From Flavobacterium sp. CF136 (lineage in GTDB: Bacteria > Bacteroidota > Bacteroidia > Flavobacteriales > Flavobacteriaceae): 64,000 bases of DNA. Shown here piece by piece: positions 1 through 64,000 of the stretch. Made by a program: the position numbers and the translations under genes. The stretch lies in contig NZ_AKJZ01000021.1 in assembly GCF_000282055.1 (NCBI RefSeq), positions 1-64,000 of the forward strand, written 5' to 3'. The notes under the pieces are model-generated. The model saw nothing but the letters and a program-made list of their open reading frames with translations. It was not told where the DNA came from and searched no databases. How positions within the stretch are numbered: position 1 is the first letter of the stretch; each line of letters begins with the position of its first letter.

Positions 1-24
1 CTTCGACTCCGCTCAGGATGACAA
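1..24. repeat. Possible dispersed intergenic repeat at the window edge
   Basis: cttcgactccgctcaggat opens the window; its first 12 nt recur inverted at 27657-27668 (gcggagtcgaag). GC-rich against an AT-rich background on both sides. Only two partial copies can be seen. Confidence 0.4.
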
Positions 25-121
25 TGATTTCTGGAAGTAGAAAAATGTTTTACTCAAATTTATATTTTTTAATCTATTTGTTTTATACCAAATAAGAGTT
101 TCAATCAACTAAACGGGTCTT

Positions 122-1549
122 TTATTTGATTTTAAAAGAAACTCCCTCTACATGTTCCCCTATAAAGAATCTGGCCATATCAGAAGTTTTATACCATTTT
201 GGCTTTCCTTTCATTTCATCATGTATCAGAACTCCGTTTATCTTAAGGTTTTCAAATGTAACATTCTTAATTTTTCTTTGCTCATTATAACCGGCAATTA
301 TAGAAAGATTTGCATTATTGCCATTATATTCAATATTACGAAACACTACATCTTCAATACCTAAGCCTGGTGCTGTACAATATTTTGTATTGTAGTATAC
401 TCTCAAATTAAGCAGTTGTCCTTCTCTAAAATCTTCTACTCTTATGTTTTCAAAAAGCACGTTTTTAGCCAGGTTATTGTCTCCTACATTGATGGCCAGA
501 CAACCCTGATAATCGACCTGCATTTCTTTCTGGTCCAGAATATCAATATTGATATAATTAAGGTTTTCAAGAACATCCGGTTTGTCACTATTGCCATGTG
601 TCCCTATCAAAATTGGGTGACCAACATCTGCCCAAAGTGTAGAATTTTGCATGGTTACATTCTTGCATCCTCCTTTAAATCCTTTTCGGGTACCATATAC
701 AGTGGTACAATCATCAGAAGAACGAACAAAAACACCATCATAAAACACATTATTACTCGCCATTACATTCATGCCGTCTCCCCAACCAAAAAAACTGATT
801 GTTTTGACATTGTTAATTTTTACACCATCAGATCCGCCTGTAAAACACTGCGAGGCAAAAACACCTTCTACATTTACATTTTTTGAATTAGCAACACTAA
901 TTCCAAGTTTAATTTCCTGATCAACTATTCCTCTACCCAATATATTTACATTCGAGACGCCGTCTAATGCAATCTGCCCCTTTAGTACAGTCCCGCCAGC
1001 CAAATAGACCGTTTTGTCAGAAGGTACTATTAACTTTTGATTAGGTACCTCATGAATTCCGGGTCCAAAATAGATAACATTAGGGTCTTTCGAATCCGGA
1101 ATATTTTTTTCAATTGGATTAGCGAACAAATGCAGGTTATGAAAAATATCATCATTTATTTCTACCGATAAATTTGCTGGATTTGACAAGGTGAAACTTA
1201 AAGTATTTCCTTTTATTTTTGATTTTATACCATAAGATAAAGGTCTTATCCTGGCTTTATTTATCGCGCCGTTATTTGAAGTTACAGCAACCTCAACAGT
1301 TCCTGAGAAATCAAAATAGGCCATCGAAGCTTTCTGTACCGAATGTCCTGAACCTACTACTTGATCAACTTTTACTCCATATTCAAAAAGCTCTTTCCAT
1401 TCTCCGCCCGGTTTCCTGACTTTTACCGAAAAATCATTATTGTGCATGGTGTTTACAATATCCTTTGTTGCATCATAAACTACTAAATCCTGAGCCGACA
1501 TTTTAAAACTCATACTCAATACAAATGCTATTGCTATTATTTTTTTCAC
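122..1549 (-). CDS. GH28-like right-handed beta-helix glycosidase (secreted)
   Basis: This is a 475-residue exported protein with a Sec signal peptide (residues 1-19, ending MSAQ). A beta-sandwich-like N-terminal domain (about 20-150) precedes a right-handed parallel beta-helix (about 155-465) with repeated NV-type turns. Motifs resembling the GH28 acidic site are visible: SSDDC near residue 278 and GHPILIGTHG near 308, with WGDGMN where GH28 has NTDG. The probable role is hydrolysis of a galacturonic-acid-type or related linkage in the periplasm or at the surface. It lies 21 bp downstream of the heparinase-fold gene and is very likely cotranscribed with it as the last gene of the PUL. The N-terminal domain and the altered first motif make a GH49-like or other beta-helix family possible. 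I am sure of the fold and less sure of the family. Confidence 0.75.
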   Translation of the reverse strand: MKKIIAIAFVLSMSFKMSAQDLVVYDATKDIVNTMHNNDFSVKVRKPGGEWKELFEYGVKVDQVVGSGHSVQKASMAYFDFSGTVEVAVTSNNGAINKARIRPLSYGIKSKIKGNTLSFTLSNPANLSVEINDDIFHNLHLFANPIEKNIPDSKDPNVIYFGPGIHEVPNQKLIVPSDKTVYLAGGTVLKGQIALDGVSNVNILGRGIVDQEIKLGISVANSKNVNVEGVFASQCFTGGSDGVKINNVKTISFFGWGDGMNVMASNNVFYDGVFVRSSDDCTTVYGTRKGFKGGCKNVTMQNSTLWADVGHPILIGTHGNSDKPDVLENLNYINIDILDQKEMQVDYQGCLAINVGDNNLAKNVLFENIRVEDFREGQLLNLRVYYNTKYCTAPGLGIEDVVFRNIEYNGNNANLSIIAGYNEQRKIKNVTFENLKINGVLIHDEMKGKPKWYKTSDMARFFIGEHVEGVSFKIK

Positions 1550-1570
1550 GTTCTTTTATTTTTTTAATCT

Positions 1571-4372
1571 TTAATTAATTTCAATTTTTACTATTTGATA
1601 AGCTAGTGCAGGCAGTTTAAAGCTTACCGTTTTTTCTTTTTTATTGTAAATTCCTTCATATACAACTCCTGCAGTATCTGTCAAAGCAGCGTTCTTTATT
1701 TTCCCTGTTACTGAAACTTTTAGAATTGAGGCTGTGTCGGCACTAAAATACATTGTTCCTTTTTCGCTTTTCAATACAGCTGAAACAATTTCATTCCCCA
1801 GATCAATGGCATAATTTCCATTAGAAATATTTTTTCCATTGCCTAGAAAAAGTGTGAAATCATCTGCTTTTTTACTGATTATACCATAGGTTCCCGTAAC
1901 GGAAAATTGATTAAAATTTAATTTTTCATCAGCAGCAGTATTCGAAAAAATAAAATCTTCTTTCCCTGATTTATTGATAACATGAATCCCGGTAAATTCA
2001 TTCTTCCCAAAATAATCAACCGATTGTATGTTAGTTGTATTATTCAAAGCCGGTTCGTAAATAGCCACAAAAGGTCTGTTCCATGCTTCTCCATTTTGTC
2101 TCACAATTAATGTTGGTATAGGATTATTAATGATATCATCCGGTAACAGATCATGACTCAAAGCAGTTGATTTTGGTGAAAGGACCGAAAATACTTCTCT
2201 GTCAGCTTGTCCCTGCATCCACAGATTCATGTTTACCGTTTTATCTTTTAAAACCAAATTAAATCTGCCTTTAAAATCCTGACTGGTTTCAATTGATTTT
2301 TTGTCCCACATATAGTCATAAGCCATCAAATCACCATCGCCAAAAGCTAATTTGGAAGTAGGGTTCAAATTTAATGGAGTTCCATCAGTTGCTGTCAGCT
2401 CTAAGTTTTGTCCCAGATTGTGAAAGAAATATTCATTTTTTACATTATCCCCTTTATTTTGCGTTGAACGGAAGATGTCTACATAATAACCTTCATCGGT
2501 ATTATTTTTTACAATTCCCATAACCCTGCGTTGGTTGCTGTCAGTTTCAGGTTCTAAAAAAGAAACATCCGAAAAAGTAATTCCGGGAACAATTCCTTCA
2601 TTAACACCACTTTTAGGATAAGCTGCATTTAAATTGAAAGCATGATTGCTTTTCATTTCCGGATATTTCGACTTCCCATTTACAATCACGGTATTGTGAG
2701 CAGGAAATTGGGTGTAATATTCGGCATATTCTATTGAAAAATAACTGGAACCATGCCCCATTTCAGGTGCTAATGGCAAACCCTGACCATATAATTCCAT
2801 TGCGATTCCGTTAGAATGCATGTGATTTCCCAATGAACCTATCTGACTGATCATTAATGCCGAATTTCCTTCACCCTGACGCTGCACCAGCCAGCTGTTG
2901 TGGGGTACATAAAACAACGGATTCGTAAAATCTGTTAGTTTTCCGCCGGTAATTGTTTTATCAAATATGAATGCTTTCTCTGCAAAAAGATCCTGGAAGT
3001 TTTTCCCTGTAAATTTACCTTCGCTTGCACTATCGGTATAAATAGTCTTGTACATTTTGGTGAAATAATCCTCATCTTCCTTATTTCCATATTTTTGAGC
3101 ATTTTCAATCATATATAAAATAGGCTCATTGCGTAATTTACCATAATGCCCGTCTCCAAAAGAAACCATATATTTATTAGGGTACAGGTATTGTGCACTT
3201 GACTTTACCGCCTGTTTCAATATTGGAATCTGCTTTAATAAATCAATATTAAAATTGTGGTCATAAAACTCTGCAAAAGAAATAAAATCACTCAAAACAT
3301 TCATGGAATATCCCGGGCTTTCATTCCAAATTCCTGTTTTTTTATCATACCCATAATCAATCAGTTTGTTCATCGACCATTGTCTGACAGAGGTTTGGTT
3401 CATGATTTGATCCAGGTAATATTGTGCTCCTTTACCGTTTTTGTAAGCCGAATTATTTTCTAAAACCAATGCTATATGCGAAATGTGAGCTGCCTCAAGT
3501 AAATTCCAATTATTAAAACTTACTCCGTTCATTATGATTAGGTCTGCCCATTTTTGCAGAGTTTGCGCGTACAAATTCATTCGTTCAGGATGCTGTTTTT
3601 CGATATATCCATAAAGAAAATCGTATCCCTGACTTATTTCATTTAGAATGTGTTCCTGAATTACCTCAAAAGAAGTGTAGCCTGCCAGGGTTTGATGATG
3701 GCCATGGCTGAGGTCAATAGGCTCTTTACGGTAATAAATCCCTTCCAGATAGGTATCAAAAACGGAATAAGCCAGGTCTCCATAAACTTGTTCTCCGGTG
3801 TACCAATACATAAATGCAGCATCTCTGGCAATACCCATTATTTGGCGATTGATATTTTCTACAACTTTCCCTGATTTCGAAATCCCTGTCCATTCCCATT
3901 GCGCAGAACGGTCTCTGCGCTGCAGGTATAAACCACGGGGATCATCCATATACGGTAAAATATTTTCAATCTTTGGTGTTAAATAATCTGTTGTATGATT
4001 ACGGGTCCCGGGATATTTTACTGTTGCAACAGGAGCTTCTCCATCGGCGTGGTCATAAGTTCCTCCATTGATATATACTTGGGTCGATTTGGTTTTCCAA
4101 TACATCTGAAGCCTGGAAACCAGCCATGTCTTATCTGTTTTATAATGGTCAATATAAGGTACTAAATTATTTTTGGTCTTTGTGATAATGGCTGCTGCCC
4201 ACTCTTCATTTTTTACTAATTCTTTTGTTTTTTCCAAAGACATATCTTTTCCAAAAACACGTGGATGAACTGCTCCTATATCCTGAGGAACGGGCAGGTT
4301 TTGAGATTCTGCATTACTTACAGAAAACAATAAAAAAAGAAGTATTAGGATTTTATTTTGCATGTTACTCAT
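1571..4372 (-). CDS. Heparinase II/III-fold polysaccharide lyase
   Basis: This is a 933-residue secreted protein with a signal peptide (1-24, cut after ...NAESQ). Residues about 25-440 form an alpha-helical toroid as in alginate or chondroitin lyases. Residues about 480-720 match the heparinase II/III central beta-domain, including GNHMHSNGIAMELYGQG near 515, where the conserved histidines sit. A C-terminal beta-sandwich follows. The expected reaction is beta-elimination of a uronic-acid-containing polysaccharide (families PL12, 15, 17, 21 and relatives share this fold); the exact family is not decidable by eye. It is the first gene of a two-gene unit with the beta-helix enzyme. Its 302-bp leader carries the PUL motif at 4606-4629. 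Confidence 0.8.
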   Translation of the reverse strand: MSNMQNKILILLFLLFSVSNAESQNLPVPQDIGAVHPRVFGKDMSLEKTKELVKNEEWAAAIITKTKNNLVPYIDHYKTDKTWLVSRLQMYWKTKSTQVYINGGTYDHADGEAPVATVKYPGTRNHTTDYLTPKIENILPYMDDPRGLYLQRRDRSAQWEWTGISKSGKVVENINRQIMGIARDAAFMYWYTGEQVYGDLAYSVFDTYLEGIYYRKEPIDLSHGHHQTLAGYTSFEVIQEHILNEISQGYDFLYGYIEKQHPERMNLYAQTLQKWADLIIMNGVSFNNWNLLEAAHISHIALVLENNSAYKNGKGAQYYLDQIMNQTSVRQWSMNKLIDYGYDKKTGIWNESPGYSMNVLSDFISFAEFYDHNFNIDLLKQIPILKQAVKSSAQYLYPNKYMVSFGDGHYGKLRNEPILYMIENAQKYGNKEDEDYFTKMYKTIYTDSASEGKFTGKNFQDLFAEKAFIFDKTITGGKLTDFTNPLFYVPHNSWLVQRQGEGNSALMISQIGSLGNHMHSNGIAMELYGQGLPLAPEMGHGSSYFSIEYAEYYTQFPAHNTVIVNGKSKYPEMKSNHAFNLNAAYPKSGVNEGIVPGITFSDVSFLEPETDSNQRRVMGIVKNNTDEGYYVDIFRSTQNKGDNVKNEYFFHNLGQNLELTATDGTPLNLNPTSKLAFGDGDLMAYDYMWDKKSIETSQDFKGRFNLVLKDKTVNMNLWMQGQADREVFSVLSPKSTALSHDLLPDDIINNPIPTLIVRQNGEAWNRPFVAIYEPALNNTTNIQSVDYFGKNEFTGIHVINKSGKEDFIFSNTAADEKLNFNQFSVTGTYGIISKKADDFTLFLGNGKNISNGNYAIDLGNEIVSAVLKSEKGTMYFSADTASILKVSVTGKIKNAALTDTAGVVYEGIYNKKEKTVSFKLPALAYQIVKIEIN

Positions 4373-4674
4373 TTTTATTTCAGTAAGTTACAAAGAATTT
4401 GAATACTGGCTGCTGACAGCACATCAGCAGTTATTCCAGTAATCAAAACTAACTTCAAACTAACCAAAACTTGCATTTTTATTCATTTAATTTAGGAATA
4501 ATGAAATGCATCGAATTATTATATTTTTTTATTATCAAACAATTTTAAATGTTTTTCAATATTACTAAGAGTATCTTTTATTTAGAATAAATTATACATC
4601 ATTTTCTATAATTTATAGTTCAAAAAGACTTAAAAGCCTCTTGTGTCGAGTTTTTATTCATTTAATGAAATAAT
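4373..4674. other. Intergenic leader between GH95 gene and heparinase-fold gene
   Basis: This 302-bp AT-rich gap has no coding frame. It contains the conserved PUL motif (4606-4629) about 234 bp upstream of the lyase start and must carry the promoter of the 4372-122 unit. I could not identify a clear TAnnTTTG box on the minus strand. Confidence 0.6.
4606..4629 (-). promoter_or_regulatory. Conserved PUL motif, copy 1
   Basis: The near-palindrome ctataatttatag is followed by ttcaaaaag. From 4560 to about 4629 the stretch aligns without gaps to 9772-9840 in front of the GH2 gene, and the motif core recurs before susC at 22643. It is inferred to be a binding site for the PUL regulator or part of a shared promoter. 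Confidence 0.5.
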
Positions 4675-7137
4675 TCACTTAACTATTAATTCATAAACAT
4701 CATTTTTACGGGTAGGAAAACTAATAGTATAGCCGTCAGCATCTTTAACAGCGCTGGTTTTTATTCCTTTAATCACAAATGGAAATGATGATCTTAGTAT
4801 GCAATTCTCTCCGTTTACAGACTTAATTCTTGCGGATTTCAATTTTCCATCAGACCACTTTATATCCAGTTCAAAACCATTTCTTGCCCTTAAACCTGAC
4901 ACTTTCCCATTTTTCCAGGCTTCGGGTAATGCCGGTAATAAATGAATAAATCCGCTTTGACTCTGTAATAACATTTCTGTCATACCGGCGGTAGCTCCAA
5001 AATTCCCGTCAATTTGAAAAGGAGGATGGGCATCAAAAAAGTTGGGATAAGTACCTCCGCCAGTTACACCGCTTGCACTGCTATTAGTATATTTCAGAAT
5101 ATCACGAATCATTTTATAAGCATGATTTCCATCAAAAAGCCTTGCCCAAAAATTTATTTTCCATGCTTTACTCCAGCCTGTTCCTTCATCACCCCTTAAT
5201 TCTAATGATTTTTTACAGGCGTTTGCAAAGTCCGGAGTCGTAATTGGTGAAATCTCAGCACCTGGATGCAAACCGAATAATTGAGAAGCATGACGCTGTT
5301 TGGGTGTAGCTTCTTCAAACTCTTTATTCCATTCCAGTAATTGGCCTTTGCTTCCTATTTTAAGAGGAAATAATTTTGCTTTCTTCACTTCTAATTCTTT
5401 ACGGAAATCTTCATCAATATTCAGAATTTCTGAAGCTTTGATAAGATTGCCAAACAAATCCCTGCAAATAGACATATCCATTGTTGAGGCAACAGTTACC
5501 CCATAATTTTTACCATTAATGTGTATTTCATTCTCCGGTGACGAAGAAGGTGCTGTTACTAAATACCCGTCTTTTTCCTGTAACCAATCGAAACTAAATA
5601 AAGCAGCTTCTTTCATCACCGGATATGCTGTCTTGCGTAAAAATTCTTTGTCTCCTGTAAAAATGTAATGCTCCCAAAGATGTTGACATAACCAGTTACC
5701 TCCCATATACCAATTCGCCCAGGTTGGACTTCCATCGCCTTTGTTGCCGACAGCATTACTTAATGCCCAAATATCAGAATTATGGTGAGCTACCCATCCA
5801 TTTGCATGATAATATTCTGAAGCTGCTGTTCTTCCTGTTTGAGAAAGATTTCCTATCCAATCCAGAAGCGGCTGATGCATTTCTGAAAGATTGGTTTGTT
5901 CTGCAGGCCAATAATTCATTTGTGTATTGATGTTTATCGTATAATTTGAACTCCATGGAGCACGCAGCTCTTTGTTCCAAATTCCCTGTAAATTAGCTGG
6001 CTGTCCACCGAGCCGCGATGACGAAATAAGAAGATAACGGCCGTATTGATAAAAGGTTTGTTCCAGTATTGGATCTTTTCCTCCTGCTGTATATGCCTTT
6101 AAGCGCTCATCCCAAGGAAGTACAGAAGTGTTTTTATTGGTATTTTCTTCTTCTAAATCTAAATTTACACGATTAAAATATTTCTGATAATCAGCAATAT
6201 GATCCTTTTTAAGTGATTCATATTTTTGTGCGGTACTGTTTTTTATTATACTGTCGGTAATTACTTTTTCATTCTTTCCTTCGGAATCAGGGCATTTATC
6301 AAACCCATTGAAACTGGTGGCTGCAGCAAAATAAAGAATTACTTCGGTAGCATTGGTGACGTGTATTCCATTAGCATCTGTTTTTACAGAACCATCTTTA
6401 AGTGACGCTTTTAAATCCATTCTAAAACGCATTCCATTACATCCTGTTGTATCTTCCAATATTATTGGCTGACGATTTTTTTTATTGTAATAACTCGGAT
6501 CTACACGAGCAGGTGCTTTTCCATCCAATACCAAACGATCATCTGCTAAAACTGAAACAGAATTAGTCAAAACACTACTAAGTTTTGCATCAAAAGTCAA
6601 TGCTCCTTTTTTGGATGCTTTCATTTTAACGATCATTATATTTGCAGGTGCTGAAATGAATATTTCCCTGGAGTATTTCACTCCTTTTACTGTAAAATTT
6701 GTTGTAGAAACAGCCTGATCTAACTTCAAATCACGGTAATAATTTTGTGATTTGTCACTGCCAAAATCATGATGGATTACCAAATCACCCATTGGCAGAA
6801 AACTTTCAGAAAAATATCCCTGCATTTTACGGCAAAGCTCATCCGCTTTTTGAAAATCTTCTGCATATAAGGCTTCACGAAGTGGTTGTAAATATTGATA
6901 TGCTTTCGGATTTACATTTTTTTTCATTGGTCCGCCGGACCATAACGAACCTTCATTTAATTGTATCAGCTCATCTTCAACACTTCCAAACACCATAGCT
7001 CCAATACGTCCATTTCCTAATGGCAAGGCTTCAACCCATTGAGCAGCCGGTTTATCATACCATAATTTAATATTTTTTTGTGCCTGAGCGGTTAACCCGG
7101 TAATTACAACAATGGTAAATAATATTAATTTTTTCAT
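4675..7137 (-). CDS. GH95 alpha-L-fucosidase / alpha-L-galactosidase
   Basis: This 820-residue protein has a signal peptide (1-19, ending AQAQ). Residues about 20-270 form the N-terminal beta-sandwich of GH95, with the family opening LWYDKPAAQWVEALPLGNGR. A helical linker and an (alpha/alpha)6 barrel follow (about 340-720), then a C-terminal beta domain. Catalytic signatures are NINTQMNYWPAE near 399 (the paired Asn residues that activate water), PSSSPENE near 535 (general acid Glu) and QIDGNFGATAG near 707 (Asp). Length is normal for GH95. It removes terminal alpha-1,2-linked L-fucose, or L-galactose in some members. The GH2 gene lies 13 bp upstream in the same unit, so side-chain trimming of a galactose/fucose-decorated polymer is inferred. 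Confidence 0.92.
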   Translation of the reverse strand: MKKLILFTIVVITGLTAQAQKNIKLWYDKPAAQWVEALPLGNGRIGAMVFGSVEDELIQLNEGSLWSGGPMKKNVNPKAYQYLQPLREALYAEDFQKADELCRKMQGYFSESFLPMGDLVIHHDFGSDKSQNYYRDLKLDQAVSTTNFTVKGVKYSREIFISAPANIMIVKMKASKKGALTFDAKLSSVLTNSVSVLADDRLVLDGKAPARVDPSYYNKKNRQPIILEDTTGCNGMRFRMDLKASLKDGSVKTDANGIHVTNATEVILYFAAATSFNGFDKCPDSEGKNEKVITDSIIKNSTAQKYESLKKDHIADYQKYFNRVNLDLEEENTNKNTSVLPWDERLKAYTAGGKDPILEQTFYQYGRYLLISSSRLGGQPANLQGIWNKELRAPWSSNYTININTQMNYWPAEQTNLSEMHQPLLDWIGNLSQTGRTAASEYYHANGWVAHHNSDIWALSNAVGNKGDGSPTWANWYMGGNWLCQHLWEHYIFTGDKEFLRKTAYPVMKEAALFSFDWLQEKDGYLVTAPSSSPENEIHINGKNYGVTVASTMDMSICRDLFGNLIKASEILNIDEDFRKELEVKKAKLFPLKIGSKGQLLEWNKEFEEATPKQRHASQLFGLHPGAEISPITTPDFANACKKSLELRGDEGTGWSKAWKINFWARLFDGNHAYKMIRDILKYTNSSASGVTGGGTYPNFFDAHPPFQIDGNFGATAGMTEMLLQSQSGFIHLLPALPEAWKNGKVSGLRARNGFELDIKWSDGKLKSARIKSVNGENCILRSSFPFVIKGIKTSAVKDADGYTISFPTRKNDVYELIVK

Positions 7138-7150
7138 TTTATTTTTTTAA

Positions 7151-9715
7151 CTATTCTATAACTGTTCCCGTTACTTCTATTTCTCCCAGCTTAGCATTTT
7201 CAGGTTTTTCAAAACTAACACGTATAACGCCGCCTGTTATTCCTTGCAGGACAATCTCTTTTGAACTTATTTTCTCCTGATTATTTACAAAATCGCCAAC
7301 CAGTTTCCAGTCTTTACTGTTTTCTGAGACCTCAACCCTAAAACGATAAACATCTTCTATGGGAAAAGTAAGATTGATTTTCAATAACGATAATCGTTTT
7401 TCGGTGTCCAGTATCCAGTAAGGATTACCATCATTAGGAAGGGGTTGCCACCAGCTTTTTTTGTTACCATCTGCAGCAAAGCCTGTTGGATGATTACTAT
7501 TGAACGAACTGGCAAAAGTTGGGTTGTTTTGACCAAATTGTTGTGGTATTTTGGAATTAACCTGTCTGGTAAAACGCAAATAGGGATGCTCTGCAACTTT
7601 TGGAGTCACTCCTTCCACATACGGTATTTCTCCTTTAAAGTCTATTGTTACTTCAGCAGGTAAAAGTCCTGGAGAAGTGGCACGTATAACTGCTTTATTG
7701 GCATACCATGAACGGCATTCGATAGCTGCCTGACCATCTAAAATTCGGATATCGCTTTTTTCTTCAAATTTAATGGTGCTTCCCGTAGGAAATTCGGCTG
7801 AACCTGAAATTACCTGCAGTTCTACCGGTGGGTTATTACTAATTGCATTCCCTGCAGCATCTAAAACTGTTACTAATAATTTCACATCTTCTGTTCCATC
7901 CGTTTTTGAGGTCAGGCGGTCAGCTTCAAGACGCAACCGGACTGGCACACCTTGTTTCGGCCACTCAGGAGGGGCAATATGGGCATATTCGTTGCGATAC
8001 CAATACCATGCTCTTTTTGGAATTCGGAAATAATCTACGAGTCCCATTTTTCCCAAACGGGAACCTGCAATCGAACCGTGGTCAAAACCGCACCAAATGG
8101 CCTGCCCGCTTCTCCATTCGTGTATTGCTTCTCCATTTTCCCTGGATAAGTCTCCCCATCCGGGTTCATAGTTACCCGGTCGGTCAGCAGTTGTACTTCC
8201 ATACTCCGAAACTAATGAAGGGAAGCCCGGGTTTTGAAATGCAGGAATCGTTCCTCCATCTCCATTATAACCTGCCACATCTCCAATATTATCAATACGC
8301 GTTTCATCTAACGGTCGTTGAGATCCTCCTATTGCCGCCGCTCTTGTAGGGTCTGCTTCGTGAGAAACAGCAACCAGTTCTTTCAGCAAATTGCGCATGG
8401 CAGGAACTGTTTTTGTTGCCGTAAAAAAAGGCTCATTAGACATACTCCACGCAATAACGGAAGGATTGTTTCTATTTATTCTGATCATTTCGCGCAACTC
8501 GTTTTTAATACTTGCTTCAAAGGAATCAATATCGGCTTCTTTAGTCGGATATGCACTGGAATTCCAATAGCCTTCCGGCGTACTGGCACTACCGCCAATT
8601 CCCCAAAACGGGTTTTCAGACCAAAATAGCATTCCTAAACGATCACAAGCTTCAACAAAAGCAGGATCGTGTGGATAATGTGACCCTCGGATAAAATTGA
8701 AACCCGCATCCTTCATCATTTTCACATCTCTGTAAAATCCGGCATTTGTAACCGCATCTCCCCATCCTGCATGATCCTGATGAACATTTGCCCCCAATAA
8801 ATAAACATGCTTTCCATTGAGAAAAAAACCTTTGTCTGCAGTCCATTTAACGGAACGAATACCAAAATCTGTATGAAATTCATCCTGTTTCTTTCCATTA
8901 ATATAAACCATTGAAACGGCTGTATATAAATCAGGATGTTCTGTGTCCCAAAGCATTGGATTTAATAATACAGGAGAGGTTTGATTGAAAACTGCCAAAG
9001 TTCCAGCATCTAAATTCCTGGAAGACATAAATGAAGCTACTTTTTTACCTTTGGGGGAGAGGATAATTGTTTTTAACTTTACAGAAGCAGTGGAATTACT
9101 GTTGTTTTCGATTTCCGTTTTAACATTCACTTTTGCCTTTTCATGGGTTACTTCTGGAGTGCTTACGAAGGTTCCGTTCCAGGAAACATGAACAGCCGAA
9201 GTCGACACTAAATATACATCACGGTACAAACCTCCCGAAAAAACATGCTCCCCTGCACGAGGTGCCAGACCAGAATCCCAGATATTGTTTAAACGAACAG
9301 CTACCGTATTTTTACCAAAATTTATTGCCTTTGTTATATCGATGGAAAAACCGGTATATCCTCCTTTGTGTCTGCCAACTTTCTTTCCATTTACAAAAAT
9401 CTCAGCATCCTGAAAAGCTCCTTCAAATTCAAGAAAAATACTTTTCCCCTGATAAGAAACCGGAACATCAAATTGCTTTCTGTACCAGCCATACCCTGTA
9501 TAAAAGTCCGGCGACATAAAATAAGGAGTGCTGAAAGAATGTGGCAAACCAATATTTTGCCATTGCGTATCGTTGAATTTTGGTTCCTCAGCTCCTTTAT
9601 AATCTCCCAATTGAAATTTCCAGTCACGGTTAAAATTCAATTTTTCTCGTTGAAAACCGGTCTTTTGAGCCAAAAGCAGTACAGGGGCAAGTAACAATAA
9701 AATCCATTTTTTCAT
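7151..9715 (-). CDS. GH2 beta-galactosidase-like enzyme with C-terminal F5/8-type domain
   Basis: This 854-residue exported protein has a short signal peptide (1-17, ending LLLAQ). GH2 architecture is clear: sugar-binding jelly roll (about 25-190), Ig-like domain (190-300), TIM barrel (300-590). The acid/base is in AWSMSNEPFF near residue 428 and the nucleophile in LVSEYGST near 502. An Ig-like domain (600-700) is followed by a discoidin-like beta-sandwich (about 715-850) that probably binds glycan. Beta-galactosidase is the most common activity for this layout, though beta-glucuronidase or beta-mannosidase cannot be excluded. It heads a two-gene unit with the GH95 enzyme. Motif copy 2 lies 103 bp upstream of the start. 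Confidence 0.88.
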   Translation of the reverse strand: MKKWILLLLAPVLLLAQKTGFQREKLNFNRDWKFQLGDYKGAEEPKFNDTQWQNIGLPHSFSTPYFMSPDFYTGYGWYRKQFDVPVSYQGKSIFLEFEGAFQDAEIFVNGKKVGRHKGGYTGFSIDITKAINFGKNTVAVRLNNIWDSGLAPRAGEHVFSGGLYRDVYLVSTSAVHVSWNGTFVSTPEVTHEKAKVNVKTEIENNSNSTASVKLKTIILSPKGKKVASFMSSRNLDAGTLAVFNQTSPVLLNPMLWDTEHPDLYTAVSMVYINGKKQDEFHTDFGIRSVKWTADKGFFLNGKHVYLLGANVHQDHAGWGDAVTNAGFYRDVKMMKDAGFNFIRGSHYPHDPAFVEACDRLGMLFWSENPFWGIGGSASTPEGYWNSSAYPTKEADIDSFEASIKNELREMIRINRNNPSVIAWSMSNEPFFTATKTVPAMRNLLKELVAVSHEADPTRAAAIGGSQRPLDETRIDNIGDVAGYNGDGGTIPAFQNPGFPSLVSEYGSTTADRPGNYEPGWGDLSRENGEAIHEWRSGQAIWCGFDHGSIAGSRLGKMGLVDYFRIPKRAWYWYRNEYAHIAPPEWPKQGVPVRLRLEADRLTSKTDGTEDVKLLVTVLDAAGNAISNNPPVELQVISGSAEFPTGSTIKFEEKSDIRILDGQAAIECRSWYANKAVIRATSPGLLPAEVTIDFKGEIPYVEGVTPKVAEHPYLRFTRQVNSKIPQQFGQNNPTFASSFNSNHPTGFAADGNKKSWWQPLPNDGNPYWILDTEKRLSLLKINLTFPIEDVYRFRVEVSENSKDWKLVGDFVNNQEKISSKEIVLQGITGGVIRVSFEKPENAKLGEIEVTGTVIE

Positions 9716-9771
9716 TTTTAATTTTCTAATTTAAATTTCTATCTGAAATTATTTGTTTTAAATCTTATCAA

Positions 9772-9840
9772 TATTATCAATAATTAATTTTATTTAAGAT
9801 AAATCATAACCTATTTACTATAAATTATAGCTCAAAAGGG
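9772..9840 (-). promoter_or_regulatory. Conserved PUL motif, copy 2
   Basis: The core ctataaattatag (9818-9830) is followed by ctcaaaag. The core is the exact reverse complement of copy 1's core, so the element is a near-palindrome with one asymmetric central base. The flanking 46 bp also align with copy 1, including a shared ttttattta stretch. It sits about 100 bp upstream of the GH2 start. Confidence 0.5.
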
Positions 9841-9953
9841 CACGTGACTATTTCAAAATAAATATTTGATCATTTTATTACATCTCCAAACTATTAACAT
9901 AATTAATATCTGTTTTTTTATTGGGAAATATAATAGCCTTCCCTATTTATAAA

Positions 9954-9990
9954 TAAAAAAACCGGCTCAAGTATTCACAAGAGCCAGCTT
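9954..9990 (-). terminator. Rho-independent terminator of the giant lyase gene
   Basis: The stem ggctc/gagcc (9964-9968 and 9981-9985), extended imperfectly outward, is followed on the minus strand by a run of T (complement of 9954-9960). It lies 20 bp downstream of the stop codon at 10010. Confidence 0.65.
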
Positions 9991-10009
9991 TTTCATCAAT
10001 TAACTTTTT

Positions 10010-13000
10010 TTATTGTTTAATAACCTTCTTCATAATAATATTATCTCCGTTTATAATGTGCAATATATAAATACCGGATGGCAATCCTTCAAAAGACATT
10101 TCCTGTAAAGTATTTGTCAATCGCTGAGATTTTATTTTCATGCCTAAGGCATTGTATAATTCAAGTTTTGCACCGGTATATACTTCATTTACCTTTATAT
10201 TTAATGTATTTACAACCGGAACAGGATAAATAACGGTTTCACTTGTTTCCTTAAGTTCAGTTTCTCTATTTGTAATACCAAGTGTTGCAGTACTTTCAGC
10301 AATCTCAGAAGCACTTAATGCTCTGCTGTAGATCTTGAATTCATCAATCGCTCCTTTAAACATAGGGTCGTTCCATTGGGATTTTCCCAAATAATTTTGA
10401 TTAGTACTACCTATTGCTGACGGTTTTATAGTAATGCTTGTAGTAGTTGCGACTAAAGCACCATTGATATATATACTACAGGTATTTCCTGACTGGGTAA
10501 CGGCAAAATGTGTCCAGGTATTAAGCGGAGTAGCAAAATTATAAGTTATTCCCTGTTCAGAGCTACCATTTTTAATGGCATAACGAATTGAGCCTGCTGT
10601 TCCTGTCTGAACTGAAAAGAACAGGTATTTTGAAGTACCGGTACCAAAGTCAAATATTCGCATCCAGTTTGCCAGGGCATCCATTTTTACCCAGGCCGAA
10701 ATAGTAAAATCATTCAATGTGCTTACAATCCCTGTCGGAAGCGTAGCATAAGAATTGGCTGTACCATCCAGCTGAAGGGCTTTGCCATATTTCCCGATAC
10801 TACGGCTTGCTGTACTTGCCAATGTTCCGTGATTTGCACCCCAGCTATCAATACCTTGTGTACCGCTTATTTCATCAAATTTCAGGTATGTAAACTGCCC
10901 AACATTAGGCTTTGCTGCCACCTCTGTACTATTTGGATTTTCCCCAATAGCATCCACAGAAGAAACTACATAATAATAAGTATTCCCATTAGTAACAGCT
11001 GTATCCGTATATTTTGTTCCGGCAGCAGTTCCTATAACAGTATAAGGTCCTCCTGAAGTTATTGAACGCTTGATCTTATAACTAAAATCCTGAATAGCCT
11101 TCCATTCAATAATGTTTTTAGCATCTCCAGAAGCAACAATAACACCCTCTACTGTTGTACTCTGCACTGTTAATGTTAGAGTTGCTGTACCGGTAGTACT
11201 ACCATTTGAGGCCGTTAACGCAATACTGAACACACCCGATTCTGTAGATGTTCCGGATATTATACCTGTATTGGTATTAATAGTTAAACCTGCAGGAAGT
11301 CCCGTAGCAGTAAAACTATTTGGAGATTTGATAGCTGTAATAGTATACGTATAGGATCTGTTAATCAGAGTTATATCTGTCGAAGCACTCGTAATGACAA
11401 CAGGCAGGGTACGGTCATCCAATAATTGGACATCGTTACCTGTTCCTCCTTTATAAGTAATACGGAAATCATAACCTCCAACGCTTATCAGAGCCATTTC
11501 CGGTAAATCCTTAAATGTTCCCGTTATTGAGCCTGTCCCGGTATTATCCAAAATGGTGAATGCTGTTCCAGATGGCAATGCTCCCGAACCAATGTTGTTC
11601 AATATTAATTTAGATTGGTTTAAAGAAATATTAGCTGCAATTACCTTGTCACAAGTAGCTGCCGAATTATTCACATCAACTTTATAAGTAGCATCGGTAT
11701 TAAGTGTAGCAAGTCCTGTTGTAGTGAAGGTACCGATTGTTCCGTCAGCACCGGGTACTAATATAGCACCTGTACCTGAGCCTGTACCAATTGTTACTGT
11801 ATTTGTAGCTTTTCCATTTCCTCCCAATGCTCCGCTCTGAGCAATAATAGGACTATTATATGTACCTGTTGAACCATTATTATTCAATAAAAATGTTCCG
11901 TTTAATATAGTAGTCGCTCCGCCAAAAGTGCTGTTTCCTGAAAAAGTCAAGGTTCCTGTTCCAACTTTTTCTACTGATAATGTTCCTGATGCATTGGCCA
12001 TTGTTCCACTAAAATTGGTATTGGTATTCAACGCCCCGATTCTGATAACAGGTGTTCCTGCAACATTGCAGCGAATCCCGCCTCTTCCTGAAAGTGAGCC
12101 AAATTCAAGCGCTCCGGAAGTAAACATAATTCTGTGACAATCGACACCTTGTGCGTCTAAAAGCCATGCCGCATTTGCACTTCCTGATTCAGGAACCATA
12201 AATGACATACGATGGTTACCACTTCTTAATTTGGTAATGAATGTACCTGTAAAACCACTATTATTCCCGTAAAGGCTAATATTGGCATAGTTATCTGATC
12301 CATCATTGGTAAATGTACCTCCTCCTAATAGTTTTCCATATAAATTTAAAGGTCCCTGACGCTCGTAAAAGAAACCATTTTTACCTGTTGCTACTTCGAT
12401 GTCATTGTATAAAGTGGCAGTTGCTGTATTTATGCCTGTGTATAATGCACCGCCGTCCATGATGATTTTTCCTGTTCCTAAAGGACCGGCAGTAGGAATA
12501 CCAGAAGTACCTGTTCCAATACCCAATACCTGAATACCATCGGTTGAGCCCCATCTATATCCGGTTGTCCCTCTAATTATTGTATTGCCTGAATACGTAT
12601 TCGCTCCAGACATTATAAGTGCTGATGTTCCTGTTTTAAGTAAACTTCCTGTTCCGCTTACAATACCGCTAAGTTCCAAACTATTGTTTTTTGAATTTAC
12701 ATTCAGTTGTCCGTCTAAAACAATAGGTAAACTTAGTGTTTGATTTTGGGTTGAATTATTAATTAAATCACTTTTCAGGTTAATACTGTTTCCTCCAATA
12801 GTGTAGTTAACAGCATCCTCGGCAAACATGATTCTTGAAGCAGTTAAGCCTGTTACATCATTGCTAATCGCACTTGTTTCCGTATTTTTAAAAGTCAAAA
12901 CGGCCGGACTTACCGGAACAGCATTTTCTACCCAGTTAGCCGCAGTATTAAAGCCATTACCTGCAGGCTCACTACCCCAGGTTGAACTGATTGTACCGGG

Positions 13001-15448
13001 ATTACCAAATACTTCTGATGAAATTGTGCTTTCTAAAGTAGTTCCTTTTGAAGTAATCACATAGTAATAAGCAGTGCCATTTGTAACATTATTATCGGTA
13101 TAGGCGTTGCTTGAAACTGAAGCAATTTCAGTATAAGGTCCACCACTGGTCATAGCACGTTTTATTTTATATGTTGATGCTCCATCTGCAACATCCCATG
13201 TTAAACTAACCTGACCATTGTTACTTACAGCAACAAGATTGGATGGTACTGCAGGAGGAACAGATCCAAATACCTCATTGGATACTGCACTTTCGTTTTC
13301 ACCTATTAAAGCAGTGACTACATAATAATTATTAACTTCATAAGCAGGCGCCGGGTCAATAAATGAATTCCCTGTAATATTTGTTTGAATAGCTGTATAT
13401 GGACCTCCGGAGGTTAATGAGCGTTTAACGGAATAGCTCGTTGCATTAGCTGTTGCGGTCCATGTAAGTTTAATGGCAGAATTAGCAGAACTTACCGCTA
13501 AATTGTTAATAGCAACTGGAGCCTGATTACTCATAACATCAATAACAAGTGCGGCTTTTCCTGTCCCATTGGCATTAGTAGCTTCTAAAAGCACTACATT
13601 TTTACCAACAGTAACAGGTGTTCCGGAAATAACACCGGTCGCAGAATCAATAGTTAAACCATCAGGTAAAGCTGTTGCAGCATAAGTTGTTGGAGAACCA
13701 TTGGCAGCAACATTAAAATTAAAGGCTGTTCCTAAAGTTCCTGTTGCCGAAGTTGCACTATTGATTTCAGGTGAACCAACAGGAAAGGTATTATTGATAG
13801 CCACATTGCTAAACGTAGCTGTGTTTAATGCTGAAGTATTTCTTGATGCTGTATAAAAACCAATATAGGCATCAGCAGGAAGTGGAATGATGAACAAAGC
13901 AATATTTGTCCATGTGTTTCCATCTGCCGAATGATAAGCAAATACTCTGTTTCCAACTCGTTCCAATTTGAGCCACCATGATGAACTCGTGCTGTAATGG
14001 GTATAGCCACCATTTGAAGCTGTAGCTCCCAAACCGCTTACATTGATTGTTCCCGGCGGATTAAAATTGATAGATACATAGTTTGATGTAGTAGACAGCG
14101 ATTCACGGATCATCAATCCTGACACCGCATTACTAATAGAATTATTTTCAATTTTAGCTACGATGGCCGCATCCCCTTTTACAGGTTTAAAAGTAAAATT
14201 ATTGGAGCTGGCAGCTGATGAACCTGCTCCCTTCACTGTCCAGGTTCCTGCGTTGGAAGTAACACTTCCTTTAATACCGGTAATGCCAATATCTGTATTG
14301 CTAAAATAGCTTGACGGCACAGCACTTTCAGAAGGATAAACAATCGGAGTCATGGCTGTTGCCGTTGAATTATCCGAAGATTTTAAGTATAAGAATGACC
14401 ATGCCCCTTCACCAACTAATGTACGCATCTGATCCGTATATGGAGTTGGAATACCTTTACGGAGTGAATAGGCTGCCTGTATAATATTATTGAATGGATG
14501 TTGTTTACGAGAGCCTGTCGCTATTCCCCAACCATTAGTCCAATATACTGAGTATCCACCATAAGGTGTAAAAGTCAGTCCTGTCGGATCTATCGCATAA
14601 TGATTATATAGTTCCCCAACTGCTAAAAGGCGATTGTTCATTTCGGCAAACATATCCACCCCTTGTTTAAAAGCAACTTCGGCATCCCAGGTCAGTGCCC
14701 AGGCCTGCCCAAACCAGTGATCATCACGACCCGAATCACCTACTTGTCCTGATGGCAAGCTATTACGCAAAGCAGCACCCGCTTCCATTCTGTATGATTC
14801 TATGGATTGATTCCACTTTACTTCATCATCTAAAAAAGCAGCTATACCCAAGGCAATTTGTAATTGGATTGCTCCTTTATTACAATCTCTCAGCGGATTA
14901 GGAACCCAGGAAGCAGGATATAGTACATTGGCAAAATAATTATTCACATGTGTCGTATTATCGGCCGTCCACCCGGGATAGGTACTCTTTAAAATATCGG
15001 CAGCGGTTATAAAATACGGCGCATAATCACCAATATCCAGCATATTCTCTCCACCACCCCAAGTGGTATTGGTTACAGCCCAGGCGTCTAATATTTGAGT
15101 AGCTTTGGCAGCATAGGCAGTGTCTCCTGTAAAAACATACATAAAAGTTAAGTTGTGAATAGCAACCATGTCTATTTTCCATGGGCTATTGTTCAGATCC
15201 GGTGAACGTGTTACTGTTGCAAATGGTCCTCTCATAGTGAAAGAAAGTTGAGATCTGTAATCGTCTTTTAATGCATTATAACCTGAAAGCCAAGGTTCTT
15301 TGGTAATATTTACTTTCAACTGATCCAAATCAGATTGAGTAAAAGGAATACCCGGATGGACAAATGTCTTTTGCGCTGAAATAGTCTGGATAAACCCAAA
15401 AAACAGCAGCAAGATTCCAACTAATGAAATTGAATTGAATTTTCTCAT
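10010..15448 (-). CDS. Giant multidomain alginate-lyase-fold surface enzyme with T9SS sorting domain
   Basis: This 1812-residue protein has a signal peptide (1-25, ending ISAQ). In order: an alpha-toroid alginate-lyase-family domain (about 30-300, with DCNKGAIQLQIALG near 190 and GRDDHWFGQAWAL near 243); a concanavalin-like domain of DUF1349 type (385-555); a putative Ig domain (560-640, LPDGLTIDSATGVISGTP); two FN3 domains (645-815); a long stretch of autotransporter-associated beta-strand repeats (820-1340, for example GANTYSGNTIIRG); a second putative Ig domain; a third FN3 domain; a LamG-type glycan-binding domain (1520-1710); and a type A T9SS C-terminal domain (1725-1812, ending IIMKKVIKQ). 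It is inferred to be displayed on or released from the cell surface and to make the first cuts in the polymer. It forms its own transcription unit with a 3' terminator. Confidence 0.88.
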   Translation of the reverse strand: MRKFNSISLVGILLLFFGFIQTISAQKTFVHPGIPFTQSDLDQLKVNITKEPWLSGYNALKDDYRSQLSFTMRGPFATVTRSPDLNNSPWKIDMVAIHNLTFMYVFTGDTAYAAKATQILDAWAVTNTTWGGGENMLDIGDYAPYFITAADILKSTYPGWTADNTTHVNNYFANVLYPASWVPNPLRDCNKGAIQLQIALGIAAFLDDEVKWNQSIESYRMEAGAALRNSLPSGQVGDSGRDDHWFGQAWALTWDAEVAFKQGVDMFAEMNNRLLAVGELYNHYAIDPTGLTFTPYGGYSVYWTNGWGIATGSRKQHPFNNIIQAAYSLRKGIPTPYTDQMRTLVGEGAWSFLYLKSSDNSTATAMTPIVYPSESAVPSSYFSNTDIGITGIKGSVTSNAGTWTVKGAGSSAASSNNFTFKPVKGDAAIVAKIENNSISNAVSGLMIRESLSTTSNYVSINFNPPGTINVSGLGATASNGGYTHYSTSSSWWLKLERVGNRVFAYHSADGNTWTNIALFIIPLPADAYIGFYTASRNTSALNTATFSNVAINNTFPVGSPEINSATSATGTLGTAFNFNVAANGSPTTYAATALPDGLTIDSATGVISGTPVTVGKNVVLLEATNANGTGKAALVIDVMSNQAPVAINNLAVSSANSAIKLTWTATANATSYSVKRSLTSGGPYTAIQTNITGNSFIDPAPAYEVNNYYVVTALIGENESAVSNEVFGSVPPAVPSNLVAVSNNGQVSLTWDVADGASTYKIKRAMTSGGPYTEIASVSSNAYTDNNVTNGTAYYYVITSKGTTLESTISSEVFGNPGTISSTWGSEPAGNGFNTAANWVENAVPVSPAVLTFKNTETSAISNDVTGLTASRIMFAEDAVNYTIGGNSINLKSDLINNSTQNQTLSLPIVLDGQLNVNSKNNSLELSGIVSGTGSLLKTGTSALIMSGANTYSGNTIIRGTTGYRWGSTDGIQVLGIGTGTSGIPTAGPLGTGKIIMDGGALYTGINTATATLYNDIEVATGKNGFFYERQGPLNLYGKLLGGGTFTNDGSDNYANISLYGNNSGFTGTFITKLRSGNHRMSFMVPESGSANAAWLLDAQGVDCHRIMFTSGALEFGSLSGRGGIRCNVAGTPVIRIGALNTNTNFSGTMANASGTLSVEKVGTGTLTFSGNSTFGGATTILNGTFLLNNNGSTGTYNSPIIAQSGALGGNGKATNTVTIGTGSGTGAILVPGADGTIGTFTTTGLATLNTDATYKVDVNNSAATCDKVIAANISLNQSKLILNNIGSGALPSGTAFTILDNTGTGSITGTFKDLPEMALISVGGYDFRITYKGGTGNDVQLLDDRTLPVVITSASTDITLINRSYTYTITAIKSPNSFTATGLPAGLTINTNTGIISGTSTESGVFSIALTASNGSTTGTATLTLTVQSTTVEGVIVASGDAKNIIEWKAIQDFSYKIKRSITSGGPYTVIGTAAGTKYTDTAVTNGNTYYYVVSSVDAIGENPNSTEVAAKPNVGQFTYLKFDEISGTQGIDSWGANHGTLASTASRSIGKYGKALQLDGTANSYATLPTGIVSTLNDFTISAWVKMDALANWMRIFDFGTGTSKYLFFSVQTGTAGSIRYAIKNGSSEQGITYNFATPLNTWTHFAVTQSGNTCSIYINGALVATTTSITIKPSAIGSTNQNYLGKSQWNDPMFKGAIDEFKIYSRALSASEIAESTATLGITNRETELKETSETVIYPVPVVNTLNIKVNEVYTGAKLELYNALGMKIKSQRLTNTLQEMSFEGLPSGIYILHIINGDNIIMKKVIKQ

Positions 15449-16119
15449 TGATTTAAAAAGTATAAAATTTGTGAAGTTTCGAACTATGTATTTACTGTTT
15501 CCCTTCTGAAAATAGTAAATAAGAGTTGTTTGATTTTTTCATGTCCTCAATAAAAGTGGTAAATGGGACTGAAAAACGTAAATTAAAATCGTGGTATTTT
15601 TAATTTACAAGCCTATTCATTAAACGTTTAATCCATAATTTAAACATACATTAAACTGGATTCATAATATTTTCTTTAATGAATTAAATGAAGCTTTGAG
15701 AGGACTTCTTCCGGATCAATATCTATCAGTTGTAAAAGATAATATAAGCCAGTCTTACGACACAAAATATCCTGTCTTTTTGAAAAAAAAGGATAATGAG
15801 GATAAAATATAGTAGTTTTTATTTCATAGCATAATAGTCTATATTAGGTTTGGGTTAGATAATTAAAATCTTAAGATTAATTAAAAATCCTTGGTGCAAT
15901 CAAATAAAACAATCACAACCAAGGATTTAACTACAAGCATATTATATTTTTTTCCGCAGAGCTCTATTTCTGCTATATTTAACTGATTAAAGTGTTTGAA
16001 ATTACAGTTTGATTCCAGGCATAAACAGGCAATACTGAAATATCGGCAAGCAAAGTGCCTCCTCCTTCGCGTGATCGTCTTTAATCCCTTTTACCATTTT
16101 AAACATTAACTATAAAAAA
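15449..16119. other. 671-bp gap between lyase gene and SusE-like gene
   Basis: This is AT-rich sequence without an intact gene. It holds the presumed promoter of the lyase (near 15449-15600), a start-less open stretch on the plus strand (15639-15812), a hairpin (15885-15928) and a short start-less open stretch on the minus strand (15979-16080). The last two may be scraps of lost genes. The PUL motif is not evident here. Confidence 0.5.
15885..15928 (-). terminator. Hairpin downstream of the susCDE unit
   Basis: An 11-bp perfect stem (15885-15895 with 15918-15928, aaatccttggt) has a 22-nt loop and is followed by T-rich sequence on the minus strand. It is a weak candidate terminator of the SusC-SusD-SusE unit. 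The long loop and the 190-bp distance from the last stop keep confidence low. Confidence 0.4.
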
Positions 16120-17298
16120 CTAATTTTTAACCAATTTTATATAGGATACCCAGAAGTAGTTATTAGCTGTCAGATTACCTAAGAAACCGATAGAAACCAC
16201 TTGAGGAGAAGTGATATTAAACGTTAAAGTTTTAGTTTCCGTAGCGCGAGGCTGACTCGTTCCAACAACTGCTGGATTAGGAAGCGCCACTGAGGCTATT
16301 GCTGTAGAAAGATTCGCCAAAACAGGAATACCAGTTCCACCTGCAGCTACCACACAATAAACTGAAGAATTAGTCTGAATTTCAGAGTAAACTTTAAATG
16401 TTATAGTATAACTCCCTACTGACAAAGGCATCGAAGTAGGCTGATATATTATTCCATCAATAATAGGAGTATTCCCATAAGTTTCCCAACAGATATTACC
16501 TACAACATTATCTGCCTTATCAGCAGTATATCCTCCATAAGTACCTGATTTATTTTTTCCTGCTGCATTGGTAATCCATGGTGCGGCAAGAGTTCCCCAT
16601 CTGCCACTTACGCTTGATTGAGTGAAACCAGGCCCGGTATTTTTTAAAAAATATGGTGTAAGATCACCAGCTGCATTTGGATTTACTATTGGTGAAGTAC
16701 TCGAAATGGTTAAACCTCCCATTGTAATTGAAATAAAACCAGTAGCATAGTTTGCCGGTGCCATCACAGTAATCTTATTGTCTGCAATGGTTTGTATCGT
16801 TGCTGGAGTTCCGCTAAAACTTACCGCTACTTTTGATGCATCGGTGCCAAAATTAACTCCATTAATAGTTACAATATCAACTTCAGGTAAAGCAACAGGA
16901 TTCAACGCATTAGCTGAAACAACTGATGTGATTGCCGGAGCGGGCAAAACTGTAAATGATCCTATAGTCCCACTGTCATGAGTCCATATCTTAAGGGTTA
17001 CATCAGCTGACACTGCATTAGTTGGAACCTGAACGACAATTTTAGTGTCTTCACAAGACACGACGTTAGCCAAAATAGTTCCAAAATATATTTTTACAGC
17101 ATTTTTTAAAACACCGAAATCTTTACCCGTTATGGTAACATTTATCCCTGGATATCCAGCTTGAGTACTCATTCCGGTAACAGTCTGCTCCGGATATTCA
17201 TATATTTTAAAATTTGCATCCTCTTCACAACTGCTAAATGCAATTAAGCAAATTGCAAACAGCATAAAACTGATACTGAGTTTATATAATAATTTCAT
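16120..17298 (-). CDS. SusE-position surface glycan-binding lipoprotein with IPT/TIG domains
   Basis: This 392-residue lipoprotein has lipobox FSSC with Cys24 followed by EEDA, typical of surface-exported Bacteroidota lipoproteins. Two IPT/TIG Ig-like domains follow (about 35-120 and 122-205). The C-terminal domain (about 215-392) resembles the glycan-binding module (DUF5013-like) of PUL surface glycan-binding proteins. By position, directly after SusD, it is the SusE/SGBP-B equivalent and should capture the polysaccharide at the surface for the SusCD transporter. It is separated from susD by a hairpin. Sequence in this class is poorly conserved, so family assignment rests on architecture and context. 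Confidence 0.8.
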   Translation of the reverse strand: MKLLYKLSISFMLFAICLIAFSSCEEDANFKIYEYPEQTVTGMSTQAGYPGINVTITGKDFGVLKNAVKIYFGTILANVVSCEDTKIVVQVPTNAVSADVTLKIWTHDSGTIGSFTVLPAPAITSVVSANALNPVALPEVDIVTINGVNFGTDASKVAVSFSGTPATIQTIADNKITVMAPANYATGFISITMGGLTISSTSPIVNPNAAGDLTPYFLKNTGPGFTQSSVSGRWGTLAAPWITNAAGKNKSGTYGGYTADKADNVVGNICWETYGNTPIIDGIIYQPTSMPLSVGSYTITFKVYSEIQTNSSVYCVVAAGGTGIPVLANLSTAIASVALPNPAVVGTSQPRATETKTLTFNITSPQVVSIGFLGNLTANNYFWVSYIKLVKN

Positions 17299-17336
17299 AT
17301 TTTTAAAATTAAGTTATCTGATTTTATTTTGTTATA

Positions 17337-17376
17337 AAAGCTGGCAGGATCAAAGAATAATCTACCGGCCAGCTTT
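17337..17376 (-). terminator. Hairpin between susD and the SusE-like gene
   Basis: A 9-bp stem (17337-17345 with 17368-17376, aaagctggc/gccagcttt) begins 6 bp after the SusD stop and is followed by tttt on the minus strand. Probably a partial terminator or mRNA-stabilising hairpin that sets the SusE:SusD ratio. Confidence 0.55.
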
Positions 17377-17382
17377 ATCATA

Positions 17383-19155
17383 TTAATAACCAGGGTTTTG
17401 TTTAAGATTAGGATTTAAATTACGTTGGCCTTGAGGTATTGGCCACAAATAATTTTTCTTTGAAAAAACACGGTTTGTCTTACCGTCTATAACAATACAT
17501 TTCAAAGGTCCCTTACCTGTATTGACAATTTCTTCACCCCAAACATAAGTTGATGGTTTATATGCTGCAGTCGCAGCACCGGTAGCATCTCTATAAGGGG
17601 TAGTATATGACGCATCTCCTACTACCTGACCACAAGTAGACTGATTAAGTTCTGCTTCGGCAATGCCCCAACGTTTCAAATCGTCATAACGGAATCCTTC
17701 ACGGTACAATTCTAAAGTGCGTTCCCTTCTTATTTCTTCTTTCATACTCAATCCATTAGTCGTAACCAACGCATTAGTCAAAGGAGCAACACCTGCTCTG
17801 GACCTGATTTTATTGATTGACAGATTCAAATCAGCATCTGAAATGGTTCCGTCTTTTTCAAACAAAGCTTCTGCGTACATTAAATATACTTCTGCTAATC
17901 TAATAATCGGATAATTGGCAGATTCCTGATTGGCATTTCTGTAAGTACCATATTTATAAGCAATAAATTTTCTGTTTCCGTAACCACCGCCGCCATTTAC
18001 TAAAGATGCGGTTGTAGGTGCAGCTCCCATATATCCTAATATTCTTAAATCCCTGTTTTTAAATTCATCTCCCACGGCATGATATCCCTGGAATAATGGA
18101 GATTTGGAAGGCGGCAACCCATCGGTGCATAAAAACATATCCATCATTTTTCGGCTGTTACCTGCATTCCCTGAGGTTAGTGATAAATTTTGATTCCCTG
18201 TTCTTAAGGTTACATCATACACTCCATAAAGAATAAACTCATTATTACTGGCTTTAGTCAAGCCTCCGGGATTACTCCCCGCATCTTCCAGATTAAACAA
18301 ATAGTAATAACTCTCGTTTATCATTCCTGCAGTACTATTATAATTCCACAAGGAATATCCTCCATTATCCATTATTTCTTTACACAAACTGGCAGCATCT
18401 GCTAAAAAGGTATTGACCTGATCTGAAGCAGGGCCTGCAGAACCATCGAAATCTGTAGATGTACCATTGTATTTTCTCCAGGTAGCCTCATATAATTCTA
18501 CCTCAGCTTTTAATGCTTTCGCAGCCCATTTACTAATACGTCCTTTATCTGTAGGTGTAATTGCTGATTCCAGGGGCAAATTTGCTATTGCTTTATCCAA
18601 ATCGGATAAAATCTGAGTAACAACCTCATATCTGCTATTGCGGGGTGCATACAATTCAGGAGAGTCAACAGTTAGAGCTTCACCAACAATAGGCACACCT
18701 CCAAAAAATTTTAACAAAGAATAATAAGCATTTGCCCTAAAGAAATAAGCCTCAGAAATATAGGGTGCAATATCATTTTTATTACCCGGATAAGCTGCTT
18801 CTTTAGATAACAGGATATTAGTTTTACGTATCCATGCATATGGATTAGTCCAGCGGGCATCACCAGCCCCTACACCTATTGTACCACGTCCGACATCTGC
18901 TTGGAAATTGAAATAAACTGATAGATCTGATGAAAAATCCATGTGTTGATAAATCTCATTGCCCCCGTACGGTGATCTCCAGCCCATCAATTGGCCATAA
19001 AAATCGGTAGTATACGCTTTAAAATCAGAAGCTCTAACAAAATAAGAAGCATCACTAAAAGCATCCTGAGGTTTCAAATCCAGAAAATCGTCCTGACAAG
19101 AAAAAAGACCTAATGTCAATCCTCCTATAAAAGTCATATATATTAACTTTTTCAT
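17383..19155 (-). CDS. SusD/RagB-family starch-binding-like outer membrane lipoprotein
   Basis: This is a 590-residue lipoprotein. The signal peptide ends LFSC (Cys20), followed by QDDFLDLKP, the usual SusD start. TPR-like helices and the C-terminal RagB/SusD domain are present, with WPIPQGQRNLNPNLKQNPGY at the end. It forms the hinged lid over the SusC channel and binds oligosaccharide. The gene starts 29 bp after the SusC stop, so the pair is cotranscribed. Length is normal for the family. Confidence 0.95.
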   Translation of the reverse strand: MKKLIYMTFIGGLTLGLFSCQDDFLDLKPQDAFSDASYFVRASDFKAYTTDFYGQLMGWRSPYGGNEIYQHMDFSSDLSVYFNFQADVGRGTIGVGAGDARWTNPYAWIRKTNILLSKEAAYPGNKNDIAPYISEAYFFRANAYYSLLKFFGGVPIVGEALTVDSPELYAPRNSRYEVVTQILSDLDKAIANLPLESAITPTDKGRISKWAAKALKAEVELYEATWRKYNGTSTDFDGSAGPASDQVNTFLADAASLCKEIMDNGGYSLWNYNSTAGMINESYYYLFNLEDAGSNPGGLTKASNNEFILYGVYDVTLRTGNQNLSLTSGNAGNSRKMMDMFLCTDGLPPSKSPLFQGYHAVGDEFKNRDLRILGYMGAAPTTASLVNGGGGYGNRKFIAYKYGTYRNANQESANYPIIRLAEVYLMYAEALFEKDGTISDADLNLSINKIRSRAGVAPLTNALVTTNGLSMKEEIRRERTLELYREGFRYDDLKRWGIAEAELNQSTCGQVVGDASYTTPYRDATGAATAAYKPSTYVWGEEIVNTGKGPLKCIVIDGKTNRVFSKKNYLWPIPQGQRNLNPNLKQNPGY

Positions 19156-19184
19156 ATTGTATGTTTTTACTATTTATAAATTAC

Positions 19185-22100
19185 TTATAAGCTTACATTT
19201 ATACCAAAAGACAAGGTTCTATAATAAGGATAGCCTGCATTTTGAGAAGTTTCTCCCATCTCCGGATCATAACCGTCTTTTATTTTAGTCGCTTCCCATA
19301 AATCATTTCCTGAGAAATACACCCTAACTCTATCTAATTTAGCTCTGCTTGTAATGCTCTTTGGTAATGTATAACCAATGATTAATGATTTCAAACGGAT
19401 ATAAGCATTATTCTCCAACATAAAATCATTAGAAGCATAATTCCAGTTTGCCCGATTTGAATTAGTTGTTAAACGAGGGAATTCGGCATTAGGATTATCA
19501 ACAGTCCAGGTTCTCCCTTCAAAATTAGTTGGCTGATTGGTAGAAAGAACCGCAAATGGATACGCTAAATAGCCTGAACGCATAATTTGCTGTTTACCAA
19601 CTCCCTGAAAAAAGGCACCAAGATCAAACCCTTTGTATGAGCCTCCTAAATTGATTCCGAATATATAATGTGGATTAGCATCACCCATATACTTAAGGTC
19701 ACTGGTTTTACTGCCATTCCCCGTAATAACTCCATCACCATTCAAGTCAAGTCTTTTAGTATCTCCCGGTCGTAATTGAGATGCCGTTCCAACAACAACT
19801 CTGTTCATTTCTTCTTTTCCTGCAGCATTAGCAGCATAATACGCATCAACCTCTGCCTGATCTTTAAAATACCCATCTGTTTGAAACAAGAACCAGGAAT
19901 TTAATGGATATCCGTTTACATTATTTTTACCGGCACCATAAGTATCAGCACCTTCTTTATGTTTCAATAAGCTTTTGGTATCACTTATATTAAAAGAAAC
20001 ATTATAAGAGAAATCATTTTTGTGGTCTTTCCAGGTAATTACAGCTTCCCAACCATTTACATTCAGTTCTCCACTATTGGTTTTAGGAGCTGTAGCACCT
20101 AATACAGCCGGATAAGCAACATCTGTTAACATTCCTTTATTATCTTTTATAAAATAATCGTATGTAGCTGATAATCTATTATCAAAAAAAGCAAGATCAA
20201 GTCCTATATTTTTTTGATATACTCTTTCCCATTCTCTATCCAAACTTACTAAACCACCTCCTGCTAAAGAAGCACTTGTTTGGTTTGCCGGAGTCTGACC
20301 TAATACAGCTGTACCAAGATTAACCGTTGAAACATAATCATAATTCCCAATACCTGTATAATTCCCGGAAACTCCTGAAGAAACTCTGATTCTGCCAAAA
20401 TTCCAAACAGAATTATCTTTCAGGAAACTTTCTTTACTAAATACCCATCCTAATTCGACACCCCAAAAATCCTTAAATTTATATCCCGGAGCAAAATTGG
20501 ATGCTCCGTCATGACGTCCTAAAAGTGAAATAAGATATTTTTCGTCATAGTCATAATTGAATTTGGCTAAATAGGAATAGTTCCCAAATTGGCTTTTTCC
20601 TCCTCCATTGAATGAAGTTGTAGGATCTGCAGTATTTAAATCGTACACTCCCAGATCTGTAAAAAAGGCACGTGATCCGGATAAGGTTTGAATTTGTGTT
20701 TTCTCAGCGTTAACACCTGCAAGGGCTGAAAAATGATGATATCCATTAAACGTTTTATTATATCTCAGCAAAGCCGAATAATACTGATAAAAAGAATTGT
20801 AGTCTCTTGAAGTATATCCTGGATTACTTGCACTCTGAATTGTATTGGAAAGATTCTCAACAGATTTATTTCCATACCAATCGTACAATTGAACTGGTAT
20901 TATATAACGCTCCTGATTAAAATCTTCTTTCTGATATGAAACCAATCCTTCTAAATCCAATCCTTTTAATATATTGAAAGTAGCTTTAAAATCTAACCTG
21001 CTGGTCAAAGACTTTCTATTATCTCTACCACCATCAGTTGTTGCTGCCGCAGAATTCCTGTTCCCTACGTTTCCAAAATTGGCATTCCATTGCCCATACG
21101 GATTTTTAGCAGGAAAGAAAGGCATATCCTGAGCATATAATGCTGCATCGAGTCCCACAGAAGGTGTTTGTGTAATAGCATTTATAAAGCTGATACCCGT
21201 TTCTAATTTTATTCTATCCGATAATTTATAATCATAATTAAAGCGTGCATTATACTGTTTTTGGCCATCATAAGCCGTTGCCAGATTTCCCTGATTATCA
21301 GCATATCCAAGAGAGAGACGATAACCTGAAGTCTCTGTTTTATTGGAAATACTTAAATTATGCTGGTACGAAAATCGTTGTGCAAACATTTCATCGATAC
21401 GATTCCCTTTCCCGATAAATACATCTCCCCAAAATTGAGTCGGATAAATTCCCTCAACCCCGGCTGCCATTTTTTCCATGTTTTCCTTAGTACTCCAACC
21501 CCACCAGTTTGGTGTTGTTTCTTCTGCATTAGCAGCGAGCCATAAAGAGGCATATTGTTGTGATGTTGCTGAATAATTTGTAATTCCATTTTGTGTAAAA
21601 CGTAAATTACTGCTATAATCTATTTTCACTTTTCCTTTCCCTTTTTTAGTAGTAACCAGGATTACTCCATTAGCAGCACGAGATCCATAAATAGCTGCCG
21701 AAGCATCTTTTAATACACTGATACTTTCGATATCATCCGGATTCATATTCTGGAAAGAAAAATAATTAATTGCAGGAACTCCATCTATAACTACCAGCGG
21801 TGTGCCACCATTGATAGAAGTTGCTCCACGTATCTGAAAAGCAATTCCTTCATTGCCCGGTCTTGAAGAAGTTCTGGTTACCATTAATCCCGGTGTTTGT
21901 CCTTGTAATGCCAAACCAACATTAGTCACGGCCCTGTCTTCAAAAACTTTACTGGTAATTTGCTCAACGGCTCCGGTTATTACGGCTTTCTTTTGAGTTC
22001 CATACCCCACAACCACAACTTCGTTCAATGATGAAACATCAATTACTAAAGTGACATTGATAGTTTTTTGGGAATCTACACGAACTTCTTTAATTTTATA

Positions 22101-22424
22101 ACCCACAGAACTAAAAACCAGTACTGCATCAGAAGAATCTACATTAATACTGTAGCTTCCGTCAAAATCGGTAGTAACACCTCCTTTTACTCCTTTTACT
22201 GCAACATTTACTCCGGGAATTCCTAAATTATCTTCTGCAGAAACTACTTTTCCTGTTATTGTTATTTGTTGCGTTGTTTTATTTTGCAAATCGTTCCCTG
22301 AAAAATTTACCTCAGTTGTGTTTAAAGCAAACAATTGGGAAGAAAAGCAAATAAGAAAAGACAAGACCAAGGATGGTTTAAACCTGGTCCAAATATTCTT
22401 TTTCTTCAAGACATTTATTTTCAT
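19185..22424 (-). CDS. SusC/RagA-family TonB-dependent outer membrane transporter
   Basis: This 1079-residue protein has a signal peptide (1-33, ending SQLFA). A carboxypeptidase-D-like beta-sandwich (about 50-130, ITGKVVSAEDNLGIPGVNV) is followed by VVVVGYGTQKKA leading into the plug (about 145-255), then a 22-strand barrel ending with aromatic-rich SFGINVSL. It imports large oligosaccharides released at the surface, powered by TonB. It is the first gene of the susC-susD-susE unit, with a PUL-motif copy about 220 bp upstream. Confidence 0.95.
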   Translation of the reverse strand: MKINVLKKKNIWTRFKPSLVLSFLICFSSQLFALNTTEVNFSGNDLQNKTTQQITITGKVVSAEDNLGIPGVNVAVKGVKGGVTTDFDGSYSINVDSSDAVLVFSSVGYKIKEVRVDSQKTINVTLVIDVSSLNEVVVVGYGTQKKAVITGAVEQITSKVFEDRAVTNVGLALQGQTPGLMVTRTSSRPGNEGIAFQIRGATSINGGTPLVVIDGVPAINYFSFQNMNPDDIESISVLKDASAAIYGSRAANGVILVTTKKGKGKVKIDYSSNLRFTQNGITNYSATSQQYASLWLAANAEETTPNWWGWSTKENMEKMAAGVEGIYPTQFWGDVFIGKGNRIDEMFAQRFSYQHNLSISNKTETSGYRLSLGYADNQGNLATAYDGQKQYNARFNYDYKLSDRIKLETGISFINAITQTPSVGLDAALYAQDMPFFPAKNPYGQWNANFGNVGNRNSAAATTDGGRDNRKSLTSRLDFKATFNILKGLDLEGLVSYQKEDFNQERYIIPVQLYDWYGNKSVENLSNTIQSASNPGYTSRDYNSFYQYYSALLRYNKTFNGYHHFSALAGVNAEKTQIQTLSGSRAFFTDLGVYDLNTADPTTSFNGGGKSQFGNYSYLAKFNYDYDEKYLISLLGRHDGASNFAPGYKFKDFWGVELGWVFSKESFLKDNSVWNFGRIRVSSGVSGNYTGIGNYDYVSTVNLGTAVLGQTPANQTSASLAGGGLVSLDREWERVYQKNIGLDLAFFDNRLSATYDYFIKDNKGMLTDVAYPAVLGATAPKTNSGELNVNGWEAVITWKDHKNDFSYNVSFNISDTKSLLKHKEGADTYGAGKNNVNGYPLNSWFLFQTDGYFKDQAEVDAYYAANAAGKEEMNRVVVGTASQLRPGDTKRLDLNGDGVITGNGSKTSDLKYMGDANPHYIFGINLGGSYKGFDLGAFFQGVGKQQIMRSGYLAYPFAVLSTNQPTNFEGRTWTVDNPNAEFPRLTTNSNRANWNYASNDFMLENNAYIRLKSLIIGYTLPKSITSRAKLDRVRVYFSGNDLWEATKIKDGYDPEMGETSQNAGYPYYRTLSFGINVSL

Positions 22425-22642
22425 AATGAATTGTTTTTGTTGTTATTAATTAAATTTGTTTTTGGCTTTTGTTTTTGGTTGTATCCTATATTATAGAATG
22501 ATAAATCATGATTGCGCAATTTGTAATTTCACATTTAATGGTTTTTTGTGTTAATAATTTTTATACTCGTAATTTTAAACTGGTTTAATTGTTATATCAC
22601 CAATTAGTACAGTACAATATTAAATATTAAAGAATATCACCA

Positions 22643-22662
22643 CTATAATTCACCGTTCAAAG
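22643..22662 (-). promoter_or_regulatory. Conserved PUL motif, copy 3
   Basis: ctataattcaccgttcaaag shares ctataatt and ttcaaa with copies 1 and 2 at the same internal spacing, although the right half of the palindrome is degenerate. It lies about 220 bp upstream of susC. Confidence 0.45.
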
Positions 22663-22885
22663 ACTATAACTTATCATCCATTTTAGTATTTGCGCTTGTA
22701 TTTCCCACAAACTCGCACTTATAAACTATTGAAAAACAACGAGTCTCATAAAAAACACTCTTTCCTTTATTCCAATAAACTTATTTTATATTCACAAGAT
22801 ATATGCTCACTCAATTTTAGGCTGAAGATTGATAAAGAGAAAAATAAAATTAAACCATACTATTTTTATGATTAATTTTAATACA

Positions 22886-22920
22886 TAAAAAAAGCCTGAT
22901 TTTAAATTTAAAATCAGGCT
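22886..22920 (-). terminator. Terminator of the HTCS gene
   Basis: A perfect 28-nt inverted repeat at 22893-22920 (arms agcctgattttaaa) is followed on the minus strand by seven T. It lies 38 bp downstream of the HTCS stop. Confidence 0.85.
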
Positions 22921-22957
22921 GATTGGTTCAACTTTTCATATCAGTACAAAATATATT

Positions 22958-25900
22958 CTACTCCTTTTTTTCTTTTTGATCCTGGATATATTGAGAAGGG
23001 GTAACTTTAAAAACCTCTTTAAAAGTTTTTGTAAAATAAGCTGTAGAATTAAAACCACAACTATGCGCTACTTCTTTTATAGAAAAATTATTTGTCAGTA
23101 ATAATTCAGATGCATATTTTAATCGAATGGTCCTAATAAAATTACTCGGGTTTTGACCTGTCAATGAACTGATTTTTCTGTAAAATTGCGACCTTCCCAT
23201 ACCCAGATTTCCAATTAAATCATCCAGGGTAAAATCAATATTACTCACATTAGCTATTACAATCTTGGTTGATTTTTCTAAAAATTGCTCGTCCAGGGAA
23301 TTAATAGTCATATCTGACGAAGGAACAATTCCTCCAATAGATGAAAAACGATCTCTGGATCTTTTTCTGGCTTCTAAAAGATTAGCTACTCTCGCTTTCA
23401 AAATATTCATATTAAATGGTTTTGAAAGATAGCCATCAGCACCCGTTTGATATCCCTGAAGTATATCTTCGTCCAGATTTCTTGCAGTTAATAACAAAAT
23501 TGGAATATGACTGATTTCAAAATCATTTTTAACCTCATGACACAATTCAAATCCATCCATCTTAGGCATCATCACATCACTAATTATAACATCAGGGAAA
23601 TATTTACGTATTTTTTCCAACCCTTCAACACCGTTAGACGCTTCCTTAACCCTGAACTGGTCACTTAATTCATTTTTAATATGATTGCGAAGCACTTTGT
23701 TGTCTTCAATTAACAGTACGACCGGTTTATTCCCTTTTTCTTCTTCTTTGTTTATATCATGCAGGATATCAGATTCATCAGTAATAGCAATTTCATAGGC
23801 AGCTGATTCTATGCTGTTCATTTGATTATTGGGCAAAATATTTAGCTTAAAACCTTTTCTGACAAGCTTGCCATCTGTTTTTATATCTGTTGGAATCTGA
23901 ACCGTAAATGTGGATCCGGATTTATATTTACTTTCCACCGAAATTTGGCCCTGATGCAATTCGACTAAACTTTTAGTATAATTCAATCCTATTCCTGTAC
24001 CTGTTTTTGAAGAATCAGCATGGAAAAATCGTTGAAATACTTCTTTCAATTGTTTCTTTTTAAATCCAATTCCTGTATCCGTAATTTTAATCTGAATCAT
24101 TTTTTGAGAAGTCACAGGACTAAAAAACAGCCATTTATATTGTTTTTTTAAGCTTTCCTCTTCGGAAATAGAAATCTTAATTATCCCTTTATTATTTGTA
24201 AATTTGACAGCATTTGATAACAAATTAGCCAGTATTTTTTCAATTTTATCCGGATCAAACATACCATAATACTCTTTTAGAGAAGACTCAAAAACAAACC
24301 GAATATCTTTTGTCTTTGCCAAATCTTCAAACAAATAGAATATATCTTTAGAAAATTTAACTATATCAAGATTAGTAACTTCCAAATACGATTTCCCTGA
24401 TTCAATTTTTCTAAGATCCAAAAGCTGATCTACCAAATACAGCAGTCGTTTACTGCTTTTTTGAATTAAATTAGCCGATTTTTTTACCTCTTCAGCATCA
24501 TTTACCTGAGATAATATTTTCTCAACAGGATTTAATATCAACGTAAGCGGTGTTCTGAACTCGTGTGAAACGTTGATAAAAAAACGAAGCTTCATCTGAT
24601 CCAGTTCATGTTCTTTCTTTTCATTTATTTTTTTAGCATAAAAATTCAACACAAACCATACACCTCCTATAAGTAATAAAAAATAGAATAAATAAGCCCA
24701 CCATGTTTTCCAAAAAGGAGGCAGCACCTTGATCAAAAGACTTGTCTTTCCCGCACTTTTCCATTGCCCGTCTATTGAAGCTATAACTTCAAATTTATAG
24801 GTCCCGGGTGCTAAATTGGCATAATTAGCAATTCTGTTTTTATTTACGTTAATAAAATCATTATCCAAACCGCTCATTTTATAAGCATATTTGACACGTT
24901 CAGGGTTTTGAAAATTTAAAGCAACAAAACCAAACGAAATATAACCTTCATTATGCTTTAATTCTAATTCCTCCAGATTTGATATCGATTTATCAAAAAG
25001 CACCCTTCCATTTATAGCATCCCCGGCATTTATTCTTTTATTAAAGACCTTAATATCAGTAATAATTGGTATAACTTTATTTGAATTAAGGGAAATATCA
25101 TTAGGATAAAAAATATTAAACCCATTTATCCCGCCTACAATAATTTTTCCATCAAAGGTTTTTGCAATGGATTTACTCTGAAATTCCACTCCTTGCAATC
25201 CATCATGGACATTAAAGTTTTTAATATTTTGAGTTTTGGGATTTAGTAATGACAATCCGCTTTTGGTACTAATCCATATATTTTTATCATTATCTTCCTG
25301 AAGCCCCACCACTAAATTATTAGGAAGTCCATTATTAGAAGAGTAAGAATGTTTTAATTTTAAATTCTGGTCTAATTGATACAATCCCATATCGGTACCT
25401 ACCCAAATATTTCCCTTATAATCTTCCGTGATATGATTGATCCGATTCCCTTGAATATTCTTAATTTTTATCTCTTCAAAATTAATATTGCCAGGAATTC
25501 TTTTATTTAAGCTGCTTAATTTTACATAACAAAGCCCTAATGAAGTTCCTACCCATAAACGATTTTTAGAATCCGTAAACAAAGAAAAGACAAAATTACT
25601 GATCAAGCTTTTCGGATTATTTAAGATATTTTTAAATTGAAAAAACTTTTCAGTTTCACTATCAAATAAATTCAATCCTGCTGTTGAGGTTCCTAGCCAT
25701 ATTCGTTTTTGATTATCTTTTGCCGCACACCAAACTGTATTTTGACCAATTGAAAACGGGTTTGCCGGATCATTCTCATATCTTTTTACCAATCCGGTGT
25801 TTGTATCGAATCTATTAAGTCCTTTATCCCAGGTACACACCCACAAAACATTATTTTCCCCTTCTAATAAATATAGAATCTTGTTGGAACTTAAAGAATT

Positions 25901-27145
25901 TGAATTTCCGGGAATTGTTTTAAAATGCTTAAAGGATCCGTTTTTATCATCGAATAAATCTAACCCTCCGCCATCGGTACCAATCCAAATTCTTCTTTTA
26001 CTGTCTTCTGTTACAGATTGTGCAATTTTAGTACTGATACCTTTATCACTGTTGGGCTTGTAAAAATGATGTCCGAATGAAGATTTAAACAAAGCTAATT
26101 TATTGATCCCTTTATTATATGTAGCAATCCAATAAATACCGTCTTTATCCTCCAGAACTTTTGAAGGCTGGTTATTTGGCAATGAAAACGGATCATCCTG
26201 GCTTTGTACCAAATGCTGAATCGCTCCTTTGGTTTTATCCAACAAATAGATTCCACTGCCATCTGTCGAAGTCCAAATTAACCCCTTCTTATCCTGAAAT
26301 AAATCAAATATTGGAATAGTATGATTTACCGGTGCAATTTTTCTAATTACCTGTTTCTCAATATCAAAAACATAAAGATGAGCCAAATCATTTCCAATCC
26401 AAAAATCACCATTTTTATCAATAAGAATTTGCTTTGGCAAATGATCTAAGTACTGGTTCTTTTCAAAAACAATATTAACCCTGTCAAAAGAGTTTGATTT
26501 TGAATTGTATTTATTTAGATAACTCCCATTTGTACCTGCCCAAATATTTCCATATTTATCCTGAACAATACTCGTAACATTATTATTATCTATAGATTTT
26601 TTATTCTTTGGATTATTTACATAGCGGGTAAAATCTAAATTATCAAAAGAGGGCGTAATTGAAGAAGTCAAATTGATTTTTAGCAATCCATTTTTAGTAC
26701 CTACCCAAAGCAAGTTTGTTTTTTTGTCAAACAATAAACTATTTATTTCTTCCCTTAAATTTAATTTTTCAACGTTTTTGCTATAAAGATTTACCCTGTA
26801 AAATTTTTGCGAATCTTTATCGAAGATATTCAGCCCATTGCTTGTACCAACCCACAACAGACCTTTACTATCTTCAGTTATTGTATTAATCCTATTATTA
26901 CTAATAGAATGCGGGTCATTAATAATTGGCCGATAAATTTCAAATTCATAACCATTATACATATCCAAACCATCTATCGTTCCAAACCACAAAAATCCTT
27001 CGCTATCCTGAAAAATTTCAACACTGGTACTGCTTGAAAGACCATTATTTGTATCAAAATTTTCGAATTTTAAGTTCGCATATTGAGCAAAAGCAAGTTG
27101 ATTGAAAGAAAATAAGGCCAACCAGATAATTATTGAATTTTTCAT
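22958..27145 (-). CDS. Hybrid two-component system sensor/regulator (HTCS) of the PUL
   Basis: This 1395-residue single-chain regulator has a signal peptide (1-20, ending LAFAQ). A periplasmic double beta-propeller of Reg_prop repeats follows (about 25-720; recurring LWVGTSNGL-type units), then a Y_Y_Y domain (about 745-805) and one transmembrane helix (about 812-832). Next come a HisKA domain with phospho-acceptor His in NVSHEFRTPL near 860, an HATPase domain (about 950-1080, DTGIGF and GTGIGL), a receiver domain (about 1140-1250, Asp in ISDVMMPKMDG near 1190) and an AraC-type HTH (about 1300-1395). It senses an oligosaccharide in the periplasm and activates the adjacent PUL. All key residues are present. 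A possible -7 box (TAATTTTG, complement of 27199-27206) lies upstream. Confidence 0.96.
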   Translation of the reverse strand: MKNSIIIWLALFSFNQLAFAQYANLKFENFDTNNGLSSSTSVEIFQDSEGFLWFGTIDGLDMYNGYEFEIYRPIINDPHSISNNRINTITEDSKGLLWVGTSNGLNIFDKDSQKFYRVNLYSKNVEKLNLREEINSLLFDKKTNLLWVGTKNGLLKINLTSSITPSFDNLDFTRYVNNPKNKKSIDNNNVTSIVQDKYGNIWAGTNGSYLNKYNSKSNSFDRVNIVFEKNQYLDHLPKQILIDKNGDFWIGNDLAHLYVFDIEKQVIRKIAPVNHTIPIFDLFQDKKGLIWTSTDGSGIYLLDKTKGAIQHLVQSQDDPFSLPNNQPSKVLEDKDGIYWIATYNKGINKLALFKSSFGHHFYKPNSDKGISTKIAQSVTEDSKRRIWIGTDGGGLDLFDDKNGSFKHFKTIPGNSNSLSSNKILYLLEGENNVLWVCTWDKGLNRFDTNTGLVKRYENDPANPFSIGQNTVWCAAKDNQKRIWLGTSTAGLNLFDSETEKFFQFKNILNNPKSLISNFVFSLFTDSKNRLWVGTSLGLCYVKLSSLNKRIPGNINFEEIKIKNIQGNRINHITEDYKGNIWVGTDMGLYQLDQNLKLKHSYSSNNGLPNNLVVGLQEDNDKNIWISTKSGLSLLNPKTQNIKNFNVHDGLQGVEFQSKSIAKTFDGKIIVGGINGFNIFYPNDISLNSNKVIPIITDIKVFNKRINAGDAINGRVLFDKSISNLEELELKHNEGYISFGFVALNFQNPERVKYAYKMSGLDNDFINVNKNRIANYANLAPGTYKFEVIASIDGQWKSAGKTSLLIKVLPPFWKTWWAYLFYFLLLIGGVWFVLNFYAKKINEKKEHELDQMKLRFFINVSHEFRTPLTLILNPVEKILSQVNDAEEVKKSANLIQKSSKRLLYLVDQLLDLRKIESGKSYLEVTNLDIVKFSKDIFYLFEDLAKTKDIRFVFESSLKEYYGMFDPDKIEKILANLLSNAVKFTNNKGIIKISISEEESLKKQYKWLFFSPVTSQKMIQIKITDTGIGFKKKQLKEVFQRFFHADSSKTGTGIGLNYTKSLVELHQGQISVESKYKSGSTFTVQIPTDIKTDGKLVRKGFKLNILPNNQMNSIESAAYEIAITDESDILHDINKEEEKGNKPVVLLIEDNKVLRNHIKNELSDQFRVKEASNGVEGLEKIRKYFPDVIISDVMMPKMDGFELCHEVKNDFEISHIPILLLTARNLDEDILQGYQTGADGYLSKPFNMNILKARVANLLEARKRSRDRFSSIGGIVPSSDMTINSLDEQFLEKSTKIVIANVSNIDFTLDDLIGNLGMGRSQFYRKISSLTGQNPSNFIRTIRLKYASELLLTNNFSIKEVAHSCGFNSTAYFTKTFKEVFKVTPSQYIQDQKEKKE

Positions 27146-27383
27146 TAATCTGAATTAAATATATTATTTGCCGTTTCTTTTAAATTTCGACATTGCATCA
27201 AAATTAAAGAATAAAATACATCTCGGAAATAAAGAGTTGCTTAAAAACAATATTTTCACTAAATAAACATATAATCCATAAAAAATCACACACTTAAATA
27301 ATAAATATAAAATATTTCTGCCAAAACCAGAATAGCGTTTTTATTCAGGAATCATCCAATAGTATCAATCTTTTTTGAATAAT

Positions 27384-27421
27384 GTAAAAAAAATATGCCA
27401 GAAAACCATTTCCGGCATATT
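27384..27421 (-). terminator. Orphan terminator-like hairpin
   Basis: An 8-bp stem aatatgcc/ggcatatt plus 4 inner pairs across one mismatch is preceded on the plus strand by A8, i.e. T8 after the hairpin on the minus strand. No minus-strand gene lies upstream of it within the window's plus-strand island. It would stop minus-strand transcription from the island. Confidence 0.6.
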
Positions 27422-27973
27422 CTGTAAAATAAAAACACTTGGAAAACCAACCCAAATACTTTATAATTATTAAAATTGCAGTTGCTTGCTCAGAGCATTT
27501 CACAATTAATAATCTATGCGACAATATTAAATTATTTAAGATTTATAATATAAAACTTAAAAATCAATATATATAAAACATAGACCATTTTTAGTGTACC
27601 CTCTGACTTTTCTGTAGTAAAAAATATTAAACTAATTGTAATTCAATAGGTATCAGGCGGAGTCGAAGCCCTTTCCATGTAAAACCTTCTTTAATAATTC
27701 TATTTTTTAAAAAGTCATTTTTCCTGAGGATAAATTAAATTGGTTAATTTTCAGCAAACGCTAAACCATGGGTTAAATCCAAATGTGATATAAACTTCTT
27801 TCTTAAACCCTTGCATAAATAAATGAGTCAATTTAGCTGTAAACTGAATACGCAAAGGACACTTTCTGATTACTAGTAAAATATATTTAAAATTACTAGC
27901 CGAAGATTTGTAAAAGTAATTTTAAACCCTATTTTTACAATAAATTCTTACTAATGGTTTAAATAAATAATTT

Positions 27974-28117
27974 ATGGCACATTTTCAAACAAGTTCATAT
28001 AACAATTAGAAAGTAAAAGGAATTCAGATAAATAGTGAAGATAGTGAAGACACTATAAACAAACATGCCAAAAAGGAATTACAAAATAATAGTGCTAAAA
28101 AATCTAAACCCCATTAG
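27974..28117 (+). pseudogene. Small gene interrupted by an in-frame TAG upstream of the HExxH gene
   Basis: ATG at 27974 opens an 11-codon frame (MAHFQTSSYNN) that meets TAG at 28007-28009. It continues in the same frame for 35 further codons (KVKGIQINSEDSEDTINKH...) to a TAG at 28115-28117, 2 bp before the next start. The lysine/serine-rich hydrophilic sequence and in-frame continuity suggest a ~47-residue gene with one nonsense mutation, or a decayed C-terminal piece. Function unknown; an adaptor or chaperone for the downstream effector is only a guess. Confidence 0.4.
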
Positions 28118-28119
28118 TT

Positions 28120-29673
28120 ATGAGTAGAATACGAATTGTTGGAGGTACAATAACAAAAACTACTAAAAGGGCACATCACATGTATTCTGAAGAAAGTATC
28201 GTTTTTAATTCAGGAAAAACAATAACTGAAGTAGGTGAAGAAAATGGGATTATTTTTGAAGAGCCAAAAGATGCTCCGAAAATAACAGAAACGAAGGATT
28301 TTGACATCACTTTAGAATTAGATAAAAATGAAAAATCGGTGGTTCCATTTGGAATTTTAGATTTTAAAAACAATCCTGAAAACCCATTTTTCAGTTTTAA
28401 ATATACTTTAAAAAACAGTAATGTAGATTTTTTGAACTTTAAAATTATAGATGAAAATAATGAGATTATTTATCAAATGGGATATTTAAAGCCTATAATC
28501 ATACATGCTCAAAAGAAACCTTTGATACTATTTGAGACCAAAAAACCAACAGAAGGACCACTCATTTCAAAAACATGGGATTATCTACAAATATTTGAGC
28601 CATATGTTTTATCTGAACCTGATTACACCAAAATGGGAGAATACCACCTTAATTGGGATGGTTTTGATAATAATGAAATGTATGACAGTGCCAGATTTGC
28701 AGGAAAAAAGCTAAAAGCACAAATTACAGCTACGAAGGGAAATAAAATAAAAACAAAAGAAATTGAGTTTGAAGCATCATACAAAGAGGTAAATTGGGTA
28801 GACGTAAAAATTGACCGAAAAGCAAAACGCATTGATATAACTTTGAGAGTTGATCTGCAAGATGGTGGAGCTACAGGATTGGATTGTAATACTTTTACCA
28901 CAGCAGACGAGATGAGTTATGAAACTTTTACTCCTACAACTAAAACGGAAGATCCGTTTAAAGGTAGTAAAATTACAGTATGTGATTGGGATAAGATACC
29001 ACAATCTGAAATAAACCCTAGCCATCCTATTATTAAAACAAGAACTCGTAGTTTTACAGATTTAGAAAAATTAGCTTTAGAGGGTATAAATTATCATTGG
29101 GGTAGAAATAAAAATCATTTTATTGCTAAAGATATAAAAGTGAATAACGAATCTTATGAATTATATATGAATTCCATAAATGCAAAGGAAAAAGCAATAG
29201 GAGGCATAGAATTAGTTTATAATACAAATGGAAATTGGATGAGATCTGGGAATCCAGGAACAATAAAAGATCCCATGAGTGCAGTAGGAAGTATAATATC
29301 TAGACAAGCTATATGTTATAATGTAGGATACATTTATTATTTGGATTGGTACGAATTTTATAAAAGTAAAAATTGGAGATATCGCTTTGAAACAGATGAA
29401 GATATTGACTTCAAATTTACTTCAGCTCATGAAACGGGGCATGAAATTTTAAAGAAATACGGTGGTACAATCTATTCATATGGACATAAAGGAAGTGTGA
29501 ATTCTGTTACACAAAAAATGAAGGATGATGCGCCTTCATATAAAGTAAATAGTGAAATTGATATTATGCCTTACTATCCAAATTCTCCCAAAATATATTT
29601 ATTTAAAAACTTTGTTGCCTCAGAAAAAGATGTGTTAGGGCTTATTTGGTTGACTAAAATTGAAATGAAATGA
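28120..29673 (+). CDS. HExxH metallopeptidase-like protein, candidate secreted toxin
   Basis: This 517-residue protein has no signal peptide. The N-terminus (IRIVGGTITKTTKRAHHMYS, about 4-45) resembles, from memory, a short leader module found on Flavobacterium polymorphic effectors. The middle (50-400) is beta-rich and unassigned, with a Cys near residue 260 and GGATGLD. The C-terminal domain has SAHETGHEILKKYGG with His437, Glu438 and His441, a zincin HExxH site, followed about 40 residues later by EIDIMPYY, which could be the Met-turn of a metzincin-like fold. Its TGA overlaps the ATG of a small lipoprotein by 4 nt, the usual coupling of toxin and immunity genes. A fragment of a second copy lies just downstream. 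Protease or other zinc hydrolase toxin is inferred; there is no secretion machinery in the window. Confidence 0.7.
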   Translation: MSRIRIVGGTITKTTKRAHHMYSEESIVFNSGKTITEVGEENGIIFEEPKDAPKITETKDFDITLELDKNEKSVVPFGILDFKNNPENPFFSFKYTLKNSNVDFLNFKIIDENNEIIYQMGYLKPIIIHAQKKPLILFETKKPTEGPLISKTWDYLQIFEPYVLSEPDYTKMGEYHLNWDGFDNNEMYDSARFAGKKLKAQITATKGNKIKTKEIEFEASYKEVNWVDVKIDRKAKRIDITLRVDLQDGGATGLDCNTFTTADEMSYETFTPTTKTEDPFKGSKITVCDWDKIPQSEINPSHPIIKTRTRSFTDLEKLALEGINYHWGRNKNHFIAKDIKVNNESYELYMNSINAKEKAIGGIELVYNTNGNWMRSGNPGTIKDPMSAVGSIISRQAICYNVGYIYYLDWYEFYKSKNWRYRFETDEDIDFKFTSAHETGHEILKKYGGTIYSYGHKGSVNSVTQKMKDDAPSYKVNSEIDIMPYYPNSPKIYLFKNFVASEKDVLGLIWLTKIEMK

Positions 29674-30026
29674 AAAAAATATTAATGATATTTTTTTTTA
29701 CAGCAGTTGGATGTACAACTTCTATAAAAAATCATGAGGGATATATTTATGATTCTAATACTAAAATGCCTTTGTCAAATATTAAAATATGCCCTGAACG
29801 TAATAATGAAGATTTGAAATGTGTGAAAACAGATAAAAAAGGTTTCTTTAAAACACATCGCATTAATTTATCACAGTATTTATACATATATATAAATGAA
29901 AAACTATCAGATTCTATACAAACAGTTTTTACTAATGGAGGTGAAAAATACAATGAATATTTTGTAAATGGAAGAAAAGATACTGCCTTTATAGATATGA
30001 AACTAAAAAAAATAATAAGACAGTGA
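29670..30026 (+). CDS. Small lipoprotein, candidate immunity protein
   Basis: This 118-residue lipoprotein has lipobox AVGC with Cys15. The mature part looks like a carboxypeptidase-regulatory-like (transthyretin-type) beta-sandwich: HEGYIYDSNTKMPLSNIKI and later TDKKGFFKTH. The start overlaps the stop of the HExxH gene (ATGA). It has a paralogue at 30252-30611 with the same lipoprotein signal, EGY-Y-N-K pattern and T-D-K-G-F/H-F-K turn. A periplasm- or envelope-anchored immunity protein against the upstream enzyme is inferred from coupling and duplication; no immunity family is recognised. Confidence 0.65.
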   Translation: MKKILMIFFFTAVGCTTSIKNHEGYIYDSNTKMPLSNIKICPERNNEDLKCVKTDKKGFFKTHRINLSQYLYIYINEKLSDSIQTVFTNGGEKYNEYFVNGRKDTAFIDMKLKKIIRQ

Positions 30027-30114
30027 TATTGACTTAGTTTTTGTTAATTCTAATTGAGAAAGATATAAATCTAGCGAGTGTAAAAAAATGTTCAATCATT
30101 TTTTACAAATTTAG

Positions 30115-30255
30115 TTCAGAATATTCCATAATGGAGAAATTGATTTAATGCCATATTATACGGATTGGTTGGACTATAGCCAAAGAAATAGGATAGCAGC
30201 TTCTGAGAGAGACACTCTAAGTTTAATATGGTTAACAAAACTTAAAGTCAAATGA
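30115..30255 (+). pseudogene. C-terminal remnant of a second HExxH gene copy
   Basis: An open frame without a start codon encodes NGEIDLMPYY and, at its end, LSLIWLTKLKVK. These match NSEIDIMPYY and LGLIWLTKIEMK at the end of the 28120-29673 product. The TGA (30253-30255) overlaps the ATG of the next lipoprotein exactly as in the intact copy. Everything upstream, including HExxH, is missing. This is direct evidence of an ancestral tandem duplication followed by deletion. Confidence 0.85.
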
Positions 30256-30611
30256 AAAAAATATATTTATTAATAACAGTTATATTAGTTGTTAGTTGTG
30301 CTGGTTATGAAAGTACTAAAAAACAGTACGAAGGCTATGTGTATAATGAAAAAGGAGAAGCTCTTGCCGAAGTAACAATCAAAGAATTTGATATTACGTC
30401 ATCAAATTCAACACAAACAGATAAAAATGGTCATTTTAAAATGAATAGAGCTTTAGAAAACAGAGTTCCAAATTTAATTTTCAAAAAAAATGGTTACGAA
30501 ATAGACACTGTTGATTTGACGCGAGGCACTCATTCAGGAAAAATATCTGCTTTTTTCTTAAGAAATCAATCAGACACTTTAGTAATGAAAAAAAGTAAGT
30601 TAATTTTGTAG
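30252..30611 (+). CDS. Paralogous small lipoprotein, candidate orphan immunity protein
   Basis: This 119-residue lipoprotein has lipobox VVSC with Cys16. It carries a carboxypeptidase-regulatory-like fold: YEGYVYNEKGEALAEVTIKE, then TDKNGHFKMN and FKKNGYEIDTVDL. It is a diverged paralogue of the lipoprotein at 29670-30026. It keeps its ATGA overlap with the remnant of a lost toxin copy, so it may be an orphan immunity gene retained against kin strains that still carry that toxin. Confidence 0.65.
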   Translation: MKKIYLLITVILVVSCAGYESTKKQYEGYVYNEKGEALAEVTIKEFDITSSNSTQTDKNGHFKMNRALENRVPNLIFKKNGYEIDTVDLTRGTHSGKISAFFLRNQSDTLVMKKSKLIL

Positions 30612-30827
30612 AAGAGTTCAAATAGTGAATGGTAATATTGTAGATCTCATTCATAAAGCGTTAGATTGTGAGATTGGTATTTGATATGATTTTGATGAAA
30701 AAGAAAATTAGAAAAAATAAAGAAACGAATTTAGACTGAAGCATTAAATTACTATTATTTTCAAATTTTACTTCTACAGATAGGTTTTATCATGAGAGAA
30801 GAGGTTAAAAACGCCATATAAATAAAG
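30612..30827 (+). pseudogene. Possible decayed small gene
   Basis: One frame from about 30615 reads VQIVNGNIVDLIHKALDCEI..., is broken by a TGA, then continues YDFDEKEN before TAG near 30710. The text is protein-like but start-less. It could be a remnant of another immunity or effector gene, or chance. No other feature in this stretch. Confidence 0.25.
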
Positions 30828-30868
30828 ATAGTGTCTCACAAACTGTGTAAGTGAGACACTATTTTTAT
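30828..30868. terminator. Bidirectional terminator
   Basis: A perfect 12-bp stem atagtgtctcac/gtgagacactat (30828-30839, 30851-30862) has an 11-nt loop. The stem's right side is followed by TTTTATTT on the plus strand. It ends the toxin/lipoprotein unit and, from the other side, the small minus-strand gene whose stop is at 30865. Confidence 0.75.
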
Positions 30869-31050
30869 TTATTCTTAAAATTGGATTTCATTTTTTCAAA
30901 GTTGTAAGTATCTTTTTTACTGCTAACAATACTCACTACTACCACCACTAAAAGTATCAAATCAGCAATTCCTAAAACCCAAACTGTTATTTCAGAGTCC
31001 AAAACAGCATTTATATTCATCTTCCACATAGTTATATTTTTTTCAATCAT
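30865..31050 (-). CDS. Small single-pass membrane protein, unknown
   Basis: This 61-residue frame has one hydrophobic helix (about 22-43, VWVLGIADLILLVVVVVSIV) and a lysine-rich cytoplasmic-type tail. It ends at a strong terminator, which supports it being real. Internal Met8 or Met11 could be the true start. No family recognised. Confidence 0.5.
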   Translation of the reverse strand: MIEKNITMWKMNINAVLDSEITVWVLGIADLILLVVVVVSIVSSKKDTYNFEKMKSNFKNK

Positions 31051-31284
31051 TCAATTTTAAGTTTTGGCAGTCAGTTGTAACCCTGCATTTTATAACATCT
31101 TATCTACTATAATTACATATATTTCTTTAGTAAGGATTCAATAATTTTCACGATATGGTTTTAGACATATTGATTTGTTTACCGCCATCTAACTTTCGCT
31201 ATTTTTCTTTAACTCTTCACAATCTTAAAACGCATTATAGCCGAATTAATTTTAAAATATTAAGTTATAATATTCAAAAACGTG

Positions 31285-31554
31285 TCATTTTTTCATTTTT
31301 TCAAAAACAGTTTCCACTTTCAGGACAATATCCCGATCCATTAATTGACAATTCCAAAATCTCTTTAACTTAATTAAATCAATATCGGGATAATGAAATT
31401 GCATAATAGCTTTTAATGCATCAAACGATTTAAAGCCCATTACGAAAAACTGACATAAAATTTCAGAACATTTATTGAAGGTTGTAAACCTGTTTATAGT
31501 CTCAGTTTCCCTAATTGTCAATTTAGATTTAGTTTTCGTATCTTTGTTAGTCAT
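31285..31554 (-). CDS. Hypothetical 89-residue protein divergent from an XRE regulator
   Basis: This small basic, mostly helical protein (SKLTIRETETINRFTTFNKC...) has no signal peptide or membrane segment and no recognised family. It is divergent from the XRE gene across a 115-bp AT-rich spacer. The sequence composition looks coding; function unknown. Confidence 0.55.
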   Translation of the reverse strand: MTNKDTKTKSKLTIRETETINRFTTFNKCSEILCQFFVMGFKSFDALKAIMQFHYPDIDLIKLKRFWNCQLMDRDIVLKVETVFEKMKK

Positions 31555-31669
31555 AATAAAACATATATATGTTCATTTGAAAATAAATATATGCAATATT
31601 ACACAAAATAAACAAATAAAAAGAAATATTTCTTCTTTAAAAAAGAAATAAATACATAAAACACACATT

Positions 31670-32101
31670 ATGAATGCATTAGAAATCAGAGAAAGTAGAA
31701 AAAAATTGGGTTTCACGCAGGCAGAACTGGCAAAAAAACTAGGAGTTTCGGTTAAAACAATATCAAATTACGAAAATGGTGAAGTAATACCTGAATCAAA
31801 AACAGATTTATTACACAGCATATTAAGCAATAATACACTTAACGAATCGGCAGCTGAATATCATAATCCAAATGTTTTTCGCGAAAAGTTACTGGAATTA
31901 CAAGAAAAGATAAAAGTCAGAAAAGATTATTTACTTGATTTACAAAACATTAATCCAAAAAATACATCAAAAATTGAACATCAAAAAGAAATAATCAACG
32001 TATTAGAAATGAGACTTGATCTTATGATGAATTCAAATAAAGAACTACAGGAAGACCGGGAAATTATTTCACCAACTTCAAAGGATGAAGAAGAAAATTA
32101 A
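31670..32101 (+). CDS. XRE-family HTH transcriptional regulator with coiled-coil tail
   Basis: This 143-residue protein has a Cro/CI-type HTH at about 5-58 (RKKLGFTQAELAKKLGVS, then TISNYENGE) and a long charged helix (about 75-130) likely to form a dimer coiled coil. It is followed by a strong terminator, so it is a single-gene unit. It probably controls itself or the divergent small gene; targets unknown. Confidence 0.85.
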   Translation: MNALEIRESRKKLGFTQAELAKKLGVSVKTISNYENGEVIPESKTDLLHSILSNNTLNESAAEYHNPNVFREKLLELQEKIKVRKDYLLDLQNINPKNTSKIEHQKEIINVLEMRLDLMMNSNKELQEDREIISPTSKDEEEN

Positions 32102-32803
32102 TTATAAATGCAATTTAGATTATTTTCGAATGTTATAGAATATGATCTCTTTCTCATTAAAATATATTTAACCCGAAACGAAAGTTTCGGGTTTTTGTTT
32201 ACTAATTACTTTCCTTTATTTTCATAAACAAATAACATCAGCCAATTTCAGGTTTACAACAACACATCTTTTTTAAATTGAGTATAAATCTCACAATAAT
32301 CAAACAAAAACATTAATCTAACCTTAAACTAAAAGGTAAATTTGAGTCAGTTTTATTTTTAGCAGTTTTAGCAAAAATATATCAAAAACTATTTTATAAT
32401 TCAAAAATACTAATTACAAGTATCTTAAACGTCATTTTTAAAAAAAGCAATTACAAAAAAGAGAATCATTGTTGTTTTTTTTTAAAAATAATGCAGGTTT
32501 TTAGTTAAAATTATTTTTATAAGAAATAACTTCTGTATAAATAGGTTTTACTTGCGAAAAATCAGATTTTATATTTGTATATTTGGAATAACTGGATAAT
32601 ATGGTGATTTTTTTATGCATTTTATTGATTAATTCATATTACAAAATGGGTTTTATTGTGTAGCATTTTTTTGTAAATAATTTAGCAATTAACATCCTTT
32701 TTTATATTCTGAATAAATGATTTCACCACGTCCTTAAATATGCTAAGTATCATTTCTGATTTAATTTCTGTGAAAGATTGCCTCAATTCTAAAAATTAAA
32801 CCT
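32102..32803. other. 702-bp AT-rich gap
   Basis: Apart from the terminator at 32170-32197, I see no gene, RNA or clear promoter. The sequence is very AT-rich with long T and A runs. Confidence 0.5.
32170..32197 (+). terminator. Terminator of the XRE gene
   Basis: A 10-bp stem aacccgaaac/gtttcgggtt (32170-32179, 32184-32193) with a GAAA tetraloop is followed by TTTG. Confidence 0.9.
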
Positions 32804-32977
32804 ATGAAAAAAATCTTAATCTTAATAGTCCTGGCAAGTTTCACAACTTATGCAGGTCCCACTCCACCCCCTCCGGGTCTCCCTCCTCCAGCCGTAACAA
32901 TAGATCGGGAAGTTGAATTATTACTCACAGCAGGCGTCTTTTTAGGTGTATATTGGATTCGTAAAACAAGAAGATGA
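32804..32977 (+). CDS. 57-residue tripartite membrane peptide (signal, proline-rich stalk, TM, Arg tail)
   Basis: The frame gives a signal peptide (MKKILILIVLASFTTYA), a proline-rich stalk (GPTPPPPGLPPPAVTID), a hydrophobic helix (ELLLTAGVFLGVYW) and a basic end (IRKTRR). This signal-stalk-helix-basic layout resembles the small PPPPGLPID-type proteins common in Flavobacterium and recalls C-terminal sorting signals of the PEP-CTERM kind, but almost without a passenger domain. It lies 73 bp upstream of a T9SS surface protein and may be cotranscribed. Function unknown. Confidence 0.7.
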   Translation: MKKILILIVLASFTTYAGPTPPPPGLPPPAVTIDREVELLLTAGVFLGVYWIRKTRR

Positions 32978-33050
32978 ATTTATACTTGTAAAATCATTCA
33001 ATAATTATAGTCTGATAACAATAATTAAAAACTAGTACAAAATGGAAATT

Positions 33051-34844
33051 ATGAAAAAAGCAATACTAATATTTCTGGTACTGATCTCTTCAAAATCTGT
33101 TTCCCAAATTTATTTTGGTACCAACGCATCAATGTATGTTAAAAATCAAGTACTATATGTAACACAAGATGTAAATTTAGCTACGAGTTCAAATTTATAT
33201 TTGAGAAATAACTCTCAGCTTGTTCAAGGCACTACCGGAACTTCTACTAATACAGGAGCAGGTACTTTATCTGTTTATCAGGAAGGGACTTCTGATCGTT
33301 TTGAGTATAACTATTGGTGTTCCCCTGTTGGAGTAGCGTCTGCTTCTTCCGGAAATGCAAATTTCGGAATTACAATGTTAAACAGGCCTACAACTTCTAC
33401 CGCAGCTACACCCGCTACTATTCTGGGTGCAGGAATTTATGACGGATATGCAAACCCTCTCTCAATTGCATCAACCTGGGTTTATAAATTAGTGAATTCC
33501 AATAATTATTCGCAATGGGTTGCTGTAGGCAGCGCAACAACTATTGCACCGGGAGAAGGTTTTACCATGAAAGGAACCGATGGAAGTGATTCTGTTGATC
33601 CCGAGGGTACCAGTATAACCAATAATCCGGGTAGTGCTCAAAGATATGATTTTAGAGGAAAACCAAATGACGGAAATATTACTGTAACGGTTGGTATCAA
33701 TAACTCCACATTAACCGGAAATCCCTATCCTTCAGCATTACACCTGAACGCATTTCTTTTGGACACAGACAATACCGCATCAGGCGGTGTGGCTTATTTT
33801 TGGGAACAGGATAAAACGGTAAATTCACATTACCTTACCGCTTATAGAGGTGGCTATGGCTCTTATTCACCCGGCACTTTAGGTTCAAATGGTGTTTATG
33901 TACCCGCTACTTTTAATTCTTATACCTCCACTGGTGCTTTAAATACAACAGGAACATCATCCGGACTGGTAATAGAGCGTAAATACTCACCAATTGGTCA
34001 GGGTTTTATAATTAATGCTACCGCAAGCGGAACCCTTACATTCAAAAATTCCCACAGGGCATATTACCAGGAAAATAGTGGGTTATCAAAATTTGAGAAA
34101 CCGGCAAAAACAAATAAAACAGCTAAAAGTGCAGAAACTAATGAAGATATTGTTGAAATTTCACACTTTAAATTGAATACGATAATCAACAATCAATTTA
34201 CCAGACAACTGGCATTGGCTTTTTTGCCCGAAGCTACTGATGGAGTAGATTTTGGTATTGATGCTCAAAATATTGATGCTGACCTTCCCAATGATGTATC
34301 TTTTTCGATTGCAAATGGTAATTACGTTATTCAGGGAGTAAATTTTGATCCTTCAAAAAGAATACCATTAACAGTAAAGGTTACTACCAGTGCTACTTTT
34401 AAATTTTATGTTCCTGAAGTTGTAAATTTTGATTCTTCAGAAACTATTTATTTGTATGACGGGCTAGACTCCTCTTATCATGATATAAAAAACGGAACAT
34501 ACGAAGTAACTGTTTCGCCCGGAACCTATTCAGATCGATTTAAAATTACGTTTGCAAATCAAACATTAGGCACTCCTAATGAGGCCATAAGCAATTTCTT
34601 CATTAATCAGGATAACATTAATCACAATTTAAAAGCTTCAAACCCTAATCATTTAGCAATAAAATCATTTAGATTATATGACATGCTTGGCAGAGTAGTA
34701 TTATCCAAAAAAGATCTGGGGTCTGATCCAAATTACGTTTTTTCAACCAGCAGTATCAGTCACGGTGTTTATATCGCAGAATTCTTAACAATAAATAATG
34801 AAAAACTGACTCAAAAAGTTTTTATTTCAAATTCAGGAAACTGA
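33051..34844 (+). CDS. T9SS-sorted surface protein (type A sorting domain)
   Basis: This is a roughly 597-residue exported protein. I chose the second ATG (33051) because it gives a standard signal peptide (MKKAILIFLVLISSKSVSQ); the upstream ATG at 33042 adds three residues. The mature protein is beta-rich, with Gly/Thr/Ser-rich segments and LTGNPYPSALHLNAFL, typical of Flavobacterium surface proteins of unknown role. A beta-sandwich (about 400-515) precedes a type A T9SS C-terminal domain (about 520-597, with FRLYDMLGRVVLSKK and GVYIAEFLT). Surface display or adhesion is inferred. Confidence 0.88.
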   Translation: MKKAILIFLVLISSKSVSQIYFGTNASMYVKNQVLYVTQDVNLATSSNLYLRNNSQLVQGTTGTSTNTGAGTLSVYQEGTSDRFEYNYWCSPVGVASASSGNANFGITMLNRPTTSTAATPATILGAGIYDGYANPLSIASTWVYKLVNSNNYSQWVAVGSATTIAPGEGFTMKGTDGSDSVDPEGTSITNNPGSAQRYDFRGKPNDGNITVTVGINNSTLTGNPYPSALHLNAFLLDTDNTASGGVAYFWEQDKTVNSHYLTAYRGGYGSYSPGTLGSNGVYVPATFNSYTSTGALNTTGTSSGLVIERKYSPIGQGFIINATASGTLTFKNSHRAYYQENSGLSKFEKPAKTNKTAKSAETNEDIVEISHFKLNTIINNQFTRQLALAFLPEATDGVDFGIDAQNIDADLPNDVSFSIANGNYVIQGVNFDPSKRIPLTVKVTTSATFKFYVPEVVNFDSSETIYLYDGLDSSYHDIKNGTYEVTVSPGTYSDRFKITFANQTLGTPNEAISNFFINQDNINHNLKASNPNHLAIKSFRLYDMLGRVVLSKKDLGSDPNYVFSTSSISHGVYIAEFLTINNEKLTQKVFISNSGN

Positions 34845-34851
34845 TAATTGA

Positions 34852-35082
34852 TTTAAAAACAAAACCCTGACTATCCAACCACCAAATGCGAGTTTGGTTC
34901 TTGATAGTACTTTTACAACTCAGGGAATGTTAGCACCCGGAATGACAACCGCCCAAAGAAATGCAATAGCATCTCCTGCGGATGGTTTAATAGTTTATGA
35001 TATTTACTTAAAATCATTTTATTTTTATGTAAGTACAACTACATCATGGACACCTCTTAACAGCGGCGCTGCTATTTCATAA
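34852..35082 (+). pseudogene. Headless tail-fibre/adhesin-like fragment
   Basis: The open frame begins directly after a TGA at 34849 and has no ATG. It encodes NASLVLDSTFTTQGMLAPGMT and then TAQRNAIASPADGLIVYD, the common Bacteroidota motif (pattern: PRMTTAQRNAI..PA.GL.VYDT) of tail-fibre or surface repeat proteins. It is in a different frame from the preceding T9SS gene and 7 bp after its stop. Either a TTG start at 34894 is used or, more likely, it is the 3' end of a truncated gene. Confidence 0.55.
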
Positions 35083-35121
35083 TAATTTTGGACATTGGCT
35101 GTAAGGAATTTATAAAATAAT

Positions 35122-35160
35122 AAAACACTTGTAAAAACATCGCAAGTGTTTTTTTTTATT
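35122..35160 (+). terminator. Rho-independent terminator
   Basis: An 8-bp stem aacacttg/caagtgtt (35124-35131, 35143-35150) is followed by nine T. It closes the T9SS protein region. Confidence 0.85.
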
Positions 35161-35232
35161 TTTTTTTATAATTTTTTGTCCAATTCTGAAAGTTCAGTTG
35201 TCATTAGGGTATAACATTTAAAATTATACAAC

Positions 35233-35685
35233 ATGGAAACTAGAATTAATGTATTCGAAAAAGGTCAAAAAGCATTAGGAGCTTTATTTGGAATTGCCGG
35301 TTATTTGAAAAAAGCTACAATCGAAAAATCTCTTTTAGAGTTAGTAGATTACAGAGTTTCACAGATTAATAATTGTGCTTATTGTTTAGACATGCATTCC
35401 AAAGAAGCTTTGGCTAATGGTGAAACAATACAGCGCTTATGCGGATTAAGTGCCTGGAGAGAAACTCCTTATTTTACACAACGCGAAAGAGCCGCTCTTG
35501 CCTATGCAGAAGCCGTAAATGCCTGTAATGTTCCGGACGAAATTTACAATATCGCAAAAGCTGAATTTTCTGATGAAGAACTAATCGATCTTACGTTTGC
35601 AATTGCCACAATTAATACCTGGAATCGTATGAACATCGCTTTTTCTAATACTCCGGGAGCCTACAGAGTGGGACAATTTGGATAA
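35233..35685 (+). CDS. Carboxymuconolactone decarboxylase / AhpD-like protein
   Basis: This is a 150-residue helical protein of the CMD/AhpD superfamily. The redox motif C48-x2-C51-x3-H55 (NNCAYCLDMHS) is intact, as in alkylhydroperoxidase AhpD-type members. A thiol-dependent peroxide-detoxifying role is likely. It has its own terminator (35693-35750), but next to YCII, ECF sigma and OsmC genes it fits a stress-response cluster. Confidence 0.9.
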   Translation: METRINVFEKGQKALGALFGIAGYLKKATIEKSLLELVDYRVSQINNCAYCLDMHSKEALANGETIQRLCGLSAWRETPYFTQRERAALAYAEAVNACNVPDEIYNIAKAEFSDEELIDLTFAIATINTWNRMNIAFSNTPGAYRVGQFG

Positions 35686-35692
35686 ATAAACC

Positions 35693-35750
35693 GGCTGTTT
35701 TTATACGGTAAAATATTAAATTTATACCTTAATAAAAACAGCCTTTATTT
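35693..35750 (+). terminator. Long hairpin terminator after the AhpD-like gene
   Basis: A 12-bp perfect stem ggctgtttttat/ataaaaacagcc (35693-35704, 35732-35743) with further inner pairing is followed by TTTATTTT. Confidence 0.75.
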
Positions 35751-35794
35751 TAATTATTTAAAATGCAAATTGATAACTTATAAAACATAAAGAA

Positions 35795-36133
35795 ATGAAT
35801 GAATTTTTATTAATTTTCAGAAGAGATTTTACATCAAAAGAAATACAGCCTTCTCCGGAAGAAATGCAGCAGCATTTTCAGCAATGGCAAAATTGGTTTG
35901 GAAGTTTAGCTGCACAGGATAAACTCGCAAGACCTTTACAACGTTGGGACGGACAAGGTAAACTGGTAAGTTCTGATAAAGGCATCACAAATGGCCCTTA
36001 TGCCGAAATTAAGGAATCTATTGGCGGATTAGCTATCATCAGGGCCAAAGATTATGATGAAGCTGCCGAAATTGCCCAGGGCTGTCCGGTTTTGAATTTT
36101 GGTGGAAATGTAGAAATACGAATGGCCGTTTAA
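35795..36133 (+). CDS. YCII/DGPF-domain protein
   Basis: This 112-residue protein fits the YCII-related (DGPF) family: a ferredoxin-like fold with ITNGPYAEIKESIGGL replacing the DGPF/E signature and a mid-protein QRWDGQGKLV. These proteins are found beside ECF sigma factors of group ECF42; their biochemical role is unknown. It lies 62 bp upstream of the sigma gene, so probable cotranscription. Confidence 0.88.
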   Translation: MNEFLLIFRRDFTSKEIQPSPEEMQQHFQQWQNWFGSLAAQDKLARPLQRWDGQGKLVSSDKGITNGPYAEIKESIGGLAIIRAKDYDEAAEIAQGCPVLNFGGNVEIRMAV

Positions 36134-36195
36134 ACTTGAAATGATAAATATTAAAAATGCCTTTGTATCTTTACTTAGGCATTTTGCTTTATGAT

Positions 36196-37437
36196 ATGGA
36201 TAATAAAGAACTTATACCAAACTTATTCAGAACCGAGTATCAAAAAATAGTTTCGGTTCTCTGTAACCTGTTTGGAATTCATCATATTGAAATTGCTGAA
36301 GATATTGTGAGCGATACTTTTCTGGCTGCATCAGAAACCTGGGCCATAAAAGGAATACCTGAAAACCCAACGGCATGGCTTTATACCGTAGCCAAAAATA
36401 AAACTAAAAACTATTTTAAAAGAAATAATGTTTTTGAAACAAAAATAGTTACCGAAATAAAATACAATACACCACTGAATACTCCTGAAACAGACATTGA
36501 CTTATCAGATCAAAATATTGCTGACAGTCAATTGGCAATGATTTTTACCGTTTGTGATCCTTGTAATTCTGACGAAGTCCAAATTGCACTGGCTCTTAAT
36601 TTATTATGTGGTTTTGGAATAAATGAAATCTCCGATGCTTTCCTTTCCAATAAGGAAGTCATTTATAAAAGAATCAATCGCGCCAAGGAAAAACTCAAAG
36701 AAAAAAATATTAAAATCCAAAATCCAGGCCCTTCTGAAGTAAAGAACAGAATGAATACGGTTTTGAAAACAATATACCTTCTTTATTCTGAAGGCTACTA
36801 CTCTATTTCGCAAAACACAACTTTACGCAAGGATCTTTGTGCCGAAGCGATGCGGCTTGCTTACTTATTAATTCAAAATGAAACTACAAATCTGCCGGAA
36901 ACCAATGCTTTGATGGCTTTAATGTGTTTTCATTCTTCCAGATTTGAAGCCAGGACATCTGAAAATGGTGAAATTATTTTATATCAGGATCAGGATCAAT
37001 CGCTTTGGAATCAGGAATTAATAGATAAGGGAACTTATTTTCTGAGTAAATCATCAACAGGAAATACGCTTTCAAAATACCATCTAGAAGCAGGAATTGC
37101 TTATTGGCACACGAAAAGAGAAGATACTGTTAAAAAGTGGGAACATATTCTCGAATTGTACAACAATCTGATCATTTTAGAATATTCCCCGATTGTGGCT
37201 CTGAACAGGACTTATGCTTTATCAAAAGTAAAAAGCAAAGAAGAAGCAATCACAGAAGCCGAAAAACTCAATTTAACCGACAATCATTTTTATTATTCCT
37301 TGCTCGGAAATTTATATACTGACTTTGATAACAAAAAAGCATTACAACAATTTGAAACCGCACTCGGCTTAGCCAAAACATTAGCCGATAAAAATATCAT
37401 CAGCAAAAACATAGAACAACTGAGCTCAAAAAACTAA
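36196..37437 (+). CDS. ECF-family RNA polymerase sigma factor with C-terminal TPR-like extension (ECF42 type)
   Basis: I start at ATG 36196 (MDNKELIPNLF), the normal beginning of the family. The in-frame ATG at 36157 would add 13 hydrophobic residues and sits over a possible -7 box (36166-36173, TATCTTTA). Sigma region 2 is at about 8-80 (AEDIVSDTFLAASETW, TAWLYTVAKNKTKNY) and region 4 at about 120-175 (EISDAFLSNKEVIYKRINRA). Residues about 190-413 form an all-helical TPR-like tail, the hallmark of ECF42, which lacks a classic anti-sigma factor. No anti-sigma gene is seen nearby. Probable targets are the YCII gene and its neighbours. Confidence 0.88.
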   Translation: MDNKELIPNLFRTEYQKIVSVLCNLFGIHHIEIAEDIVSDTFLAASETWAIKGIPENPTAWLYTVAKNKTKNYFKRNNVFETKIVTEIKYNTPLNTPETDIDLSDQNIADSQLAMIFTVCDPCNSDEVQIALALNLLCGFGINEISDAFLSNKEVIYKRINRAKEKLKEKNIKIQNPGPSEVKNRMNTVLKTIYLLYSEGYYSISQNTTLRKDLCAEAMRLAYLLIQNETTNLPETNALMALMCFHSSRFEARTSENGEIILYQDQDQSLWNQELIDKGTYFLSKSSTGNTLSKYHLEAGIAYWHTKREDTVKKWEHILELYNNLIILEYSPIVALNRTYALSKVKSKEEAITEAEKLNLTDNHFYYSLLGNLYTDFDNKKALQQFETALGLAKTLADKNIISKNIEQLSSKN

Positions 37438-37459
37438 TTTAAAGATAAAATCTCTTATA

Positions 37460-38332
37460 ATGAATAACCATAAATATTTCGAATCCAATTATAAAAAACT
37501 GGGTTTCCTCGTTCTCAATCAGGATTCTATTGATGAAATTAATGGTGATTATTACAAACCTTATATCAAAGTACTTTATTTGCCCGAAGATTATTCGATA
37601 ACAATCGATTTTAAACATTATAAAACCACAACTCCTTCCCTATTTTTTATCAACAGCAATCAATATCTGCAAATTGAGAAAGAAGGAAAAAAACAAGGTT
37701 ATTTCATGTATTATAATCGTGATTTTTATTGTGTACAAATTCACGACGCAGAAGTAGCCTGTGATGGATTGTTGTTTAATAATATTTTCGAAATGCCAAT
37801 GACGGCTTTACCTGATAAGGAAATTTTATTTGTGGAAGGAATTTACAATCAGATTCAGGAAGAATTTGACTCCCCCGATTCTTCGCAGGAAGAAATGATC
37901 CGAACCTATTTGAAGCAACTTATTATAAAAGCAACCCGAATCTGGAAAGTACAGCAATTAGGTATGCTGAATGATGAACCTACAAAAGAAATGGATTTTT
38001 TCAGGGACTTTAGCCGTTTGGTCGAAATTCATTTCAGAACCAAACATACAGTTGCAGATTATGCGGATATTCTTGGTGTGGCCCCAAAAACATTATCCAA
38101 TAAATTCAATCGTTTGGAATTAACCCAGCCTAATGATATTATTAAAGAACGAATTATTCTTGAAGCAAAAAGGCTTTTAGGACACTCTTCTTTAAGCGTA
38201 AAAGAAATTGCCTATCAACTCGGATATGAAGATCCGGCCTATTTTAACCGGCTTTTTACAAACAAAGTTGGCGACACTCCTTCAAATTTCAGAAAAAAAT
38301 ACCTTCAAGGGAAAAATGTACAATTAGAATAG
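37460..38332 (+). CDS. AraC-family transcriptional regulator
   Basis: This 290-residue protein has an N-terminal cupin-like sensing domain (about 20-150) and a C-terminal double HTH (about 185-285): TVADYADILGVAPKTLSNKF and the AraC signature VKEIAYQLGYEDPAYFNRLF. It starts 22 bp after the sigma gene and is probably in the same unit. OsmC and hydrolase genes downstream are likely targets; OsmC has its own -7 box. Confidence 0.92.
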   Translation: MNNHKYFESNYKKLGFLVLNQDSIDEINGDYYKPYIKVLYLPEDYSITIDFKHYKTTTPSLFFINSNQYLQIEKEGKKQGYFMYYNRDFYCVQIHDAEVACDGLLFNNIFEMPMTALPDKEILFVEGIYNQIQEEFDSPDSSQEEMIRTYLKQLIIKATRIWKVQQLGMLNDEPTKEMDFFRDFSRLVEIHFRTKHTVADYADILGVAPKTLSNKFNRLELTQPNDIIKERIILEAKRLLGHSSLSVKEIAYQLGYEDPAYFNRLFTNKVGDTPSNFRKKYLQGKNVQLE

Positions 38333-38366
38333 ACTTTTGTGTATTTTTAGAGCTTTACTACCACCA

Positions 38367-38374
38367 TATCTTTG
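38367..38374 (+). promoter_or_regulatory. Bacteroidota -7 promoter element before OsmC gene
   Basis: TATCTTTG matches TAnnTTTG perfectly and lies 35 bp upstream of the OsmC start. No good -33 element was found at standard spacing. Confidence 0.5.
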
Positions 38375-38408
38375 TACTATCAAATTATAACTGATAAAAA
38401 TTAAAGAT

Positions 38409-38822
38409 ATGAAACGTAAAGCACAAGCCGTTTGGAACGGTAACATTAAAAACGGAAACGGATCTCTAACTACAGACAGCACCGTATTAAACAAAACTCA
38501 ATATTCATTCAACAGCCGTTTCGCTGATGGTATTGGAACAAATCCCGAAGAATTGTTAGCAGCCGCTCATGCAGGTTGTTTCACCATGAAATTAAGTTTA
38601 GACCTAACTACTGCAGGTTTTGCCGTAGACACATTGGCTACAGAATCGACCATTACTCTAAACGACGGAAAGATTACTCAATCTTTATTAGTACTAAATG
38701 CAAAAGTTCCCGGAATCTCAGAAGAAGAGTTTTTGAAAATCGCTAAAGGCGCCGAAGAAACTTGTCCGGTTAGTCAGGCTTTTTCTTTTGAAATTGTACT
38801 TCAGGCAAATCTTATTTCTTAA
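38409..38822 (+). CDS. OsmC-family peroxiredoxin
   Basis: This 137-residue OsmC/Ohr protein has the two redox cysteines: Cys57 in AAHAGCFTM and Cys119 in EETCPVS. It reduces organic hydroperoxides in the cytoplasm. It is 18 bp upstream of a secreted hydrolase and probably cotranscribed with it. Confidence 0.92.
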   Translation: MKRKAQAVWNGNIKNGNGSLTTDSTVLNKTQYSFNSRFADGIGTNPEELLAAAHAGCFTMKLSLDLTTAGFAVDTLATESTITLNDGKITQSLLVLNAKVPGISEEEFLKIAKGAEETCPVSQAFSFEIVLQANLIS

Positions 38823-38840
38823 TTTAAAAAAACAATAATC

Positions 38841-39890
38841 ATGAAAATTATAAAATCAATACAGCAAAGTTTATTTATAATTGCATTTCTAACACTAAAC
38901 ACAATCGTTAAGGCGCAAGAAAGACAATACAAAGGAGAAAATGACCCACAGGTTTTTACAGAAGTCCGCAGCTTTTTGAAAGCATTAAATTCCGGTGACG
39001 GCAAACCTCTTGAACAATTAAGTGTAGCTGATGCACGTGGTGTATTGGTTGGTGCTCAAAAATCTGTAGAAGTAAATTATTCAGGTATTGAAGAATCTGA
39101 AAAAGTAATTTCACAAAACGGATATAAAGTAAAAATTCATATCACAAAACCAAAAGGAGCCAAAGCAAATGCTCCGGTATTTATCTTCATTCACGGAGGC
39201 GGATGGGTTCTTGGAGATTATCCGACCCATAGAAGATTAGTGAGAGACTTGGTTGTAGAAAGTGGTGCCGTAGCAGTCTTCCCTGACTATACGCCTTCTC
39301 CTGAAGCGCAATACCCGGTAGCAATTAATGAAATTTATGCAGCAACTCAATGGGTCGCCCAAAATGGAAAAGAAATTGGTGTTGACGGTAAAAACCTTGC
39401 TGTAGTAGGAAACAGCGTTGGCGGAAATATGACTGCGGCTATTACCTTAATGGCGAAAGATAAAAAAGGCCCTCAAATAAAATTACAGGTTTTATTATGG
39501 CCGGTAACTGACGCTAATTTTGAAACAGAATCTTATAATTCTTATGCAAACGGAAGATTCTTAACTAAAAATATGATGAAATGGTTTTGGGACAGTTATC
39601 TTCCTGACACTAACAAAAGAAAAGAAATATATGCTTCTCCATTACAGGCAAGCTTAGATCAGCTTAAAGATTTACCTCCTGCTCTGGTACAAACTGCCGA
39701 AAATGATGTTTTGAGAGATGAAGGTGAAGCTTATGCAAGAAAATTAAACGAAGCCGGAGTTCCGGTGACCCTGACAAGGTACAATGGATTAATTCACGAT
39801 TACGGACTTTTAAATCCGATTGCAAATGTCCCTGCTGTACAAACTGCTGTTGAACAGGCTGCCGTAGTAATTAAAGCTACACTGAAATAA
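38841..39890 (+). CDS. Secreted alpha/beta hydrolase of the hormone-sensitive-lipase type
   Basis: This 349-residue protein has a signal peptide (1-25, ending IVKAQ). The esterase family IV (HSL) oxyanion motif HGGG is at 118-121. The nucleophile elbow is GNSVGG with Ser192. The Asp lies in AENDVLRDEGE (about 283-290) and the His in GLIHDYGLL (about 320). It probably hydrolyses short-chain esters in the periplasm. A terminator follows at 39932. Confidence 0.9.
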   Translation: MKIIKSIQQSLFIIAFLTLNTIVKAQERQYKGENDPQVFTEVRSFLKALNSGDGKPLEQLSVADARGVLVGAQKSVEVNYSGIEESEKVISQNGYKVKIHITKPKGAKANAPVFIFIHGGGWVLGDYPTHRRLVRDLVVESGAVAVFPDYTPSPEAQYPVAINEIYAATQWVAQNGKEIGVDGKNLAVVGNSVGGNMTAAITLMAKDKKGPQIKLQVLLWPVTDANFETESYNSYANGRFLTKNMMKWFWDSYLPDTNKRKEIYASPLQASLDQLKDLPPALVQTAENDVLRDEGEAYARKLNEAGVPVTLTRYNGLIHDYGLLNPIANVPAVQTAVEQAAVVIKATLK

Positions 39891-39931
39891 GAATTTCAAA
39901 AATATTCAATAACCAAGGATAATAAAAACAT

Positions 39932-39960
39932 AAAAAGACATACGTTCTGTATGTCTTTTT
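39932..39960. terminator. Bidirectional terminator
   Basis: A 12-bp stem aaaaagacatac/gtatgtcttttt (39932-39943, 39949-39960) has a 5-nt loop. It serves the hydrolase gene and, from the other strand, the CBS-domain synthase ending at 40000. Confidence 0.9.
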
Positions 39961-39999
39961 ATGTTTTTACGAATAAGCTATTTTAAATAATAAACTTAA

Positions 40000-41361
40000 T
40001 TATTTAATGGCTCCAATAATATCATATTTAGTAATGATATGATGGTGACCATTTTCTAAATCAACTAAAACAGCATCATTTTCTTTGGTAAAAAGTTTAG
40101 AAACTTCTTCGATTGGAGTTCCTGGCTTAACAATCGGGAATGGTTTCCCCATTACTTCCTTAATAGGTTTTTCAGCTACATTTTTATCGGCTACATAACT
40201 TCTGAACAAATCGGTTTCATCAACAGAGCCAACAAAACCCGTAATATCAACTACCGGAATTTGAGATATTTTATATTTACGCATACGTTCAATAGCGTGC
40301 GAAACCAGTTCTTCGGTACGAACCACAATCAGTTCTTTATCAATATGGTCTTTAATAACATCTTCTGCCTTTGTAATATTTTCATCCAGAAAACCACGCT
40401 CACGCATCCAGTCATCATTAAACATTTTACCTACATAACGGCTTCCTGAATCGTGAAATAAAACAACAACAACATCTTCAGGTTTAAAATGTTCTTTTAA
40501 CTGCAATAATCCCTTAATACAAGCTCCTGCTGAATTCCCGACAAAAATCGCTTCTTCCAAAGCAATTTTTCTTGTGTAAACCGCCGCGTCTTTGTCTGTT
40601 ACTTTTGTAAATCCGTCAATTAACGAAAAGTCAACATTTTTAGGTAAAATATCTTCTCCAATTCCTTCGGTGATGTAAGAGTAAATTTCGTTTTCGTCAA
40701 AAATCCCCGTTTCATGGTATTTTTTAAAAACAGAGCCATAAGTATCAATTCCCCAAATTTTAATATTTGGATTTTTTTCTTTTAAATATTTTCCAACACC
40801 CGAAATAGTTCCACCCGTTCCTACCCCAACTACAAAATGTGTAATTTTACCATCTGTTTGTTTCCAGATTTCCGGACCTGTTTGCTCATAATGTGCCTGA
40901 GTATTCGATAAATTATCATACTGGTTTACATACCATGAATTAGGTGTTTCTTCGGCCAGACGCTTTGAGACCGAATAATACGAACGAGGATCTGTTGGTT
41001 CAACATTTGTAGGACAAACAACTACTTTGGCACCAACAGCACGCAAAATATCCATTTTTTCTTTGGATTGTTTGTCTGATATCACACAAATCAATTTGTA
41101 TCCTTTTATAATTGCCACAAGTGCCAGTCCCATTCCGGTATTTCCGGAAGTTCCTTCTATTATAGTTCCGCCGGGTTTTAAACGTCCGTCAGCTTCAGCA
41201 TCTTCAACCATTTTCACAGCCATTCTGTCTTTAACAGAATTTCCGGGATTAAAAGTTTCGACTTTTGCCAATACCAAAGCATCAATTTCAGCAACAACTT
41301 TGTTGAGTTTTACTAATGGTGTATTTCCAATAGTTTCTAAAATATTATTTGAAAAGTCCAT
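40000..41361 (-). CDS. PLP-dependent cystathionine beta-synthase / cysteine synthase with tandem CBS domains
   Basis: This 453-residue enzyme has a fold-type II PLP domain (about 1-320): PLP lysine Lys44 in NPGNSVKDR, substrate loop TSGNTG at 71-76 and phosphate-binding GVGTGGT near 178. Tandem CBS domains follow (about 335-453), as in cystathionine beta-synthase. It makes cystathionine from serine (or O-acetylserine) and homocysteine, or cysteine from O-acetylserine and sulfide; sequence alone does not decide. It lacks the N-terminal heme domain of animal CBS. It starts 46 bp after the porin gene and may be cotranscribed. Confidence 0.92.
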   Translation of the reverse strand: MDFSNNILETIGNTPLVKLNKVVAEIDALVLAKVETFNPGNSVKDRMAVKMVEDAEADGRLKPGGTIIEGTSGNTGMGLALVAIIKGYKLICVISDKQSKEKMDILRAVGAKVVVCPTNVEPTDPRSYYSVSKRLAEETPNSWYVNQYDNLSNTQAHYEQTGPEIWKQTDGKITHFVVGVGTGGTISGVGKYLKEKNPNIKIWGIDTYGSVFKKYHETGIFDENEIYSYITEGIGEDILPKNVDFSLIDGFTKVTDKDAAVYTRKIALEEAIFVGNSAGACIKGLLQLKEHFKPEDVVVVLFHDSGSRYVGKMFNDDWMRERGFLDENITKAEDVIKDHIDKELIVVRTEELVSHAIERMRKYKISQIPVVDITGFVGSVDETDLFRSYVADKNVAEKPIKEVMGKPFPIVKPGTPIEEVSKLFTKENDAVLVDLENGHHHIITKYDIIGAIK

Positions 41362-41407
41362 TTTTTTGAATTTAATTTTTTTTGCTTAAGATAAAACAGC
41401 TTTCTTT

Positions 41408-43375
41408 CTATTGAAAGAAATTCCAAACTAAACCAAATCGGATAGTGAAATCACGATATGGATTACCCGGCGCTGAATAAAGTTTGTTTTCTGAAAAAGC
41501 AGCATTAAAATGTTCTGCTTTTAAATAAATTCGGGTCTGGCGAATCCTTCCATTAAGAAAAAAATCAAAAGTTGGATAACCTCCAATTTTTTTCGTATCC
41601 TGAACGAAAAATTCTCCAACTACCGGATTGTAATCATTTCCGTAATATTTTGTAAAATAATTAAAAATGATTCCTGTCTGAATATAAAGTGCTTTTTTAA
41701 AGAAATAGGTAGAATAATAAAACGTATTTCGGGTTACAAAATCCGGTACATTTAAGATTAAATCTGATTGTGTTACTTTTTGATACAAGAAAGTATTATC
41801 TAAACCAAAATCTCCAAATTTAAACTCTCTATTTGCCTTTACGGATAAATAATTAATGGTATTGCCGTATTGTTCCGGATTTATAATCTGAGTCTGATTC
41901 GCCTTTTGATCAGCAGTAGCAACATCCTTAAAATACAAATGATCATTTAAAACGGAATATTGTACTTCAGCATTTAACCAGGGAGTAAAAACATTGGCGT
42001 TAATTGAATTAATTTTTTCGTTTTTAAAATCATTGGACCAATTGTATTCTATATAACTGCTTTGGTATAAATTATAGTTGTTATTGGGCAATTTGTTGAT
42101 ATTTCTGTAACGAAAATCAAATTGTATTTTATCATTCAGATGATACCTCAACTTAGCATCTAAATCGGAAAGTGATTGTTTTGTAATAGATCTTGAATAC
42201 ATGAATCGTCCATTCCATTTGTTTTTCTGATATTCATACTGACCTCCAAAACTATTAATTTGCCGAAACAGATTATCAGGAATAATATCTCCGTCATCCT
42301 GAAAAATAATACGGTTGTATTTGTAATTTGACCTGTAATCATCAATAAAGAAATTAAATTTTCCAAGCAGCGAATTTTCATAAGCCAATCCTACTTTATT
42401 GTATAATTTTTCGAAACGGGTCTGATCTTTCATATTACTGGAAACATAAGATTCCCCAAATCTTTCAACAGAAGTACTGCCAACTGTTGACAAAACCGTA
42501 GGCTGCTTATATTCGAAAAACTTGTTCTCATAGTTAAACTGATGCGTAACATATAAATTGTTATTTCCCTGTTTAGGATTTATTCTGAAAGCATGATCAA
42601 AAAAAAGCCTTTTCCCTTTTAAGAAAGATTCGGCATCTGTGAGATAAACTTCCAATCTTTGGCGATTATCAAAATTTGCATCTCCACCTTCAAAATCTTC
42701 CGCTGTTGTAATTCCCCCATTTTCTTCGTTCAAAATATCCTGATAGGTATAATGGAGATATAAAACATAGCGCTTATCAGTTGTAAAATAACTGGCTCCA
42801 ATTTTAAAATTCCCAATACTTGTCATCTGATTAATATACTTCCCTTCTGAACGCAATCCCCTGTAACCTGCAAAAAAGTTAAGGTTTTTTGATGTATTCA
42901 AAGTAATAAACGAATCAACGTTCTGCCCTTTACCAATGGATGTATTAAAAAACAATTCAGTCAAAGGTGTTGCCACAGAGTAATAATGAATTTCATTGGC
43001 TTCTAAAAAATTAAAATGTTTCCCTTTAAAACCGATGTCCGGATATGGCGAAAAATCTGTCAGGCTATATTGTAAAGTATTGTAAGTTTGTCCGATATTA
43101 GAAAAAGGTAAAAGTCCAAAATTATCCCTTCGGAGATAATTTTGCTTATAAGCACTTTTTAAGGTTAACGAAGTATCAACAATAGTAGTGTCATGTTCTA
43201 GTGTAATAATTTGATATTGCTCAATCTTGGCAATCAGGCTTTTTTTCTTTTTTACAGTATCCGTAATACTTGAATATTTCGAATTCATATCTAAATTATT
43301 TTTAGGAACAGTTTTTTCCTGAGAGAATAAGAAGGCTGGTACAACTAATAGATATAGAAAAAAAAATATTCTCAT
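41408..43375 (-). CDS. Putative outer-membrane porin (Porin_10-like)
   Basis: This 655-residue protein has a signal peptide (1-18, ending FLFSQ), a charged linker, and a long beta-barrel of alternating aromatic/polar strands ending VWNFFQ. The length and NFGLLPFSNIGQTYNTLQYS opening fit the Bacteroidota putative porin family. Substrate unknown. A TACCTTTG -7 box (complement of 43422-43429) lies 47 bp upstream. Confidence 0.82.
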   Translation of the reverse strand: MRIFFFLYLLVVPAFLFSQEKTVPKNNLDMNSKYSSITDTVKKKKSLIAKIEQYQIITLEHDTTIVDTSLTLKSAYKQNYLRRDNFGLLPFSNIGQTYNTLQYSLTDFSPYPDIGFKGKHFNFLEANEIHYYSVATPLTELFFNTSIGKGQNVDSFITLNTSKNLNFFAGYRGLRSEGKYINQMTSIGNFKIGASYFTTDKRYVLYLHYTYQDILNEENGGITTAEDFEGGDANFDNRQRLEVYLTDAESFLKGKRLFFDHAFRINPKQGNNNLYVTHQFNYENKFFEYKQPTVLSTVGSTSVERFGESYVSSNMKDQTRFEKLYNKVGLAYENSLLGKFNFFIDDYRSNYKYNRIIFQDDGDIIPDNLFRQINSFGGQYEYQKNKWNGRFMYSRSITKQSLSDLDAKLRYHLNDKIQFDFRYRNINKLPNNNYNLYQSSYIEYNWSNDFKNEKINSINANVFTPWLNAEVQYSVLNDHLYFKDVATADQKANQTQIINPEQYGNTINYLSVKANREFKFGDFGLDNTFLYQKVTQSDLILNVPDFVTRNTFYYSTYFFKKALYIQTGIIFNYFTKYYGNDYNPVVGEFFVQDTKKIGGYPTFDFFLNGRIRQTRIYLKAEHFNAAFSENKLYSAPGNPYRDFTIRFGLVWNFFQ

Positions 43376-43421
43376 TTGATAGCTTTATATATGTATACTA
43401 ATTTCAATAAAATTGGTCAGG

Positions 43422-43429
43422 CAAAGGTA
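43422..43429 (-). promoter_or_regulatory. -7 promoter element before porin gene
   Basis: The minus strand reads TACCTTTG, a match to TAnnTTTG, 47 bp upstream of the porin start. Confidence 0.45.
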
Positions 43430-43493
43430 AATTATAAATATGTATAAATAAAAAAACACATCAATTAGTATTTATAAAATTTTAAAACCAGTA

Positions 43494-43522
43494 TAAAAAA
43501 AACTGCCCAAAATTGGGCAGTT
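43494..43522 (-). terminator. Terminator of the second SusCD unit
   Basis: A 9-bp stem aactgccca/tgggcagtt (43501-43509, 43514-43522) with an AAAT loop is followed by T6 on the minus strand; 24 bp beyond the SusD stop. Confidence 0.9.
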
Positions 43523-43545
43523 TCTATACATTTTATTAAAAATGA

Positions 43546-45021
43546 TTATAATTCATTTTGTACAATTAATGGATTAGCATTGATTTCTGCTCTAGGAATC
43601 AACCATTGCCATCTTTTATCTGTTACAGGTACATTAATAACTCCATTTACAATTGCTGAATCATGATTAGCTCCGGATCTGTCTAAAGGAGAATTTGTTC
43701 TCTTTAAATCATAAAATCTAAACCCTTCACCCCATAATTCAATTCTTCTTTGAAATAAAATTTCATCAACCAAAGCTTGTCCTGTGTTTGCAGACAAAAC
43801 ATAAGCCGGATTTCTACTGCTAACCAATGTAAAAAGAACTGTTTTTGCGTCTGCCAATCCTAATCTTGCTTTTGCTTCTGCTTCGATAAGATACATTTCA
43901 GCAACACGCATATAAGGAACATCACATCTACTGTCACCAGTACTTATTGATAAGAATTTCTGACTTGTGTAAGGAAATTTAGCATATGTTGTAGGAAGAG
44001 CCAATGCTGTATGAGCACCCGTTTTATCAAATAATTTTGAACGGACATCTGTTGTTGGAATTAAATTATAAAGTTTACTATTAATCGCCTTTGGACAAGA
44101 ACGGATAACTGTCGAGTTATAATTTCTGGACATATAAGCTCCAAAATTACCAAAATAATCTGTTTGAACTTCATTAATATGGCTTCCCCACATCCATTCT
44201 CTATTTGTAAAGTCATTAAAACCTTTTACATATTCATCTACAGACATTAAAGCGATACCAGTTTTAGCCTTAGCAGCATAATCTGCAGCAATAGCCCAGT
44301 TTCCTTGCGTCAATGCAACTCTGGCTTTTAATCCCTGAGCAACTTTTAAATTCAAATGTGAATTATTTGGTTTTGTGTAACCAACTAATAAAACATTCGC
44401 TTCATCCAGGTCTTTGTTAATTTGAGTATAAACTTCTTCTACAGTTGAACGAGGATAACTTTCATTATCAACAGTTAAAATAACCGGAACACCAAGTTGA
44501 GAATTTACAACTCCGTTTTCATATCTTTTTCCAAACAACTGAACCAATTGGTAGTGAGAAAAAGCTCTGTAAAGCAATGCTTGCCCTTTTACAATTTTTT
44601 TATCAGCATCCGTACCAACAGCTGCATCAACGGCATTGATAATAGTATTTGCATTCCTGATTATTCTATAATAAGTTCTGTATGGAAATCTTACATCTGT
44701 AGAGTTTTCATTTGCCGCACCAGTCCAGTTGTAGCTTGCTAGAAACCAGCCATTTGTTACAGGAAAAACTATATCATCCCCGGCAATATCTACCTGCTGC
44801 ATTAAACTCCCTAATCCATTCATATTTTGAGTATCATCATACCTGATATACAATGATCTGTGAATACCATTTAACAACGTCATTAAATTGTCTGTTGTTG
44901 CCGTAGCACCATCATAATCAACAAATTCAGTTGGTTTTTGATCTAAAAAATCATCTGAACAAGAAGTAAGCAATAACAATGATATTGCAAAGAATACCTG
45001 TTTTATATAATTTGATTTCAT
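43546..45021 (-). CDS. SusD/RagB-family outer membrane lipoprotein (second pair)
   Basis: This 491-residue lipoprotein has lipobox LTSC with Cys21 and SDDFLDQKPTEF, typical of SusD. The RagB/SusD C-terminal half includes ELWGEGFRFYDLKR. It starts 12 bp after its SusC partner. No glycosidase, peptidase or regulator adjoins the pair, so the ligand (glycan or peptide) is open. Confidence 0.95.
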   Translation of the reverse strand: MKSNYIKQVFFAISLLLLTSCSDDFLDQKPTEFVDYDGATATTDNLMTLLNGIHRSLYIRYDDTQNMNGLGSLMQQVDIAGDDIVFPVTNGWFLASYNWTGAANENSTDVRFPYRTYYRIIRNANTIINAVDAAVGTDADKKIVKGQALLYRAFSHYQLVQLFGKRYENGVVNSQLGVPVILTVDNESYPRSTVEEVYTQINKDLDEANVLLVGYTKPNNSHLNLKVAQGLKARVALTQGNWAIAADYAAKAKTGIALMSVDEYVKGFNDFTNREWMWGSHINEVQTDYFGNFGAYMSRNYNSTVIRSCPKAINSKLYNLIPTTDVRSKLFDKTGAHTALALPTTYAKFPYTSQKFLSISTGDSRCDVPYMRVAEMYLIEAEAKARLGLADAKTVLFTLVSSRNPAYVLSANTGQALVDEILFQRRIELWGEGFRFYDLKRTNSPLDRSGANHDSAIVNGVINVPVTDKRWQWLIPRAEINANPLIVQNEL

Positions 45022-45032
45022 AATATTAAATT

Positions 45033-48000
45033 TTAAAAGTTTAAGTTTAAACCTAATGTAATAACTCTTGAAGGAGTAAATCTGTTCTGAGTAGTTCCAT
45101 TAAACGTTTGACTTGGATCTGATCCCTGACGTTTAGTGAATAACATTAAATTTTCACCATTTACATATAAAGTAGCATTATCTATTTTTAATTTTGAAAT
45201 TAAATTAGATGGCATTTTATACGATAAGTTAATTTGTCTGAAAGATAAATAATCTGCACCAATCAACCATCTGTCAGAAGCAGCAGAAGACTGGGTATTT
45301 CTATTAATATCTAATCTTGGAACATCAGTAATATCTCCCGGCTTTTGCCATCTGTTGTAAATATCGGTACTCAAAGCTGATCCATAATTATTACCTGTAT
45401 GCATAAGGGCAGCATAATTAGTATCATACATCTTTCCGCCTATTTGGTATGCAAACAAAACTTCTAATTTTAAACCTTTGTATTCAACATTAGTTCCAAA
45501 ACTTCCGTATAAATCAGGAATTGCTGAACCGGAATAATGATATAATGCTTTATTTTGGTCAGTTGTTACATTTACACCATTTACAACTCTTTGAGTTGTA
45601 TCGCCGGCAACAATTAAACTAGGATCTGAAACATACAAAGCATAACCATCTGCAGGATCCACTCCATACCAATCTCTTAACCAAAAATCATAACGAGATT
45701 GTCCAACAGCTAATTTTTTTGTTCCATCAATAATCTCTTTTTGTGGCAACTTAGTAATTTCGTTTTTAACTGTTGAAGCATTGATATTTAGCCCCCATGA
45801 GAAATCAGGTGTTTTTATAATTGTCCCATCTAATGAAACTTCAAATCCTCTGTTATACATAGAACCAATATTTTCATATCTGTTATCTAATCCTGAAGAC
45901 AAAGGATTTGGTACTAAAAATATTAAACCGTCAGTATCTCTGTTATAATACTCTACACTACCTTTAAGTCTGTTTTTAAACAACCCAAACTCAATAGCAA
46001 TATCTGTTTGTGTGTTAACCTCCCACTTCAATTTGTCTGCTCCGGCAGCATTCGTAATAACTCCGCCTTCACTGCCATTATCAAAACCTAAACTAAATGT
46101 CGATTGACTTACATAAAAAGGTAAACTTGCATTATCATTGTTACCATCATTACCTACTTGTCCAACCGAAGCTCTTAACTTCAAATCATTTACCCATGAA
46201 CTATTTTCCAAGAAACTTTCTCTTGAAATTACCCAGGCTGCTCCAACTGACCAAAAATCACCCCAACGAATATCTTTGGCAAATTTTGAAGAACCATCTC
46301 TTCGGAAAGACGCTGAAGCAATATATTTATCTTTATAGCCATATTCTATTCTTGAAAAATAGGACTCTGTACTATACCCTCTGGTAAAAGAGTTTAAATT
46401 AGTGGTAGTCGCATAATTAACAAACTCCGGATTATCAGGCGAAACCTGTCCTGTCTTAGTACCTGTAGTCCAATTTCTTTCGTAATCATAACTCTCATGA
46501 CCAAATAAGGCAGATATATTGTGATTTCCAATTTCTTTAGTATAATTTAATAATTGGTTATAAGTTACACCTGTCAAAATCCTGTCTTCTTTTGATATTA
46601 ATCCTGTAGGCGCCCCATCTCCAATTTCTGTATTATAGGTATATGTTCTGTTATAATACGTTTTATCTAAAGAGGCATTAGTTGTAAACTTGAAATCTTT
46701 TAAAAATTTAATTTCAAAATATGTTCTGCCGGACAAAGCCAGGCCTTTTTGATTATCCGTATTATGTAATGTTTCATAAACAATATTTCTACCACTTGAA
46801 GCTCCGGAACCTCTAGCAGTCGAGTAAACTTTATTCCCTAATCCATCAAGTACATAATCTCCATTTGCCGTATGATCGTACACAGGATAAATTGGCCCCA
46901 TATATCTGATTGTTCTGAATGCATTATTAAAAGAACTTGTATTATCTACCCCATCAACAGCCAAATCTGAATTGGTAGATGTTGCTGATAAATTCATTCC
47001 GGTTTTCAACCAATCATTCAAAGAAGTATTAAGATTCAAACGGGCTGCAACTCTTTCATAATCTGATTTTCGAATGTAACCTTCTTCATTTAAATATCCT
47101 ATCGATGCAAAATAATTAGACTTTTCCGTTTTACCCTGATAAGAAAAGTCAGTATTTTGACGAACTCCGGCTCTTTCCAGCTCCCTTGTCCAATCTAAAT
47201 CGTTCGGATATAATAATTGAGCATTTGGATTTAATTTACCATCAGTCCCTACAACCTGATTACCAGGAACATTAAAAGGATTTGTTATCAAAACAACCGG
47301 AACTCTTCCTGATGCATATAAGTTTGCAGCATCAATTTGAGTTTGATTTGCCATAGGGCGGCTATTTCTGATTGCTTCCCATTCTAAAGGGTAGTAATCC
47401 AAAGCTCCCACTCTGTCATATTCCTTAATCAATCTGGAAGTTAAACCCTGGCTAACATTCAATGTGAACTTATCTTTTGAAGACTTACCCATCTTTGTAG
47501 TAATAATTACAACACCATTGGCTGCTTTTGAACCATATAACGAAGTTGATGCTGCATCTTTTAAAACACTTAAGCTTTCGATATCATTTGAATTCAAGTT
47601 ACTGATATCACCAGAAAAAGGAACTCCATCCACAACATAAAGAGGGCTGTTTCCTAAAGTTATTGAACTAAAACCACGTATTCTTATATTTGGAGCTGAG
47701 CCTGGTTGTCCGGCAGCACTTTGAATTTGAACACCGGCAGCACTACCTTCAATAACAGACAAAGCATTCGTTAAGGATCTATTCTCAAGTTGTTCCGCTT
47801 TAATCTGAACTGCTGAACCAGTATAAGAACTTTTTTTAGCTTTACCATAAGCAACAACCACGACTTCTTCCAAAGCCTTTCCTGAATCTGCCATCTTTAC
47901 GTTTACTTTAGATGAAGGGCCAACAGTAACCATAACGTCATCCATTCCAACATAAGAAAAGACCAGTACATCACCTGGTTTAGCTTTAACAGAAAAGCCT

Positions 48001-48173
48001 CCGTCAAAATCTGTCTGGGCACTATTTTTTGTCCCCTTAACAACAACATTAACACCAGGAATAACCCCTGTATCACCAGAGACAACACCAGTAACAATTC
48101 CCTCTTGAGCAAAAGAAAACTGCATAGACAACGCTATCAATAGCGTAAAAATCCATTGTAATTTTAATTTCAT
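45033..48173 (-). CDS. SusC/RagA-family TonB-dependent transporter (second pair)
   Basis: I start at the internal Met (48173), giving a clean signal peptide (MKLKLQWIFTLLIALSMQF...AQ); the upstream ATG at 48203 would add ten polar residues. A carboxypeptidase-like domain (about 25-105 from this start), VVVVAYGKAKKSSYTGS, plug and 22-strand barrel ending in VITLGLNLNF follow. It forms a SusCD pair with the gene downstream. It is not linked to an HTCS or ECF/anti-sigma regulator. Confidence 0.93.
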   Translation of the reverse strand: MKLKLQWIFTLLIALSMQFSFAQEGIVTGVVSGDTGVIPGVNVVVKGTKNSAQTDFDGGFSVKAKPGDVLVFSYVGMDDVMVTVGPSSKVNVKMADSGKALEEVVVVAYGKAKKSSYTGSAVQIKAEQLENRSLTNALSVIEGSAAGVQIQSAAGQPGSAPNIRIRGFSSITLGNSPLYVVDGVPFSGDISNLNSNDIESLSVLKDAASTSLYGSKAANGVVIITTKMGKSSKDKFTLNVSQGLTSRLIKEYDRVGALDYYPLEWEAIRNSRPMANQTQIDAANLYASGRVPVVLITNPFNVPGNQVVGTDGKLNPNAQLLYPNDLDWTRELERAGVRQNTDFSYQGKTEKSNYFASIGYLNEEGYIRKSDYERVAARLNLNTSLNDWLKTGMNLSATSTNSDLAVDGVDNTSSFNNAFRTIRYMGPIYPVYDHTANGDYVLDGLGNKVYSTARGSGASSGRNIVYETLHNTDNQKGLALSGRTYFEIKFLKDFKFTTNASLDKTYYNRTYTYNTEIGDGAPTGLISKEDRILTGVTYNQLLNYTKEIGNHNISALFGHESYDYERNWTTGTKTGQVSPDNPEFVNYATTTNLNSFTRGYSTESYFSRIEYGYKDKYIASASFRRDGSSKFAKDIRWGDFWSVGAAWVISRESFLENSSWVNDLKLRASVGQVGNDGNNDNASLPFYVSQSTFSLGFDNGSEGGVITNAAGADKLKWEVNTQTDIAIEFGLFKNRLKGSVEYYNRDTDGLIFLVPNPLSSGLDNRYENIGSMYNRGFEVSLDGTIIKTPDFSWGLNINASTVKNEITKLPQKEIIDGTKKLAVGQSRYDFWLRDWYGVDPADGYALYVSDPSLIVAGDTTQRVVNGVNVTTDQNKALYHYSGSAIPDLYGSFGTNVEYKGLKLEVLFAYQIGGKMYDTNYAALMHTGNNYGSALSTDIYNRWQKPGDITDVPRLDINRNTQSSAASDRWLIGADYLSFRQINLSYKMPSNLISKLKIDNATLYVNGENLMLFTKRQGSDPSQTFNGTTQNRFTPSRVITLGLNLNF

Positions 48174-48536
48174 TTTAATATATTTTGAATTAGTATGAAG
48201 CAAACATCTTAATTATTTCTTAATATACCAAACAAAATTTAATATCATATTTGTATTTTTTTAATATTACTTTAACATGTAATTGTAATTTGCTATATTT
48301 TAATTGCAAAAAATAGATAATTCTTAAAAATAAGCTTTATTTTTAATTTTTACACAATGCTTCATTTTAACATTTTTAAATCTAAAACATTTGAAAATTA
48401 TTCATTAAACAAATAAATAGTTAACAATTTATTAAAAAACCAAAATAAACCACACTTCACAAAATAATCACAAAAGCAATAATAATTTTTAAAAAAATAT
48501 TTTTAATATTTGCAATAAAAAAGTATATTTCACCAA
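48174..48536. other. AT-rich divergent intergenic region
   Basis: The region between the SusC start and rnhB is very AT-rich, with promoters for both directions expected. TAATATTTGC at about 48507 is an imperfect -7-like element for rnhB. No gene seen. Confidence 0.5.
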
Positions 48537-49196
48537 ATGCTTCAAAAAAATTTTTCAGGATATGTTTTCGAAACCGGGACCGATGAAGCCGGACGTGGTT
48601 GCTTAGCCGGTCCTGTGACAGCAGCGGCAGTAATTTTACCCGCTCATTTTGAACATTCTGACCTGAATGACAGTAAACAGCTTTCAGAAAAAATAAGGGA
48701 ACTTTTAAAACCAATTATAGAAGAACATGCCATTTGTTATGCTGTAACCCATTTACATCCGAATGAAATTGACGAAATAAACATTCTCAATGCTTCAATG
48801 AAAGGAATGCAGGAATGTATATTGAAATTAAATCAAACACCCGAATTTATTATTGTAGATGGAAACCGCTCTCTAAATGCCAAATTAGGTTTGAAAAACA
48901 CTTTTGGAAAACAATTTTCTATAACCGAAATAGAATTATTAAAATCAATTCCGAATCAAAGTATTATTAAAGGAGATTCTAAATTCTTAAGTATTGCAGC
49001 AGCTTCAGTTTTGGCAAAAACCTATCGGGATGAATATATGAATCAAATTCATGAAGAATTCCCAATGTACAACTGGAAACAAAATAAAGGTTATCCCACC
49101 AAAGAGCATCGCGAAGCCATCAGAAAATATGGCCCTACAAAATATCATCGAATGAGTTTCAGGCTTTTGCCGGAACAACTCGAATTAGATTTTTAA
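48537..49196 (+). CDS. rnhB: Ribonuclease HII
   Basis: This 219-residue RNase HII cleaves RNA in RNA-DNA hybrids and at single ribonucleotides. Catalytic carboxylates are Asp16 and Glu17 (GTDEAGRG), Asp108 (IIVDGN) and Asp147 ([17 protein letters not shown]). The C-terminal [14 protein letters not shown] is typical of Bacteroidota RnhB. Start and length are standard. A terminator follows. Confidence 0.96.
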
Positions 49197-49198
49197 AC

Positions 49199-49238
49199 AA
49201 AAAAGACTTATCACATTTGATAAGTCTTTTTTGTTTTT
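49199..49238 (+). terminator. rnhB terminator
   Basis: A 13-bp stem aaaagacttatca/tgataagtctttt (49201-49213, 49218-49230) with a CATT loop is followed by TTGTTTTT. Confidence 0.9.
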
Positions 49239-49335
49239 CCTAAAACTGAATTTTATATTCAATATCCGTCAAAAGCAGATCAGATTCTTTTAATTTTTTT
49301 ATATTTTTCGTTAAACGATTATACTATCTGAAAAA

Positions 49336-50034
49336 TTAAACAAATTCAGCTTCAAATAAATTAGTCATATGTTTTACGATTTTAGCTTTCACCTCATTCT
49401 CATCAACCTTATCAACTCCTAATTCTACATGCAAAGATGTAACCCCTTTGCCACGAATTCCACACGGAATAATATTATCAAAGTAACCCAAATTTACATT
49501 CACATTTAAGGCAAATCCGTGCATGGTTACCCAACGTGAAGCACGTACACCAAGCGCACAAATTTTTCTGGCAAACGGAGTTCCGGCACCAAGCCAGACT
49601 CCGGTTTCACCTTCGCTTCTGCCGCATTCCAAGCCATACTCAGCCAATGTCAGAATAATAGACTCTTCCAAAAAACGCAAATATTTATGAATGTCCGTAA
49701 AAAAATTTTCCAGGTCTAAAATCGGATACCCTACAATTTGTCCCGGTCCGTGATACGTAATATCACCACCGCGATTAATTTTATAAAAGGTTGCGCCTTT
49801 GGCTTCAAGCTGTTTTTCGTTTAAAAGTAAATTTTCAAGATCACCGCTTTTACCCAAAGTATAAACATGTGGATGCTCTACAAACAACAGATAATTTGGA
49901 GTTGGCAAATCGAGTTCTTCTCTTCTGTTTTTTATTTTTAAGTCAACAATATCCGCAAAAAGTTCTTCCTGATATTCCCAGGCTTCCTTATAATCTTTTT
50001 GACCTAAATCCTTAAGTTGAATAGTTTTATTCAT
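49336..50034 (-). CDS. lipB: Octanoyl-[acyl-carrier-protein]-protein N-octanoyltransferase
   Basis: This 232-residue LipB transfers octanoate from ACP to lipoyl domains. Signatures are RGGDITYHGPGQIVGYP (89-104), the catalytic Lys157 in ARKICALGVR and nucleophile Cys191 in NIIPCGIRGKGVTSL. It starts 5 bp after the upstream lipoprotein gene, so probably cotranscribed. No lipA in the window. Confidence 0.96.
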   Translation of the reverse strand: MNKTIQLKDLGQKDYKEAWEYQEELFADIVDLKIKNRREELDLPTPNYLLFVEHPHVYTLGKSGDLENLLLNEKQLEAKGATFYKINRGGDITYHGPGQIVGYPILDLENFFTDIHKYLRFLEESIILTLAEYGLECGRSEGETGVWLGAGTPFARKICALGVRASRWVTMHGFALNVNVNLGYFDNIIPCGIRGKGVTSLHVELGVDKVDENEVKAKIVKHMTNLFEAEFV

Positions 50035-50039
50035 TTTTA

Positions 50040-50798
50040 TTATTTTTCAAACTCAACTTCAAAGTTAAGTTTGTCGGGATTGTCCATATAATCCGTGAAT
50101 GGATATTGAATTGTAATCGTTTTTCGATCTTCGCTAAATAAAGCATTTGGATTAGATACTTTTTTGATTTTTTTCGGAAAGTGGTATTTTAAAATATAAT
50201 TTGACGAAGCAAAAATCATTTTAGACATATCAGCTGCCGAATCATTCACTTTTTCAGCAAGTTTTTGCTTGTCTATTATTGCTTTTCTGATAAACTTCTT
50301 TCCGTCATAAGCGTAATTTAATTTACTGTTATTGTTACCAAAATTACCCCCAAATGGAGTTGCTGTACCACCACCCTGTTCTAATTTCTGAAAAGTGCTC
50401 ATCGTCTGCAATATGTCCTGCAACTCGTTCACATTTTTAAAATCGGTAGAAAGTGTCATTAGAAATTCTTTCTTTTCACTGTTCATTTTGGTGTTTATCA
50501 CAAAATTTTCCAGTTTTTTAAGTTCTTTTTGAGCTTCCGGAGAAAGCTTTGCGATACTGTCTTTTTTTTCTTCCAGTAATTGTTTGAAAGTAAAAGTAGA
50601 ATCGATATTTTTCTTCGCATCAGCTCCCATTTGGCTGCCAATTTGATCTCCGGCCATTGCCATTAAGGAAGAGCCGTCCATGTCTACTGAAAACTTTCCG
50701 GCACCGTTATCATTTACGTAAATATTTTCAGTGAAAGTACAACTTGTAAGAGTCACCAATAAAAAAGAAAAACTAAGCAATTTATATATTTTCATCAT
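50040..50798 (-). CDS. Hypothetical lipoprotein (paralogue pair, member 2)
   Basis: This 252-residue lipoprotein has lipobox LTSC with Cys20. The mature protein begins TENIYVNDNGAGKFSVDMDG, has a helical mid-section (about 60-140) and a C-terminal YHFPKKIKKVSNPNALFSED segment. The latter two patterns recur in the neighbour at 50887-51612 (TIHLNPDGSGNIE; YHFPRKIKSVSNEKAI), so they are tandem paralogues. Function unknown; envelope location inferred from the lipobox. It precedes lipB by 5 bp and has a near-leaderless -7 box. Confidence 0.85.
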   Translation of the reverse strand: MMKIYKLLSFSFLLVTLTSCTFTENIYVNDNGAGKFSVDMDGSSLMAMAGDQIGSQMGADAKKNIDSTFTFKQLLEEKKDSIAKLSPEAQKELKKLENFVINTKMNSEKKEFLMTLSTDFKNVNELQDILQTMSTFQKLEQGGGTATPFGGNFGNNNSKLNYAYDGKKFIRKAIIDKQKLAEKVNDSAADMSKMIFASSNYILKYHFPKKIKKVSNPNALFSEDRKTITIQYPFTDYMDNPDKLNFEVEFEK

Positions 50799-50812
50799 AA
50801 TTTATTTTTTCT

Positions 50813-50820
50813 CAAAGATA
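50813..50820 (-). promoter_or_regulatory. -7 promoter element before lipoprotein-lipB unit
   Basis: The minus strand reads TATCTTTG, a perfect TAnnTTTG, ending 14 bp upstream of the lipoprotein ATG. This implies a very short leader. Confidence 0.5.
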
Positions 50821-50886
50821 CGGAGTCTATTTTAAAATATTTAATCGTTGAATCGTTTGTTGAAATAACAAAGCTTAAAAGACTTT

Positions 50887-51612
50887 TCACTCCAAAACCA
50901 CTTCTAGACTTGCACTTTCCGGATTTTGCAGACAATCTGAAAGCTGCAAAACCAATTTGAGTGACTTATTATCGGAGCAAATAATTGCTTTTTCATTAGA
51001 AACTGATTTTATTTTTCGAGGAAAATGGTAGTCTAGAGTAAGAGTCTGAACTAATTTAAATCCGGAAGTTTTCTTTTTAAATCCCTCAATCTCGTCTTGT
51101 TTTTTCTTTAATTCTGCCAAATCTGTAACTTTTACAACTCTTTTAAAAGTTGTCCCGTCAAAAGAAAAACTAACATGATAATAATGTTCTTCGGCACTTA
51201 AGGCGTAATTGTGCTTCAAATCATCGGCATATTCTACAGTTTTATATAAATCTGCAATATCTTCTGTTTTATTAAAACTCTGTGTGAATGTATTTTTAAC
51301 TTCTTTCTCGAAGGAACTTTCTTTGAGATGAACTTTTACATCTTTATATTGATTAAAAACTATTTTTTCTGATGCAGGAAGTTTTGCGAAATTTTCAGCA
51401 TATTTTGTGATGTATTCCTGAAAAACGTAAGTGGTATCCCGAAATATTTCTTCTTTAGCATAATTTTCTCCGGACAATTGCATATAACTGTGCTCGTCGC
51501 GAATTGCTATGGTTTCTATATTTCCGCTTCCGTCCGGGTTTAAATGAATCGTTTCGGTAATTTGACAGCTTGTTGTGAGAATTAGAAATAGCAGGATTGA
51601 TAAGTATTTCAT
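50887..51612 (-). CDS. Hypothetical lipoprotein (paralogue pair, member 1)
   Basis: This 241-residue lipoprotein has lipobox TTSC with Cys16. The mature N-terminus TETIHLNPDGSGNIE and C-terminal DYHFPRKIKSVSNEKAI match the paralogue downstream. The middle is helical and charged. Function unknown. An 88-bp gap with a promoter separates it from the paralogue. Confidence 0.83.
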   Translation of the reverse strand: MKYLSILLFLILTTSCQITETIHLNPDGSGNIETIAIRDEHSYMQLSGENYAKEEIFRDTTYVFQEYITKYAENFAKLPASEKIVFNQYKDVKVHLKESSFEKEVKNTFTQSFNKTEDIADLYKTVEYADDLKHNYALSAEEHYYHVSFSFDGTTFKRVVKVTDLAELKKKQDEIEGFKKKTSGFKLVQTLTLDYHFPRKIKSVSNEKAIICSDNKSLKLVLQLSDCLQNPESASLEVVLE

Positions 51613-51740
51613 TTTTTTGAGAAAGATTCTGAGGTTGTGAGTTGCTAAGATACTGAGTTTTTATCTCAATTTCTTATAGAAATATTTTTGTTTTTTATCA
51701 TTATTGATAAAGAATTTACCTCAACAAAACCTTCCAAATA

Positions 51741-51890
51741 TGAGCCGTTCCTACGGAACTGAATTGGAAAACGTTTTATTTTTCAACGGATTGAAATCCG
51801 TTGCTACAAAATAAATCATTCCTCCGGAATTTTGCCGAAAGAGTTCCATAAGAACAAAGCATATTGCAGGGATGGATTTTAATCCGTCCT
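51741..51890. repeat. Cluster of short palindromic (REP-like) modules
   Basis: Four small hairpins sit within 150 bp: gttcc-tac-ggaac (51747-51759), caacggat-tgaa-atccgttg (51784-51803), attcc-tcc-ggaat (51818-51830) and ggatggatt-tt-aatccgtcc (51870-51889, one G-T pair). The texts recall dispersed intergenic modules I know from Flavobacterium genomes, possibly linked to Y1-type REP transposases; copy number cannot be tested here. Confidence 0.7.
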
Positions 51891-51954
51891 TTTTGATATG
51901 CGGATTTTATAAACACCCTCAACCAAAAGGTCCTTTAAAAACATAAATATCTAA

Positions 51955-52025
51955 TCCAGCCCCGATAGAAGTGGTATCCTTTTTTGCTTTTTATGCAAAA
52001 AAGATATAACGGATAGCGGGACAAA
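51955..52025. repeat. Intergenic repeat-like element with A/T hairpin
   Basis: The element runs from ccagccccgatagaagtgg through a ttttttgc/gcaaaaaa hairpin (about 51979-52002) to ggatagcgggac. From memory this is a dispersed flavobacterial intergenic element; the hairpin could terminate transcription in either direction. Confidence 0.55.
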
Positions 52026-52099
52026 AGGGCATTGAAACTTCTTAATTTTCTGCTACAAAAAATCTAAAATCTGCATTCTGAAATCTGCATTCTTTTCTT

Positions 52100-52107
52100 T
52101 ATCTTTG
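52100..52107 (+). promoter_or_regulatory. lysS -7 promoter element
   Basis: TATCTTTG matches TAnnTTTG exactly and is followed by CGC, 22 bp upstream of the lysS ATG. Confidence 0.6.
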
Positions 52108-52129
52108 CGCACTTAAAAAACAGTATATA

Positions 52130-53833
52130 ATGGCCTTATCTGAACAAGAAATCATCCGAAGAGAGAAACTTCAAAACTTACGCAACTTAGGAATCAATCC
52201 TTATCCTGCTAATCTTTTTCCTGTAAATCATACTTCAAAGCAAATTAAGGAGTCTTTTGAGGAAGGTAAGAAGGTGATTGTTGCCGGACGTTTGATGAGT
52301 GTGAGAGATCAGGGAAAAGCTTGTTTTGCTGAATTGCAGGATAGTGAGGGACGTATTCAATTGTACGTTAATCGTGATGTTTTGTGCGAAGGTGATGATA
52401 AAACTTTATACAATCAGGTATTTAAAAAACTGACCGATTTAGGAGATTTTATTGGTATTGAAGGTGAATTGTTTACGACTAAAGTGGGTGCCCAATGTAT
52501 TCGTGTTGACGGATTTACTTTTTTGAGTAAAACATTACGTCCGCTTCCTTTACCAAAAGTTGACGAGGACGGAAATGTACACGATGCTTTTAATGATGCT
52601 GAATTGCGTTACAGAATGCGTTATGTAGATTTGACGGTGAACCAAAACGTAAAAGAGACTTTCGTAAAACGTACGAAATTGTTTAACGCAATGCGTGACT
52701 TTTTTAACACTGCAGGTTATCTTGAGGTTGAAACTCCGGTTTTACAGCCAATTCCCGGTGGTGCTGCAGCGCGTCCGTTTATTACACATCACAATTCACT
52801 AGACATTCCGCTTTACATGCGTATTGCAAACGAATTGTATCTAAAAAGATTAATCGTTGGTGGATTTGAAGGTGTTTATGAGTTCTCTAAAAACTTCCGT
52901 AACGAAGGAATGGACAGAACACATAACCCGGAATTTACCGCTATGGAAATATATGTAGCCTACAAAGACTACAACTGGATGATGAACTTTGCCGAAGATC
53001 TTTTGGAGCATTGTGCTATTGCCGTAAACGGTACTTCGACTGCTGTTTTTGGAGAGCACACAATCAACTTCAAAGCGCCTTATGCCCGTGTAACGATGAC
53101 AGATTCTATCAAACATTTTACCGGTTTTGATATTTCCGGAAAAAGCGAAGACGAATTGTTTGAAGCTGCCAGAGGAATGGGAATTGATGTTGATAAAACA
53201 ATGGGTAAAGGAAAACTGATTGATGAGATTTTTGGAGCAAAATGCGAAGGAAATTATATTCAGCCTACTTTCATTACGGATTATCCTAAAGAAATGTCGC
53301 CTTTGTGTAAAGAACACCGTGACAATCCGGAATTGACAGAGCGTTTTGAATTAATGGTTTGCGGTAAAGAAGTAGCGAATGCTTATTCTGAATTGAACGA
53401 CCCGATTGATCAAAGAGAACGTTTTGAAGACCAGATGCGCTTGTCTGAAAAAGGAGATGATGAAGCGACAGGAATTATCGATGAGGATTTCTTAAGAGCT
53501 CTTGAATACGGAATGCCGCCAACATCCGGAATGGGAATTGGAATGGACCGTCTGATGATGTTCCTTACAAATAATGTTTCTATTCAGGAAGTATTATTGT
53601 TTCCGCAAATGCGTCCGGAGAAAAAACAGATTCAGATTGAATTATCTGATGAGGAGAAATTTATCGTAGATTTATTGAAAGGAAATGAAAATAAAATGGA
53701 TTTAACGCAATTAAAAATTACTGCAAATTTAAGCGGTAAAAAATGGGATGCGTCTATGAAAAACTTATCTAAACATGGTTTGACCAAAGTGGCTGTTGAA
53801 GGTGATTTTAAATTTGTGGAGTTGGTGGGGTAA
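52130..53833 (+). CDS. lysS: Lysyl-tRNA synthetase (class II)
   Basis: This 567-residue class II LysRS has an N-terminal OB-fold anticodon-binding domain (about 45-160). Motif 2 is FRNEGMDRTHNPEFT near 255 and motif 3 is GMGIGMDRLMMFLT near 467. It charges tRNA-Lys. The protein is about 60 residues longer than E. coli LysS because of a C-terminal extension (about 500-567; IELSDEEKFIVDLLKGNENKM onward) that looks like a small winged-helix-type domain. Confidence 0.97.
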   Translation: MALSEQEIIRREKLQNLRNLGINPYPANLFPVNHTSKQIKESFEEGKKVIVAGRLMSVRDQGKACFAELQDSEGRIQLYVNRDVLCEGDDKTLYNQVFKKLTDLGDFIGIEGELFTTKVGAQCIRVDGFTFLSKTLRPLPLPKVDEDGNVHDAFNDAELRYRMRYVDLTVNQNVKETFVKRTKLFNAMRDFFNTAGYLEVETPVLQPIPGGAAARPFITHHNSLDIPLYMRIANELYLKRLIVGGFEGVYEFSKNFRNEGMDRTHNPEFTAMEIYVAYKDYNWMMNFAEDLLEHCAIAVNGTSTAVFGEHTINFKAPYARVTMTDSIKHFTGFDISGKSEDELFEAARGMGIDVDKTMGKGKLIDEIFGAKCEGNYIQPTFITDYPKEMSPLCKEHRDNPELTERFELMVCGKEVANAYSELNDPIDQRERFEDQMRLSEKGDDEATGIIDEDFLRALEYGMPPTSGMGIGMDRLMMFLTNNVSIQEVLLFPQMRPEKKQIQIELSDEEKFIVDLLKGNENKMDLTQLKITANLSGKKWDASMKNLSKHGLTKVAVEGDFKFVELVG

Positions 53834-53848
53834 TTGAATTTTCATAAT

Positions 53849-53896
53849 AAAACAATAAAAAAGAGCTTCGATTTTGAAGCTCTTTTTTATTGTTTT
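53849..53896. terminator. Strong bidirectional terminator between lysS and rloB-like gene
   Basis: A perfect 21-bp stem (53849-53869 paired with 53876-53896; core aagagcttc/gaagctctt) has a 6-nt loop and A- and T-tracts built into the arms. It serves both convergent genes. Confidence 0.92.
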
Positions 53897-53897
53897 G

Positions 53898-54485
53898 TTA
53901 TTTTTGATTTTCTAAATAAATAACCAATTCATCAACATTCGTAAAAGGATTTAAATTAAAAACTTCAACACCATCATTATTTTGAATAACCGACAATCTG
54001 GTCTTTTCTGCATTTGATTTCCCAGTAGTCATTTTATCTTTTAGAATTGAATAATGTTTAAAGTTATTCTTTTCATAACTCTCCATTCCTATACATTTCT
54101 TTAATTCTTTTTCTAGTTCTGCTTCGGAAGCAAAAGCTTTTGTTGAATTTTTGTAATGAAACAGGAACCACAATTCAAAACAAATACTTGAAAAAATTAC
54201 ATCGGCATTTTTACTAGAAGCAAGTTTAAAAACATCACCTCTTTTTGGAAAATTATCATGATCAAAAACTACGAATATTTTTTCAAAACCATCTTTCTTT
54301 GCATTTTTTAAAACATCAGTTACATCACCTTTACAATCAACTATATTTACTGCAATTGTTTTAGGTAAACCTAAATCTTCTTTCAGCGCATTAAAGTAAT
54401 TTTTCTCCGTTAAACCTTCGCAAAGAATTAAAACCTTTTCCTTAAACGATCTTGTTTTAAAATTATTAATTGGTCTCTTAGCCAT
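53898..54485 (-). CDS. RloB-like TOPRIM-type protein
   Basis: This 195-residue protein of the RloB family has a TOPRIM-like acid set: Glu23 in ILCEGLTEKNYF and Asp75/Asp77 in VVFDHDNF, plus the RloB signature FELWFLFHY (103-111). It is probably a metal-dependent nuclease. It forms a two-gene unit with the upstream AAA ATPase: the ATPase stop and this start share one base (TAATG). ATPase plus TOPRIM pairing recalls PARIS (AriA-AriB), OLD and Gabija antiphage systems; a defence role is inferred. Confidence 0.82.
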   Translation of the reverse strand: MAKRPINNFKTRSFKEKVLILCEGLTEKNYFNALKEDLGLPKTIAVNIVDCKGDVTDVLKNAKKDGFEKIFVVFDHDNFPKRGDVFKLASSKNADVIFSSICFELWFLFHYKNSTKAFASEAELEKELKKCIGMESYEKNNFKHYSILKDKMTTGKSNAEKTRLSVIQNNDGVEVFNLNPFTNVDELVIYLENQK

Positions 54486-55717
54486 TATTTAGAATTTATA
54501 AATTCAATTAATTCATGTCTAAAAGTTTCTCTAGCAATATTAGGCACTGCACCCAATCTTCCTTCGATATACCATTTTTCAAAATTTCCTTCTCTAATTC
54601 CTTTAATATCAGAAACAGTATATAATTCTGTTTCTCCTTTTGAATTTTTCTCTACTAAATTAATTTGATCTCGTCGTAAATTATTTTCAGGACTTAATAA
54701 AGTTGTATCATGAGTTGCGAAAATAAATTGTGCCCCTTTTTTATTTATTTCAGGATCATTAAACAATCCTAATATATATTGTGCAATTTCAGGATGCAAA
54801 CTTCTTTCAAATTCATCAACAATTAAAACTTGTCCTGCTAATAAAACATGTAATATAAAAGGAATAAAAGCTATAACTCTTTGTGTTCCAGAAGACTCAT
54901 CTTCAAAATCGAACTCTATTTTCTCTTTTTTACTATTCAAATGAAATGTTTTAATCCCACCTTCTTTTTCTTCAAAATCAACTACTTGTGTATCAATTTT
55001 TTGAATTAGTGATTTAGATAATTTCAATATTTCTCCCCAAGCACCTAAATTCCCAAACATAACCTTACTAAACTGCTCGTTAAATTTATCCGAATGCAAC
55101 TTATCTGTGGTAAGAATAAGCATTTTAACGAACTTTTGAAAAACATCTTTTGCAATTTCAACATTCTCTAATGCAGCCTTTCCTAAAAACAATTGATTTT
55201 CATTTGTACGTTGCTTGATACTCTCAAAAATCCCCTCATATCCGTTTCCTTTACTAAATTCTTGGCGATGTCTTTCAAAAATTTTCACTTTCAATCCTTT
55301 TGGAAAACTAAACAGGGACTCCTTTAATATTTCATTTCTAAAAACTTCAATACTATAAACATACTTTATTTGATTAACTAAAATATCAATTGAAAAACAA
55401 GAAGGTTTATGTAAACTTTCTTCATTTAATTTAAAAGGCTCATACAAATAAATAATTTCATTTGGCTTATTATCTGTTGATGATTTAAAAAAGATTAAAA
55501 AATCACTCAAAGCTCTAATAATATTGCTTTTCCCACTTGCATTTGGTCCATAAATGGCTGCAGAAGTTAATGCATAGTAATCTTTATTTTTAGTAGCATC
55601 CGGATTTGTCTTCTTGATTACGTTTATTAGATTTTTTAAATCACTTGGCACCATCGACAATTCAACCATTTCATTAATGGATCGAAAATTAGATACTCTA
55701 AAGTTTAACAACATCAC
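54485..55717 (-). CDS. AAA-family (SMC/OLD-like) ATPase, partner of RloB-like protein
   Basis: This 410-residue ABC-type ATPase has FRVSNFRSINE at the start, Walker A GPNASGKS at 57-64, signature-like DESSGTQRV near 270, Walker B VLIVDEFERSLHP near 297-309 and an H-loop FATHDTTLL near 330. A coiled or helical insertion lies between Walker A and the signature. The family (AAA_15/AAA_21) serves as sensor in OLD, PARIS and RloAB-type modules. A TATATTTG -7 box (complement of 55745-55752) lies 28 bp upstream, so the pair is an independent unit inserted between lysS and the nitrate locus. Confidence 0.88.
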   Translation of the reverse strand: MMLLNFRVSNFRSINEMVELSMVPSDLKNLINVIKKTNPDATKNKDYYALTSAAIYGPNASGKSNIIRALSDFLIFFKSSTDNKPNEIIYLYEPFKLNEESLHKPSCFSIDILVNQIKYVYSIEVFRNEILKESLFSFPKGLKVKIFERHRQEFSKGNGYEGIFESIKQRTNENQLFLGKAALENVEIAKDVFQKFVKMLILTTDKLHSDKFNEQFSKVMFGNLGAWGEILKLSKSLIQKIDTQVVDFEEKEGGIKTFHLNSKKEKIEFDFEDESSGTQRVIAFIPFILHVLLAGQVLIVDEFERSLHPEIAQYILGLFNDPEINKKGAQFIFATHDTTLLSPENNLRRDQINLVEKNSKGETELYTVSDIKGIREGNFEKWYIEGRLGAVPNIARETFRHELIEFINSK

Positions 55718-55744
55718 TTAAGGGTTTAATTTGTAAATAAATTA

Positions 55745-55752
55745 CAAATATA
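55745..55752 (-). promoter_or_regulatory. -7 promoter element of the ATPase-RloB unit
   Basis: The minus strand reads TATATTTG, matching TAnnTTTG, 28 bp upstream of the ATPase start. Confidence 0.5.
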
Positions 55753-55796
55753 CACACTAATTAACTCTATTATACATTTTCTTCTTATTATTTTCT

Positions 55797-56813
55797 CTAT
55801 ACCAACAAAGCCCTCTTATTCTCAATATCATTCTCGCTCAACAAAGATTTTATATTACCAAAAGTCACCAAAGCAATCTGCGTTAAAGCTTCAGTGGTAA
55901 AAAAAGCCTGATGGGCTGTAACCAGAACATTCGGAAAACTCATTAAACGCTGAATCGCATCGTCCTGAATAATATCTTCTGATAAATCTTTAAAAAACAA
56001 TTTCTCTTCCTGTTCATAAACATCGATTCCTAAATAACCAATTTTACCTTCTTTTAAACCTTCAATTACGCTGGCAGTTTCAATTAATCCTCCTCTGCTT
56101 GTGTTGATAATCATCACATGCTCTTCCATCAAGGCAATTGATTTTTCGTTGATGATATGTTTGGTCTGTTCATTTAATGGGCAATGGAGTGAAATAATAT
56201 CGCCTGATTTAAAGATTGTTTCAAGAGATACAAATTCGACTCCGTCTTTTTCCATTTCAGGATTGGTGACAATATCATATGCCAGAACTTTACAGCCAAA
56301 ACCTAAGGCAATTTTTGCAAAAGCTTTGCCTATATTTCCAGTTCCTATAATTCCGATTGTTTTTCCGAATAAATCAAAACCCAATAATCCGTTTAAAGAA
56401 AAATTCTGTTCTCTTACTCTGTTGTAAGCTTTGTGTGTTTTTCTGTTTAAGGTTAAAATCATCGCCATTGCGTGCTCTGCGACTGCCTGAGGCGAATATG
56501 CGGGAACACGACAGACTTTTAAATTGTATTTTTTGGCTGCCTCTAAATCTACATTGTTAAATCCGGCGCAGCGCAAAGCAATAATTTTTACGTTTTTTTC
56601 TGCCAACTGCTTAATCACAGCTTCATTGACAATGTCGTTCACAAACACACAGACAATAGAAGCATTTTCAATTAAAATAACCGTCTGCTGATTGAGCTGC
56701 GTTTCATAAAAATCCAGTTCAAAACCAAACTCATTATATTTATTAAAAAAAACTTTGTCGTAAGGCTGAGTTGAAAAGAAGGTAATTTTATTGGTTTCAG
56801 CAGCTAAAGTCAT
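55797..56813 (-). CDS. D-2-hydroxyacid (D-lactate) dehydrogenase
   Basis: This 338-residue NAD-dependent D-isomer-specific 2-hydroxyacid dehydrogenase has nucleotide-binding GIIGTGNIG near 155, catalytic Arg in NTSRGG near 238, Glu in GIDVYEQEE region and His in VTAHQAFFT near 300. Closest to fermentative D-lactate dehydrogenase (pyruvate to D-lactate). It is the last gene of the nitrate-reductase unit, 19 bp after the small membrane protein gene, suggesting oxygen-limited expression. Confidence 0.92.
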   Translation of the reverse strand: MTLAAETNKITFFSTQPYDKVFFNKYNEFGFELDFYETQLNQQTVILIENASIVCVFVNDIVNEAVIKQLAEKNVKIIALRCAGFNNVDLEAAKKYNLKVCRVPAYSPQAVAEHAMAMILTLNRKTHKAYNRVREQNFSLNGLLGFDLFGKTIGIIGTGNIGKAFAKIALGFGCKVLAYDIVTNPEMEKDGVEFVSLETIFKSGDIISLHCPLNEQTKHIINEKSIALMEEHVMIINTSRGGLIETASVIEGLKEGKIGYLGIDVYEQEEKLFFKDLSEDIIQDDAIQRLMSFPNVLVTAHQAFFTTEALTQIALVTFGNIKSLLSENDIENKRALLV

Positions 56814-56832
56814 AGACTATTTATTTAAAAAT

Positions 56833-57081
56833 TTACTTCTTATTATTATTCCCTGTCGGCAAATAATACATCAGGCTAAAACCTATCAAAAACAATATCA
56901 GGGAAGCTATAAAAGCCGGAATAAGAATTTCTTTATTATTATCTAAAGCGTTATTCAAAGAAGCATACAACAACCAAATCTGAATAGTTACATTCAGTAT
57001 TAGTATAAAAATTAAGGTAGAAAGTATTGCATTCAGTTTATTCGGATTAGATTGATTCTGACTTCTTCTAAAATTACTCAT
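56833..57081 (-). CDS. Small two-helix membrane protein in nitrate locus
   Basis: This 82-residue protein has a basic N-terminus and two transmembrane helices (about 17-43 and 52-74), with a short charged end. It lies 21 bp after the Rieske gene and 19 bp before the dehydrogenase. No family assigned with certainty; a small accessory subunit anchoring the Rieske protein or complex is plausible from context. Confidence 0.75.
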   Translation of the reverse strand: MSNFRRSQNQSNPNKLNAILSTLIFILILNVTIQIWLLYASLNNALDNNKEILIPAFIASLILFLIGFSLMYYLPTGNNNKK

Positions 57082-57102
57082 ACTGATATTTATTTTACTG
57101 AT

Positions 57103-57621
57103 TTATCCTAATTTTTCTTCCTCAATTGCTGCCTTTACATAAATATCGTCTCCTTTAAAAAAAACATCTAATTTAGGTAATGCTCTTGGAGGCGGCCCGG
57201 CAATAACATCTCCCGTTTTAGCATCAAAAGAACCTTCGTGGCACGGGCAGTGAATTATACCAGTGCCTGGCTTATAAAAAACGGAACAAGAAAGATGAGT
57301 GCATTTCTGTTCGTATGCTTTAAACTCCCCGTTTTCCAGATGAATTAATATATAAGGAATTGTGCTTCCTTTTATAACGAAAGCCCTTGTTCCTCCTGAT
57401 GGCACTTCGCCCTTTGTGCAAACAAAATGTTCTCCTGCCACTTCTTCTTTAGGGAAAAGATGAGTCTTAACTGCTACCAAACCGCTGCCAACCATCAATC
57501 CACCGGAAACTAAAGTCAGGAATTTAGCAAAATCCCGACGACTTACATTGGTGGCTTGTTGTTTCTCAATTGGAAAATCTTTCTTCCAGTTTTTATTTAA
57601 ATTATCTTCTTTCGACATCAA
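57103..57621 (-). CDS. Rieske [2Fe-2S] protein with Tat-type anchor
   Basis: This 172-residue protein carries SRRDFAKF (27-34) followed by a hydrophobic helix (to about 52), a twin-arginine signal-anchor. The Rieske ligands are Cys107/His109 (CTH) and Cys125/His128 (CPCH); Cys112 and Cys127 are placed to form the disulfide found in high-potential bc-type Rieske proteins. GPPPRALP closes the domain. It transfers electrons, probably from quinol, with the cluster domain facing the periplasm if Tat is used. 8 bp after the ferredoxin gene. Confidence 0.92.
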   Translation of the reverse strand: MMSKEDNLNKNWKKDFPIEKQQATNVSRRDFAKFLTLVSGGLMVGSGLVAVKTHLFPKEEVAGEHFVCTKGEVPSGGTRAFVIKGSTIPYILIHLENGEFKAYEQKCTHLSCSVFYKPGTGIIHCPCHEGSFDAKTGDVIAGPPPRALPKLDVFFKGDDIYVKAAIEEEKLG

Positions 57622-57629
57622 TTTATCCG

Positions 57630-58199
57630 CTAATAGATTATTAATTCGCTACTGCCTTTTGGCATCATAATATTAACTTTGGTATTCACTACTTCTTTCC
57701 CAAAAATAAAAGAATTTACCGGTGTACTATTTGGGCGCATTTCCTGGATTTCCTCTCTCGTCCCATAAAACAAAGCTCCACTTGGGCAGACTGTGGCACA
57801 CATTGGCTTTTTACCTACACTGGTCCTGTCGTAACACATGGTACATTTCATCATCAAATCGTAATTCTCTTCTTTCTTTGGTACACCAAAAGGACAAGCC
57901 ATTACACAATTAGAACATCCTATACAACGTTCTGTATTCGCTGTATGAACAATCCCGAATTCATCTTTTGATATGGCATCGGCAGGACAAACATTGGCAC
58001 AAACAGGATCATCGCAATGCATACACACCTGTACTGTTGTTTGTACTGTTGTAGCACGATCGATGTAATTAACATGAATCATGGATTCCTGACCGTTAGT
58101 TTCGCATTCAGAACAAGCCAATTCACAGGCTTTACAGCCAATGCAGCGTTGCATATCTACAAAAAATTCTTCATTTTTATTGAAACTCGTATAGTTCAT
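57630..58199 (-). CDS. Four-cluster [4Fe-4S] ferredoxin subunit (DmsB/NrfC-like)
   Basis: This 189-residue protein has four Cys groups: [11 protein letters not shown] (19-29), [26 protein letters not shown] and CTMC...CATVCP, enough for four [4Fe-4S] clusters. No signal peptide, so cytoplasmic. It should wire electrons from the membrane subunit to the molybdoenzyme encoded 21 bp upstream. Confidence 0.93.
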
Positions 58200-58220
58200 T
58201 TTTTATCAATTCTTAATAGA

Positions 58221-60437
58221 TTAAACACTTGCATACGCCATTGATTCACTTGAAGGCGGTGCTATTTCATTGAGCGGTTCCAAATGGCAGGCACAGACCT
58301 TGAATTCAGGTATTTTAGAAATCGGATCTAATGTTCCCGGTGTCAATTGGTTTGCTGATTTTTTTCCGGACCAGTGATACGGAATAAATACAGTATCTTC
58401 TCTAATAGTTTCTACAATATTCGCAGGAAAGATCCCTTCTCCTCTTCTGGTTGAAACACAAATTAATTCTCTTTGTTTAATTCCGTATTGTTTAGCCAAA
58501 TTCGGATGAATTTCCAATAGCGGTTCCGGATACTGATCTACTAATTTTCCAATTCTGCGTGTTTGTGTCCCACTTAAATATTGAGAAACCACGCGTCCCG
58601 TAGTTAAAATCACCGGATATTCGGCATCCGTTACTTCACCCGGAAGTTTGTATGGCGCCGGATTAAAATGAGCTTTTCCATCTGGTGTTTTAAATTTCCT
58701 GTCTTCCCATAAACGCGGGGTTCCAGGATGTCCTATTTCTGGACATGGCCAAAAAACCCCCATTTCGTCTTCAATTCTTTGGTAGGTAATTCCATAATAA
58801 TCAGCAGTTCCTCCTTTGGAAGCAATACGCAATTCGTTAAAAATGGCTTCACTATTTTCATAAGTAAACTTATCTTTTACACCCAAACGTTTCGCTATTT
58901 CCAAAATAATCGAAGTATCTGTTCTTGCATCTCCCGGAGGCGTAACTGCCTGACGAATACGAATCACACGTCCCTCGGCAGAGGTAGTTGTACCTTCTTC
59001 TTCTTCCTGCAAAGAACCCGCTAAAATGATATCAGCATGGCGGGCAGTTTCGTTTAGGAAAAAGTCAATACAAACATAAAATTCCAGCTTTTCCAAAGCT
59101 TCCCGAACATAATTACTATTCGGCAAAGAAACTAACGGATTAAAACAAATAGACAATAATCCTTTGATTTCCCCACGATGAATGGCTTCAATTATTTCGT
59201 AAGCAGATAAACCTTTTCCTGGCAAATCTTTCTCATTAATACCCCAAACTTCTGAAATATATTTACGGTGTTCCGGATTTTCTATATCCCTGTTTCCGGG
59301 CAATTGGTCACATTTATGACCGTGTTCTCTGCCTCCCTGTCCGTTTCCTTGTCCTGTAATGGTTGCATATCCACAGTATGGCTTTCCAATTCTTCCTGTT
59401 GCCAAAACCAAGTTGATACATCCTAAAACGTTATCAACACCTTTAGAATGATGCTCTATTCCTCGGGCATGAAGCAAGAAACTGGTATTGGCTTTGCCCC
59501 ATAACTCAGCTGCCTGTTGTATTTTTTCTTTCTTAATTCCTGTAATTTCTTCAGCCCATTCCAGCGTATTGTCTTTTACCGCATCTAACGTTTCCTGAAA
59601 TCCGGAAGTGTGATTGTCAATAAAATCGTGATCGAGCATATCGTGATCCACCAAATATTTTAACATTGCACCATACAAAGCAGAATCCGTTCCTGGTCTC
59701 ACATCTAAATAGAGATCAGCTGTTCTGGCCAATGGAATCATCCTTGGATCAATTACTATTAATTTGGCCCCTCTGTCTCTGGCTTTCCAAATCCAGTGTG
59801 TTAATGTTGGAAAGGTTTCACTGATATTGGCTCCGGCCACAATAATCACTTCGGCATATTCTAAATCTGAATAATTATTAGAGCCCCGGTCGAGACCAAA
59901 TGCTTTTTTATTTCCCGCTCCTGCACTTACCATGCATAAACGTCCATTATAATCTAAATTTTTAGTTTTCAAAGCTACACGGGCAAACTTACCCATCAAA
60001 TAACTTTTTTCATTAGTCAGCGAAACTCCGGAAAGAACTGAGAACGCATCGTTTCCATATTTCTCTTGAATTCTTTTAATTTCCGAAACCGTTTTACTCA
60101 TTGCGTCATCCCAGGATGTTGGAACAAATCCTTGACCTTCCACCCTTTTTAATGGACTTAAAAGTCTGTCCGGATGGTTATTTTGTAAATAGCGCTGCAC
60201 TCCTTTTGGACAAAGTCGGCCTTCATTGAAAGGAAATTCCATCCAGGGTTCAAAACCGACTACTTTGTTGTCTTTTACCGACAATTGAATACCACATTGC
60301 ATTCCACAAAAACAACAATGTGTTTTTACCAATTCATCCGGTTCGTCCCTCCCTTCAAAACCTTCCTTGGGGCTATAATTTTTATGTGGCCCAAAATGTT
60401 TTATAATATTTTCTGCTGAAACAGGTAATTTTGCCAT
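58221..60437 (-). CDS. Molybdopterin oxidoreductase, probable nitrate reductase catalytic subunit (NasA/Nap-like)
   Basis: This 738-residue Mo-bisPGD enzyme has an N-terminal [4Fe-4S] motif, Cys41, Cys44, Cys48 and Cys76, and the molybdenum ligand is probably Cys168 in NGRLCMVSA, as in NasA/NarB/Nap. Molybdopterin (about 110-520) and C-terminal dinucleotide-binding (about 610-730, [19 protein letters not shown]) domains are present. No Tat signal, so it is cytoplasmic. Nitrate is the likely substrate given the NarK-type transporter; formate or another oxyanion cannot be excluded. The gene is second in the unit, 22 bp after the cytochrome b-like gene. Confidence 0.9.
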
Positions 60438-60459
60438 GTTTATCTCCTTTGTTTTTTAA

Positions 60460-61509
60460 CTATCCAAATAAATTTCCTCCTGCCTGTCTTGCCTTCAAAT
60501 GTGCCTGGGCCAAACGGGCTCTTTTTCCTTCGGGACTTAAATCCAGATGTGACCCTCCATCTTCCATTGAAAAGTCAAAACCCAATTTTTTAGTAACTAT
60601 TTTAAGATCGTCAATATGAAGTTTGGTTGCAAATTCTTCTCCGGTATGTTTGCAGACTGCCATACCTTTCTTCTTTCCTACCTTATTATAAATGTGTGCA
60701 CCAATTTGTGCCGGACGCTGAATAATGTGGAAAAACTTCCCAAACGGGATCCATATCAAAAACATAATTACTGTAACGGCATGAAGTACCGCCAGAAAGT
60801 CAAATGCAAACCCCTTCATGAATTGATACGAATATGTCAATCCCAATCCTGTAGCCGAAATAGCTATTAATAATATAAGAGGCAATAAATCACCTTCAAA
60901 AGTCTGAGTTGCAATCAAGCCCGGATTAGTCAGTCGTCTCCTTAAATAATACAATGAACCAAAAATCACCAAATAAGAAGACCAGTTTAATGCGTGAAAT
61001 GTCAGGAATGCCATGATAGAATCCAATTTAAAGTCCATCACTTTAAATCCGAAAAAATGTGCTTCATAGACCGATATTGAATTGGGGGCCATAGTAAAAT
61101 GAATCCATCCAAATGTAAGCGGAATTGTAATCAAGAAAGCTGATGTACAACCCAATGCTATCATAAAATGCGCCATCCAACGGTACTTCCCCCTTGGATA
61201 AATAAATTTTTGAAAAGCAATATTTTCTATAGATTCTTTAGAAGCAAACCAAAAATGAGAAAAAACTTTTCCTGTAAACAAGAAACAAATTCCTCTTTTA
61301 AAATAAATCCATGTAGGTGGTCTTTGCAGCCAAACGGTATAACGATAAACGATTCCAAAAAAAGCAAACACAGTTCCGAACAGATACGTAATCAGCGCCG
61401 CATCAAAATTTTGCAATTCCCTCGATCCATAAAATACCAAAACGATCATAAATACAGAAAGTATTGTAGCAATAAGTAATGCTTTTATATTGTATGTTCT
61501 ATTTTTCAT
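60460..61509 (-). CDS. Cytochrome b-like membrane subunit of the nitrate-reductase complex
   Basis: This 349-residue integral membrane protein has about six transmembrane helices (first about 8-28, last about 250-272) with several His residues inside or at helix ends (RWMAHFM, FHALNW, AVLHAVTVIM) suited to heme b ligation, as in NarI/HdrE-type quinol oxidases. A soluble tail (about 285-349; KHTGEEFATKLHIDDLK, then SPEGKRARLAQAHLKARQ) is unusual for NarI. First gene of the unit; likely passes electrons between quinol and the Fe-S subunits. Confidence 0.82.
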   Translation of the reverse strand: MKNRTYNIKALLIATILSVFMIVLVFYGSRELQNFDAALITYLFGTVFAFFGIVYRYTVWLQRPPTWIYFKRGICFLFTGKVFSHFWFASKESIENIAFQKFIYPRGKYRWMAHFMIALGCTSAFLITIPLTFGWIHFTMAPNSISVYEAHFFGFKVMDFKLDSIMAFLTFHALNWSSYLVIFGSLYYLRRRLTNPGLIATQTFEGDLLPLILLIAISATGLGLTYSYQFMKGFAFDFLAVLHAVTVIMFLIWIPFGKFFHIIQRPAQIGAHIYNKVGKKKGMAVCKHTGEEFATKLHIDDLKIVTKKLGFDFSMEDGGSHLDLSPEGKRARLAQAHLKARQAGGNLFG

Positions 61510-61798
61510 TTTAGGTTATATTAATACACGCTTATAATTATAAATCTACCCTATCAATTTTAATTAAAAAATCGAGATGGTATTTCTTCGGGAGTAAAAT
61601 TAAATAAAAGAAAAACTAAGTAATACTACTTAAGTATATTTTTTCTAACACAATAAATGCTATTATGTTATAATATTTGGTAAATGCTAATTTACAATAA
61701 TAAAAATCAAAAAACTTCATTCAACATGAGTATTTGAACAACATATCGTTACTTAATATTTTCCCGAAACTCGTTTTTATACTTAATCAGCGATTAGC
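61510..61798. promoter_or_regulatory. Upstream region of the nitrate-reductase operon
   Basis: This 289-bp AT-rich spacer carries overlapping palindromes: aagta-atac-tactt (61618-61631) and tacttaagta (61627-61636), and gtaaat-gcta-atttac (61680-61695). They are candidate operators of the operon starting at 61509. No gene. Confidence 0.4.
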
Positions 61799-63271
61799 TT
61801 ATTCTTTTCTATCTATATCCTGGGCAAACTCAGGTAATTTTTCTCTTGTCATTTTTACAATTACGCGATGCATCCAAATCAGGCAAACTATTGATAGTAT
61901 AAAAATAAAGAGCCAGGAACTTGTCCAGAAACCAGTAAAAGCAAGCAGGTATCCAAAAACTATCGGACCTGTAAATCCTCCTAAACCACCAATCATTCCG
62001 ACCATTCCTCCTATTACCCCTACCTGATTTGGGAAATATTCAGGAATGTGTTTGTAAACTGCTGCCGAACCAATTCCCCAACAAGCCCCTATTAAAATTA
62101 CCAAAACCAAATAGATCCACATATTTGCCTCAAAATGAATTTGAGTAATTCCGTCAGCAATCAATTCTTTTTTCTGTACTTTTTGATTTTCGGCAACTAC
62201 TACTTCCTGCCACGTCGTTTTAGATGGAAAAAATTTACTAGACTCTACATTAGAATCTTTTTGATTTATCTGATATTCTCTTTTTCCAATAACAACTTTT
62301 GATGGTGACACCTGAGTTACCGTTCCTGCATTCCCAGCCAATAAACCACTCCCTGAAGTAGTAATATTCATTTTAGGAAACAATAATAAAAAACTCAACA
62401 CCACTGAGGAGCTTAAAACCCAATACATTACTTTTCTGGCGCCAAACTTATCCGACAAAAATCCTCCAAAGGCTCGAATAATACCCGCCGGCAAACTAAA
62501 ACAAGTAGTAAACAAGCCCCCAAAAATTAAAGTCGTGTGGTAAACATTCATAAAATTAGGCAGCAGCCATTGAGAAAATGATACAAAAGAACCAAACAGC
62601 AGAAAATAATAGGTTCCAAAACGCCATACTTGTACTTTTTTGAGTGGCTGCAAAAGTTCTTTAACCGATTTTGGTTTTGCGTCTATTTTTTTTGTTTTTG
62701 AAAAGAGAATAAAAACAACTCCCATAAGCAACAAGGCAGCACCATAAATTACCGGCAAATATTTCCAACCGTTTTCAGGATCTAATTCTGTAAAGTATTT
62801 CAACAAACTTGGTGCTATAAAAGGAGTAATTGAAGCCCCTGCAGTACCCATTCCGAAAATACCAAGTGCTCGTCCCTGCCATTCTTTCGGATACCAAAGC
62901 GATGTATAAGCTACACCAATGGCGAAACTTGTCCCTACCATTCCAAACAAAAAACTCAGGAAAGCAAACATCCAGAAATTAACCGCAAACGGCAGTAAAA
63001 ACAAAGGAATTGAAGCCAGAATAAGCAAACCGGAATATACTACGCGGCCTCCAAATTTATCCGTTAAAATTCCCATTGGCAATCGCATGAGTGAACCGGT
63101 AAGTATCGGAATACCTAAAAGCCATCCTATCTGAACTACATTCCAGTCAAAAATTCCCTGATCTGCCAAAAATGTAACCAAAACCCCGTTTAAAGTCCAA
63201 CAGGCAAAACAAACTGCGAAGGCAAGTGTATTTAAAAATAATATCCTGTGTGATTGTGATAAATTGCTCAT
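61799..63271 (-). CDS. narK: NarK-type nitrate/nitrite MFS transporter
   Basis: This 490-residue MFS protein has 12 predicted helices, Arg in SLMRLPMGILTDKFGGR (about 60-76, the nitrate-binding Arg of NarK), and a glycine-rich GGMVGMIGGLGGFTGP nitrate signature near 425-440. A hydrophilic insertion of about 80 residues (about 300-380, IGKREYQINQ...QKKELIADGITQIHF) separates two helices of the C-terminal half and is probably periplasmic. It imports nitrate or exchanges it for nitrite, feeding the cytoplasmic reductase encoded downstream. Confidence 0.9.
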   Translation of the reverse strand: MSNLSQSHRILFLNTLAFAVCFACWTLNGVLVTFLADQGIFDWNVVQIGWLLGIPILTGSLMRLPMGILTDKFGGRVVYSGLLILASIPLFLLPFAVNFWMFAFLSFLFGMVGTSFAIGVAYTSLWYPKEWQGRALGIFGMGTAGASITPFIAPSLLKYFTELDPENGWKYLPVIYGAALLLMGVVFILFSKTKKIDAKPKSVKELLQPLKKVQVWRFGTYYFLLFGSFVSFSQWLLPNFMNVYHTTLIFGGLFTTCFSLPAGIIRAFGGFLSDKFGARKVMYWVLSSSVVLSFLLLFPKMNITTSGSGLLAGNAGTVTQVSPSKVVIGKREYQINQKDSNVESSKFFPSKTTWQEVVVAENQKVQKKELIADGITQIHFEANMWIYLVLVILIGACWGIGSAAVYKHIPEYFPNQVGVIGGMVGMIGGLGGFTGPIVFGYLLAFTGFWTSSWLFIFILSIVCLIWMHRVIVKMTREKLPEFAQDIDRKE

Positions 63272-63324
63272 AAATTTTAAAATTTAACTCAGTATAAAGA
63301 TAGATACGTCCTGCGCCTTAAAAC

Positions 63325-63338
63325 ATGATATAAATCAG
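63325..63338. promoter_or_regulatory. FNR/CRP-like site upstream of narK
   Basis: TGAT-ATAA-ATCA matches the core of the Crp/Fnr dimer site (TTGAT-N4-ATCAA), centred about 60 bp upstream of the narK start. This fits low-oxygen control but is a short motif in AT-rich DNA. Confidence 0.4.
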
Positions 63339-63515
63339 TTTGGTTTAAAAATCCCTAAAATGATTTATCAATTTACAAATTAGTTACTATACAAACACTG
63401 GATAACAAGCAAATTATTTGACCTTCAGATAAATAAATAATAAAATTTTGTTAAACCATTAAACCCTTCGTTTGATTTATTGTCTTACATCTATTAATCA
63501 AATAAAAAACAAATC

Positions 63516-63959
63516 ATGAAAAAATTATTTATTGCAGCATTATTATTCGTTGGAATAGCAAGTTTCGCACAAGATGCGGATGTGGATCAAAAGCCGCCTC
63601 GTGAACAAAGAGAGCGATTAACCCCGGAACAACGAAACGAAAAACAGTTAAAAAAACTAACTTCTGATTTAAGCTTGGATACTAAACAACAAGAACAAGT
63701 AAAACAATTGTTGGCAGAAAGAAGCACTAAAGCTGAAAAATTTAGAGACGCCAGAAAAGAACAAAAAGAAAGTGGCACCAAACCTACTGCTGAACAAAAA
63801 GAAGCTTTCAAAAAAGAAATGATGGCAGAAAAGGATGCAAATGATGCCAAAATGAAAGGAATTCTAACTGCTGACCAATACACCAAATGGAAAGCAATTC
63901 AGGAAGAGAACAAAGACAAAATCAGAGAAAAAATGAAAGAACGCAGAAACGATAATTAA
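63516..63959 (+). CDS. Spy/CpxP-like periplasmic helical protein
   Basis: This 147-residue protein has a signal peptide (MKKLFIAALLFVGIASFAQ). The mature part is all-helical and highly charged with two LTxxQ-like motifs (RLTPEQRNEKQ and ILTADQYTKW), as in Spy/CpxP chaperones and the Bacteroidota DUF4890 group. It is likely a periplasmic stress protein. Divergent from narK over 244 bp. Confidence 0.82.
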   Translation: MKKLFIAALLFVGIASFAQDADVDQKPPREQRERLTPEQRNEKQLKKLTSDLSLDTKQQEQVKQLLAERSTKAEKFRDARKEQKESGTKPTAEQKEAFKKEMMAEKDANDAKMKGILTADQYTKWKAIQEENKDKIREKMKERRNDN

Positions 63960-64000
63960 TTTTAGTACATAAAAAAAGGAAGGAAAAAAGCCCTACCGTC

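Follow-up and report, generated by a model that had tools for sequence, protein, structure and literature searches.

A probable AbiL-type ATPase-nuclease gene pair in a variable slot beside lysS of Flavobacterium sp. CF136

Organization of the locus

The window, i.e., the whole stretch of 64,000 nucleotides from the 5.1-Mb genome of Flavobacterium sp. CF136 that was analyzed here, carries an ATPase gene followed on the same strand by a gene of the RloB family (Table 1). The pair is bordered by lysS on one side and, on the other, by a presumed hydroxyacid-dehydrogenase-like gene. As originally predicted, the two ORFs overlap; they share a single base, at which the start codon of rloB (ATG at 54485) meets the stop codon of the ATPase gene (TAATG). 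The ATPase gene starts with GTG at 55717, and the next ATG is found at 55714. The genes lysS and rloB are convergent, with 64 nt between the end of lysS and the rloB stop codon, and this gap is occupied by a single long terminator-like hairpin (−30.9 kcal/mol, z −9.5). No integrase-like ORF was observed between lysS and the dehydrogenase gene in the window, and no tRNA genes were found by ARAGORN in its 64 kb.

We take TAnnTTTG to be the −7 box of Bacteroidota. All 14 module copies have the TATATTTG box just upstream of the ATPase gene, but the palindrome that overlaps this box is perfect in only 6 of the 14, the window among them, so the box may be a promoter alone rather than an autoregulatory site. 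The palindrome has its sole exact match in the CF136 genome at this position and three more sites with one mismatch; the reversed pattern, which served as the control for this search, gave one site in the genome.

Table 1. Features of the region between lysS and the dehydrogenase-like gene in the window
Feature	Position	Strand	Remarks
lysS, lysyl-tRNA synthetase	52130..53833	+	Fixed border of the putative exchange slot; outside the module
Long hairpin where lysS and rloB converge	53845..53900	.	Probably a two-way terminator
rloB (abiLii), 195-aa likely TOPRIM-type nuclease, predicted effector	53898..54485	-	E23, E27, D75, D77, and E104 are predicted metal ligands
abiLi, 410-aa ABC/OLD-like ATPase (AAA_21), predicted sensor and inhibitor	54485..55717	-	ATPase motifs intact
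Promoter-like stretch upstream of the ATPase gene	55729..55752	-	TATATTTG box (55745-55752) overlapping the palindrome ATTTGTAA-N5-TTACAAAT (55729-55749)
Presumed hydroxyacid-dehydrogenase-like gene	55797..56813	-	Other border of the putative slot in the CF136 genome; outside the module

Family assignment and the predicted nuclease site

Against the PADLOC models, the ATPase matches AbiLi best (PDLC02335, 2.3e-84, top of 45 families), and AriA is second (3.3e-36). The best match of RloB is AbiLii (PDLC02337, 9.6e-22), of which the best stretch covers only positions 25-88 of 170. RloB also matches Pfam PF13707 (101 bits; cut-off, 31.5) and the ATPase matches AAA_21 (119 bits; cut-off, 27), while no NCBIfam model matched either protein at its cut-off. 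The closest named relatives of RloB are from Flavobacterium. In the Lactococcus prophage proPhi7, an adjacent pair in the same order shows 27% and 27% identity to the window partners; each of these genes is annotated "abortive phage resistance protein," and PADLOC scores them as AbiLi and AbiLii.

The ATPase retains a Walker A motif (GPNASGKS, from residue 57), an SSGTQ-type signature (ESSGTQR, from 274), a Walker B motif (LIVDEF, from 298), and an H-loop (from 334). The window pair is an intact, ordinary member of an already known kind of defense system; i.e., an AbiLi-type ATPase gene is present, an AbiLii/RloB gene adjoins it downstream on the same strand, and the ATPase motifs and acidic nuclease motifs are intact. 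AbiL acts as a phage-resistance system elsewhere (excerpts of PMC3985639 and PMC10440598). The view that RloB-based modules are little characterized was therefore overstated, since AbiL is such a module, although it is correct that the mechanism of AbiL is poorly known; no worked-out mechanism was found in the literature searched.

The AlphaFold2 model of RloB (13 sequences; pLDDT 71.2, pTM 0.70) has a core of alternating strands and helices. Foldseek gave no match to this model in the PDB at E ≤ 0.001. With VIA-align, hypothetical protein PH0156 came first (Z = 8.6, 157 aligned, 3.9 Å), the C-terminal TOPRIM structures of OLD were next (6nk8, 6njx, 6njw, and 6njv; Z = 7.9-7.3), and unrelated Rossmann-like folds appeared from Z = 6.8 down with the small TOPRIM 2i5r among them (Z = 6.0), where a Z under 8 may reflect merely a common arrangement. 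The structural comparison suggested in the original prediction favors a TOPRIM fold for RloB but does not by itself prove it; AriB was not among the matches listed by Foldseek and VIA-align, an absence that excludes nothing. A relation of RloB to OLD_TOPRIM by HHPred is also described in an excerpt of PMC10440598. No solved sequence relative was found by phmmer, and the best candidate by alignment profile (0.003) was rejected as an unrelated synthase that matched through an expression tag-like stretch.

Among 19 RloB proteins, E27, Y30, D75, D77, S99, E104, W106, and H110 are invariant, and in a weighted set of 51 proteins position 23 is Glu (95%) or Asp (5%) and position 77 is Asp in 98%. Glu23, Asp75, and Asp77, which lie at the positions originally given, are conserved across the 51 sequences together with E27 and E104. 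Compared by spacing, these five acids fit the two-metal site of the B. pseudomallei OLD nuclease (BpOLD), in which metal A is assigned to E400, D455, and D457 and metal B to E404 and E508 (excerpt of PMC6755086). The structural alignment starts at residue 14 of RloB and residue 391 of the OLD chain, which suits a putative pairing of E23 with E400 and of E27 with E404 in the model. RloB is likely a TOPRIM nuclease, on moderate evidence from the fold to which the residues of the metal site add weight.

The named structural relatives of the RloB model are the TOPRIM domains of OLD, which are DNA nucleases (excerpts of PMC6755086 and PMC10568477), and the ATPase model (pLDDT 73.8) is closest to Rad50/SMC heads and PtuA (Z = 20.7-17.3 among the matches listed). 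Both relationships would agree with a split OLD nuclease, in which the ATPase and RloB jointly degrade or nick phage or host DNA and cut no tRNA. However, TOPRIM domains also cut RNA, as described for AriB, which is compared with RNase M5 (excerpt of PMC12409363); the fold therefore does not decide between DNA and RNA, and we regard a split OLD nuclease as possible but rather doubtful.

The original prediction also set the pair beside PARIS, a comparison that does not hold if it is read as kinship. When a profile of 51 RloB proteins was aligned by hhalign with one of six proteins of DUF4435 (the AriB family), chosen from 17 loci, the probability was 2% (E = 0.025, 65 columns), and RloB matched neither the AriB models of PADLOC nor Pfam DUF4435 at E ≤ 1, so PARIS kinship of RloB was rejected. 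Between the ATPase profiles there is a match along the Walker B region (93.5% over 68 columns), as expected for this class of ATPase, and the AbiLi model is far better than that of AriA. Lysines K60, K63, and K64 of the window RloB lie between E23 and D75 and were considered as AriB-like, tRNA-gripping residues; they were rejected because, in the alignment of 51 sequences, basic residues do not reach 50% in their columns, and no AriB-like tRNA grip is thus shown. An AriB relative (L165) gave chance matches only against the PDB. DUF4435 has matches in 16 of 199 genus genomes, with 13 above the cut-off, and long ORFs with such a match and a Walker A motif (L168-L170, L174-L177, and L181) are perhaps fused AriAB-like proteins in Flavobacterium.

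Distribution of the module and the slot beside lysS

A homologous ATPase gene lies at most 300 nt upstream of rloB on the same strand at 53 of 54 RloB loci; the exception is L009, in which the sequence ends 355 bases upstream of rloB. These 53 loci include 4 of 4 viral contigs. The four viral relatives were obtained with L004 as the query, and no close relatives on viral contigs were obtained with the window RloB, L040, or L011. In a Klebsiella phage, a gene for an ATP-binding protein adjoins the RloB gene. The pairing of the ATPase with RloB is far beyond chance. RloB was found in 27 of 199 genus genomes and in 37 of 295 class genomes (35 above the family cut-off). It also occurs on 15 records of plasmids and on 4 of phages, two of which represent a single phage, and rloB is an accessory gene. 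The expectation of an ATPase and a TOPRIM-type nuclease with anti-phage marks was borne out by this patchy distribution, by the plasmid and prophage records elsewhere, and by the matches to the AbiL models. Unusually long RloB proteins are encoded in L027 (436-1881, 481 aa) and L026 (1138-2187, 349 aa).

AAA-RloB pairs also appear in a toxin-antitoxin network (excerpt of PMC10440598), and in genome G153 (L028/L127) a premature stop interrupts rloB beside lysS, with the ATPase gene still open. Both observations favor a selfish toxin-antitoxin pair, or a housekeeping pair, with no role in defense. A core role is nevertheless excluded by the presence of RloB in just 27 of the 199 genus genomes, AbiL confers phage resistance elsewhere (excerpts of PMC3985639 and PMC10440598), and prophages carry AAA-RloB pairs, and we consider such a nondefensive pair improbable.

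At 16 of the 54 RloB loci, i.e., in 14 distinct genomes (L032 repeats L016, and L033 repeats L017), lysS lies beside RloB, and these loci are exactly the close clade with at least 68% identity to the window RloB. The other 38 loci represent 37 genes, as L027 and L030 coincide, and their identity to the window RloB does not exceed 37%; lysS was found at none of them in the flanks read, which were mostly 1.5 kb on each side. Conservation of the lysS neighborhood, which had been raised as a check on the pair, is complete within the close clade (16 of 16 loci) and was not seen in the flanks read at the 38 distant loci, and of the two attributes that would have pointed to housekeeping, strict synteny holds in the clade but core status does not.

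The 3′ side of lysS was read in 80 genus genomes. A set of 58 of them comprised the CF136 genome and L071-L127, with lysS at least 88% identical, among the matches listed; G031 and G046 (partial lysS) were excluded, and ORFs under 70 aa were ignored. In this set, the first genes 3′ of lysS are the RloB-ATPase pair (6 genomes), the PADLOC candidate system M29A/B (7), a ParE pair (6), a ParD-like gene alone (4), a protease/935-aa pair (4, one also with M29), core genes directly (24), or other arrangements (8, including L071, in which the dehydrogenase gene is in two pieces). The name M29 comes from a PADLOC match of one representative and the name ParE from a Pfam match of one, and all other assignments were made by clustering. 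No RloB pair was found beside lysS in 23 more distant loci (L128-L150). As a local control, the junction between the neighboring genes c2 and dehydrogenase was inspected in the 30 of these 58 genomes that keep both; an ORF of at least 70 aa is present between them in 0 of 30, and cargo is present at the lysS side in 14 of the same 30. This control is a single junction rather than a null for the whole genome, and related genomes do not count as independent.

M29, an AAA_15 ATPase with a small protein that has no Pfam match at E ≤ 0.01, lies directly after lysS in L072 (399-2155) and also follows lysS in L078, L099, L101, L110, L119, L123, and L200. At E ≤ 1e-60, M29A matches were found in 10 genus genomes, in nine of which it is beside lysS and in one elsewhere (G109, 46% identity). 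Two of the nine belong to lineages with diverged lysS, namely, G056 (lysS 78% overall) and G149 (lysS 54% over the last 82 residues, with M29A in pieces). Other relatives of M29B are located elsewhere. In the slot of L085 (5558-6111), L075, L091, L096, L103, and L118, a ParE-type toxin is found together with a small partner gene, and this pair stands behind M29 in L200. The partner gene occurs alone, perhaps as a remnant, in L083, L095, L115, and L121; in L104 and L120 such a lone partner gene follows the RloB pair. Further cargo, a trypsin-like protein and a 935-aa protein, is found in four genomes (L102 1830-5864, L090, L099, and L109).

The original prediction called the adjacency to lysS curious but probably coincidental, noting that AriB cleaves tRNA-Lys (also in an excerpt of PMC12409363). 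The position is not random; all 16 loci of the close clade (14 genomes) adjoin lysS, which would be compatible with a tRNA-Lys nuclease whose adjacency is functional (matched expression or guarding of LysS, for example). Yet the same slot is filled by M29 in 7 and by a ParE pair in 6 of the 58 genomes, and no lysS lies in the flanks read at the 38 distant loci, so the position is not evidence for a function in tRNA-Lys, as the original prediction had allowed. The convergent orientation of lysS and rloB with a strong hairpin between them, and the place of RloB outside the AriB family by profile (2% probability), also argue against a functional link, which we consider highly improbable. A shared exchange slot, and not a link to tRNA-Lys, best accounts for the position of the pair.

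Among the 14 module-bearing genomes, the nucleotide distances of module and lysS are hardly correlated (Spearman 0.14, p = 0.17), and the pairs compared are not independent of one another. The lysS tree is rejected by the module alignment (AU p = 2.4e-39), as is the module tree by the lysS alignment (AU p = 2.1e-7). Rejection is also mutual between rloB and the ATPase gene (4.3e-6 and 2.2e-6). In these trees several internal branches are poorly supported, and the data include one partial lysS and the broken rloB of G153. These comparisons indicate that the module spread horizontally, and the mutual rejection of the rloB and ATPase trees points to partly separate histories in which ATPase and nuclease genes were partly reassorted. 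Exchange may have occurred by recombination in the conserved flanks. In a broader form, the 3′ end of lysS would be a dedicated, integrase-free exchange slot that passes AbiL, M29, and ParE pairs between Flavobacterium species, with AbiL and M29 each having a lysS-bound clade and with AbiL sensor and effector reassorted; we consider the case for this proposal evenly balanced. No lysS or Flavobacterium defense hotspot was found in the titles and abstract openings searched. With a known system, a candidate system, a toxin-antitoxin pair, and several cargos without a name, the slot is a simple place to seek further defense modules of Flavobacterium. In the close clade, ATPase and nuclease genes seem to have been reassorted, and its natural variants could serve to identify the part of the module that senses phage.

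Proposed mechanism and comparison with known systems

It is quite probable that the window pair is an AbiL-type (AbiLi-AbiLii) two-gene anti-phage module in which a nuclease restrained by the ATPase causes abortive infection. In PARIS, AriA holds AriB, a phage trigger releases AriB, and AriB cuts tRNAs with two metals (excerpt of PMC12409363; PMC11455837). By analogy with PARIS and from the published toxicity of AbiLii, the ATPase would hold the TOPRIM nuclease inactive and serve as the sensor; a phage product would disturb the ATPase and free the nuclease, which would act with two metal ions (E23/D75/D77 and E27/E104) on a nucleic acid vital to the cell, and the infected cell would stop before phage is made. 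The RloB-type toxin of C. algidicarnis is neutralized by its AAA partner (excerpt of PMC10440598). On the other hand, AbiLii of F. nucleatum is toxic in E. coli and was not neutralized by AbiLi, and L. lactis AbiLii alone is nontoxic in E. coli (excerpt of PMC3985639), which weakens a simple inhibitor-toxin reading. The model with the ATPase as putative inhibitor and the nuclease as putative effector is the best one by analogy. Within the AbiL model, the chances are about even that the substrate is RNA (a tRNA), DNA is a reasonable second possibility, and any other substrate is unlikely.

AbiL is listed among the systems in which an ABC ATPase is combined with a Toprim domain (excerpt of PMC12409363). 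PARIS (AriA-AriB) resembles the window pair in having an ABC ATPase and a TOPRIM effector as separate proteins, and the window ATPase also matches the AriA model (3.3e-36), but the effector of PARIS is a DUF4435 protein (AriB) and that of the window pair is RloB. OLD nucleases and Gabija GajA likewise combine an ABC ATPase with TOPRIM and have matching two-metal residues. The single-chain OLD family carries the ATPase and TOPRIM in one protein, whereas the window pair is two ORFs, and Gabija has a UvrD-like helicase (GajB), whereas no such ORF lies beside the window pair. The mad3-mad4 genes of MADS are also similar; the window ATPase matches mad3 (2.7e-12) and RloB matches mad4 (5.4e-6), both more weakly than AbiL. 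Unlike what we presume to be the gene content of MADS systems, the window neighbors are lysS and the dehydrogenase gene and not more MADS genes. The AbiL system (AbiLi-AbiLii) of Lactococcus lactis has the same gene order, nearly equal sizes, and the same ATPase and RloB families; the window pair differs in that it is chromosomal and beside lysS, and the 27% identity was measured against the Lactococcus prophage pair.
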